A DNA stretch of 34,715 nucleotides from Solirubrobacteraceae bacterium (GTDB taxonomy: Bacteria > Actinomycetota > Thermoleophilia > Solirubrobacterales > Solirubrobacteraceae): assembly GCA_030681525.1 (NCBI GenBank), contig JAUXSD010000193.1:1-34715 (forward strand), in the 5' to 3' direction. Below, piece after piece: positions 1-34,715 of the stretch (position 1 is its first letter; each line of letters opens with the position of its first letter). Made by a program: the position numbers and the translations under genes. The notes under the pieces were generated by a model, which was not told where the DNA came from, did not search any database, and worked only from the letters and a program-made list of their open reading frames with translations.

Positions 1-1
1 G

Positions 2-145
2 GGTCTCGGGAAGGCGACGATCGCCGAGTTCGTCGGTGACGCGGCCACGCAGGAGCTGCTGCGGGGCTACGGCGTCGACTACGCCCAGGGCTACCACGTG
101 GGCCGCCCCGTCGACGTGGTGGACGGGTGGGGCCCCAGGCACTAG
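2..145 (+). CDS. EAL-domain protein, C-terminal fragment
   Basis: Only the last 47 residues lie in the window; the 5' part is off the left edge. The readable end contains IAEFVGD and LLRGYGVDYAQGYHVGRP. This matches the close of EAL (cyclic-di-GMP phosphodiesterase) domains, where an Ile-Ala-Glu-x-Val segment is followed by a Leu-rich helix and a QGY-x-x-x-RP turn. The usual VE of IAEGVE is replaced by FV, so activity cannot be judged from this piece. The stop TAG lies 58 nt before purF. The full protein could carry GGDEF, PAS or other domains upstream. Confidence 0.75.
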   Translation, partial: GLGKATIAEFVGDAATQELLRGYGVDYAQGYHVGRPVDVVDGWGPRH

Positions 146-190
146 CGGGTCGTCCACTAGAGCGCGCGGGGGGCACGCCGAGAGCGCGGG

Positions 191-196
191 TATCCT
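191..196 (+). promoter_or_regulatory. -10 element of purF (leaderless-type)
   Basis: TATCCT fits the TANNNT -10 consensus and ends 7 nt before the GTG of purF, which places transcription start at or next to the start codon. The GGAGG at 198-202 is only one base from the GTG, too close to work as a normal Shine-Dalgarno. The same hexamer sits in the same place before purH. Confidence 0.6.
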
Positions 197-203
197 TGGA
201 GGC

Positions 204-1643
204 GTGACGACCCTCGACGAGCGCGAGGGACCACGCGACGAGTGCGGAGTGTTCGGGATCTACGCCCCCGGCCACGACGTCTCGCGGCTGGCGTACTTCG
301 CGCTCTACGCACTCCAGCACCGTGGTCAGGAGTCGGCCGGCATCGCCGCCGCCGACGTGGACGGGCACATCATGACGCTGCGCGAGCTGGGGCTCGTCAA
401 CCAGGTCTTCGACGAGCAGAAGCTGCGCGCGCTCGGCGGCGACATCGCCGTCGGCCACGTGCGCTACTCGACGACCGGCTCCAACGGATGGGACAACGCC
501 CAGCCCGTGCACCGCTCCGATCGCCGCGAGCTGGCGCTGGGCCACAACGGCAACCTCATCAACGCCGTCGAGCTGCACACCGAGCTGCGCGAGCGCGGCG
601 TCAGCTTCCGCTCGACGTCGGACTCGGAGATCATCGCCGCGCTGCTGGCCAGCCACGAGGCCGACCGCATCGAGGACGCGGCGACCGCGATCCTGCCGCG
701 CCTGCAGGGCGCCTTCTCGACGGTCCTCATGACGAAGGACAGCCTCGTCGCGTTCCGCGACCCGGCCGGCCTGCGGCCGATGGTCCTGGGTCGCCTGGAC
801 GGCAAGTACTGCGTCGCCAGCGAGTCCTGCGCGCTGGACATCATCGGCGCCGAGCGCCTGCGCGACGTCGCGCCCGGCGAGCTGATCTGGGTCGATGCCG
901 ACGGGCTGCACTCGCGCCAGGTCGTCTCCGGCGCGCGCGAGGCGTTCTGCGTCTTCGAGTACATCTACTTCGCCCGCCCGGACTCGCGCATGAACGGCGA
1001 CGTCCTACAGGCGGCGCGCGGGCGGATGGGCGAGATCCTCGCCCGCGAGGCGCCGGCGCCGAACGCCGACCTCGTGATCCCCGTCCCCGACTCCGGCGCG
1101 CCCGCCGCGCGCGGCTACGCGCGCGCCAGCGGCCTGCCGCAGGACGACGGGCTGATCAAGAACCGCTACGTCGGGCGCACGTTCATCGAGCCCGGCCAGG
1201 AGCTGCGCAAGCACGGGCTGCGGATGAAGTTCAACCCGCTGCCGGAGATCGTCGGCGGCAAGTCGCTTGTCGTCGTCGACGACTCGATCGTGCGCGGCAA
1301 CACGACGCGCCACCTCGTGGCGATGCTGCGCGAGGCGGGTGCGCGCGAGGTCCACCTGCGGATCTCGGCGCCGCCGATCAAGCATCCCTGCCACTACGGC
1401 ATCGACATGTCCACGCGCGAGGAGATGATCGCCCACGGGCGCACGGTCGAGGAGATCGCGGCCGAGCTGGGCTGCGACTCGCTGGCCTACCTGTCGCTCG
1501 GCGGCGTCTACGAAGCCGTCCGCGGCGATCGCGACCGCCACTGCGACGCGTGCTTCAGCGGCCGCTACCCGCTCGAGGGGACCGACGACGCGCAGGGCAA
1601 GGACGCCTTCGAGCTGCCGCTGGTCGGCGCCCGCGTGCTCTGA
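204..1643 (+). CDS. purF: amidophosphoribosyltransferase PurF
   Basis: Catalyses the first committed step of de novo purine synthesis, transferring the glutamine amide to PRPP to give 5-phosphoribosylamine. The product is 479 residues, normal for the family. Starting at GTG 204 gives a 13-residue propeptide before Cys14 (DECGVFGI); family knowledge says this Cys becomes the N-terminal nucleophile after processing. The glutaminase half contains HRGQESAG and GHVRYSTTG. The PRPP-binding loop VVVDDSIVRGNTT is near residues 355-367. Four cysteines (in FCVFEY, HPCHYG and HCDAC) match those that hold the 4Fe-4S cluster in the Bacillus-type enzyme. The reading frame is open upstream to 36, but those codons look non-coding. 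purN and purH are encoded further along on the same strand, each separated from purF by unrelated genes. Confidence 0.96.
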   Translation: MTTLDEREGPRDECGVFGIYAPGHDVSRLAYFALYALQHRGQESAGIAAADVDGHIMTLRELGLVNQVFDEQKLRALGGDIAVGHVRYSTTGSNGWDNAQPVHRSDRRELALGHNGNLINAVELHTELRERGVSFRSTSDSEIIAALLASHEADRIEDAATAILPRLQGAFSTVLMTKDSLVAFRDPAGLRPMVLGRLDGKYCVASESCALDIIGAERLRDVAPGELIWVDADGLHSRQVVSGAREAFCVFEYIYFARPDSRMNGDVLQAARGRMGEILAREAPAPNADLVIPVPDSGAPAARGYARASGLPQDDGLIKNRYVGRTFIEPGQELRKHGLRMKFNPLPEIVGGKSLVVVDDSIVRGNTTRHLVAMLREAGAREVHLRISAPPIKHPCHYGIDMSTREEMIAHGRTVEEIAAELGCDSLAYLSLGGVYEAVRGDRDRHCDACFSGRYPLEGTDDAQGKDAFELPLVGARVL

Positions 1644-1656
1644 CGCCGGCCTGGGC

Positions 1657-2016
1657 TCATTCGGGCTCCGGCGTCTTGCGCCAGCGCGGCATCGACGAGC
1701 CCTCGCCGAGGCTGACCGGGCGCTCGGCCCGGTCGGAGCGTCCGAGCTGCGTCGGGTACGGCGGCCGCTTCCACGGGTGCGGGCCGATCGCGCCGTAGTG
1801 GTGGCGCAGGTACGCGACGAGATCGCCGCGATGCTCGGCGCACGCGTAGCGCGGCGGACCGTAGGGGCCGTGGCCGTGCCAGACGAGCCACTTCTCGGGC
1901 ATCGCGTCGACGTAGGCGCCGAAGGTGACCTCCACCACCGTCCTCTCGAGGCTCACCTGCGTGAGCGGGTCCGGCTGCGCATCACAGAACTGGCAGCGGA
2001 AGATGTAGCTGGCCAT
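1657..2016 (-). CDS. small CxxC protein, paralogue 1 of a tandem pair
   Basis: I do not recognise this 119-residue protein. It is clearly a paralogue of the gene just upstream (2075-2434): same length, and nearly collinear blocks FRCQFCD, QPDPLTQ, WLxWHGxGxYGPPRYAC, HRGDLVA and HPWKRPPYPT. CxxC near residues 8-11 and a C-x-x-H about 50 residues later (ACAEH) could form a zinc-ribbon or rubredoxin-like metal site; that is inference. There is no signal peptide or membrane segment. ATG 2016 is 58 nt after the stop of its paralogue, so the two are probably co-transcribed. The stop faces the purF stop 13 nt away (convergent). Confidence 0.8.
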   Translation of the reverse strand: MASYIFRCQFCDAQPDPLTQVSLERTVVEVTFGAYVDAMPEKWLVWHGHGPYGPPRYACAEHRGDLVAYLRHHYGAIGPHPWKRPPYPTQLGRSDRAERPVSLGEGSSMPRWRKTPEPE

Positions 2017-2074
2017 GTGCCGATCGCCGTACCCTCGCCGGCGTCGTACGCAAACCGACCCGCCGGGAGTGGTG

Positions 2075-2434
2075 CTACTTCACCTGCGGGCCGTAGCCCC
2101 ACTTCGGCATCGCGGAGCGGCCGCCGGCGGCGATCGCGCGCTCCTTGTCGGGATTGCGCAGGTTCGTCGGGTACGGCGGGCGCTTCCAGGGATGCCAGCC
2201 GATCGAGCCGTAGTGCACGCGCAGAAACGCGACGAGGTCGCCGCGGTGCGCGGCGCACGCGTAGCGCGGTGGACCGTAGAGCCCGCGGCCATGCCAGATG
2301 AGCCACTGCTGGGGCATCGCGTCCTCGTAGGCGCCCCACATGAGCTCGGGCACGCTCTTCTCCAGGCTGATCTGCGTCAGCGGGTCAGGCTGCGAGTCGC
2401 AGAACTGACAGCGAAAGACGAGGCGAACCGACAT
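2075..2434 (-). CDS. small CxxC protein, paralogue 2 of a tandem pair
   Basis: A 119-residue protein of unknown function, the upstream and presumably first copy of the tandem pair. ATG 2434 was chosen because similarity to the downstream copy begins within a few residues (MSVRLVFRCQFCD against MASYIFRCQFCD). Codons further upstream, although open, have no such support. Conserved features are CxxC at residues 9-12, CAAH at 60-63, a Trp/His-rich centre (WLIWHGRGLYGPPRYAC) and the segment HPWKRPPYPTNL. The conserved Cys/His set suggests metal binding. The C-terminal ~30 residues diverge between the copies, which hints at different partners. A -10 box (TACTGT, complement of 2445-2450) lies 10 nt upstream. 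Confidence 0.8.
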   Translation of the reverse strand: MSVRLVFRCQFCDSQPDPLTQISLEKSVPELMWGAYEDAMPQQWLIWHGRGLYGPPRYACAAHRGDLVAFLRVHYGSIGWHPWKRPPYPTNLRNPDKERAIAAGGRSAMPKWGYGPQVK

Positions 2435-2444
2435 CTTCTTCTGC

Positions 2445-2450
2445 ACAGTA
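2445..2450 (-). promoter_or_regulatory. -10 element of the CxxC gene pair
   Basis: On the minus strand TACTGT (TANNNT) ends 10 nt before ATG 2434, implying a 5' leader of only a few bases. The intervening AGAAGAAG is at best a weak ribosome-binding sequence. Confidence 0.45.
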
Positions 2451-2688
2451 CCCCGCCGGGCGAGAACGTCTACCCACCTGTCACTCGCGCGTGGGTGAAA
2501 CCCGTCAGGTGAAGCTCGCGGCCATCCCGAAAATCGAGCGTGGCGCCGCGTGCAAGTGCGCTGGCGCTCACCCGCCCGGGCTGGCACGGCCGACGACCTC
2601 TTCGCGAGTGACGGCTCGGTCTCAGTGGAAATTGCGCCGGGTCTGCGACGACTTCGCGCAGGCCGGCCGTCCGCGCCGGATCGCCCGC
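2451..2688. other. divergent intergenic region before recQ
   Basis: About 240 nt between the divergent -10 boxes of the CxxC pair and recQ. The open frames here lack convincing codon bias, and I see no RNA gene. It contains TGTCACT (2479-2485) followed 17 nt later by CGTC (2503-2506), similar to but not matching the 16-nt spacing of the ECF41 promoters found elsewhere in the window. No other structure stands out. Confidence 0.5.
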
Positions 2689-2694
2689 TAAGGT
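2689..2694 (+). promoter_or_regulatory. -10 element of recQ
   Basis: TAAGGT (TANNNT) ends 11 nt before ATG 2706. No Shine-Dalgarno lies between, so the recQ-purN transcript probably has a leader of about 4 nt. Confidence 0.5.
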
Positions 2695-2705
2695 CGACCG
2701 TCGCC

Positions 2706-4535
2706 ATGGATCCGTCAGCCGCCCTGCGTGAGACCTTCGGCTTCGACGCCTTCCGCCCCGGCCAGGAGGACGCGGTCCGCGCCGCGATCGGCCCGCCCGC
2801 GCGCGACGTCCTCGTCGTCATGCCGACCGGCGCGGGCAAGTCGCTGTGCTACCAGCTGCCCGCGCTCGTGCGCGACGACGTGACGCTCGTCGTCTCGCCG
2901 CTCGTCTCGCTCATGCAGGACCAGGTCGAGGCCCTCGCGAAGATCGCGCCCGGACGCGTCGCGCTCGTCAACTCCCAGCGCGACGCCGCCGAGAACCGCG
3001 CCGCGCTGCACGCGGCCGCCGCCGGCCAGCTGCGGCTGCTCTACGTCGCGCCCGAGCGCTTCTCCTCGGCGCCGTTCCTGCAGGCGATGAAGGACATCGA
3101 GATCGGCCTGTTCGTCGTCGACGAGGCGCACTGCGTCTCGCAGTGGGGCCACGACTTCCGCCCGGACTACTTCCGCCTCGCCGACGCGGCGCGCTGGCTG
3201 CAGGCCGAGGCGATCATCGCCTCGACGGCGACCGCCACGCCGCAGGTCGCCAACGACATCGCGCAGCGCCTCGGCCTGCGCGACCCGGTCCGCGTCGCCA
3301 CCGGCTTCGACCGGCCCAACCTCTCCTTCGGGGTCATCCCGTGCGCGTCGGCGCAGGCCAAGCAGCGCCACATCGCCGCGGCGCTCGAGGCGCCCGGCGC
3401 GACGCCGGCGATCGTCTACGCGGGCACCCGCAGCGGCGCCGAGAAGCTCGCGACGCACCTGTCGGGCAACCTCGACGGCGCGGTCGCCGCCTACCACGCG
3501 GGGCTCGGCCGCGCGCCGCGCGCCGACGTGCAGCGCCGCTTCATGGACGGGCGCCTCGACGTCGTCGTCGCCACGAACGCCTTCGGCATGGGAATCGACA
3601 AGGCCGACGTGCGGACGGTCTGCCACGAGTCGGTGCCCGGCTCGATCGAGGCCTACTACCAAGAGGCCGGCCGCGCCGGCCGCGACGGCGATCACGCCCG
3701 CGCGCTGCTGTTCGCCGAGGGCCGCGACAAGGGGCTGCACGTGTTCTTCATCCAGCGCGGCGAGCTGTCTGACCAGGCGATCGCGACGGTCGCGATGCGA
3801 TTGCAGGCCCGCGCGCGCGACGGCCGCTACGACATCGGCGCCGACGAGCTGTCCGCGGTGTTGGAAGCGGAGCGCGAAGCGCGCGACAACGACGACAAGG
3901 TCCGGTCCGTCATCGGCCATCTCGCCCGCGCGGGCGTGATCCGCCCGGCGCCCTCGTCGCCGGACCGGATCCGCGGGCGGATCGAGGGCCCCTTCGACGG
4001 CCGCGCGCGCGCCGCCTGCCGGACGTCGGCGGGCGAGAGCACCCGCGCGCGCTGGAGCCAGTACCGCAGCGTGTGGCGGTTCGTCGAGAGCGACGCCTGC
4101 CGGCGCACCGCGATCCTGCGCCACTTCGGCGACCGCAGCACCCCGGCGCCGATGGACGGCGTACCGTGCTGCGACGTCTGCGATGCCTCCTGGGTGCCGG
4201 CCGCACCCGCGGCGAGGAGCAGCCGCCGGCGCCCCGCCGGCGCGCCGGCGGTCGCGGCCGGGGATCTCGACGCGGCGATCGTCGAGGTCGTCGAGACCGC
4301 CGACCCGGGGGTCGGCCGCACCCGGGCCGTCGAGATCCTGCGCGGCGGGCGCTCGCAGGCGCTGGTGAAGAGCGGCCACGACGGCCTGCCCGCCTACGGC
4401 ACGTTCGACCACCTCAGCGCCAAGCAGGTCATGGCGCGCGTCGACGAGTTGCTGCACGCCGGCCGGCTGCGGTCGACCGGCGGGACCTATCCCAAGCTCG
4501 TGGTGGCCGCCCCGCAGCTCGAGACGGCGGCCTAG
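2706..4535 (+). CDS. recQ: ATP-dependent DNA helicase RecQ
   Basis: A 3'-5' superfamily 2 helicase of recombination and fork repair, 609 residues. Helicase motif I (PTGAGKS) is near residue 40, the DEAH box with the RecQ-type extension (DEAHCVSQWGHDFRPDY) near 138-154, and the motif VI region YYQEAGRAGRDG near 320. The zinc-binding subdomain is recognisable from CRRTAILRHFG and CCDVCD near 465-492. The last ~90 residues (VEILRGG, GTFDHLSAKQV, YPKLVV) match the winged-helix RQC domain. I see no HRDC domain, which is common outside E. coli. ATG 2706 follows a -10 box and gives a normal N-terminus (LRETFGFDAFRPGQ); the frame is open further upstream but non-coding in character. purN starts 6 nt after its stop, so the two form an operon. 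Confidence 0.95.
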   Translation: MDPSAALRETFGFDAFRPGQEDAVRAAIGPPARDVLVVMPTGAGKSLCYQLPALVRDDVTLVVSPLVSLMQDQVEALAKIAPGRVALVNSQRDAAENRAALHAAAAGQLRLLYVAPERFSSAPFLQAMKDIEIGLFVVDEAHCVSQWGHDFRPDYFRLADAARWLQAEAIIASTATATPQVANDIAQRLGLRDPVRVATGFDRPNLSFGVIPCASAQAKQRHIAAALEAPGATPAIVYAGTRSGAEKLATHLSGNLDGAVAAYHAGLGRAPRADVQRRFMDGRLDVVVATNAFGMGIDKADVRTVCHESVPGSIEAYYQEAGRAGRDGDHARALLFAEGRDKGLHVFFIQRGELSDQAIATVAMRLQARARDGRYDIGADELSAVLEAEREARDNDDKVRSVIGHLARAGVIRPAPSSPDRIRGRIEGPFDGRARAACRTSAGESTRARWSQYRSVWRFVESDACRRTAILRHFGDRSTPAPMDGVPCCDVCDASWVPAAPAARSSRRRPAGAPAVAAGDLDAAIVEVVETADPGVGRTRAVEILRGGRSQALVKSGHDGLPAYGTFDHLSAKQVMARVDELLHAGRLRSTGGTYPKLVVAAPQLETAA

Positions 4536-4541
4536 CGGGCC

Positions 4542-5219
4542 GTGGCTCGCGGGCCGGACGAGCCGCTGCGCGTCGGCGTCCTCGCGTCGGGCGCGGGGAC
4601 GAACCTGCAGGCGCTGCTGGACACGGTCCACGGCGAGGAGGCGCTGGTCGTCGCCGTCGCGGCCGACAAGCCGGCCGCGGAGGCGCTGCGGCGCGCGCGC
4701 GACGCCGGCATCGAGACCGCGGTGTTCCCGCTCACCGACCACCCCGACCGCGGGGCGCGCGACGCCGCGATCGCCGCCTGGCTGCACCACCACGACGTCG
4801 AGCTCGTCGTGCTCGCGGGCTACATGGCGCTGCTGACGAGCCCGTTTCTCAGCCGCTTCCCCGACGCGGTCGTCAACGTCCACCCCTCCCTGCTGCCGGC
4901 GTTTCCCGGCGTGCGCGCGATCGAGCAGGCGATCGACTACGGCGTGAAGGTCTTCGGCGTGACCGTGCACTTCGTGCTCGACGACGGCGGCGTCGACACG
5001 GGGCCGGTGATCGTGCAGGGGGCGATCGAGCCGGCGGACGCCACCGACCCGGCGGCGGTGCACGCCGCGCTGCGGCCACTCGAGCACGCGCTGCTGCCGC
5101 GGGCGGTCCGGCTCATCGCGCGCGGCGCGGTGTCACGCGACCCGGACAACCCGCGCCGGATCCTCGTGGCGGCCACCGAGGCGGGCGACGACACGCCCGC
5201 TCGCCCGCGCCCCGCGTAG
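4542..5219 (+). CDS. purN: phosphoribosylglycinamide formyltransferase PurN
   Basis: Third step of purine synthesis: transfers formyl from 10-formyl-tetrahydrofolate to GAR. The product is 225 residues. The N-terminal loop VGVLASGAGTNLQAL is the phosphoribosyl-binding segment. The catalytic Asn-x-His of the family is in NVHPSLLPAFPG near residue 112, and the catalytic Asp is in DDGGVDTGPVI near 147. The usual E. coli-type protein is ~212 residues; the extra length is a short Arg/Pro-rich tail. GTG 4542 lies 6 nt after the recQ stop with no Shine-Dalgarno, so translation may depend on coupling to recQ. Its TAG stop is also the first three bases of the -10 box of the next gene. Confidence 0.95.
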   Translation: MARGPDEPLRVGVLASGAGTNLQALLDTVHGEEALVVAVAADKPAAEALRRARDAGIETAVFPLTDHPDRGARDAAIAAWLHHHDVELVVLAGYMALLTSPFLSRFPDAVVNVHPSLLPAFPGVRAIEQAIDYGVKVFGVTVHFVLDDGGVDTGPVIVQGAIEPADATDPAAVHAALRPLEHALLPRAVRLIARGAVSRDPDNPRRILVAATEAGDDTPARPRPA

Positions 5220-5222
5220 GGT
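5217..5222 (+). promoter_or_regulatory. -10 element of the PAP2 gene, overlapping the purN stop
   Basis: TAGGGT (TANNNT) begins with the purN stop codon and ends 8 nt before GTG 5231. This fits a separate leaderless transcript for the membrane enzyme even though it directly follows purN. Confidence 0.5.
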
Positions 5223-5230
5223 TCCCCTCC

Positions 5231-6349
5231 GTGTCAACGCTAGGTGAACGCGAGCGCGTGCGGCTTCCCGCACCGCCGGCGTCCGACGAGCCCGCCGTGC
5301 CGGAGGCCCCCGCGCGGCGCGTCGACGGCGAGATCGTGCCGCTGCGCAGCGTCGTGGCGGTGCCGATCGTCGCCGCCGTGACCGTGGTCTTCGCGCTCGT
5401 CGCGACCCACGAGGCCGGGATCAGCTTCCGTGATCCCGACAACGTCGGCGCGCGCCGCCTGGCGATGGTGTGGGGCTTCGCCGCCGCGCTCGTGCTCGTC
5501 GACATCGTCATCCGCGCCGCCCGCCGCACCGGCTCGATCCGGCCGTCGCTGACGGCGCTGCGCGACGTGCGCCGCGAGCGCTGGACGCGCCATCGCGCGA
5601 TCGCCGTCACCGGCGGGCTCGTCGGCTTCTACGTCACGTACGTCGCCTACCGCAACCTCAAGACCGTCATACCGCTGCTGCAACCCGACACGCTCTACGA
5701 CGAGGGGCTCACGCACGTCGACAGCGCGTGGTTCGGCCTGGGCAAGGAGCCGTGGGAGATCCTGCACAGCGTCCTGGGCACCGGGGTCTCGACGCAGATC
5801 CTGTCGAGCGTCTACGTCTCGTTCGTCTTCCTGCTGCCGCTGTCGCTGGCGTTCGCGCTCGTGTTCGCCCCCAACCTGCGCGGCGGCCTGTTCTTCGCGA
5901 CCGCGCTGGCGATCAACTGGACGCTCGGCGCCGTCAGCTATCTGCTGCTGCCGGCGCGCGGGCCGATCTACCACGTGCCGCAGGACTTCGCCGACCTGCC
6001 GCATTCGCACGCCGCCTACCTACAGGAGCGCCTGCTCGTGGAGCGCCACGAGTTCCTCGCCGACCCGCAGGCCGCCGAGGTCGGCCAGAACATCGCGGCG
6101 TTCGCGTCCTTGCACTGCTCGCTGCTGTTCACGGCGGCGCTGGCCGCCCACCTGCTCGGGCTGAGCCGCACGCTGCGGATCGCGCTGTGGGTGCTGTTCG
6201 TGGTGAGCGCGGTCTCGACGGTGCACCTCGGCTGGCATTACGTCATCGACGACATCGCGGGCATCGCGATCGGCCTGCTGGCACTCGGGATCGCCTGCTT
6301 CATGACCGGCTTTCAGGGCCGCGACCGGGAGCTTGCGGCGGCGAAGTAG
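5231..6349 (+). CDS. PAP2/inositolphosphotransferase-type membrane protein
   Basis: A 372-residue integral membrane protein of the PAP2 (phosphatidic acid phosphatase/haloperoxidase) superfamily, probably the subgroup related to Aur1/Ipt1 phosphoinositol transferases. Hydrophobic segments lie near residues 38-58, 77-97, 120-140, 190-215, 218-240, 290-315 and 318-360. Two catalytic PAP2 signatures are visible: ASLHCSLLF near 291 (equivalent to SxxH) and HLGWHYVIDDIAG near 331 (His followed five residues on by Asp). The active site would face the outer side of the membrane. The reaction (lipid phosphate hydrolysis or phospho-alcohol transfer) cannot be decided from sequence. GTG 5231 was chosen because the -10 box is just upstream and the preceding open frame is a shadow of purN. 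Confidence 0.85.
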   Translation: MSTLGERERVRLPAPPASDEPAVPEAPARRVDGEIVPLRSVVAVPIVAAVTVVFALVATHEAGISFRDPDNVGARRLAMVWGFAAALVLVDIVIRAARRTGSIRPSLTALRDVRRERWTRHRAIAVTGGLVGFYVTYVAYRNLKTVIPLLQPDTLYDEGLTHVDSAWFGLGKEPWEILHSVLGTGVSTQILSSVYVSFVFLLPLSLAFALVFAPNLRGGLFFATALAINWTLGAVSYLLLPARGPIYHVPQDFADLPHSHAAYLQERLLVERHEFLADPQAAEVGQNIAAFASLHCSLLFTAALAAHLLGLSRTLRIALWVLFVVSAVSTVHLGWHYVIDDIAGIAIGLLALGIACFMTGFQGRDRELAAAK

Positions 6350-6371
6350 AACACTCGTCCGCTCGATGTTG

Positions 6372-6387
6372 CCCGGCGAGCGCCGGG
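6372..6387 (+). terminator. short GC hairpin after the PAP2 gene
   Basis: CCCGGC (6372-6377), loop GAGC, GCCGGG (6382-6387): a perfect 6-bp stem 22 nt after the stop and before the RTX gene. There is no T-run, so it is only a possible terminator. Confidence 0.35.
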
Positions 6388-6427
6388 ACGCGATGATGGC
6401 GCGCGTGCGGGGACGCGAGCAGCCGAG

Positions 6428-7870
6428 TTGAACGTCCGCCTGCTCGTCTGCCTCGCCGCGCTGGCGCTCCTGACGGTGCTGCCCGCCGCGCAGGCGATCG
6501 TGCGCCACGGCAGCGGCCACGGCGACCGCCTGACCGGCACGAACATGCGCGACCTGCTGCGCGGCGGCCACGGCAACGACGTCCTGCGCGGCAAGGCCGG
6601 CCATGACGTCCTGCTCGGCGAGTTCGGCTCCGACAAGCTCTTCGGCGACGGCGGCAACGACCGCGTCGAGGGGGCGTCGGGCAACGACAAGATCACCGGC
6701 GGCGACGGCGTCGACCAGCTCGACGGCGGCACCGGCAACGACAAGGTCGACGGCGGCGCCGACCACGACCGCATCGACGGCGGCGACGGCGACGACACGC
6801 TCTTCGGCGGCGAGGGCGACGACTTCATCCTCGAGAAGGGCTTCGGCAACGAGGTCCTCGTCGACGGCGGCCCCGGCGACGACTACATCAACACCAACCG
6901 CGGCAGCGACAAGCAGGTGCTCGGCCGCGACGGCGAGGACATCCTCATCGCCGGCAACGGCGCCGACGAGCTGTTCGGCGGCCCGGGCGACGACGTGCTC
7001 GAGGGCGGCCAGGGCGCCGACATCCTCGACGGCGAGGGCGAGGACGACAAGATCATCGGCGGCGACGGCGCGAACGTCATCCGCGGCGGCGGCGGCAACG
7101 ACACGATCTTCACCGGCTACGTCAACCCGAGCGAGGTCGACTGCGGCCCCGGGATCGACACGGTCTTCGCCGGCTACGTCACGCTCGGTCACCTCGAGCG
7201 CGGCACGCCCGAGCAGGTCCAGGATGCGCTCGTCCGCCAGCCGTGGGTGTTCAAGGACTGTGAGGTGCTGGTGCCCGTCAGCGTGCGTGACAACGCGCTG
7301 GCCCCGGAGCGCTTGAACCCGCAGTTCGTCGACTACCGCAAGGAGGAGGGTCTCGCCACGAACGCCGGTCTGCGGGCGGCGGGCGAGCCGGGGGCCGGAG
7401 CGATCGCGCTCGTCACCAACAACAACACCGACCAGCCGCTGCGGCGCTACGGCAAGGCGACGCAGGGCAACGACTCGTTGAGCGTCCGCAGCAGGGGAGC
7501 GCTCGATCCCGACGGCGGCCTCTACGGGTTGGGCGGCAACGACCGCCTCGAAGGCGACCGCCTCGGCGACCACCTCTACGGCGGCCCCGGTGACGACGGG
7601 CTCTACGGCCGCGGCGGCGGCGACGTGCTCGTCGGCTCCGGCGGCCGAGACACGCTCGAGGGCGGCCGCGGCGAGGACCTGCTCGACGGCGGGCCCGGCA
7701 ACGACCGCCTCAACGGCGGCTTCGGCAACGACTCGCTGTCCGGCGGCCCGGGCAACGACCGCCTGGTCTCCGTCGGCGGCGGCAAGGACACACTGGACTG
7801 CGGGTCGGGTACCGACACCGTCATCGCCGACCGCGGCGACGTGGTGAAGAACTGCGAGAAGCGCGGCTGA
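6428..7870 (+). CDS. secreted RTX (hemolysin-type Ca2+-binding) repeat protein
   Basis: A 480-residue protein with a signal peptide (hydrophobic residues 4-20, likely cleavage after AQA near 23). Two blocks of glycine/aspartate nonapeptides of the GGxGxDxLx type follow: about residues 34-235 and 350-475. RTX repeats fold as parallel beta-rolls with Ca2+ in the turns. Between the blocks (about 240-345) is a non-repetitive segment with several Cys residues and no recognisable catalytic motif, so this may be a surface or matrix protein rather than a toxin. The only in-frame start before the signal peptide is TTG 6428; nearby ATG and GTG codons are in other frames. The ribosome-binding sequence is poor (GGGGA about 15 nt upstream). 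No type I secretion genes are adjacent, and the signal peptide points to Sec export. Confidence 0.85.
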
Positions 7871-7877
7871 CCGCGCA

Positions 7878-7911
7878 GCCGCGCCCGAGGGGCCCGGCGG
7901 CCGGGCGCGGC
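7878..7911 (+). terminator. GC-rich terminator hairpin between the RTX gene and purH
   Basis: GCCGCGCCCG (7878-7887) and CGGGCGCGGC (7902-7911) are a perfect 10-bp inverted repeat with a 14-nt loop that is itself GC-rich. It begins 7 nt after the RTX stop and ends just before the purH -10 box, separating the two transcripts. Confidence 0.6.
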
Positions 7912-7914
7912 CTA

Positions 7915-7920
7915 TATCCT
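7915..7920 (+). promoter_or_regulatory. -10 element of purH (leaderless-type)
   Basis: TATCCT, identical to the purF box, ends 6 nt before the ATC at 7927 taken as the purH start. Transcription would begin on or beside that codon. Confidence 0.55.
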
Positions 7921-7926
7921 CGCGCC

Positions 7927-9522
7927 ATCGCCGGCGAGCCACACACCGAGAGCGCAGAGACGCTCACCGCCCCCGCGGGGGTCACGATCCGCCGCGCCCT
8001 GCTGTCCGTCTCGGACAAGCGCGGCGTCGTCGACTTCGCCCGCGGCCTGAGCGGTCTCGGCGTCGAGCTCGTCTCGACCGGCGGCACCGCCGCGGCGCTG
8101 GCCGAGGCCGGGCTCGAGGTGCGTGCGATCGAGGACTTCACCGGCTTTCCGGAGATCATGGACGGCCGCGTCAAGACGCTGCACCCGCGCCTGTACGCGG
8201 GCCTGCTGGCGGTCCGCGACGACCAGGCGCACGTCGATGCCGCCAGCGAGCACGACATCGAGTACGTCGACCTGGTCTGCGTGAACCTCTACCCCTTCGA
8301 GCGCGCGGTCGCCAGCCGCCTGCCGCCGGCGCAGATCATCGAGAACATCGACATCGGCGGACCGACGATGATCCGCGCGGCGGCGAAGAACTTCTCGTTC
8401 GCGGCGGTCGTGACGAGCCCCGAGTCCTACGACGCGGTGCTCGACGAGCTGCGCGGCGCCGGCTCGCAGCTGTCGATGCCGACGCGCGAATCGCTGGCCG
8501 CCGAGGCCTTCGCCTACACCGCGCGCTACGACACCGCGGTGGCGCGCTGGTTCGCCGAGAAGTCCGAGGACTTCCCGCCGCTGCTCGTGCGCGCCTACGA
8601 GAAGGTCACCGACCTGCCCTACGGCGAGAATCCGCACCAGCGGGCCGCGTACTACCAGCAGGTCGGCGCGCGGATGCACCTGCTCTCGCAGGTCCAGCAG
8701 CACCACGGCAAGCAGCTGTCGTTCAACAACCTGCTCGACCTCGACTCGGCGCGCGACATCGTGCGCGACTTCGACGAGCCGGCCTGCGTGATCCTCAAGC
8801 ACAACAACCCGTGCGGGGCGGCGCTGGGCTCGTCGGCGCAGGAGGCCTACGAGCGCGCGTTCGCGACCGACCCGCTGAGCGCGTTCGGTGGGGTCATCGC
8901 GTTCAACCGGCCGGTCGACGCGGCGACCGCCGAGAAGCTGTCCGAGCAGTTCGTGGAGGTCCTGTTCGCGCCGGCGTACGAGGAGGCCGCGCTCGAGATC
9001 CTGCAGCGCAAGCCGTCGATCCGCATCCTCGAGAACGACGAGCGGCGCACGACGGTGGCGATCGAGCCCGACATCAAGCAGGTCATGGGCGGGCTGCTCG
9101 TGCAGGACCACGACGTCGAGTTCGCCGACCGCACCGAGATGGAGGTCGTGACGAAGCGCCACCCGACCGACGACGAGTGGCGCGACCTCATGTTCGCCTG
9201 GAAGATCTGCAAGCCGGTGCGCTCCAACGCGATCGTGCTCGCCAGGGACGAGGCGACGGCGGGGATCGGCGCCGGCCAGATGAGCCGGGTGGACTCCGTT
9301 CGCCTGGCGGTGGACAAGTCGCGGCTGGATTCGCTGGCCGGGGCCGTCCTGGCGTCCGACGCGTTCTTCCCCTTCTCCGACGGCCCCGAGATCGCGATCG
9401 GCGCCGGCGTCACGGCGATCATCCAGCCCGGCGGCTCGCGCCGCGATCCCGAGGTCGTCGAGGCGGCCGACGCGGCGGGCATCGCGATGGTCTTCACGAG
9501 CCGGCGGCACTTCCGCCACTAA
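7927..9522 (+). CDS. purH: bifunctional AICAR transformylase/IMP cyclohydrolase PurH
   Basis: Performs the last two steps of IMP synthesis. The N-terminal MGS-like cyclohydrolase domain (about residues 20-200) is recognised from [19 protein letters not shown] and [14 protein letters not shown]. The transformylase domain is recognised from [24 protein letters not shown] near 292, [12 protein letters not shown] and [10 protein letters not shown]. No ATG, GTG or TTG occurs in frame before 8119, which would delete most of the first beta-alpha units of the cyclohydrolase domain. The domain clearly begins near 7981. ATC 7927, 6 nt after a -10 box, gives 531 residues, the normal length; I take it as a rare ATC start. 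CTG 7867 is less likely because it lies before the terminator. ridA follows after 10 nt. Confidence 0.93.
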
Positions 9523-9532
9523 GGCCGCCGGC

Positions 9533-9928
9533 GTGTCGGTCGGGATCGAGCGCTTCTCCTCCGGCGGTCCGTGGGAGGAGCGGTTCGGCTACAGCCGCGC
9601 GGTCCGCGCCGGCGACCTACTGTTCGTCGCCGGCACCACCGCGGTCGACGAGGACGGCGTCGTGCGCGGCATCGGCGACGCGGCCGCGCAGACGGCGTTC
9701 GTGCTCGACCGCATCGAGGCGGCGCTGGCGGCGGCCGGCGCTTCGCTTGAGCACGTCGTGCAGACGCGGATGTTCATCACGGACGTCAGCCGCGCCGAGG
9801 AGGTCGGTCGCGTCCACGGCGAGCGCTTCGGCGCGCACCCGCCCGCGTCCGCGGTGGTCGAGGTCTCCGCGCTGCTGGACCCGCGGATGCTCGTCGAGGT
9901 CGAGGCGGTCGCCTACCTCGGCACGTAG
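9533..9928 (+). CDS. RidA-family deaminase
   Basis: 131 residues, the full length of RidA/YjgF proteins, which as trimers hydrolyse reactive enamine/imine intermediates of amino acid metabolism. Family features are the N-terminal [20 protein letters not shown], the Arg-bearing strand [11 protein letters not shown] and the C-terminal [13 protein letters not shown] 9533 follows the purH stop by 10 nt, so the two are probably co-transcribed. The substrate cannot be specified; this subgroup (a GTTAVD core) is not the archetypal RidA. A strong hairpin follows. Confidence 0.88.
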
Positions 9929-9963
9929 CCGCCCGGGATGCCCCGGCGGCGGCTCACCCAGCG

Positions 9964-9996
9964 GCGACGCCCCGGCCGCTGGGGCCGGGGCGTCGC
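9964..9996. terminator. bidirectional terminator hairpin between convergent genes
   Basis: GCGACGCCCCGGCC (9964-9977), loop GCTGG, GGCCGGGGCGTCGC (9983-9996): a perfect 14-bp stem between ridA (+) and the secreted protein gene (-). No T-run follows, as is common in high-GC actinobacteria. Confidence 0.75.
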
Positions 9997-10025
9997 GTGC
10001 TTCGAGCGCGTTGTGAGCAGCCCGT

Positions 10026-10757
10026 CTACCGTGAGCGGGCGCCCACCGAGTGATCGCGGAAGTGGCCGATCAGACCCGGCGTCGTCTGGCCGGGAGGCGC
10101 CGCGGTGTTGCCGCGCAGCCCGACGAAGTCGTTGAAGCGTCCGAGGTCCTCGCACGACGGGAGGGCGGGGTTGCGCGCGTGGCCCAGGCACGTGATCTGT
10201 GCTTCGAGCGACCCGCGGCCGGTGATGTCCTCGAACGTCCCGGTGCTGCGCGACGGCGAGAACCAGAACCGCCCCTTCAGATACAGCTCGTTGTCCGAGG
10301 TGCGCCGGAACCTCGCGCTGTAGCTCATGACGAGCGCGTCGGCGGACGAGACCCGCGCGCCGTTTCGGGTCACGCACACGACGCTCGTGATCGTGCCCAG
10401 GATCGTGCCCTTCGTTCCACCGCGCGTGACCGAGACGATCCTGCCCTCGGCGAGGTGGCGCACGGCCGCCACGCCCGTGGCGGTGTCGATGCCCGGATAG
10501 TCCGGATCGAAGTCCAGCCCGACCTCGTTGAACGGGGCGCTCTGTGCGCACGTGCGCGACGAGTAGGCGAACGTGTCGCCTCGCGCGAAGCCGAACGCCA
10601 AGCGGTTCGTCGGGAACAGGAGGCTCGGATCGCTGTGGGTGTGCACGCCGATCGTGACGTCTCCGCTCAACCGCTTGGCCTCGGCGCTGGCCGGCGTGGC
10701 CGCGAGCAACATCGCGGTTGTGGCCAGCGAGCCGAGCACGATCTGAAGTCTGCGCAT
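10026..10757 (-). CDS. secreted protein of unknown function
   Basis: 243 residues with a clear signal peptide (MRRLQIVLGSLATTAMLLAA, cleavage probably after ASAEA near 28). The mature part has four to five Cys residues and alternating beta-like segments. The segment GTFEDITGRGSLEAQITCLG resembles the closing strands of dirigent/allene-oxide-cyclase-like beta barrels, but this is a weak resemblance and I assign no function. Start ATG 10757 is supported by a strong Shine-Dalgarno (GAAGGAGAA, 5-6 nt upstream), in contrast to the leaderless genes nearby. It is divergent from the helicase gene and convergent with ridA. Confidence 0.75.
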   Translation of the reverse strand: MRRLQIVLGSLATTAMLLAATPASAEAKRLSGDVTIGVHTHSDPSLLFPTNRLAFGFARGDTFAYSSRTCAQSAPFNEVGLDFDPDYPGIDTATGVAAVRHLAEGRIVSVTRGGTKGTILGTITSVVCVTRNGARVSSADALVMSYSARFRRTSDNELYLKGRFWFSPSRSTGTFEDITGRGSLEAQITCLGHARNPALPSCEDLGRFNDFVGLRGNTAAPPGQTTPGLIGHFRDHSVGARSR

Positions 10758-10873
10758 CGAGTTTCTCCTTCGGGTTGGTGGCAGGTGCTCTTGCGAGCAG
10801 CTGGTGCCCGCTCCTGCGGATGTGACCGGCGAGATCGACGGGTCACGGGCTAGGTGCGCTCAACCCATACCCC

Positions 10874-12565
10874 GTGCCCCGCGCGTCCAACCGGTTGGTG
10901 ACCGCGATCCGTCCGCCACATGCCGCACACTCCCCCGCTCGTGTTCGTCGCAGCCGCCCCTCTCGCCCTTCGTTGACCGTCCTGCGGGAGTGGCAGGAGC
11001 GCGCCCTCGAGCGCCTCGCCGACTGGGACCGGGACTCGTTTCTGCTGTCCGCCGCGCCGGGCGCGGGCAAGACGATCCCCAGCCTCGCGTTCGCCCGCCG
11101 GCTGCTCGACGCGGGCGTCGTCACCCGCGTGCACGTCGTCTGCCCGACCACGCCGCTGACGCGCCAGTGGGCCGAGGTCGCCGGCCGCTTCGGCATCCAG
11201 CTCGCCCCCGACTCCGAGGAGCTGCACCCGCCGCGCGACTTCCACGGCATCGCCGCCACGTACGCCCGCGTCGCCTCCTCCGCCGCGCGCTGGGCGCCCC
11301 AGTGCGGCGCGCGGACGCTGATCATCGCCGACGAGGCGCACCACCTCGGCGACGAGCTGGCCTGGGGCGAGGGGTTCGCGAAGGCCTTCGCCGCCACGCC
11401 GCGGTGGCTGCTGCTCTCCGGAACCCCGTTCCGATCCGACGGCAGCGCGATCGCCGGCGTGCGCTACGACGCCGGGGGCATGTGCATCCCCGACGTCAGC
11501 TACACGTACGCCGACGCCGTCCGCGACGGCATCTGCCGGCCGGTCGTCTTCGTGCCCTACGACGGCGTGCTGTCCTGGCAGTCCGGCGACGAGGTCATCG
11601 AGTCGTCGTTCGCCGACAGCGAGCTCAGTGGGCGCGAGGCGAGCCGCCGCTACCGCACCGCGATCTCCACCGAGCTCGCCGACGGCCTGCCGCGGATCCT
11701 GCGCGCCGCCGACGAGCGTCTGGCCGAGGTGCGCTCCGGCGGCCACAAGGACGCCGGCGGGCTGGTCGTCACCGCCGACGGCGGGCATGCCCGGCGCGTC
11801 GCGGCGGTCCTCAAGGAGATCACCGGCCGCGCGCCGGTCGTCGTCGTCCACACCGACGCCCGCGCGGCGGCGAAGCTGCGCGCGTTCGGCGCGGGCCGCG
11901 AGCGCTGGATCGTCGCGGTCAACATGGTCTCCGAGGGCGTCGACATCCCGCGCCTGCGCGTCGGCGTCTACGCGACGGCGGCCAAGACGCCGCTCATGTT
12001 CCGCCAGATCGTCGGGCGCTTCGTGCGCACGCTGGCGGGCCGGCCCGCCGAGCACTCCTACCTCTTCCTGCCCGCCGACCGGCTGCTGCGCTCGCACGCC
12101 GCCGAGGTCGAGACCGAGCTGCGCCACGTCCTGCGCGCGCCGCCGGAGGAGGGGCTCGGCCTGCTCGACGAGCCGCCGGCGCGGCGCGAGTCCGAGCGCA
12201 CCGAGCCGGACACGTTCCTCGCCCTCGACGCCGATGTCGCGCCGCAGCTGGCGCTGTTCAGCGGCGGCCCGCCGCCACCGGTGGCGAAGCCCGCCGTCGT
12301 GGCGTTCCCGCCCGCCGTCGCGCCGGCGACGGAGGAGCCCGTCTTCCGCCGCCGCCGGCGCCTGCGCGACAAGCGCACCGGCCTCGTGCGCACGCTGGCC
12401 GGGATGGACGGCCGCACGTACCGCGAGATCAACACGTGGTGCAACCGCCAGACGAAGGTCGACAGCGTCGACGTCGCGACCCTCGAGCAGCTCGAGCGCT
12501 CGATCGAGCTGCTGCAGGCCGAGCTGGATCGCATCGGCCGCCGCCGCGCGCGGCGCGCCTCCTAG
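10874..12565 (+). CDS. DEAD/DEAH-box helicase (ResIII/XPB-like superfamily 2)
   Basis: Up to 563 residues. Superfamily 2 motifs: APGAGKT (motif I) near residue 62, ADEAHHLGDE (motif II) near 152, LLSGTPFRSDG (motif III) near 178, and VSEGVDIPRLRVG with FRQIVGRFVRT (motifs V-VI) near 354-385. The second RecA-like domain is followed by a Pro/Arg-rich linker and a ~60-residue helical tail (TYREINTWCNRQTKVDSV). Homology begins at LREWQERAL near residue 36, so TTG 10973 is a credible alternative start, removing 33 residues of Arg/Pro-rich sequence. I chose GTG 10874 only as the longest frame. It could act in DNA repair or restriction-like defence; no partner nuclease or methylase is adjacent. Confidence 0.85.
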   Translation: MPRASNRLVTAIRPPHAAHSPARVRRSRPSRPSLTVLREWQERALERLADWDRDSFLLSAAPGAGKTIPSLAFARRLLDAGVVTRVHVVCPTTPLTRQWAEVAGRFGIQLAPDSEELHPPRDFHGIAATYARVASSAARWAPQCGARTLIIADEAHHLGDELAWGEGFAKAFAATPRWLLLSGTPFRSDGSAIAGVRYDAGGMCIPDVSYTYADAVRDGICRPVVFVPYDGVLSWQSGDEVIESSFADSELSGREASRRYRTAISTELADGLPRILRAADERLAEVRSGGHKDAGGLVVTADGGHARRVAAVLKEITGRAPVVVVHTDARAAAKLRAFGAGRERWIVAVNMVSEGVDIPRLRVGVYATAAKTPLMFRQIVGRFVRTLAGRPAEHSYLFLPADRLLRSHAAEVETELRHVLRAPPEEGLGLLDEPPARRESERTEPDTFLALDADVAPQLALFSGGPPPPVAKPAVVAFPPAVAPATEEPVFRRRRRLRDKRTGLVRTLAGMDGRTYREINTWCNRQTKVDSVDVATLEQLERSIELLQAELDRIGRRRARRAS

Positions 12566-12584
12566 ACTCTCCGCACGACCGCCC

Positions 12585-12656
12585 GCCCCCATGGTGTAGC
12601 GGTTAGCACGCCAGCCTTTCACGCTGGTAGCGGGGGTTCGATTCCCCCTGGGGGTA
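12585..12656 (+). tRNA. tRNA-Glu (TTC)
   Basis: 72 nt with a full cloverleaf. Acceptor stem GCCCCCA/TGGGGGT (with a G-T first pair), anticodon loop CTTTCAC flanked by CCAGC/GCTGG, T-loop TTCGATT, discriminator A. CCA is not encoded. A -10-like TAGACT (12563-12568) overlaps the stop of the helicase gene. It is tail-to-tail with the next minus-strand gene, 3 nt away. Confidence 0.96.
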
Positions 12657-12659
12657 CTG

Positions 12660-13289
12660 CTAGCGGTCGAGCATGCGCCGCCGCTTGCGGCCGCGCTGGA
12701 CCTGGCCGCCGCCCATGACCGAGATCAGGCGGATGCGCACGAGGGGCGCGCCCGGCGGCGGCGGCTCGCGGCCGAGCTTGACCTCGTGGCCGCCCATGAA
12801 CGCGAACTTCGAGACCTGCACGTCGACGCCGTTGGGGACGCGGATCTCGAAGCCGCCCATGAACGTGACGACGTTGATGTCCGTCACCGCGTCGGACAGC
12901 TCGACGTCGCTGAGGTCGATCTCCGTGCCGCCCATGAAGTTCACGACGTTGCAGCGCTCGGCGACCCGCCAGCGCCCCGTGCGCTCGTTGCCGCCCATGA
13001 TCGACACGATCCACGACGTGCCGGCGGCGGCCGACGGCACGACGCGGGCGCGCGAGCGCGGCGCCGGCGCGGGCGCGCTGCCCGGGGCGATCATCCCCCC
13101 GACGTCGGCGAGCAGCGTGTCGAGCTCGGCGTGGGTGCGGGCGGCGTAGGCAAGCTGCAGGCGCTCCTCGAGCTCGTCGACGTCGAGCCGGCCGTCGCCG
13201 GCCGCGCGGCCGAGCGTCAGGACCGCGCGCTCGCGGTCGGCATCCGACGCGCGCAGATCGGGCACCGGGCGGTCGTCGGGAACGGACAC
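12660..13289 (-). CDS. DUF1707 / LiaF-like cell-envelope protein
   Basis: 209 residues. The N-terminal ~55 residues (DLRASDADRERAVLTLGRAAGDGRL, LDVDELEERL, AYAARTHAELDTLLAD) are a DUF1707 domain, a SHOCT-like helical module common in actinobacteria. After a Pro/Ala/Arg linker comes a repetitive beta region with five MGG turns (SIMGGNE, NFMGGTE, TFMGGFE, FMGGHE, SVMGGGQ). This resembles the C-terminal domain of LiaF/YvqF, cell-wall-stress response proteins. No membrane segment is visible, so it is probably cytoplasmic. The start is GTG 13289: the frame stays open upstream, but that extension overlaps the divergent tRNA-Lys. Only 44 nt separate the two. Confidence 0.85.
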   Translation of the reverse strand: MSVPDDRPVPDLRASDADRERAVLTLGRAAGDGRLDVDELEERLQLAYAARTHAELDTLLADVGGMIAPGSAPAPAPRSRARVVPSAAAGTSWIVSIMGGNERTGRWRVAERCNVVNFMGGTEIDLSDVELSDAVTDINVVTFMGGFEIRVPNGVDVQVSKFAFMGGHEVKLGREPPPPGAPLVRIRLISVMGGGQVQRGRKRRRMLDR

Positions 13290-13333
13290 GACACCGAAGT
13301 CAAGCAGCCGGGCCAATAAGCTGGGACCGGTGC

Positions 13334-13644
13334 GGGCCGTTAGCTCAATCGGTAGAGCAAGGGACTTCGGTACGGAGCGCCAGTCGGGAGACCGCTGGTT
13401 TGTCGGCAGCTGTTTGCTGGGACCCCCTGAGAGCCTGAGGTACCCATCGCGGTGACAATCCTCAGGATTGGGCAATCAGCAGGCAACCCCGCAAGGGAGA
13501 GCCCTCAGAGGCCATACGCTGCCCACCCTAACGCGGACCGGCGAGGGTGAAGAGATGGTCCAGACCGCAACGCCACGAGCGGCCGGTGAGAGCCGGTGCG
13601 GCAGGTTAATCCCTAGGTTCTGGGTTCGATCCCCAGGCGGCCCA
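13334..13644 (+). tRNA. tRNA-Lys (TTT), interrupted by a group I intron
   Basis: Exon 1 is 13334-13367 and exon 2 is 13606-13644; spliced they make a 73-nt class I tRNA. Acceptor stem GGGCCGT/GCGGCCC (one T-G pair), D-arm GCTC/GAGC, anticodon stem AGGGA/TCCCT, T-arm CTGGG/CCCAG with loop TTCGATC, discriminator A. Joining ACTT to TTAA gives the 7-nt loop CTTTTAA, anticodon TTT, as in typical bacterial tRNA-Lys. The break is after the wobble base U34. A -10 box TAAGCT (13317-13322) lies 11 nt upstream, the same distance as before tRNA-Asp in this window. tRNA-Val follows 16 nt later and is probably in the same transcript. Confidence 0.93.
13368..13605 (+). ncRNA. group I self-splicing intron in tRNA-Lys (about 238 nt, no ORF)
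   Basis: The intron follows T34 and ends in G, as group I introns require. P1: exon CTT plus intron CG (13365-13369) pairs with CGGAG (13373-13377), placing a U-G wobble at the 5' splice site. P2-like hairpin CCAG-T-CGG-GAGA-CCG-CTGG at 13380-13398. P4: TGCTG (13415-13419) with CAGCA (13477-13481). P7: GGCCAT (13510-13515, inside the R element CTCAGAGGCCATA) with ATGGTC (13555-13560, inside the S element GAAGAGATGGTC). The P7 bases differ from the commonest GACTA/TAGTC yet still pair. Size and site resemble the small cyanobacterial tRNA-Leu introns (IC3-like); the subgroup is inference. No homing endonuclease is encoded. Confidence 0.92.
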
Positions 13645-13660
13645 TAGACGCATCGCACGC

Positions 13661-13734
13661 GGGCGGTTAGCTCAGCTGGTCAGAGCGCCTGCCTTACAAG
13701 CAGGAGGTCCGCGGTTCGAGCCCGCGACCGCCCA
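13661..13734 (+). tRNA. tRNA-Val (TAC)
   Basis: 74 nt, complete cloverleaf. Acceptor stem GGGCGGT/ACCGCCC, anticodon stem CCTGC/GCAGG with loop CTTACAA, T-arm GCGGTTCGAGCCCGC, discriminator A, no encoded CCA. It lies 16 nt after tRNA-Lys. Confidence 0.96.
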
Positions 13735-13846
13735 TTCGAAAACGCGCGGGCCATGGCGTGTGTCTTACGTGGCCGAAGCGGTGTCGCAGAGGCTTCGAAC
13801 GGTCAGGGAGCAAGCCAGGGGTCAAGCAGCGATCGCAGCGCCGGGC
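13735..13846. other. spacer after tRNA-Val
   Basis: 112 nt between tRNA-Val and the stop of the minus-strand membrane gene. A short GGGCT-CA-GCCC inverted repeat overlaps the end of the membrane gene. Nothing else is visible; no direct repeat of the tRNA 3' end that would mark an integration site. Confidence 0.4.
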
Positions 13847-14551
13847 TCAGCCCACGCCGACCTGCACACACGAGACCGCGGCCCAGACGGCCGCGACGCC
13901 CGCAGCGCCGACCACGAGCCTTCGCCACTCGCGCTCGCCGCCTCCGGCTCGCCGGTGATGGTGACCGGCGGCGATCGTCACCAGGACGCCGAGCCCGAGG
14001 AACCACGGCTCATAGAAGAGGAGGTCCCAGAGGATCGCCTCCGTCTCGTCGATCTCGATCCAGCCCTTGAACTCGAGATCGATCGCGCCGAGCAGGTCAA
14101 GCGGCTTGCTCACGTAGGCGATCAGCGCGTGCGTCACGGCGATGACGGCCCCGGCGAGCGCCGTGACGACGACCAGGCGCCGCGGCAGGCGCAACCCCCA
14201 CGGTCGCACGAGGACGAGACAGGCCAGACCGGCCAAGAGGATCGCCGCGCCGGCGGCGAGGCTCGCCAGCCGGACCGCCGCCGGCTCCTCGAGAACGCCG
14301 GGCAGCCCGACGGTGCCGCCGAGCCCCTGATAACCGCGCACGCCGATCGCGTACGCCGCCGCCCACGCGCACGCCGCGTAGGCCGCCCATCCGCGACTGC
14401 GCCGGCCGCCGGACGGACCGGCCGTGGCCGGCGCTCCGGCAACCGCGGCAGACCGTCGTCCGGGATCGGTGCGTTCACCTTCCCGATCGCCCGCCTCCGC
14501 CGCCGCGAGGCCGTACTCGAGGAGCTCCGCTTCCGAAATCCCCGGGGTCAT
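13847..14551 (-). CDS. DUF3995-like multi-pass membrane protein
   Basis: 234 residues starting at ATG 14551. The N-terminal ~65 residues are hydrophilic (MTPGISEAELLEYGLAAAEAGDREGE). Four hydrophobic segments follow, near residues 70-90, 110-132, 142-165 and 192-210. Aromatic/Gly patterns such as GWAAYAACAWAAAYAIG and GYQGLGGTVGLPG resemble DUF3995 membrane proteins. The function is unknown. The ATG overlaps the stop of the upstream ORF (ATGA), so translation is probably coupled. The pair lies downstream of an ECF41-type promoter at 15051-15077, so it is probably a target of the adjacent sigma factor. Confidence 0.75.
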   Translation of the reverse strand: MTPGISEAELLEYGLAAAEAGDREGERTDPGRRSAAVAGAPATAGPSGGRRSRGWAAYAACAWAAAYAIGVRGYQGLGGTVGLPGVLEEPAAVRLASLAAGAAILLAGLACLVLVRPWGLRLPRRLVVVTALAGAVIAVTHALIAYVSKPLDLLGAIDLEFKGWIEIDETEAILWDLLFYEPWFLGLGVLVTIAAGHHHRRAGGGEREWRRLVVGAAGVAAVWAAVSCVQVGVG

Positions 14552-15003
14552 CGCTGCTCTCGCCGTTGCCGGTGCCGAGCCGCCACGCGCCAGAGCCCAT
14601 AGGGCGGTGCGACGAGCAGCGCGGCGAGCAGCCCGAGCGCCATCAGCGGCACGACGACGACCGCGACGAGGGCGCCGGCGAGGATCAGCGCCGCCAGGAA
14701 GCCGGGGATGATCGCCGAGAGCTGGATGATGCCCAGCCCGAGGCCGCCACCGGCGTTCGCGAGGTCTGCCCGGCACGGACGATCCGTCGCCGTCGTGGTG
14801 GCCGCCGTCGCTGCGCCACCGCGGGCTCGGGCGCACCGTGCGCCATCCTCGGGCGGATGCCGGGTCGCCGCAGGCCCGCGCACACCGGCGCAGCGAACGC
14901 GAGGATCGCGCCCGCTCACCGGAACGCGGTGATGCAGCCCTCGGCGAGGATCAGCCGTCGGCGGTCGTGGTGGGGGGCTGATGGATCGGTCAGGTCCTGG
15001 CAC
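14548..15003 (-). CDS. small membrane protein, N-terminus uncertain (possibly decayed)
   Basis: The convincing part is the last ~70 residues: two hydrophobic helices (LGLGIIQLSAIIPGFLAALILAG and VAVVVVPLMALGLLAALLV) and a basic tail. GTG 15003 has a well-placed Shine-Dalgarno (GAGGAG, complement of 15010-15015). However, the first ~80 residues are Arg/Pro-rich with many A/T third positions, like a shadow frame. In the -1/+1 frame, 14916-15050 has better codon bias (ending RRRLILAEGCITAFR) but stops early. Either two small genes lie here or one gene has suffered frameshifts. It is the first ORF below an ECF41-type promoter. I do not assign a function. Confidence 0.4.
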   Translation of the reverse strand: MPGPDRSISPPPRPPTADPRRGLHHRVPVSGRDPRVRCAGVRGPAATRHPPEDGARCARARGGAATAATTTATDRPCRADLANAGGGLGLGIIQLSAIIPGFLAALILAGALVAVVVVPLMALGLLAALLVAPPYGLWRVAARHRQRREQR

Positions 15004-15050
15004 GTCGATCTCCTCGTCACGTCGGTGGTGCGTCGTTTCGTCACTGCCAT

Positions 15051-15077
15051 GACGAGCTCGGGCGAAGGGATGTGACA
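15051..15077 (-). promoter_or_regulatory. ECF41-type promoter for the membrane-protein pair
   Basis: On the minus strand TGTCACA (complement of 15071-15077), exactly 16 nt, then CGTC (complement of 15051-15054). This matches the established ECF41 promoter (TGTCACA at -35, CGTC at -10). Transcription would start near 15045, about 40 nt before GTG 15003. Confidence 0.75.
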
Positions 15078-15209
15078 GCCAGGGTCAAGCGCGAATGGCT
15101 GGTGGACCGGTTCGAGGCCGACCGCACCGACCGACGGGCATTCGCCACCGCATGCTCGGGTCGGGCGGCGCAGCCGACGACGCGGTGCTGGAGGCGTGCG
15201 CCGCTTCGT

Positions 15210-16050
15210 TCAGAGGCGCCGCAGCTTGTCCGGATTGCGGATCGCGTCGATCCGCGTGATGCGACCGTCGCTGACGACGAGCGAGAGCGCGGCCCGGTGG
15301 CCGTCGCCGCTCGCGAGGACCAGCCCGAGCCGCCCGTTGAGCTTGATCTCGATCGGTTCGTGCGCGGACTTGCGGCCGATCGCCACCCACGCGCGCGCGA
15401 CCCGCGCCGCGCCGCGCAGCGGCTTGCGCGCGGCAGTCGCGCGGCCGCCGCCGTCCGACGTCCAGACGACATCCGGGTCGAGCACCCCGACAAGGCCCTC
15501 GAGGTCGCCCTCGGTGACTGCCTGAGCGAAGGCTCGCACGGCGCGATCGTGCTCGTCGGGCGAGGCCGCGAAGCGAGGGCGGTCGCGCTTGACGTGGCGG
15601 CGGGCGCGCGAGGCGAGCTGCCGCACCGCCTCGGGCGAGCGGCCGACGACCTCGGCGACGTCGCCGAACGGCACGTCGAACGTCGTGCAGCACGAACGCG
15701 GTGCGCTCGGCGGGCGAGAGCTGCTCGAGCACGGTCAGCAGCGCGTAGCTGACCGACTCGTCGAGCGTGACGCGGTCGGCGGGGTCGTCGGTCACGAGCG
15801 GCTCCGGGAGCCACGGACCGACATAGGTCTCACGGCGCGCGCGAGCGGACCGCAGGCGATCGAGCGCGAGCCGGGCGACGACCGTCGTCAGCCAGCCGTC
15901 GAGGTTCTCGATCGCCTCCGCGTCGGTGCGCTCGAGCCGCAGCCACGCCTCCTGCACGACGTCCTCCGCCTCGCCGACGTCGCCGAGCTCGCTGTAGGCG
16001 AGCCGCAGCAGCCGCGGGCGTGCCTGCGAGAAGCGCTCGGCGGCGGTCAT
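15210..16050 (-). pseudogene. ECF41-group (SigJ-like) sigma factor, frameshifted
   Basis: Intact, this would be a ~280-residue sigma factor with a C-terminal SnoaL-like regulatory domain. The first frame (from ATG 16050) gives sigma2 (RLLRLAYSELGDVGEAEDVVQEAWLRL), the linker motif WLPEP and the start of sigma4 (LSPAERTAFVLHDV). At about 15681 the frame breaks: the codon between HDV and FDVPFGDVAEVVGRSPEAV has one base instead of three, most simply loss of TC from GTCTTC. The second frame runs to the stop at 15210 and carries the helix-turn-helix, the motif DGGGR and the C-terminal NPDKL. WLPEP, DGGGR and NPDKL are the hallmark motifs of ECF41. The first frame instead runs on to 15085, giving a 321-residue protein with an Arg-rich nonsense tail. 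The gene overlaps the upstream epimerase by ATGA. A sequencing error, true pseudogene or recoding are all possible. Confidence 0.85.
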
Positions 16051-16922
16051 GCGGCGATCCGGCCCCAGCTCTCCGTGCCGGCGCGCATGCGCGGCGCCCA
16101 GCCGCCGGCCTCGCGCAGCCGGCGGCTCGACACGCGCTGCGAACGCGCCAGCGGACCGTCCTGCGCCGCCCGCGTACGCAGCGTGTCGACCCCGACGGCA
16201 GCGGCCAGCGCGGCATCGATCTCGGCGTTCGTCGGCGGGTCGCCGTCGGCGACGTTGTACGTCCCGGCCGGGACGCGCAGCGCCGCGACGATCGCGGTCA
16301 CCGCGTCATCGAGCCAGATCGTCGGCCGGTAGGCGCCGGGTGGCCCGACCGCGACGGAGGCGCCGCCGCGCGCGGCCTCCAGCGCGGCCTCACTGGACTC
16401 GCTGTCGGGTCCGAGGAACAGCCCGAAGCGCAACACGACCGTGTCGCCGTCGAACCGCTCTCGCGCGTTGCGCTCGGCCGTCAGCGCGGTCGTCGTCACG
16501 CCGCCGCCGGCGACCGGCGCATCCTCCTCCAGCCACGCGTCGCCGCCGTCGGCATAGACGAACGCGATCGACTCCTGCACGAGCCGTCGCACGCCGGCGG
16601 CCCGGGCGGCGCGCGCGATCGCCGCCGACGCCTGGGTGCGCAGACGGTCGTTCTCCTCCCAGGCCGACGGATCGCCCATGCGCTCAACGCTCGGGATGTG
16701 GGTCAGCAGGTTGACGACGGCGTCGGCCCCGTCGAACGCGCGGCGCAGCGACGCGTCGTCGACCACGTCGGCCTCGACAGCGCGCGCCCCGAGGCCCTCG
16801 AGCTGCTCGCGACCGCGCGCGGAGCGCGTCACGCCCGTGACGCGGTAGCCGGCATGGAGCAGCGCACGGACGGCGCGCCGCCCGACGACGCCCGTGGATC
16901 CGGTGATGACGATCTCGTTCAT
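16047..16922 (-). CDS. NAD(P)-binding epimerase/dehydratase (extended SDR-like)
   Basis: 291 residues. The Rossmann motif is at the N-terminus (VITGSTGVVGRRAVRALL), followed by VEADVVDD, DAVVNLLTHIP, a helical RRLVQESIAFVYAD and a C-terminal TYNVADGDP segment typical of extended/atypical short-chain dehydrogenases related to nucleoside-sugar epimerases. A classical YxxxK is not evident; SIAFVY stands in its place, so the reaction is uncertain. ATG 16922 starts 8 nt below an ECF41-type -10, so the leader is very short. The stop overlaps the sigma start (ATGA): this gene is first in the sigma operon. Epimerases and oxidoreductases are established genomic partners of ECF41 sigmas. Confidence 0.85.
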   Translation of the reverse strand: MNEIVITGSTGVVGRRAVRALLHAGYRVTGVTRSARGREQLEGLGARAVEADVVDDASLRRAFDGADAVVNLLTHIPSVERMGDPSAWEENDRLRTQASAAIARAARAAGVRRLVQESIAFVYADGGDAWLEEDAPVAGGGVTTTALTAERNARERFDGDTVVLRFGLFLGPDSESSEAALEAARGGASVAVGPPGAYRPTIWLDDAVTAIVAALRVPAGTYNVADGDPPTNAEIDAALAAAVGVDTLRTRAAQDGPLARSQRVSSRRLREAGGWAPRMRAGTESWGRIAA

Positions 16923-16930
16923 GCCGCATT

Positions 16931-16957
16931 GACGACCTACCCCACCCAAAGGTGACA
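16931..16957 (-). promoter_or_regulatory. ECF41-type promoter of the epimerase-sigma operon
   Basis: On the minus strand TGTCACC (complement of 16951-16957), exactly 16 nt, then CGTC (complement of 16931-16934). It differs from TGTCACA in one base and implies autoregulation of the sigma operon. Confidence 0.75.
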
Positions 16958-16969
16958 CGGATGCCGCGA

Positions 16970-16996
16970 TGTCACATGCGACTGCTCCGTCTCGTC
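16970..16996 (+). promoter_or_regulatory. ECF41-type promoter of the divergent epimerase gene
   Basis: TGTCACA (16970-16976), exactly 16 nt, CGTC (16993-16996). Transcription would start near 17002, giving a ~27-nt leader that includes the Shine-Dalgarno GAGAGGAG before ATG 17029. Only 12 nt separate its -35 from that of the opposite promoter. Confidence 0.82.
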
Positions 16997-17028
16997 TCAC
17001 GAGGGCAAGCAAAACGAGAGGAGCAGTC

Positions 17029-17994
17029 ATGAAGGTCTTCGTGGCCGGCGCCACCGGGGTGCTCGGCCGGGCGCTCGTCCCGCAGCTCGTGGCCCGCGGT
17101 CACGAGGTGGTCGGCATGACCAGGAGCGCATCGAAGCAGGACCTGGTGCGCAGCCTGGGAGCGCGCCCGGCCGTGGCCGACGCGCTGGACGCAGACGCGG
17201 TCGCCCAGGCAGTGGCGGCCGCCGAGCCGGAGGTCATCGTGCATCAGCTCACGGCGTTGTCGGGCCCGCTGAGCCTCCGCGAGGCGCGGCGGCCCGACCG
17301 CTCCTCGGCGGCGATCATGACCAACCGGCTGCGCACCGAGGCGACGGACCATCTCCTGGCCGCCGGGCGGGCCGCGGGGGCACGGCGCGTCGTCGCGCAG
17401 AGCTTCGGCGCGTTCCGGTTCGACCGCACGGGCGGACCGGTGCGAACCGAGGCCGACCCGCTCGATCCCACCGATCCGCCGGTGGCGTTGCGTAGCGCCC
17501 AGGCGGCATTCCTGTATCTCGAACGCGCGGTGACGACGATCGACTGGGGCGAGGGGCTCGCGTTGCGCTACGGCGGCTTCTACGGCCCCGGGACGTCGAT
17601 CAGCCTGGCCCCCGACGCGCAGATGGCGGGGCCGATCCGCAGGCGCCGGTTCCCGATCATCGGCGACGGTGGTGGCGTCTCGTCGTACGTCCACATCGAC
17701 GACGCCGCGGCGGCGACCGCGATCGCCCTCGAGCGCGGCCGGCCGGGTGTGTACTACGTCGTCGACGACGAGCCCGCGCCGGTGCGGGAGTGGCTGCCGG
17801 TGCTGGCGAGCGCGCTCGATGCCGGGCCGCCCCCACGCCTGCCCCGCTGGCTCGGTCGGCTCGTGGCCGGTCCGGCGGCCACGGCCATGATGACCGAGGC
17901 GCTGGGCGCCTCGAACGAGAAGGCCAGGCACGACCTCGGCTGGCAGCCGCGCTATGCGAGCTGGCGACAGGGCTTCGCGCAGGGACTCGGCTGA
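17029..17994 (+). CDS. NAD-dependent epimerase/dehydratase family protein
   Basis: 321 residues. The glycine motif VFVAGATGVLGRALVPQLVARGHEVVGMTRS marks an NAD(P)-binding Rossmann fold. RYGGFYGPGTSI and YVHIDDAAAATAIALE are typical of extended SDRs acting on sugar-nucleotide or similar substrates. The YxxxK catalytic motif is not obvious; SFGAFRFDRTGG occupies the expected region. ATG 17029 has a strong Shine-Dalgarno (GAGGAG, 6 nt upstream); the frame is open upstream to 16969 but that part lies in the promoter. It is driven by an ECF41-type promoter divergent from the sigma operon, so the two epimerases form the core of the predicted regulon. Confidence 0.88.
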   Translation: MKVFVAGATGVLGRALVPQLVARGHEVVGMTRSASKQDLVRSLGARPAVADALDADAVAQAVAAAEPEVIVHQLTALSGPLSLREARRPDRSSAAIMTNRLRTEATDHLLAAGRAAGARRVVAQSFGAFRFDRTGGPVRTEADPLDPTDPPVALRSAQAAFLYLERAVTTIDWGEGLALRYGGFYGPGTSISLAPDAQMAGPIRRRRFPIIGDGGGVSSYVHIDDAAAATAIALERGRPGVYYVVDDEPAPVREWLPVLASALDAGPPPRLPRWLGRLVAGPAATAMMTEALGASNEKARHDLGWQPRYASWRQGFAQGLG

Positions 17995-18051
17995 GCGAGG
18001 ACCACGACGCGCTCAGCCGTCCGCGGCCGCCCGTCGCCGCCGGCGCGGAAC

Positions 18052-18088
18052 TGGCGCGCCCGGTGCGCATATCGCACCTTGCGCGCCA
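18052..18088. terminator. two-part bidirectional terminator
   Basis: Outer stem TGGCGCGC (18052-18059)/GCGCGCCA (18081-18088), internal loop CC/TT, inner stem GGTGCG (18062-18067)/CGCACC (18073-18078), loop CATAT. It lies between the convergent epimerase gene and the catabolic operon and can serve both. Confidence 0.75.
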
Positions 18089-18103
18089 GCACCGGCGTCC
18101 GGC

Positions 18104-19465
18104 CTACCCCAGGATCACGCCGGGGTTGAGCATCCCGCCTGCGTCGAGCGCCGCCTTGATCCGGCGCATCGCGGCGACCTCGTCGGCGCCGCGCGCGGCG
18201 GTCAGCCAGCGCGCCTTCGCGACGCCCAGCCCGTGCTCGGCGCTGATCGCTCCGCCGCACGCCAGCACGAGCTCGAGGACCGCGTCGTCGGCGGCCTCGT
18301 CCGCGGGCTCGGGACCGAGGACGTTGACGTGCAGGTTGCCGTCGCCGAGATGGCCGAAGACGATCGTGTGCGCGCCCGGGCACGCGCCGGCCACGACGTC
18401 CGGCAGGCGTTCGAGGAACCCCGGCAGCGCCGCGAGCGGCACGCCGACGTCGAGCTTGTGCGGCACGCCGCGCGCCGAGATCGCCTCCGTGTGGCCTTCG
18501 CGCAGCGTCCAGAGCCGCTCGCGCGACGTCGTGTCGTCGGCGATCGCGGCGTCCTCGATCCCGGCGCGGGCGAACGCCGCGGCGAGCTCGTCGGTCGGGT
18601 CCCGACGGGCGGCGAGCTCGGCGAGGACGTACACCGGCGCGCGCGGCACGGGGCGTTCGCGGCGCAGGTGCGCGAGGACGAGCTCCATGCCCGCGTCGCC
18701 CATGAGCTCGCACGCCTCGAGCGACGGCGCCTCGGCGATGAGCGCCGCGAACAGGCTCACGGCGCTCGCCGCGTCCGGCAGCGGCACGAGCGCGGCGACG
18801 CGCGCCGGCAGCCGCGGGACGAGCTTCCAGACCACCCGCGTCACGACGGCCAGGGTCCCCTCGGAGCCGATCAGCAGGGCCGGCAGGTTCAAGCCCGCGT
18901 TGTCCTTGGCCAGGCCGCCCATACGCCGCACGATCGACCCGTCGGCCAGGACGGCCTCGAGCCCGACGACGCGCGCCCGCGCGGTCCCGTGGCGCAGCGC
19001 CCGCGTGCCGCCCGCGTCGCAGGCCACGATGCCGCCGATCGTCGCGCTGTCGCGGGCGGCGAAGTCCAGGCCGGCGTCGAGCCCGGCCGCCGCCGCGCGC
19101 GCCTGCAGGGCGGTCAGCGTGGCGCCCGCGGCGACCTCGACCTGGCCGAGCGCGCCGACCTCACCGACGTCGCGCATCCGCGTCAGCGAGACGACGACCT
19201 CGCCCCCGCGCGGCACGCCGCCGCCGACGAGCCCGGTGTTGCCGCCCTGCGGGACGACCGCGACGCGGTGCGCGCCGCACGCGCGCAGCACGGCGGCGAC
19301 CTCGGCGGTCGAGCCCGGCCGGACGACCGCGCGCGCCGGAGCGCCGAAGCGGCGGGTCCAGTCGATCTCGTAAGGCGCGCGGAGGTCGGCGTCGAGCAGC
19401 ACGTGCCGGTCGCCGACGGCCGCGCGCAGCGCGTCCGCGAGCGTGGGATCGCCGACCCCGCTCAA
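18104..19465 (-). CDS. FAD-linked oxidase, probable D-2-hydroxyglutarate dehydrogenase
   Basis: 453 residues of the FAD-binding PCMH/GlcD (D-lactate/glycolate/D-2-hydroxyglutarate dehydrogenase) family. The FAD-binding region contains VVPQGGNTGLVGGG near 73-86 and RDSATIGGIVACDAGG. The C-terminal FAD-oxidase domain has GHLGDGNLHVNV near 370 and the closing GGAISAEHGLGVAKARW and NPGVIL. GlcD, D-lactate dehydrogenase and D-2HG dehydrogenase are hard to separate by motif. I prefer D-2-hydroxyglutarate because hglS, whose product is D-2HG, is in the same operon. The start is TTG 19465, overlapping the aldehyde dehydrogenase stop as TTGA; the next in-frame start candidates would trim the conserved N-terminus. 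Last gene of the four-gene operon. Confidence 0.87.
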   Translation of the reverse strand: MSGVGDPTLADALRAAVGDRHVLLDADLRAPYEIDWTRRFGAPARAVVRPGSTAEVAAVLRACGAHRVAVVPQGGNTGLVGGGVPRGGEVVVSLTRMRDVGEVGALGQVEVAAGATLTALQARAAAAGLDAGLDFAARDSATIGGIVACDAGGTRALRHGTARARVVGLEAVLADGSIVRRMGGLAKDNAGLNLPALLIGSEGTLAVVTRVVWKLVPRLPARVAALVPLPDAASAVSLFAALIAEAPSLEACELMGDAGMELVLAHLRRERPVPRAPVYVLAELAARRDPTDELAAAFARAGIEDAAIADDTTSRERLWTLREGHTEAISARGVPHKLDVGVPLAALPGFLERLPDVVAGACPGAHTIVFGHLGDGNLHVNVLGPEPADEAADDAVLELVLACGGAISAEHGLGVAKARWLTAARGADEVAAMRRIKAALDAGGMLNPGVILG

Positions 19466-21015
19466 GCGAAGTTGACCCCCTGGGCGAGCGGCAGGTCGTC
19501 GGAGTAGTTGACGGTGTTCGTGGCGCGGCGCATGTACGCCCGCCAGGCGTCCGAGCCCGACTCGCGCCCGCCGCCGGTCGTCTTCTCGCCGCCGAACGCG
19601 CCGCCGATCTCGGCGCCGGACGTGCCGATGTTGACGTTGACGATGCCGCAGTCCGAGCCGTCGGCGGCCATGAAGCGCTCCGCCTCGCGCGCGTCGCGCG
19701 TGAAGATGCTCGACGACAGGCCCTGCGGCACGCCGTTGTGCAGCGCGACGGCCTCGGCGAAGTCGCGGTAGGTCAGGACGTAGAGGATCGGCGCGAACGT
19801 CTCGGCGCGGACGATGTCGGTCTGCGCGGGCATCCGCACGATGGCCGGTTCGACGTAGTACGCGTCGCCGTGCTCGGCGGCCGCCCGCCGGCCGCCACCG
19901 ACGACGAGCTCGCCGCCGTCGGCCAGCGCCTGGTCGAGCGCGCGCCCCATCGACTCGTAGGCGGTGGCGTTGATGAGCGGCCCGACGAGCGTGCCGTCGG
20001 CGAGCGGGTCGCCGATGCGCAGGCCGGCGAAGATGTCGGCCAGCCGCTCGACGAGCGCGTCGGCGACGTCCTCGTGGACGATGAGACGGCGCATCGTCGT
20101 GCAGCGCTGGCCGGCGGTGCCGGCGGCCGCGAACGTGATGCCGCGCGCGGCGAGCTCGAGGTCGGCCGACGGCGCGACGACCGCGGCGTTGTTGCCGCCC
20201 AGCTCCAGCAGGACCTTGCCGAAGCGCGCGGCGACCCGCGGCGCGACGGCGGCCCCCATCCGCTCCGAGCCGGTGGCGCTGACGAGCGCGACGTCGGGGC
20301 TGTCGACGAGCGCCTGCCCCGCCGCCGCGTCGGCCGCTACGACGACGTTGAGGTTCGCCGGCGCGCCGCAGTCGGCGGCGGCGCGGTCGAGCAGGGCGCC
20401 GCACGCGGCCGCGGTGAGCGCGGTCATCGGCGACGGCTTCCAGACCACGGTGTCGCCGCAGACGAGCGCGATCGCGGTGTTCCACGACCACACGGCCGCC
20501 GGGAAGTTGAAGGCCGAGATGACGCCCACGACGCCGAGCGGATGCCAGGTCTCCATGAGCCGGTGCCCGGGCCGCTCGGAGGGCATCGTCCGCCCGTCGA
20601 GCTGGCGCGAGAGGCCGACCGCGAAGTCGCAGATGTCGATCATCTCCTGCACCTCGCCGAGCGCCTCGGACGGGATCTTGCCGGCCTCGATCGTGATGAG
20701 CTCGCCGATCGCCGCCTGGTGCTCGGTCAGCAGCACGCCGAGCCGCTTGACGACTGCGCCGCGCACCGGCGCGGGCACGGTCCGCCAGGTCGCGAAGGCC
20801 TCCTTGGCGGCGGCAATCGCCGCCGCGACCTCGGCGGGCCCGGCGGCGGGGAAGTCGAACAGGGTCTCGCCGGTGATCGGCGAGCGGGCGGCCAGGGCCG
20901 GCGACGGCGCGGCCGGCAGCGCCACGCCGCAGGCGTCGAGCGCGGCCCGGGCGCGGGTGCGCAGCGCGTCTGTGCTCGTCACGGTGAGCGGTGCGGTGGT
21001 CGGCGACGTGGACAT
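19462..21015 (-). CDS. aldehyde dehydrogenase of the ALDH7 (piperideine-6-carboxylate/aminoadipate semialdehyde) type
   Basis: 517 residues, full length for the superfamily. ISAFNFPAAVWSWNTAIAL and VVWKPSPMTAL form the NAD site, LLELGGNNAAVV carries the general-base Glu, and GQRCTTMRRL near 300-309 carries the catalytic Cys. GQRCTT with NFPAAVW and NIGTSGAEIGGAFGGEK are characteristic of the ALDH7/antiquitin group, which oxidises L-piperideine-6-carboxylate (2-aminoadipate semialdehyde) to 2-aminoadipate in lysine/pipecolate degradation. The role here is inferred from family and neighbours. ATG 21015 has a good Shine-Dalgarno (AGGAG) overlapping the end of hglS, which stops 5 nt before. Confidence 0.9.
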   Translation of the reverse strand: MSTSPTTAPLTVTSTDALRTRARAALDACGVALPAAPSPALAARSPITGETLFDFPAAGPAEVAAAIAAAKEAFATWRTVPAPVRGAVVKRLGVLLTEHQAAIGELITIEAGKIPSEALGEVQEMIDICDFAVGLSRQLDGRTMPSERPGHRLMETWHPLGVVGVISAFNFPAAVWSWNTAIALVCGDTVVWKPSPMTALTAAACGALLDRAAADCGAPANLNVVVAADAAAGQALVDSPDVALVSATGSERMGAAVAPRVAARFGKVLLELGGNNAAVVAPSADLELAARGITFAAAGTAGQRCTTMRRLIVHEDVADALVERLADIFAGLRIGDPLADGTLVGPLINATAYESMGRALDQALADGGELVVGGGRRAAAEHGDAYYVEPAIVRMPAQTDIVRAETFAPILYVLTYRDFAEAVALHNGVPQGLSSSIFTRDAREAERFMAADGSDCGIVNVNIGTSGAEIGGAFGGEKTTGGGRESGSDAWRAYMRRATNTVNYSDDLPLAQGVNFA

Positions 21016-21020
21016 CGAGG

Positions 21021-22427
21021 TCAGCTCCTGGAGAGGTGGGCTTCGGGCTCAAGGGCGCGGCGGACGGCGTGCAGCGACCGCTCGCGCTGGGCGGTGTACA
21101 GCGAGATCGGGTCGGCCAGGTCGCGGCCGAGCACGCCGGCCAGCCAGCCGGCGTCGAGGTCGGCGCCCGCCTCGCCGGCGTCGTGCGCGCCGCTCTCGCC
21201 GAGGTTGGACTGGAAGATCCCGGCTGCCGAGCGCGGCAGGAAGTCCTCGTAGACGATCGGGTGCGCGGTGATCCAGCCGCCGTCGAGCAGGCCGGCGGCG
21301 TCGGCCGGCGGGCGACGGCCGTCGGGGCGGCGATCCGCGACGAGCTCGTAGGCGAAGAACGCGAGGTCGCCGGCGACCAGCTCGCGCTCGGTGGCCGGGA
21401 AGCGCTCGTTCCAGACGCGGGCGGCGACGGCGGCGGGATCAGCCCCGGGCTCGGCCGCCTGGGCGGCGGCGACGGCGACGCTCAGCTCGTCGTACAGGGC
21501 GCGGCCGGCCGCGGTGAGCGCGACGCCGCGCGCCTCGACCTCGCCGAAGCGCACCCGCACCGCCGCCTCGTGCACGGCGCCGTCGGCGCGGCGGAAGGGG
21601 CGCGGCTCGGCGAGCGCCCGAAACGACGTCTGGCGCAGCAGGACGTCCGGGCCGTCCCAGCGCGGCGGGCCCTGGATGGCGTCGATCATCGCGATGCCGC
21701 GCGCCTGCATGCGCGCGTAGAGCTCGTCGATGTCGAGCACCCGCGGGGTGAGGTGGTTGATGTGCGTCGACGCCACGCCGCCGATGTCGGCCGCGACCGC
21801 CGAGATGCGCTCGAGGCTGCGGTACCAGTCCTCGTCGATCGGCTCGCGCGAGAGCTCGAAGGACCGCGTCGCCAGCGCGACGAAGCGGTCGGCCTCGGCG
21901 GCCGGCAGGCCGTGCCCGGCCTCGGCGCGATCGGCGAGCGCGAGCAGCTCGGGCGAGAACAGCACCCGCCGGTCGAGGAACCGCTCGAGGCGCCGCTGGA
22001 GCTCGGCGCTGAAGAACCGCCGGTCGGACGCCGCCAGCAGCGAGGTGAACACCCGAAACGGGTTGCGCGCGAGCTCCTCCTCGGCGATCGGCCGAAACGC
22101 GGTCGAGACGACGGGGACGGGCGCCGGCCCCGCGTCGCGCAGGTCGTAGAAGCCGACCGGGAACATGCCCATCGCGCCGAAGATTCGCGCGACCGCCGCC
22201 ATCTCGCGCGGCGTTCCCAGCCGGATCGCCCCGTGGCGTTCGGCCGTGACGCGATCCAGCGAGCCGAGGCGCTCGGCGGCCGCGCCCTGCGCCGCGACGA
22301 CGGCGTCGTTGACCTCGCGCGAGACGTCGACGAGCGTCGTGTAGGCGGGCACCTCGCGCCCGTACATCTCCGACAGCGCTCGGGCGAACCGGGCTCGCAG
22401 CTGCCATGGCTCGACGAACGACACCAC
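21021..22427 (-). CDS. hglS: DUF1338/VOC-type 2-oxoadipate dioxygenase/decarboxylase (HglS-like)
   Basis: 468 residues. The family (DUF1338, HglS/YdcJ) are Fe(II) enzymes with a VOC-like fold that convert 2-oxoadipate to D-2-hydroxyglutarate with O2. Recognisable segments are ERHGAIRLGTPREM near 63-76 (a metal-ligand His is expected here), MGMFPVGFYDL, STHINHLTPRVLDID near 225-240 (second His), and GGWITAHPIVYEDFLPRSAAGIFQSNL near the C-terminus. Start GTG 22427 (or the GTG codon next to it) lies 7 nt after the stop of the upstream oxidoreductase. Position between a pipecolate-oxidase-like gene and the ALDH7/D-2HG-dehydrogenase genes supports lysine-type catabolism. YdcJ homologues of other function exist, so the substrate is inferred. 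Confidence 0.85.
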   Translation of the reverse strand: MVSFVEPWQLRARFARALSEMYGREVPAYTTLVDVSREVNDAVVAAQGAAAERLGSLDRVTAERHGAIRLGTPREMAAVARIFGAMGMFPVGFYDLRDAGPAPVPVVSTAFRPIAEEELARNPFRVFTSLLAASDRRFFSAELQRRLERFLDRRVLFSPELLALADRAEAGHGLPAAEADRFVALATRSFELSREPIDEDWYRSLERISAVAADIGGVASTHINHLTPRVLDIDELYARMQARGIAMIDAIQGPPRWDGPDVLLRQTSFRALAEPRPFRRADGAVHEAAVRVRFGEVEARGVALTAAGRALYDELSVAVAAAQAAEPGADPAAVAARVWNERFPATERELVAGDLAFFAYELVADRRPDGRRPPADAAGLLDGGWITAHPIVYEDFLPRSAAGIFQSNLGESGAHDAGEAGADLDAGWLAGVLGRDLADPISLYTAQRERSLHAVRRALEPEAHLSRS

Positions 22428-22434
22428 GCGCCGC

Positions 22435-23598
22435 CTAGACGATGTTCGCTTCGAGGATCGGGGCGCGCTCGGCGAAGCGCTCGGCCCGCAGCGGCGTCAC
22501 GTCGACGAACGGCGGCACGCCGCGGACCAGGTCGCGGATGATCTCGCCGGCGGCGGGGGCCTGGCAGAAGCCGTGGCCGGAGAAGCCGGTCGCGTAGAGA
22601 AAGCGGCCCACCGAGCGGCTCTCCCCGATGAGCGCGTTGGCGTCCGGCGTCATCTCGTACAGGCCCGCCCAGCCGTGGCTGAGCGGCACGTCGGCCAGCG
22701 ACGGCGCGCAGCGGGCGGCGCAGCGGCGCAGCGCCGGCAGCCACTCCTCGGTGTAGTCGCGGCCGAAGCCCGTCGCCTGGCCGGGATCGGACATGCCCAG
22801 CAGCACCCGGTCGCCGGCGTTGTGGAAGTAGAACGTGCTGTCGTAGTCGATCGTGAACGGCAGCCGTGCCGGCGTGGCGGGGCGCGGCGCGCTGAAGGCG
22901 ATCTGCCGGCGGATCGGGCGGACGTCGAGCTCGACGCCGGCCATCGCGCCGATCTCGCTCGACCACGGCCCCGCCGCGCAGACGACGACCGACGCGCGCA
23001 CGCTGCCGTGCGACGTGTGCACCGCCGCGATCTCCCCGCCGCGCAGCTCGACCTCTGTCACGTCGCATCTCGTGACCACGCGCGCCCCGCGGCGCCGCGC
23101 GCCGTCGACGTAGGCGCCGGCCGCGACAGCCGGGCGGGCGTGGCCGTCCGACGGTGAGAACGCCGCCGCCAGGCAGGCGCCGGGGTCCAGGAGCGGGCAC
23201 AGCGCGTGGGCCTCGGCGGGCGAGAGCAGCCGCGTCGCGATCCCGTGCTCGTTCTGGATCGCGATGCTGCGCTCGAAGCGTGCGACGTCGCGCGGCGTGC
23301 GCAGCACGAAGAGGTAGCCGACCTGGTCGAGCTCGATGTCCGCGCCGGGAGTCTCGCCGAACCGGTCGTAGGCGGCGAGGCTGCGGGCGGCGAGCTGGAT
23401 GTTCAGCGTGTCGGAGAACTGCGCGCGGACGCCGCCGATCGGCTTGCCCGACGAGCCGCCCGCGATCTCGCCGCGCTCCACGACGACGACGTCGTCCACG
23501 CCGGCCTCGGCGAGGTGGAACGCGATGCTCGCGCCGACGATGCCGCCGCCGATCACGACCACGTCGGCGCGGGCAGGCAGCGCATCCATACCGACCAT
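22435..23598 (-). CDS. FAD-dependent oxidoreductase, DAO family (candidate L-pipecolate oxidase)
   Basis: 387 residues of the DadA/sarcosine-oxidase-like (DAO) family. The dinucleotide-binding motif VVVIGGGIVGASIAFHLAEAG is near residues 12-32, with EIAGGSSGKPIGGVRAQF after it. The C-terminal GWAGLYEMTPDANALIGE and FSGHGFCQAPAAGEIIRDLV are the usual FAD-closing segments. Such enzymes oxidise secondary or D-amino acids. With an ALDH7 gene downstream, L-pipecolate (giving piperideine-6-carboxylate) is the most economical substrate, as in AmaA; sarcosine, proline or a D-amino acid remain possible. Two starts are close, ATG 23598 and ATG 23589; I use the first. First gene of the operon, divergent from lysR. 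Confidence 0.85.
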   Translation of the reverse strand: MVGMDALPARADVVVIGGGIVGASIAFHLAEAGVDDVVVVERGEIAGGSSGKPIGGVRAQFSDTLNIQLAARSLAAYDRFGETPGADIELDQVGYLFVLRTPRDVARFERSIAIQNEHGIATRLLSPAEAHALCPLLDPGACLAAAFSPSDGHARPAVAAGAYVDGARRRGARVVTRCDVTEVELRGGEIAAVHTSHGSVRASVVVCAAGPWSSEIGAMAGVELDVRPIRRQIAFSAPRPATPARLPFTIDYDSTFYFHNAGDRVLLGMSDPGQATGFGRDYTEEWLPALRRCAARCAPSLADVPLSHGWAGLYEMTPDANALIGESRSVGRFLYATGFSGHGFCQAPAAGEIIRDLVRGVPPFVDVTPLRAERFAERAPILEANIV

Positions 23599-23662
23599 GC
23601 TCGACCACGGCGGTCGATAGCACAAGCGACAACGGCTGCGCTGGAAGCGATAGCGTTGCTAT
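23599..23662. promoter_or_regulatory. divergent control region between the catabolic operon and lysR
   Basis: The lysR -10 box TAGCGT (23651-23656) ends 6 nt before its ATG (leaderless type). The operon side has TATCGA (complement of 23614-23619) about 15 nt before ATG 23598. Two direct CGATAGC repeats (23615-23621 and 23648-23654) are 33 bp apart, about three helical turns, one in each -10 region. ATAGC-GTT-GCTAT (23650-23662) is a perfect inverted repeat over the lysR -10 and start. These are good candidates for LysR binding. Confidence 0.6.
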
Positions 23663-24601
23663 ATGGACATGCCCTGGCCGGCGCTGCGATCGCTGCACGA
23701 GTTCGCGCGGCTGGGCACGATCGCGGCGGTGGCCGAGGCGCGCGGCTACACGCCCGGGGCGGTGTCGCAGCAGCTCGCCACGCTCGAGCGGGCGGTCGGC
23801 CAGCCGCTGCTCGATCGCGTCGGCCGGCGGCTGCAGCTCACCGACGCCGGCGTGGTGCTCGTCGAGCACGCCGAGCGCATCCTGCGCTCCGAGGACGCGG
23901 CGCGCCATGCCCTGGAGGCGGTCGTCGGCGAGGTCGCCGGGACGATCCGCCTGGCGACGTTCGCCTCGTCGGCGGCCACCCTGCTCGCCCCGTCGATCGT
24001 CGCCGCCACCGCCCGTCATCCGCGGCTCACCGCGCTGACCATCGAGGTCGACGTCGACGCCGTGACGCACGTCGTCGAGCGCGGCGACGCCGACCTCGCG
24101 TTCGGCCTGGACTACCCCGACGCCCCGGTCCCACGGGCGCCCGGCATCGACGTGCTGCGCGTGGCGACCGAGCGCTTCGGGCTGGCGGTCCCGCACGCGT
24201 GGCGGATGCCCGGCGCGGTCTCGCTGGCCGACGCCGCCGAGCTGGACTGGATCCTCCCGCCGGCCGACACGAACTACGGCCGCGCGGTGCGCGCCGCGTG
24301 CCGCCGCGCCGCGTTCGAGCCGCGCGTCACGCACAGCGTCACGGACACCGCGGTCTCGCTGGCGATGGTCGCGCAGGGCCTCGGGATCACGCTGGTGACC
24401 GACATGATGCTGGCGCTGGCCCGGCCCGCCGGCCTGCGGATCCTGCGGCTGCGGGAGGAGGTCCGGCGCGACGTGGTGCTCGTGCGGCGCCGCGGCGACG
24501 ACGCCCGGCCGGCCGTCGCCGCGATGACCGCCGTTATCAAGGAGGTCGTCGGCGCGGCGGTGGCGCGGACCCCGGCAACCTTGGATTCCAGACGCTCGTA
24601 A
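23663..24601 (+). CDS. LysR-type transcriptional regulator
   Basis: 312 residues. The N-terminal winged helix-turn-helix (LRSLHEFARLGTIAAVAEARGYTPGAVSQQLATLERAVGQPLLDRVGRR) is typical LysR, followed by a periplasmic-binding-like effector domain (IRLATFASSAATLLAPSIV; DADLAFGLDYP; GLGITLVTDMM). TPGAVSQQL with a short linker resembles ArgP/IciA-like regulators, some of which sense lysine, but the resemblance is general. It is transcribed divergently from the operon it probably controls; the palindrome over its own start suggests autorepression. Confidence 0.9.
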   Translation: MDMPWPALRSLHEFARLGTIAAVAEARGYTPGAVSQQLATLERAVGQPLLDRVGRRLQLTDAGVVLVEHAERILRSEDAARHALEAVVGEVAGTIRLATFASSAATLLAPSIVAATARHPRLTALTIEVDVDAVTHVVERGDADLAFGLDYPDAPVPRAPGIDVLRVATERFGLAVPHAWRMPGAVSLADAAELDWILPPADTNYGRAVRAACRRAAFEPRVTHSVTDTAVSLAMVAQGLGITLVTDMMLALARPAGLRILRLREEVRRDVVLVRRRGDDARPAVAAMTAVIKEVVGAAVARTPATLDSRRS

Positions 24602-24624
24602 TCAAGCTTACGCGCTAAGCTTGA
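24602..24624. promoter_or_regulatory. palindromic operator over the fic promoter
   Basis: TCAAGCTTA (24602-24610), spacer CGCGC, TAAGCTTGA (24616-24624): a perfect 9-bp inverted repeat. It contains the -10 box TAAGCT (24616-24621), which ends 7 nt before GTG 24629. A third half-site, TCAAGCTT, lies in the coding sequence at 24642-24649. A bound protein would block initiation. Confidence 0.7.
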
Positions 24625-24628
24625 CTAT

Positions 24629-25921
24629 GTGCCCGAGCTGATCAAGCTTCGCTGGGAAGCGGCACCCGCCTCCGGGCTGCCCCGCAGCGCGCAGCGCGGA
24701 TGCGACTACGACGCCTACGTGCCCGATCGCCTGACCGATCGCGCGTTCACGTTCCGCGCCGAGACCGCGGCGGACATCGCCGACGCCGAGCGCGCCGTCG
24801 AGCGCCTCAACGCCGACGCTCGCGGGCTGGCCGACTCCGAGGCCGTCGCCCGCCTGCTGCTGCGCGCCGAGGCCGTCGCGTCGTCGCGGATCGAGGGGCT
24901 GGAGGTCGGCGGCCGCAGGCTGCTCCGGGCCCAGGTCGCCGCGGACCTCGGCGAGCCGGCCGGCGACGTCGGCGCGGTCGAGGTGCTCAACAACGTCGAG
25001 GCGATGCGCTGGGCGGTCGACGACGTCAGCGACGCCGACGCGATCACGGTCGACCACCTCCGCGGCATCCACGAGCGGCTGCTGGCCGGCACCGCGCTGC
25101 AGCGCCACGCCGGCCGGCTGCGCGAGGAGCAGAACTGGATCGGCGGCAGCTCGTACAACCCGTGCTCGGCCGCGTTCGTGCCGCCGCCGCACGAGCGCGT
25201 TCCCGAACTGCTCGAGGACCTCTGCGCGTTCTGCAACGGCGTCGCGCTGCCGGCGGTCGCGCAGGCCGCGCTCGCCCACGCGCAGTTCGAGACGATCCAT
25301 CCGTTCGTCGACGGCAACGGGCGGACCGGGCGCGCGCTCATCCACGTCGTCCTGCGCCGGCGCGGGCTGGCGCCGACCGTCGTGCCGCCGATCTCGCTCG
25401 TGCTCGCCACGTGGTCGCGGGCCTACGTCGACGGCCTGACCGCGACGCGCCATCGCGACGCGCCGACCTCCCCGGCCGCGATCGACGGCGTGCACGACTG
25501 GCTCGAGCTGTTCGCCGCGGCGACGCGACGCGCCGTCGACGACGCCATGAGCTACGAGCAGCGGGTGCGCGAGGTCCAGCGGGCGTGGCGCGAGCGGCTG
25601 GGGCGCGTGCGCGCCGGCTCGGCGGCGGCCCGGCTCATCGAGGCGCTGCCGGGCGCGCCGATCGTCACCGTGCGCAGCGCCGCCGCGCTCATCGGCCGTA
25701 GCGAGCAGGCGGTCAACGAGGCGGTGCCGCGGCTCGTCGCGGCGGGCGTCCTGCGCCAGAGCACCGCGGGGCGGCGCAACCGCGCGTTCGAGGCGACCGA
25801 GCTCATCGACGCCTTCACCGACCTCGAGCGCCGGCTGGCCAGCCCCGCGGGCGACACGCGGATCTCGGCGCCGCGGCGGCGCGTCCCACACCGGCGCGCG
25901 GGCGGCCCGGCCGGCAATTAG
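24629..25921 (+). CDS. Fic-domain protein with C-terminal winged helix
   Basis: 430 residues. The Fic core motif HPFVDGNGRTGR near 224-235 has every catalytic residue (His, Asp/Asn, Arg) and predicts AMP transfer to protein hydroxyl groups. SSRIEGLEV near 84-92 matches the inhibitory (S/T)xxxE(G/N) helix, here N-terminal to the Fic core (class II), so the enzyme is probably autoinhibited. An N-terminal Fic/DOC_N region precedes it. The C-terminal ~100 residues (IVTVRSAAALIGRSEQAVNEAVPRLVAAGVLRQ) look like a winged helix that could bind DNA. GTG 24629 is 7 nt below the -10 box. No separate antitoxin is adjacent. The target protein is unknown; autoregulation through the palindrome is inference. 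Confidence 0.92.
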   Translation: MPELIKLRWEAAPASGLPRSAQRGCDYDAYVPDRLTDRAFTFRAETAADIADAERAVERLNADARGLADSEAVARLLLRAEAVASSRIEGLEVGGRRLLRAQVAADLGEPAGDVGAVEVLNNVEAMRWAVDDVSDADAITVDHLRGIHERLLAGTALQRHAGRLREEQNWIGGSSYNPCSAAFVPPPHERVPELLEDLCAFCNGVALPAVAQAALAHAQFETIHPFVDGNGRTGRALIHVVLRRRGLAPTVVPPISLVLATWSRAYVDGLTATRHRDAPTSPAAIDGVHDWLELFAAATRRAVDDAMSYEQRVREVQRAWRERLGRVRAGSAAARLIEALPGAPIVTVRSAAALIGRSEQAVNEAVPRLVAAGVLRQSTAGRRNRAFEATELIDAFTDLERRLASPAGDTRISAPRRRVPHRRAGGPAGN

Positions 25922-25984
25922 ACGAAGCGCGCGCATCCAGCCGTACAGCCTCCGGTTCCTCTAAGTCGCTACGATCCTCCGCGT

Positions 25985-26008
25985 CGATGCTCCGGTTGCG
26001 GAGCATCG
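25985..26008 (+). terminator. hairpin after fic, with an ambiguous promoter just upstream
   Basis: CGATGCTCCG (25985-25994), loop GTTG, CGGAGCATCG (25999-26008), followed by CTGTTT: a perfect 10-bp stem 63 nt after the fic stop and a good terminator. A TANNNT box TACGAT (25970-25975) lies just before, so the hairpin could instead begin a new transcript toward the next gene. The stem also spells a 9-codon ORF from 25987 that I do not call. Confidence 0.6.
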
Positions 26009-26166
26009 CTGTTTAAGGGGTCCGCCAGGCGGCCGTTCGCGCAGACGCACGAACAGCACCGTCCACCCCGGCGCGGCCCGACGAGACCAGCCTTGACCCG
26101 TCCGGGTCATCGCTCATGCCCATGCCGCGCGCGAGCGCCCGGCGACCACCAAGAAGGAACAGATCG
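26009..26166. other. leader region before the transglycosylase-like gene
   Basis: 158 nt with a perfect inverted repeat TGACCC-GTCC-GGGTCA (26094-26109) and a Shine-Dalgarno AAGAAGGAA (26151-26159). I looked for a c-di-AMP (ydaO) riboswitch, common before actinobacterial wall hydrolases, and did not find its conserved blocks. The palindrome could be an operator or a leader hairpin. Confidence 0.4.
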
Positions 26167-26565
26167 ATCAGACGACCTCTCCTGCTGCTTGCCGTCCCGT
26201 TTGCCCTCGGCTGCACCCCCGCCGCACCCGCGCTGGCGCGCGGCACCGCCTGTGAGTCCGTCCGCTGCGACGAGCGCGTCGCGGCGAAGCAGTGCTCCCA
26301 GAAGCGCGTCCTGCCCTGCATCCGCCGCGCGGCCATCCACCACCACGTCTCGTACGCGATGCTCGTCCGCAAGGCGCGCTGCGAGTCCAGGCTCGACCCG
26401 CTGGCCGCCAGCGGCCCGCACGCCGGGCTCTTTCAGTTCCGCATCTCCGGGACCTGGGGGACGACGCCGTACGCGCGCCGCTCGCCGTGGCGCGCGAAGT
26501 GGAACGCGCTGGCCGCGGCCTGGATGCACAAGGTCGGGCGCGGAGGCGAGTGGTCCTGCCGCTGA
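26167..26565 (+). CDS. secreted transglycosylase-like (SLT/lysozyme-fold) protein
   Basis: About 132 residues from ATC 26167: a signal peptide (IRRPLLLLAVPFALGCTPAAPALA) and a small goose-lysozyme-like domain. ARCESRLDP carries the probable catalytic Glu and GLFQF follows, as in transglycosylase-like proteins that cut peptidoglycan. Six Cys residues suggest disulphides. The conventional choice, ATG 26116, adds 17 basic residues before the signal peptide and has no ribosome-binding sequence. ATC 26167 has AAGAAGGAA about 7 nt upstream and gives a standard signal peptide, so I prefer it. The GC before the Thr could be a weak lipobox, though A-L-G-C is not canonical. Confidence 0.75.
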   Translation: MRRPLLLLAVPFALGCTPAAPALARGTACESVRCDERVAAKQCSQKRVLPCIRRAAIHHHVSYAMLVRKARCESRLDPLAASGPHAGLFQFRISGTWGTTPYARRSPWRAKWNALAAAWMHKVGRGGEWSCR

Positions 26566-26600
26566 GCCGCGCGTAGCGTCGCAGCGGAGATACTTCGCCC

Positions 26601-28133
26601 ATGGAAGGGCCGCTGCTGCCCGCGCCGCTCGTCGTCACCGGTCACCTCGTGACGTTCGACGAGGGGCGGCCGCAGATCCCAGACGGCGTGCTGTACATCG
26701 ACCGCGACGGGAAGATCGTCGCGGTCGCCGACGCCGCGACGCCGCCGCCGCCGGGGTTCGAGCAGGCCAACCGGGTGGACACGGGCGCGGAGGCGATCGT
26801 CTACCCCGGCCTGATCGACCTGCACAACCACATCGCCTACAACTGCTTGGCGCTGTGGATCGCGCCCGGCCGCAGCGCGCCGTGGACCGCCCGCGACCAG
26901 TGGCCGAAGGACCGCGACTACCTGCCCTCGATCTCGCTGCCGGTCAACGCGCTGTGCAAGGCCAACGGCAAGGCGGTGCTCAAGTACGTCGAGACGAAGG
27001 CGGTCGTCGGCGGCGTGACCGCGATCCAGGGCTCGTCGAAGGTCGGCCGGCCGTTCGAGGGCTGGATGGTCCGCAACATCGAGTACGAGACGTTCCGCAC
27101 CGGGCGGGTCGGCGTGCGCCAGGCGGTGTTCGCGCTCGAGGGCGAGAAGGAGTTCGCGCGCACGAAGGCGTCGCTGGAGGCGGGTGAGGCGTTCGTCTAC
27201 CACCTCGCCGAGGGGACCGACGCGGCACTCGCGGCCGAGTACGACGTGCTCGACACGAACGGGATCCTCGCGCCGCGCTTCGTCGGCATCCACTGCACCG
27301 CGCTGCGCGACGAGCACTACGCCGGCTGGATGCCGCGCGGCGGCTCGATCGTCTGGTCGCCGTTCTCGAACCTGTGGCTCTACGGCGCGACGACCGACGT
27401 CGCCGCCGCACGCGCCCGCGGCATGCGGATCTGCCTCGGCGCGGACTGGTCGCCGTCGGGCTCGAAGTCGCTGCTCGGCGAGCTGAAGGTGGCGCATCTG
27501 TACAACCGCGAACGGCTGGGCGGGCTGTTCTCCGACGAGGACCTCTGCCGGATGGCGACGTGCAATCCGGCCGATGCGGTCGGCTGGGAGGCGCGGCTCG
27601 GGCGGCTGCGGGCGGGCCTGCACGCCGACCTGCTCGTCGTCGCGCGGCGCGAGGAGGACGTCTACCGCAACCTCGTCACGAGCATCGAGTCCGACGTGCG
27701 GCTCGTGACGATCAACGGCTACCCGATGTACGGCGTGGCGTCGCTGATGGAGGCGGGCGCGGCGGTGGCGCCCGAGCCGATCGAGGTCGCGCCGGGGCTG
27801 TCGCGGGTCGTCTCGCTGCGCGACGAGCGCATCGAGGACGCCGACATGAGCTGGACGGAGGTCGTCGATGCGCTGGAGCACATCCGCTCCGACGCGCCCG
27901 CGGCACGCGTGGCGGCGGTGGCCGCGGCGGGTGGCGCCGAGAATCACCTCGCGCTCGTTCCCGACAAGCCGTGGGACGACCCGAGCCGGCGCGGCCCGCA
28001 GGTCGACCTGCGCACGGTCCGGATCGGGCCGCTGGACAGCCTGGTCGCCGACGCGGCGTACTTCGACGCGATCGACCGCGCGGTGCTGCACGGCGGCGCG
28101 CTGAGCGGGCTGCGGGCGTACTACGTGCGGTAG
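26601..28133 (+). CDS. amidohydrolase-family metal-dependent hydrolase
   Basis: 510 residues. The composite N- and C-terminal beta-sandwich and TIM-barrel motifs of the amidohydrolase superfamily are present: DLHNHI near 73-78 (metal HxH), VYHLAEG near 198-204, GIHCTAL near 229-235 and GADWSPSG near 280-287 (catalytic Asp). The set resembles the TrzN/ATZ and MTA/SAH-deaminase branch, so deamination or dechlorination of a ring compound is possible. Substrate unknown. The last ~100 residues (ALEHIRSDAPAARVAAVA, LDSLVADAAYFDAI) extend beyond the usual end. ATG 26601 has GGAG 11 nt upstream and a TAGCGT box at 26574-26579 that would give a ~15-nt leader. Confidence 0.88.
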   Translation: MEGPLLPAPLVVTGHLVTFDEGRPQIPDGVLYIDRDGKIVAVADAATPPPPGFEQANRVDTGAEAIVYPGLIDLHNHIAYNCLALWIAPGRSAPWTARDQWPKDRDYLPSISLPVNALCKANGKAVLKYVETKAVVGGVTAIQGSSKVGRPFEGWMVRNIEYETFRTGRVGVRQAVFALEGEKEFARTKASLEAGEAFVYHLAEGTDAALAAEYDVLDTNGILAPRFVGIHCTALRDEHYAGWMPRGGSIVWSPFSNLWLYGATTDVAAARARGMRICLGADWSPSGSKSLLGELKVAHLYNRERLGGLFSDEDLCRMATCNPADAVGWEARLGRLRAGLHADLLVVARREEDVYRNLVTSIESDVRLVTINGYPMYGVASLMEAGAAVAPEPIEVAPGLSRVVSLRDERIEDADMSWTEVVDALEHIRSDAPAARVAAVAAAGGAENHLALVPDKPWDDPSRRGPQVDLRTVRIGPLDSLVADAAYFDAIDRAVLHGGALSGLRAYYVR

Positions 28134-28149
28134 GGGCGGCGGGCGCCGC

Positions 28150-29691
28150 TCAGCCGCCGTGTTGTGCGGCCGCCGGCGGTGCGGAGAAGTCGGGGGTGGC
28201 GCCGCCGGTGCCGGTGTCGGCGGGCGGTGATGGCGCGGCGGGCGCCGGCGCCGGCGCCGCGGGGGCCTGCGTGACGGGCGCGGGCGCGGTGGAGGCTGCC
28301 GGAGGCGCCGGCTTCGACGCGGGCGCCTCGGTCGGCCGCGTCCCGCCGGACTGCGACGAGGCGGGCTTCGGTCGCGCCGGCGGCAGGGTCGTGGCGTCGA
28401 CCGGCGGATCGGGGACCGCGTCCTCGGTGGCGGCGTCGCCGGGGTTGCTGTCGCCGCGGGGGGCGGGTGCGCTCGCAGCGGGCGCCGGCGCCGGGGCGGC
28501 GGGTGCCACCGCGACCGGTGCGGCCGCAACGTTCAGCGGGCGCGGGCCCGCCGGTGCCGTGGCGACCATCTTGGGCAGCACGGTCGCCGGGACCTCGCCG
28601 GAGAGCAGCGGCAGCGGGTCGATCGCGCAGGCCGAGCACGACGCTGGGCCGCGGCGGACCTCGAAGTGCAGGTGCGGGGCGGTGCTCGAGCCGGTCGAGC
28701 CGACGAGGCCGATGACCTGCCCGCGCCACACGCGCGCGCCGGGCCGGACGCTGGCCGCGAAGGCGCTCAGGTGCGCGTAGCACGTGGCGAGGTTCGGGCG
28801 GTGCTGGATGCAGACGAAGTTGCCGTAGCCGCCGGACTGGCCGGGCGACTCGACGCTGACCACCACGCCCCCGTCGGCGGCGTGGATCGGGACGCCGGTG
28901 GGCGCGAGGAAGTCGACGCCGTTGTGCAGGTGGCCGGGGCGCGGGCAGCCGAAGTAGCCGCAGCCGCCGACGACGCCCTTGACCGGGGTGGCCAGCTCGC
29001 CGCTGCCGGGCATCGGCAGCGTGCCGAGCAGCATCCACGCGCGGGCGCGCTCGAGCACCATCGCCGCGGAGAGCCGGCCTTCCGGGGTGGCGCCGTAGCG
29101 CTTCCCGATGGCGCGGCGCGCGGCGGGGCCGAGTCCGTTCGCGCCGTTGGATTCGAGTCCCCGGGCGATCGCCATGACGACGTCGAAGTCGTCGGTCGGG
29201 GAGGGGTGGCGCTCCGTCCTGTGCGGGTAGCGGGTCGGGCGCACCTCGGGGTCGATGCTGTGGATGGCGTTGCGATGGCGCTTCCAGCGGCGCTGCTTCG
29301 CCAGCTCGGCGGGGGCCTTCTTGAAGCCGGTCTCCTGGTAGTGGACGGCGGCGACGAGGTACAGCGAGACGTCGAAGTGCTGCTTGGCGATCGTGTAGAG
29401 GGCGTAGAAGGGGTGCTTGGCCAGCAGCCGCCGGCGCTCGCTGAGCGGCTTAACCGCGCGGCGGATGTCGGCCGCGCTGGGCTTGCCCTCGAGGTCCGTC
29501 GTGAGCTGCCGCGCGATCTCGTCGTGCGTCGGCGGCGCGGCGAGCGGGTTGGCCTTGGTGTCGTGGCCGAAGGAGATCGCGATCGCCACGAGCATGCAGA
29601 GCACCGCCAGCACCGCGAGCAGCGGTGGCAGCAGCACATGGCGCGCCAGCCTCCCGGCCGGCCGCAGAGTCTTCCGTGTCGACGCCTCCAC
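28150..29691 (-). CDS. membrane-anchored M23 peptidase with Pro/Ala-rich tail
   Basis: 513 residues. One N-terminal membrane segment (LLPPLLAVLAVLCMLVAIAISFG, about 20-42), then a helical extracellular region of ~180 residues containing AAVHYQETGFKKAPAEL, which may be a degenerate lysozyme-like module. Next is the lysostaphin-type M23 domain, with HNGVDF near 257 (HxxxD zinc ligands) and HLHFE near 340. Residues ~385-513 are low-complexity Ala/Pro/Thr, presumably a wall-spanning linker. It probably cleaves peptidoglycan cross-links. GTG 29691 is the upstream start; its Shine-Dalgarno is not clear. Convergent with the amidohydrolase gene (16 nt apart) and divergent from the glycosyltransferase. 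Confidence 0.87.
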   Translation of the reverse strand: MEASTRKTLRPAGRLARHVLLPPLLAVLAVLCMLVAIAISFGHDTKANPLAAPPTHDEIARQLTTDLEGKPSAADIRRAVKPLSERRRLLAKHPFYALYTIAKQHFDVSLYLVAAVHYQETGFKKAPAELAKQRRWKRHRNAIHSIDPEVRPTRYPHRTERHPSPTDDFDVVMAIARGLESNGANGLGPAARRAIGKRYGATPEGRLSAAMVLERARAWMLLGTLPMPGSGELATPVKGVVGGCGYFGCPRPGHLHNGVDFLAPTGVPIHAADGGVVVSVESPGQSGGYGNFVCIQHRPNLATCYAHLSAFAASVRPGARVWRGQVIGLVGSTGSSTAPHLHFEVRRGPASCSACAIDPLPLLSGEVPATVLPKMVATAPAGPRPLNVAAAPVAVAPAAPAPAPAASAPAPRGDSNPGDAATEDAVPDPPVDATTLPPARPKPASSQSGGTRPTEAPASKPAPPAASTAPAPVTQAPAAPAPAPAAPSPPADTGTGGATPDFSAPPAAAQHGG

Positions 29692-29749
29692 CCGAGCGGG
29701 TGTTTGGCGCTGCGCCGTGCGCGTCCTCCGGCTGCAACGAAACTCGCAT

Positions 29750-29755
29750 TAGGCT
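29750..29755 (+). promoter_or_regulatory. -10 element of the first glycosyltransferase
   Basis: TAGGCT (TANNNT) ends 9 nt before GTG 29765, with no Shine-Dalgarno between: near-leaderless. Confidence 0.5.
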
Positions 29756-29764
29756 GGCGGCCTC

Positions 29765-30580
29765 GTGATCGGCGTCATCGTCCCCGTGCACGGCTTCGCC
29801 CCGTACCTGGCGGAGACGCTGGACTGCGTGCTGGCTCAGGAGGGCGTTCGGTCGGGTTTCGAGGTGGTGGTGGTCGACGACGCCTCGCCGCTGCCGCTGG
29901 AGTTGCATCCGGATCACGCGCCTTATGTCCGCCTGGTACGGCGGGAGGCGTGCGGCGGCCCGGCGGCGGCGCGTGAGAGCGGTCTGGCTGCGCTGGGTTC
30001 TGCCGTGTCTTTGGTCGCGCTGTGCGACGCCGACGATGCCTGGCTGCCGGGCAAGCTCGCGTTGCAACTTGCCGCGTTGGAGGAGTCTCCGGAGGCCGTC
30101 GCCTGCTTCGGCCGCGCGCTCATCGTCGGCGCCGACGGGCGGGCGACGGGCGAGCGCTGGGCCGAGCTTCGCCCGGGGGTGCACGTTGGTCCGGCGCTCA
30201 CGACGCTGCTGTACGAGTCCAACCCGATCCCGACGTCGAGCATGGTCCTGCGCCGCTCCGCACTGGAGGCGGCCGGCGGCTTCGCCTCACCGGTGCGCGT
30301 CGCGGAGGACTGGGACCTGTGGCTGCGGCTGGCCGCGCGCGGCGGCGGGTTCATCTGTGTGAGGGAGACGTTGGTGCGCTACCGCCGCCACCCGGGAGGA
30401 CTGACGGCTGACGTCGAGGGCCTGGCCCGTTGCCAGTTGGAATTGCACCGTGCGCACGGCGGGCTGGTCAGTTCCGAGGTCCGCGAGCGGGCGTTGGCCG
30501 GCGATGCGGCGGCGTTGCGGTCGGCACAGCGGCGCGGATTGCGCGCGCTCGTCCCGCGGCGCGATCCCTACCGCCGCTGA
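29765..30580 (+). CDS. family 2 glycosyltransferase
   Basis: 271 residues with the GT-A fold: N-terminal IGVIVPVHGFAPYLAETLDCVLAQ, VVVVDDASPLP (nucleotide-sugar Asp) and ALCDADDAWLPGKL (DxD metal motif). The acceptor half contains NPIPTSSMVLRRSAL and VAEDWDLWLRLA, with the ED catalytic base. No membrane segments, so it is a cytosolic transferase, possibly for polysaccharide or glycolipid; donor and acceptor unknown. GTG 29765 is set by the -10 box and the immediate start of the fold. Its last 13 nt overlap the 3' end of the next, convergent gene. Confidence 0.9.
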   Translation: MIGVIVPVHGFAPYLAETLDCVLAQEGVRSGFEVVVVDDASPLPLELHPDHAPYVRLVRREACGGPAAARESGLAALGSAVSLVALCDADDAWLPGKLALQLAALEESPEAVACFGRALIVGADGRATGERWAELRPGVHVGPALTTLLYESNPIPTSSMVLRRSALEAAGGFASPVRVAEDWDLWLRLAARGGGFICVRETLVRYRRHPGGLTADVEGLARCQLELHRAHGGLVSSEVRERALAGDAAALRSAQRRGLRALVPRRDPYRR

Positions 30581-31482
30581 AGGCGCTTGGGGAGCCGCAG
30601 CCGCGGGCGCGGGCGCGGCCGGTTGGGGATCAGCCGCCCGAGCTCGAACGCCCAGACGGCAGGACCGTCGAGCAGCCCGAGCAGCGCCGCGTCGCGGTCG
30701 CGCCGAGCTGCAGCCACCATGCCGGCCGCCGCCCGTTTCGCGCCCCACCACGCGAGCCCGGGCCAGCGCCGCCGCGGCAGAGCGCCCGGCCAGCGCTGCG
30801 CCAGCCACGCCGCGCCCGCACCATGCCGCGCCCGCTGAGCCAACATCCGCGGGATCGTCTGCCGGTTGCGGTGGACCACCGCCGCCCCTTCGCGCCGCTC
30901 CAGTGTCCACCCCGCCGCGCGCACCCTGAAGCAGAGGTCCGCATCACCGCCCGATCGCACCCGCTCCTCGAAGCCCCCGACCTGCTCGAACGCCGCGCGT
31001 CGCACCGCCGCGTTCGCGGTCTGCGCGAACGCGAAGCGATCGTCCGCAAGCGTGATCTCCTGGCTCATCGAGGACTTCAGCCAGGCGTAGCGCGCCGCCG
31101 GCGTGCTGTCGTCTTCGCCTGGCTCCTCGTCGATGACCGCCCCCGCGAGCAGCCCGACCCGCTCGCCCGGCATCGGCTCGAAGTAGCGCGCCAGCAGATC
31201 CGGCGGAGGAAGCACATCGGAGTCGAGAAAGACAAGCCAAGGCGCCGTCCCCTCCGCCACCGCGCGGTTGCGCGCGTGGTAGGAGGTCTGCAGCTCGCCG
31301 GCCCCGAGCACCCGGACCCGGCCGGCGTCGTCGCGGTCCCGCGCCCCCGGCCGGTTGTCCGCCACGATCACAGTGTCGCCGCGCCCGAGCTCGAGCCCGC
31401 CCAGCCGCTCGAGGACGAGCGCCAGCCGCTCCTCCGACCCCCGAAACGGCAGCACCACATCGACCGCAGGACGCCCGCTCAC
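30568..31482 (-). CDS. family 2 glycosyltransferase (mycofactocin-type-like)
   Basis: 304 residues. VDVVLPFRGSEERLALVLERL opens the GT-A fold, FLDSDVLPPPDLL carries the DxD motif, and QTANAAVRRAAFEQVGGFEE with SGGDADLCFRVRAAGW carries the acceptor/catalytic region. The overall pattern is like GT2 members such as the mycofactocin-system transferase, but no mycofactocin genes are present. The C-terminal ~80 residues are Arg/Trp/Ala-rich and may contact membrane. GTG 31482 is 6 nt below the -10 box TAGATT. Convergent with and overlapping the other GT2 gene by 13 nt; the two proteins are only distantly alike. Confidence 0.88.
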   Translation of the reverse strand: MSGRPAVDVVLPFRGSEERLALVLERLGGLELGRGDTVIVADNRPGARDRDDAGRVRVLGAGELQTSYHARNRAVAEGTAPWLVFLDSDVLPPPDLLARYFEPMPGERVGLLAGAVIDEEPGEDDSTPAARYAWLKSSMSQEITLADDRFAFAQTANAAVRRAAFEQVGGFEERVRSGGDADLCFRVRAAGWTLERREGAAVVHRNRQTIPRMLAQRARHGAGAAWLAQRWPGALPRRRWPGLAWWGAKRAAAGMVAAARRDRDAALLGLLDGPAVWAFELGRLIPNRPRPRPRLRLPKRLQRR

Positions 31483-31488
31483 AGCCCC

Positions 31489-31494
31489 AATCTA
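31489..31494 (-). promoter_or_regulatory. -10 element of the second glycosyltransferase
   Basis: On the minus strand TAGATT (TANNNT) ends 6 nt before GTG 31482. The identical hexamer serves the GHKL gene at 33988-33993. Confidence 0.6.
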
Positions 31495-31526
31495 TGCCGC
31501 GCGCGCAGCAGCGCGCCCCGTCTTCC

Positions 31527-31532
31527 TATACT
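31527..31532 (+). promoter_or_regulatory. -10 element of tRNA-Asp
   Basis: TATACT, near-consensus, ends 11 nt before the tRNA 5' end, the same distance as at tRNA-Lys. Confidence 0.65.
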
Positions 31533-31543
31533 GGCGGTCCCTT

Positions 31544-31617
31544 GGGGGCGTAGCTCAGTCGGTTAGAGCGCCGGCCTGTCACGCCGGAGGTCGCGGGTTC
31601 GAGTCCCGTCGCTCCCG
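31544..31617 (+). tRNA. tRNA-Asp (GTC)
   Basis: 74 nt. Acceptor GGGGGCG/CGCTCCC (one G-T pair), anticodon stem CCGGC/GCCGG with loop CTGTCAC, T-arm GCGGG/CCCGT with loop TTCGAGT, discriminator G as usual for Asp. No encoded CCA. The sequence beyond it drops in GC content. Confidence 0.96.
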
Positions 31618-31673
31618 CTCCGTTCGCCAACTCTAAAAGCACTCTCATCTTTTCGGTTCAGGGTGCCGTTCGA

Positions 31674-31907
31674 CTAGGCCGGAGGAAGGGTCCAGAAGGC
31701 TCTTGGATCCTTGGGGGACTTGCCAACCCACGTGATCACTTCGGCTTCCCGGAGAGCGTTCAGACGCTTCAGCGCGGCGGGACGCGAAAGCCCGATCGCT
31801 CCGGCGATCTCGATAGTGCTCAGCCGCTCCGCGTGACGAAGGGCCGCGACGATCTCACGTGTCTCGTCAGGAAGGAGGGCGTGAGTGTGGATCTGGTCGG
31901 CGTTCAG
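31674..31907 (-). CDS. small winged-helix protein coupled to the GHKL ATPase
   Basis: 77 residues: a complete winged helix-turn-helix of ArsR/MarR-like length (TREIVAALRHAERLSTIEIAGAIGLSRPAALKRLNALREAEVITWVGK) with a short tail. The frame has a stop immediately upstream, and no ATG or GTG precedes the domain. The only start consistent with the fold is CTG 31907, which overlaps the ATPase stop as CTGA, like the TTGA and ATGA overlaps elsewhere here. It may be a regulator or DNA-binding partner of the ATPase, or the detached C-terminal domain of the same polypeptide: a single frameshift would fuse them. Confidence 0.7.
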   Translation of the reverse strand: MNADQIHTHALLPDETREIVAALRHAERLSTIEIAGAIGLSRPAALKRLNALREAEVITWVGKSPKDPRAFWTLPPA

Positions 31908-33979
31908 TCATCGAGCAGCGAGGCTTGGCCGGCCGAACGGCGCGGCTGGGGGTCGATCCGCACGCGCCCCTCGTAAACGTCGTCGTCGAGAAACGCCCGC
32001 ATGAGCTTCTCGTGGGCTCGGTAGCGCAGCGACTGGGTTTCGCGACGGACCGCCGATGCGTACTCGGCAGGGGCGCTCGGACGCTCCTCGCCGAGGCGGC
32101 GAGCGAGTATCTCGTCCGCCGCCCATGCGTAGACGGTGTTGGCGGCGACCTCGACTTCGAGCATGCGATAGGGGAGGTACTCGCGCACGCGCCCCTTCGG
32201 AAGGCCCGAGCGGCGCGCGGCACGCTCCAGTGCCTTGAACTCGCGGCGGCCCTCGAAGACGGTGACGATGCCTGTCTCAGGGTCGAAGTGCGCCTCGACC
32301 TCGGCGTCCTCGTCCTTGCGCGCGATCTCGCGAACCCAGCCGCTCGCACGGTGGCGGACGATCAGCGCCACGAGCTCGGCAGTGTGACCACCCGCTTCGG
32401 CGAGCACGCTGAGGCGGGCGCCCGGCTCGGCGCTGACGCGGCAGCGGAGGTTGGCGGAGATGCGCGACCACCCGCCGCGCCCAGGGTCGGGGACGGTCGA
32501 CGTCCAGAGGTTGATCCCGAGACCGGGATCGACGGCGACCTGGATCGGTTGCCCTGGCGAGATGCGCTCCGGGTCGACGAGCAGCGACACCCCACGGCGC
32601 TCGCCGGGGTGAAGCCGGATGAGCGCCTGCTTGAAGCGGATCGGGGCCGGCAGCACTGCAGGGGCGGGGTCGTCGGTGACCTCACGCTGTCCCAGCTCGT
32701 CGCCGGGGGACGCCTCGGGCTCGTCGCGAGTGTCGCTTACCGCGGGACGGTCCGTGGGCGTCTGGCCGGGTTCGAAGCCTGCCTTGCCCGGCGTGTCAAA
32801 CGTGCCCTTGAGAATGTCATTCAGCGCGCGCAGCCCGACCTGGTCGCGCGCGCGAAGCGCACCGCCGGCCCTGACGAGATGGGCGCGAGTGCGCCGCTCC
32901 TCGGCGGCGACGATCGGGCGCAGGACGTCGTCGATGGCCGCGTACAGCGCTCTGACGATCGGATGGTTGTCGTTGAGACCCGAACGATCGACCTTCACGA
33001 CGACCTGCGGGCGCGGGCGCTGCAGGGCGTCGCGCTGCAGCGCCTCCAACGCGTCGCAGCGCACCTCGCCGTAGAGGTTGCGGGTGCCCGGCGCCCCCTC
33101 GTGTGACGCGAACGTCGATTCGTGCGCCGCGCGGCCCGAGCGCACGACGAGCCCACCCTGGCGCGTCGCACGCGACATGCCCGCCGACAGCGGCTGCGCG
33201 CTGCGGCGGACCGTGACCCGCGCGCGCACGTCACCCGTGACCGCGACCTCTTCATCGAAGAGGAGCGGGTGCTCTGGGTCCGGACGGGGCGTCGACAGCC
33301 CAACCACTTCCACCGCGCCGGACGGCAGCTCGAGCCATACCTCCCGCGTCGGGTCCTCGAGCACCGGGCGCAGCTGGACGAGCTGGGACACGAGCGCGCG
33401 CAGGCGCCCGTCGGAGGGCAGCCGCTCCGCTGCCAGCGGGACTGTCACACGCGTCCATGACGGCACGCCCGTGACGGGCTCGTCGCGGACGTGCATGTAC
33501 GCATATGGGTCATCGCCAGTCGCGGGGAAGAACCACGACTCGACAGCTCGCCCCTCCCGGACACCCTCGATGCGGCCCGCTCCCTGCGCCAGCCACACGT
33601 CACGCAGCCCGCGGCCGAACAGACCACGGCCACCGCCGGCCTCGGGCAGCTCGCCGAGCACTCCCAGGCGGCGCTCGACCGCATCCGCGTCCACGCCGAC
33701 GCCGTCGTCGGCGCAGCTGACCTCGAAGCGCCAGCTCGACAGCGCCGGTGCCCGCAGCGACCGCATCTGCGCGCGCCATGCGGCGATGAACGCCGCGGCC
33801 GGCGCGCCGAAGCGCAACTCGATGCGGCCGTGGCCACGACCGCCCGCGGTGATCGCCGCGTCCGCGTTGGTGATCAGCTCGGGCACGATCTGGACGAGAT
33901 CGATGCCGCCTTGGGCGAAGTTCTCCCGGAAGTACCTGCCGCGTACAGCGCCGACGCGGACTGCGGGATGCGACAGCAT
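31904..33979 (-). CDS. GHKL (Hsp90/MutL-type) ATPase, large protein
   Basis: 691 residues from ATG 33979, set by the -10 box TAGATT 8 nt upstream; the frame is open to 34015 but that part holds the promoter. The Bergerat ATP-binding fold is clear: N-box VPELITNADAA near 32-42, G1 box DDGVGVD at 91-97 and glycine-rich lid GGGRGLFGRGLRD at 115-127. Residues ~130-370 form a large beta-rich region, followed by a charged linker (TDRPAVSDTRDEPEASPGDEL) and a further domain of beta strands, with a C-terminal helical part (REYLPYRMLEVEVAANTVYAWAADEILARRL). No histidine-kinase phospho-His motif, MutL endonuclease motif or topoisomerase domain is visible, so this is not a standard Hsp90, MutL or kinase. 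Its role is unknown; a defence or chaperone-like function is speculation. Confidence 0.82.
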   Translation of the reverse strand: MLSHPAVRVGAVRGRYFRENFAQGGIDLVQIVPELITNADAAITAGGRGHGRIELRFGAPAAAFIAAWRAQMRSLRAPALSSWRFEVSCADDGVGVDADAVERRLGVLGELPEAGGGRGLFGRGLRDVWLAQGAGRIEGVREGRAVESWFFPATGDDPYAYMHVRDEPVTGVPSWTRVTVPLAAERLPSDGRLRALVSQLVQLRPVLEDPTREVWLELPSGAVEVVGLSTPRPDPEHPLLFDEEVAVTGDVRARVTVRRSAQPLSAGMSRATRQGGLVVRSGRAAHESTFASHEGAPGTRNLYGEVRCDALEALQRDALQRPRPQVVVKVDRSGLNDNHPIVRALYAAIDDVLRPIVAAEERRTRAHLVRAGGALRARDQVGLRALNDILKGTFDTPGKAGFEPGQTPTDRPAVSDTRDEPEASPGDELGQREVTDDPAPAVLPAPIRFKQALIRLHPGERRGVSLLVDPERISPGQPIQVAVDPGLGINLWTSTVPDPGRGGWSRISANLRCRVSAEPGARLSVLAEAGGHTAELVALIVRHRASGWVREIARKDEDAEVEAHFDPETGIVTVFEGRREFKALERAARRSGLPKGRVREYLPYRMLEVEVAANTVYAWAADEILARRLGEERPSAPAEYASAVRRETQSLRYRAHEKLMRAFLDDDVYEGRVRIDPQPRRSAGQASLLDD

Positions 33980-33987
33980 GCCGCTCG

Positions 33988-33993
33988 AATCTA
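33988..33993 (-). promoter_or_regulatory. -10 element of the GHKL-wHTH operon
   Basis: TAGATT on the minus strand (forward AATCTA) ends 8 nt before ATG 33979; no Shine-Dalgarno. Confidence 0.6.
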
Positions 33994-34291
33994 ACGGACA
34001 GTCGGGACGTTCCACTGCCTTCCCGATAAGCAGACGCAGCGAGCTCGCTCGTCGCGGATTTCAGGCAGCGGCCCGGCGCTACGGTCGGCTGCATGCCTGC
34101 CTAGGTCGACCTCCTCGACGCCGCTGACCCGGGGCGCGGCGCCGACTACTCGACCCGTCGGTGACCGTCTAACCGAGCCGGCGCACGGTATCCGGCACAG
34201 AAGCGTCTGGGCGAGGAAGCATTGGGGGTAGCCGTAGACTGGCGGCGCTTATCCGCGGATGCCATCCCTCGAGGTTCGGCCCGCCGGGCAC
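33994..34291. other. intergenic region between recD and the GHKL operon
   Basis: About 300 nt without a convincing ORF or RNA gene. A partly paired element on the minus strand (CCCGAGG near 34294-34300 against CCTCGAGGG near 34267-34275, with GCCCG-GC-GGGC between) could terminate recD transcription. Otherwise I see nothing in it. Confidence 0.4.
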
Positions 34292-34714
34292 TTACCTCGG
34301 GCTTGACGGCTGTATGAGCGGAGATCGCCACAGCCGCGTCCGCAGTCCCGATGCGCGCGCCACCGGTCGTGCAGCTGCGGTCCGGAGCGCGTCCTCGGTT
34401 CCGACGAGGATGAGGTGCGTACGAGCGCGTGTCGCCGCCGTGTAGAGCAGCTCTCGAGTGAGGATCCGCGACGCGGCCGCTGGCAACAGGACGACTGCGA
34501 TGTCGAACTGCGAGCCCTGGCTCTTGTGGATCGTCATGGCGAAGGCCGTTTCGATCGCTCCGAGCCTCGTCGGGGTGAACTCGAGCAGCTCGCCGCCGCG
34601 CTCGAAGGCGGCGCTGACACGGCCGGAACCGTTCTGGATTACGACGCCTGTGTCGCCGTTGTAGAGGCGGAGTTCGTAGTCGTTCTCGGTGACGAGCAGC
34701 GGGCGGCCGACATA
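34292..34714 (-). CDS. recD: exodeoxyribonuclease V alpha subunit RecD, C-terminal part
   Basis: The last 140 residues of a superfamily 1 helicase; the rest is beyond the right edge. GRPLLVTENDYELRLYNGDTGVV, AFAMTIHKSQGSQFD (motif V region) and ILTRELLYTAATRARTHLILVG (motif VI) followed by RASGLRTRL match the C-terminus of RecD, the 5'-3' motor of RecBCD. The HKSQG motif and RELLYTAATRAR argue for RecD rather than UvrD or PcrA; a stand-alone RecD2 is less likely because of the SGL-x-x-RL end. recB and recC would be expected beyond the window. Confidence 0.9.
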   Translation of the reverse strand, partial: YVGRPLLVTENDYELRLYNGDTGVVIQNGSGRVSAAFERGGELLEFTPTRLGAIETAFAMTIHKSQGSQFDIAVVLLPAAASRILTRELLYTAATRARTHLILVGTEDALRTAAARPVARASGLRTRLWRSPLIQPSSPR

Positions 34715-34715
34715 A

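What the first reader, a model, noticed from the sequence alone, without database searches (positions are those of the whole stretch)
13334..13644. Group I intron splitting tRNA-Lys(UUU) after the wobble base
A 238-nt insertion divides an otherwise ordinary tRNA-Lys. Removing 13368-13605 restores a perfect 73-nt cloverleaf with anticodon loop CTTTTAA. The insertion shows a P1 with a U-G pair at the splice site (CTTCG/CGGAG), P4 (TGCTG/CAGCA), the R and S core elements with a re-paired P7 (GGCCAT/ATGGTC), and a terminal G. The well-known bacterial tRNA group I introns are in Leu(UAA), Arg(CCU), Ile(CAU) and fMet; I do not recall tRNA-Lys as an established host. The site, between bases 34 and 35 with exon CTT and guide GAG, is the one used by cyanobacterial tRNA-Leu introns. 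That suggests spread of an IC3-type intron between tRNAs sharing a CTT-ending exon. A standard tRNA scan would probably miss this gene and report the genome as lacking it.
Basis: partly seen in the sequence, partly recalled or inferred. Interest (0 to 1): 0.86.

Follow-up and report, generated by a model that had tools for sequence, protein, structure and literature searches.

The report
Group I intron splitting tRNA-Lys(UUU)
The only gene found here for the tRNA that reads the lysine codon AAA is cut in two by a small self-splicing RNA, and two different families of such RNAs sit at exactly the same spot of the same tRNA in other bacteria.

Summary
Window 13334-13644 is a tRNA-Lys(UUU) gene split by a 238-nt group I intron (13368-13605) between bases 34 and 35. 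Rfam's group I model finds it at E 2.5e-10, below its curated cut-off. Plain ARAGORN misses the gene; its intron mode calls it Asn(GTT). A congener has the empty site at the orthologous locus. No intact Lys(UUU) gene was found in the draft genome. Compensatory changes support the core. The host is not isolated: 67 of 80 public-genome loci with the split-Lys signature carry an intron at the same bond (Solirubrobacterales, Microbacterium, Nesterenkonia, Isosphaeraceae, some alphaproteobacterial MAGs), and so do six viral contigs. Lys introns at this site fall into two deeply separate ribozyme families: those of Microbacterium, of alphaproteobacterial MAGs and of most of these viral contigs group with alphaproteobacterial Leu/Arg tRNA introns; the window's groups with planctomycete and Agromyces Lys introns, nearer to 23S rRNA introns. 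So one bond in one tRNA was probably invaded at least twice. Splicing itself is inferred, not shown.

The parts
13334..13367 (+). tRNA-Lys(UUU) exon 1 (bases 1-34, through wobble base U34)
   Evidence: joined exons called tRNA-Lys(ttt); the uninterrupted gene of a congener breaks at the same place in an alignment to another intron-bearing congener
13368..13605 (+). group I intron, 238 nt, longest stop-free stretch 50 codons
   Evidence: RF00028 44.5 bits, E 2.5e-10 over 13357-13582; held-out profile E 4.4e-20; covariation
13606..13644 (+). tRNA-Lys(UUU) exon 2 (bases 35-73, discriminator A73)
13365..13369 (+). P1 5' strand (CUUCG); U13367-G13375 wobble at the 5' splice site
   Evidence: read from the sequence; a GGAG word lies in the first 41 nt of 67 of 67 split-Lys introns
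13373..13377 (+). P1 3' strand / internal guide (CGGAG)
13405..13410 (+). P3 5' strand GGCAGC (pairs with 13518-13523)
   Evidence: 99.3% of cells paired, 5 of 6 pairs with two-sided changes
13415..13420 (+). P4 5' strand (pairs with 13476-13481)
   Evidence: invariant in 25 of 25 rows, so says nothing by covariation
13434..13439 (+). P5a 5' strand CCUGAG (pairs with 13461-13466)
   Evidence: 88.6% of cells paired, 5 of 6 pairs with two-sided changes; alignment is less sure here for planctomycete rows
13461..13466 (+). P5a 3' strand CUCAGG
13476..13481 (+). P4 3' strand UCAGCA
13510..13515 (+). P7 5' strand GGCCAU (pairs with 13555-13560; pseudoknot with P3)
   Evidence: five of the six pairs counted: 100% of cells paired, 2 of 5 with two-sided changes
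13518..13523 (+). P3 3' strand GCUGCC
13524..13529 (+). P8 5' strand CACCCU (pairs with 13544-13549)
   Evidence: five of the six pairs counted: 88.0% of cells paired, 2 of 5 with two-sided changes
13544..13549 (+). P8 3' strand AGGGUG
13555..13560 (+). P7 3' strand AUGGUC
13583..13596 (+). P9.2 hairpin (stem 13583-13587 with 13592-13596, loop GAGA)
   Evidence: 99.2% of cells paired, 4 of 5 pairs with two-sided changes
13605..13605 (+). terminal G of the intron (omega G)
   Evidence: last base G in 66 of 67 split-Lys loci as placed, and in the 67th (L143) once moved one base to the left
12585..12657 (+). tRNA-Glu(UUC), neighbour, not part of the intron
   Evidence: also near the split gene in congeners
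13661..13734 (+). tRNA-Val(UAC), neighbour, not part of the intron
   Evidence: also near the gene in some congeners

Best explanation
[quoted passage not shown] Inferred steps: the pre-tRNA folds with the guide GGAG pairing to exon CUU (P1). A free guanosine held in P7 attacks after U34, the freed U34 attacks after the terminal G of the intron, and the 73-nt tRNA-Lys is released. The intron has no endonuclease gene and, I infer, moves rarely, by horizontal transfer between tRNA-Lys(UUU) genes at this one bond. A different, IC3-like family has independently reached the same bond in other bacteria and in phage-like contigs. Shown here: the gene structure, boundaries that agree with a natural empty site, the conserved ribozyme core with covariation, the lack of a detected intact copy, and the two-family split. 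Not shown: splicing.
For: RF00028 E 2.5e-10. Spliced 73-mer is tRNA-Lys(ttt). The full gene is found in 13 of 232 genomes of the order, own genome included (81-100% identity), among them 5 of the 6 other species of the genus. The sixth, G006, has an uninterrupted Lys(UUU) gene; its flank matches those of three intron-bearing congeners (L042, L043, L044) over 1.36-1.42 kb at 79-82% identity, and in the alignment to L043 the match breaks exactly at 34/35. 22 of 45 pairs have two-sided changes; covariation score 0.311 against 0.127 shuffled and at most 0.095 when slid. No intact Lys(UUU) by pattern in the own genome or in any of 49 genomes reached from 50 of 68 split-Lys loci, while 244 of 346 genomes of the phylum have it. 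Two families.
Against: No RNA evidence. RF00028 stays below its cut-off. P10 was not established. The genome is a draft (95.3% complete, 5.35% contamination) and its 38 detected tRNA genes include no tRNA-His, so the assembly or the search has lost some tRNA genes and an intact Lys(UUU) could be among them. The intact-gene pattern is not exhaustive: 99 of 346 phylum genomes show neither the intact nor a true split gene. Rfam sees the family poorly: of eight loci searched whole at E 0.1 (six planctomycete, Agromyces L111, Rhodothermales L131) only L111 gave the Lys intron, and among the checked planctomycete hits one, in L100, lies on the Lys intron (37.2 bits). Most planctomycete Lys introns and the Rhodothermales one are therefore group I by homology to the window type, not by Rfam. 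The tree rests on a MAFFT alignment of two distant cores with long branches; 18 of 66 inner branches are open, and treekit warned of a long-branch join of the 23S rows with L157.
Confidence: 0.92

Rival explanations
1. The gene is tRNA-Asn(GUU): the intron is shifted one base to the left (13367-13604) and the loop is CTGTTAA, as ARAGORN's intron mode reports.
For: ARAGORN -i calls it Asn(gtt), and exon 1 would still end in U and the intron in G here.
Against: It would put a U-A, not the U-G pair, at the 5' splice site. The base before the terminal G is not G in 25 of 70 cellular introns at this site, so those introns could not end in G under this reading. A73 in 67 of 67; bacterial Asn tRNAs usually have G73 (recalled). 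The genome has a separate intact Asn(GTT) gene on C134, and the congener's uninterrupted gene is Lys(ttt).
Confidence: 0.02
2. A dead gene: the intron has decayed and Lys(UUU) is supplied by another, unassembled gene.
For: RF00028 score below cut-off; draft genome with other tRNA genes (for example His) undetected.
Against: The whole gene is 95-99% identical in five congeners, with compensatory change over wider distances; 0 of 49 genomes reached from split-Lys loci show an intact copy by pattern, and at least two of these, Singulisphaera acidiphila (NC_019892.1, 'complete sequence') and Svornostia abyssi (CP088295.1, 'chromosome'), are finished records by title.
Confidence: 0.04
3. An IC3 intron that jumped from tRNA-Leu(UAA), sharing the CTT exon.
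For: Same site and exon as alphaproteobacterial Leu(UAA) introns, CTT before the intron.
Against: Tree and AU tests, profile scores (15.0 bits with the Leu/Arg profile against 65.4 with the planctomycete Lys profile) and the P5a extension.
Confidence: 0.03
4. A tRNA intron cut by a protein endonuclease (bulge-helix-bulge type).
For: Position in the anticodon loop.
Against: Complete group I core with the P3/P7 pseudoknot, splice-site U-G and terminal G; such splicing is not known in bacteria (recalled).
Confidence: 0.01

Closest known systems
tRNA-Leu(UAA) group I introns (IC3) of cyanobacteria, plastids and, here, alphaproteobacteria
   Same: Anticodon-loop site after base 34, exon ending CUU; the ten alphaproteobacterial ones placed here are 210-281 nt.
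   Different: Other host tRNA; other ribozyme family by tree and profile; the window intron has P5a. Cyanobacterial members were not fetched; alphaproteobacterial ones stand in.
tRNA-Arg(CCU) and tRNA-Ile(CAU) group I introns of proteobacteria
   Same: Self-splicing introns of the anticodon loop (recalled).
   Different: The four alphaproteobacterial Arg(CCU) introns placed here sit after base 36 and fall on the Leu side of the tree.
tRNA-fMet and tRNA-Ile2 introns listed by tRNAscan-SE 2.0 (PMC8450103, passages seen)
   Same: Genes missed by a tRNA scanner because of a group I intron.
   Different: The passages seen name fMet and Ile2; Lys is not in them.
Group I introns in 23S rRNA of the same bacterial family (L069, L070, L071, L085)
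   Same: Share core words (UGCUGG...CAAUCAGCAGG...CUCAGAG) and lie on the same side of the deepest branch.
   Different: Other host gene; only 15.6-31.1 bits with the window-type profile.
Short 'group I introns' of 22-49 nt claimed in cyanobacterial tRNA-Arg, -Gly and -Lys(CTT) (PMC5733544, passages seen)
   Same: The one printed claim of a bacterial tRNA-Lys group I intron that my searches turned up.
   Different: Far too short for a group I ribozyme core; other anticodon.

Membership tests
Group I catalytic intron | Core helices P3-P8 with the P3/P7 pseudoknot | tested here: met
   P3 99.3%, P4 100%, P7 100%, P8 88.0% of cells paired; two-sided changes in P3, P7 and P8; weaker P5 (74.7%) and P6 (66.0%)
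Group I catalytic intron | U-G wobble at the 5' splice site in P1 and terminal G | tested here: met
   read from the window; GGAG word in the first 41 nt of 67 of 67; intron runs C...G in 66 of 67 as placed, 67 of 67 after moving L143 one base
Group I catalytic intron | Reaches Rfam RF00028 gathering score | tested here: not met
   44.5 of 50 bits, E 2.5e-10; the window-type intron of Agromyces L111 does reach it, 59.3
Group I catalytic intron | Self-splicing with guanosine | not testable with these tools
   needs in-vitro transcription
Subgroup IC3 (tRNA-Leu type) | Groups with Leu(UAA)/Arg(CCU) introns in a tree | tested here: not met
   Starred 100/100 branch apart
Subgroup IC3 (tRNA-Leu type) | No P5(a-d) extension (PMC11835236 passage) | tested here: not met
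   P5a of 6 bp, 5 of 6 pairs with two-sided changes
Subgroup IA3 or IB4 (archaeal sites listed in PMC6125680: IA3 at LSU 2593, IB4 mostly at LSU 1923/1931) | Best score with that subgroup's covariance model | not tested
   GISSD models not on hand; only nearness to 23S introns seen
tRNA-Lys(UUU) | Cloverleaf, anticodon UUU, A73 after joining | tested here: met
   window gene and 11 relatives, 12 of 12
Mobile intron with homing endonuclease | Endonuclease gene in the intron | tested here: not met
   longest stop-free stretch 50 codons

The most novel reading that the evidence does not exclude
The bond between U34 and base 35 of tRNA-Lys(UUU) is a hot spot that unrelated ribozyme families have entered independently and carried between phyla, partly on phages. 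Because these genomes seem to keep no intact copy, decoding of AAA codons has come to depend on ribozyme activity, which could serve as a checkpoint set by GTP, magnesium or temperature.
Probability: 0.15. Interest if true: 0.85.

Novelty: new variant of a known kind. Interest (0 to 1): 0.66.

Why it matters
Bacterial tRNA group I introns are textbook cases for Leu, Arg, Ile and fMet (recalled; fMet and Ile2 also in PMC8450103). This adds Lys(UUU) as a host found in many species, including cultured genera (Microbacterium, Singulisphaera, Svornostia). It shows two ribozyme families at one identical bond, a natural experiment on why introns choose that site. It means that annotations which report no tRNA-Lys(UUU) in such bacteria may be wrong, and that the only detected AAA-reading tRNA relies on splicing. 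An intron-less congener with an orthologous site makes gain or loss directly testable.

Tried and rejected
Rejected: IC3 origin of this intron; the Asn(GUU) reading; a homing endonuclease inside. A loosened split-Lys pattern over 346 genomes of the phylum matched 44 genomes, but by the matched letters only G000, G005 and G014 are split Lys; the rest end ...CTTCC and look like Gly(UCC) genes, so I used only these three. I first took the RF00028 hits (40 of 50 genomes, 42 matches; one of the 50, L113, was a non-Lys control and had none) as support for the Lys introns. A check showed that only 14 of the 30 hits given as loci lie on a Lys intron; 15 lie in tRNA-Ile(CAU) of planctomycetes and 1 in tRNA-Arg(UCU); the other 12 matches were not checked. 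I withdrew that count. Plasmid search of the gene: no match. Of 26 alphaproteobacterial RF00028 matches, 20 were placed in a tRNA and used; L384, L385, L403 and L406 found no tRNA host, L398 was unclear, and L405 is the L163 locus again. The tree used 69 of 100 introns; 31 near-copies were dropped. A2 used 25 of 27 window-type rows printed (L115 and L153 left out); A3 used 30 of 34. The intact-gene pattern was run on genomes of 50 of 68 split-Lys loci; the 18 left out are Microbacterium.

Prior art: search listings 8, 9, 20, 21, 27, 30, 31, 38, 61 and 81 of the held library, and the passages I opened, showed no bacterial tRNA-Lys(UUU) group I intron; most listed papers were not opened and subscription journals are mostly not held, so this is weak evidence of absence.

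Full report
WHAT IS THERE. The window reads GGGCCGTTAGCTCAATCGGTAGAGCAAGGGACTT, then 238 nt beginning CGGTACGGAG and ending GCGGCAGG, then TTAATCCCTAGG... to ...GGCGGCCCA. Joining 13334-13367 to 13606-13644 gives a 73-mer that ARAGORN calls tRNA-Lys(ttt). ARAGORN in normal mode reports only Glu(ttc), Val(tac) and Asp(gtc) in the window; in intron mode it reports the gene as tRNA-Asn(gtt) with the intron one base to the left. Rfam at its cut-offs reports the three tRNAs only. At relaxed threshold RF00028 matches 13357-13582 with 44.5 bits, E 2.5e-10, and it is the only RF00028 match in the 4,556,627-base genome.

LYS, NOT ASN. With the Lys boundaries U34 pairs with G in the guide GGAG (P1 CUUCG/CGGAG), and the intron ends in G. 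Among the 67 split loci found in public genomes, 66 carry loop CTTTTAA and an intron running C...G as first placed; L143 was placed one base to the right and agrees after correction. The base before the terminal G varies (G 45, A 13, T 7, C 5 of 70 introns, that is the 67, the window, L049 and L079), which the Asn reading cannot accommodate. All 67 have A73. The genome has its own intact Asn(GTT) gene.

ONLY COPY DETECTED. RF00005 finds 38 tRNA genes in the genome over the cut-off. By ARAGORN these include Lys(CTT) on contig C243 but no Lys(TTT), and a pattern for an intact Lys(UUU) gene finds none. A result against certainty: the 38 include no tRNA-His either, so the draft or the search has lost some tRNA genes. 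The same pattern finds none in any of 49 genomes reached from 50 of 68 split-Lys loci (for 48 of them both exons were read, and L092 seems cut off by its contig end), but finds one in 244 of 346 genomes drawn from the phylum. The pattern misses some genuine genes, so this is strong but not absolute. Since tRNA-Lys(CUU) does not read AAA (established decoding rules), the split gene is presumably essential.

NATURAL EMPTY SITE. Five of the six other species of the genus carry the whole gene at 95-99% identity. The sixth, G006, has an uninterrupted tRNA-Lys(ttt) next to tRNA-Glu(ttc) (L064). Its flank aligns with those of intron-bearing congeners L042, L043 and L044 over 1.36-1.42 kb at 79-82% identity (with the window's locus L039 over 0.74 kb at 78%), and in the alignment to L043 the match breaks exactly between tRNA bases 34 and 35, leaving the 236-nt intron. 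The spliced window tRNA and the G006 tRNA agree at 62 of 73 bases. In the order, 13 of 232 genomes, own included, have the split gene, spread over five genera and two families: a patchy pattern that fits repeated gain or loss.

THE RIBOZYME. I wrote the structure from the window sequence and counted it on 25 introns of the window type (A2). 88.9% of cells form standard pairs (79.0% shuffled); 22 of 45 pairs have two-sided changes (12.7 shuffled, 0 of 500 as high); covariation score 0.311 (0.127 shuffled; at most 0.095 when slid by 1-3 columns). P3 and P7, the pseudoknot of the active site, are 99.3% and 100% paired. Weak spots: P2 as written fits poorly beyond the nearest relatives (31.3% and 66.0% for its two parts), P6 66.0%, P5 74.7%; P4 never varies and so tests nothing. 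The structure was derived from one of the rows, which favours it over the slid versions, and related rows inflate the shuffle test.

HOW WIDE. A scan of the species-genome collection (84,980 species by the tool's description) for the 5' half of tRNA-Lys followed by CTTC gave 88 stretches, 80 of them as loci. 67 of the 80 are split tRNA-Lys(UUU) genes; of the other 13, seven are intact genes of other tRNAs, L092 seems a split gene cut off by its contig end, and L088, L109, L113, L118 and L142 were not placed. By record title and exon type, counted by eye, the 67 are: 31 of the Microbacterium, Nesterenkonia, Prauserella and Phytoactinopolyspora type, 20 of planctomycete type (including Singulisphaera acidiphila), 10 Solirubrobacterales/Thermoleophilaceae (including Svornostia abyssi), 3 alphaproteobacterial MAGs, 2 of Agromyces type and 1 Rhodothermales MAG. 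One planctomycete-type row, L087, is labelled Alphaproteobacteria; MAG labels are not proof of host. Cultured members of both families exist in Actinomycetota, and of the window family also in Planctomycetota. The same pattern hit 30 viral-collection contigs, of which six hold a split Lys(UUU) gene: L356, L366, L375, L379, L380 (RF00028 44-67 bits) and L373, planctomycete-like and not seen by RF00028.

TWO FAMILIES AT ONE BOND. A tree of 69 dereplicated introns (31 of 100 dropped as near-copies) has one long branch, 0.96, support 100/100. On one side lie the Leu(UAA), Arg(CCU), Leu(CAA), Thr(GGU), Lys(CUU) and Lys(UUU)-35/36 introns from the alphaproteobacterial search, with 12 of 40 cellular Lys-34/35 introns and 4 of 5 viral rows. 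On the other lie the window's intron and 27 more of the 40, one viral row and the four 23S introns. Holding all Lys-34/35 introns together is rejected (AU p 0.0039; cellular rows only 0.00012; actinobacterial rows only 3.3e-7). Profiles agree: the six Solirubrobacterales introns score 13-19 bits with the Leu/Arg profile, the nine Microbacterium-type ones 124-148; with the Solirubrobacterales profile the planctomycete-type Lys introns score 38-77, the two Agromyces-type ones 108-109 and the Microbacterium-type ones 7-18. A profile with no Solirubrobacterales in it finds the window intron at E 4.4e-20; the 23S, Leu/Arg and Microbacterium profiles find it at 6.6e-6, 1.3e-4 and 3.4e-3. The window-type introns also carry P5a, while P5(a-d) is described as absent from IC3 (PMC11835236, passages). 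The window family lies nearer to 23S rRNA introns of its own bacterial family; I read their exon sequences as lying near LSU 2593 and 1931, from recall of the rRNA sequence. Whether the window family is IA3, IB4 or neither was not tested. The tree is unrooted in truth; at least two entries follow if the long branch is real and if neither side descends from a Lys-34/35 intron by leaving that site.

CAVEATS ON RFAM. Of eight loci searched whole at E 0.1 (six planctomycete, one Agromyces, one Rhodothermales) only Agromyces L111 gave the Lys intron (59.3 bits); one other planctomycete Lys intron, L100, was seen (37.2 bits). The planctomycete hits that I checked lie mostly in tRNA-Ile(CAU) (15 of the 30 loci checked). 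So most planctomycete Lys introns are group I by homology to the window type and by shared covarying helices.

MECHANISM. Inferred from the group I family (general account in PMC3984707, passages, and recalled): exogenous guanosine attack after U34, then attack of U34 at the base after the terminal G, giving ligated tRNA. Nothing here measures splicing, speed or dependence on proteins. P10 could not be established.

KNOWN OR NEW. tRNAscan-SE 2.0 authors report 36 genomes with fMet or Ile2 missing because of group I introns (PMC8450103, passages); a 2014 review of tRNA diversity lists cyanobacteria, alpha- and betaproteobacteria as hosts (PMC4033280, passages). A 2017 paper claims group I introns of 22-49 nt in cyanobacterial tRNA-Arg, -Gly and -Lys(CTT) (PMC5733544, passages), too short for the ribozyme. 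Ten searches of the held open library listed no paper that I recognised as reporting a bacterial tRNA-Lys(UUU) group I intron. I file this as a new variant of a known kind: known ribozyme class, new host tRNA, and a ribozyme family not known to me from tRNA genes (recalled).

Noticed in passing
L356, L366, L375, L379, L380 (IMG/VR viral contigs); also L373: Five viral contigs carry a split tRNA-Lys(UUU) with a compact intron of 185-214 nt (L366 and L375 alike), a sixth (L373) a planctomycete-like one of 299 nt. L380 also has an intron-split tRNA that reads as fMet and 16 tRNAs by ARAGORN, one of them an intact Lys(UUU). PHROG matches support a phage origin for L356, L366 and L379, hardly for L380. 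A 2014 review (PMC3984707, passage) says phage introns were then known only in protein genes.
   Followed up: partly
L393, L402 (Lys-UUU after base 35), L395 (Lys-CUU), L394 and L409 (Leu-CAA), L401 (Thr-GGU): Genomes of the alphaproteobacterial search show RF00028 introns in further tRNAs and at further anticodon-loop bonds.
   Followed up: partly
L205-L209, L211-L216, L224, L225, L229, L232: Planctomycete genomes with the split Lys gene also have a second group I intron, in a tRNA that reads as Ile/Met(CAU) with A73, after base 36: two intron-split tRNAs in one genome.
   Followed up: partly
L412, L413, L204, L415: Introns in tRNA-Arg(UCU) (L412 with a 23S-like core, L413 and L204 Leu/Arg-like) and in a tRNA that reads as Asn(GUU).
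   Followed up: no
L069, L070, L071, L081, L082, L084, L085: Group I introns in 23S rRNA of genomes of the window's family, some with long inserts not checked for endonuclease genes.
   Followed up: no
L139 (CAMCUD010000009.1): A MAG titled Bifidobacterium breve carries the Solirubrobacteraceae-type split gene; the label looks wrong.
   Followed up: no
L098 and L112 (Nesterenkonia alkaliphila F10, both in G179): Two split tRNA-Lys(UUU) genes in one genome and no intact one by pattern.
   Followed up: no
window 13334-13644: ARAGORN's intron mode places the boundary one base off and so gives the wrong amino acid (Asn for Lys) here and in many relatives.
   Followed up: yes
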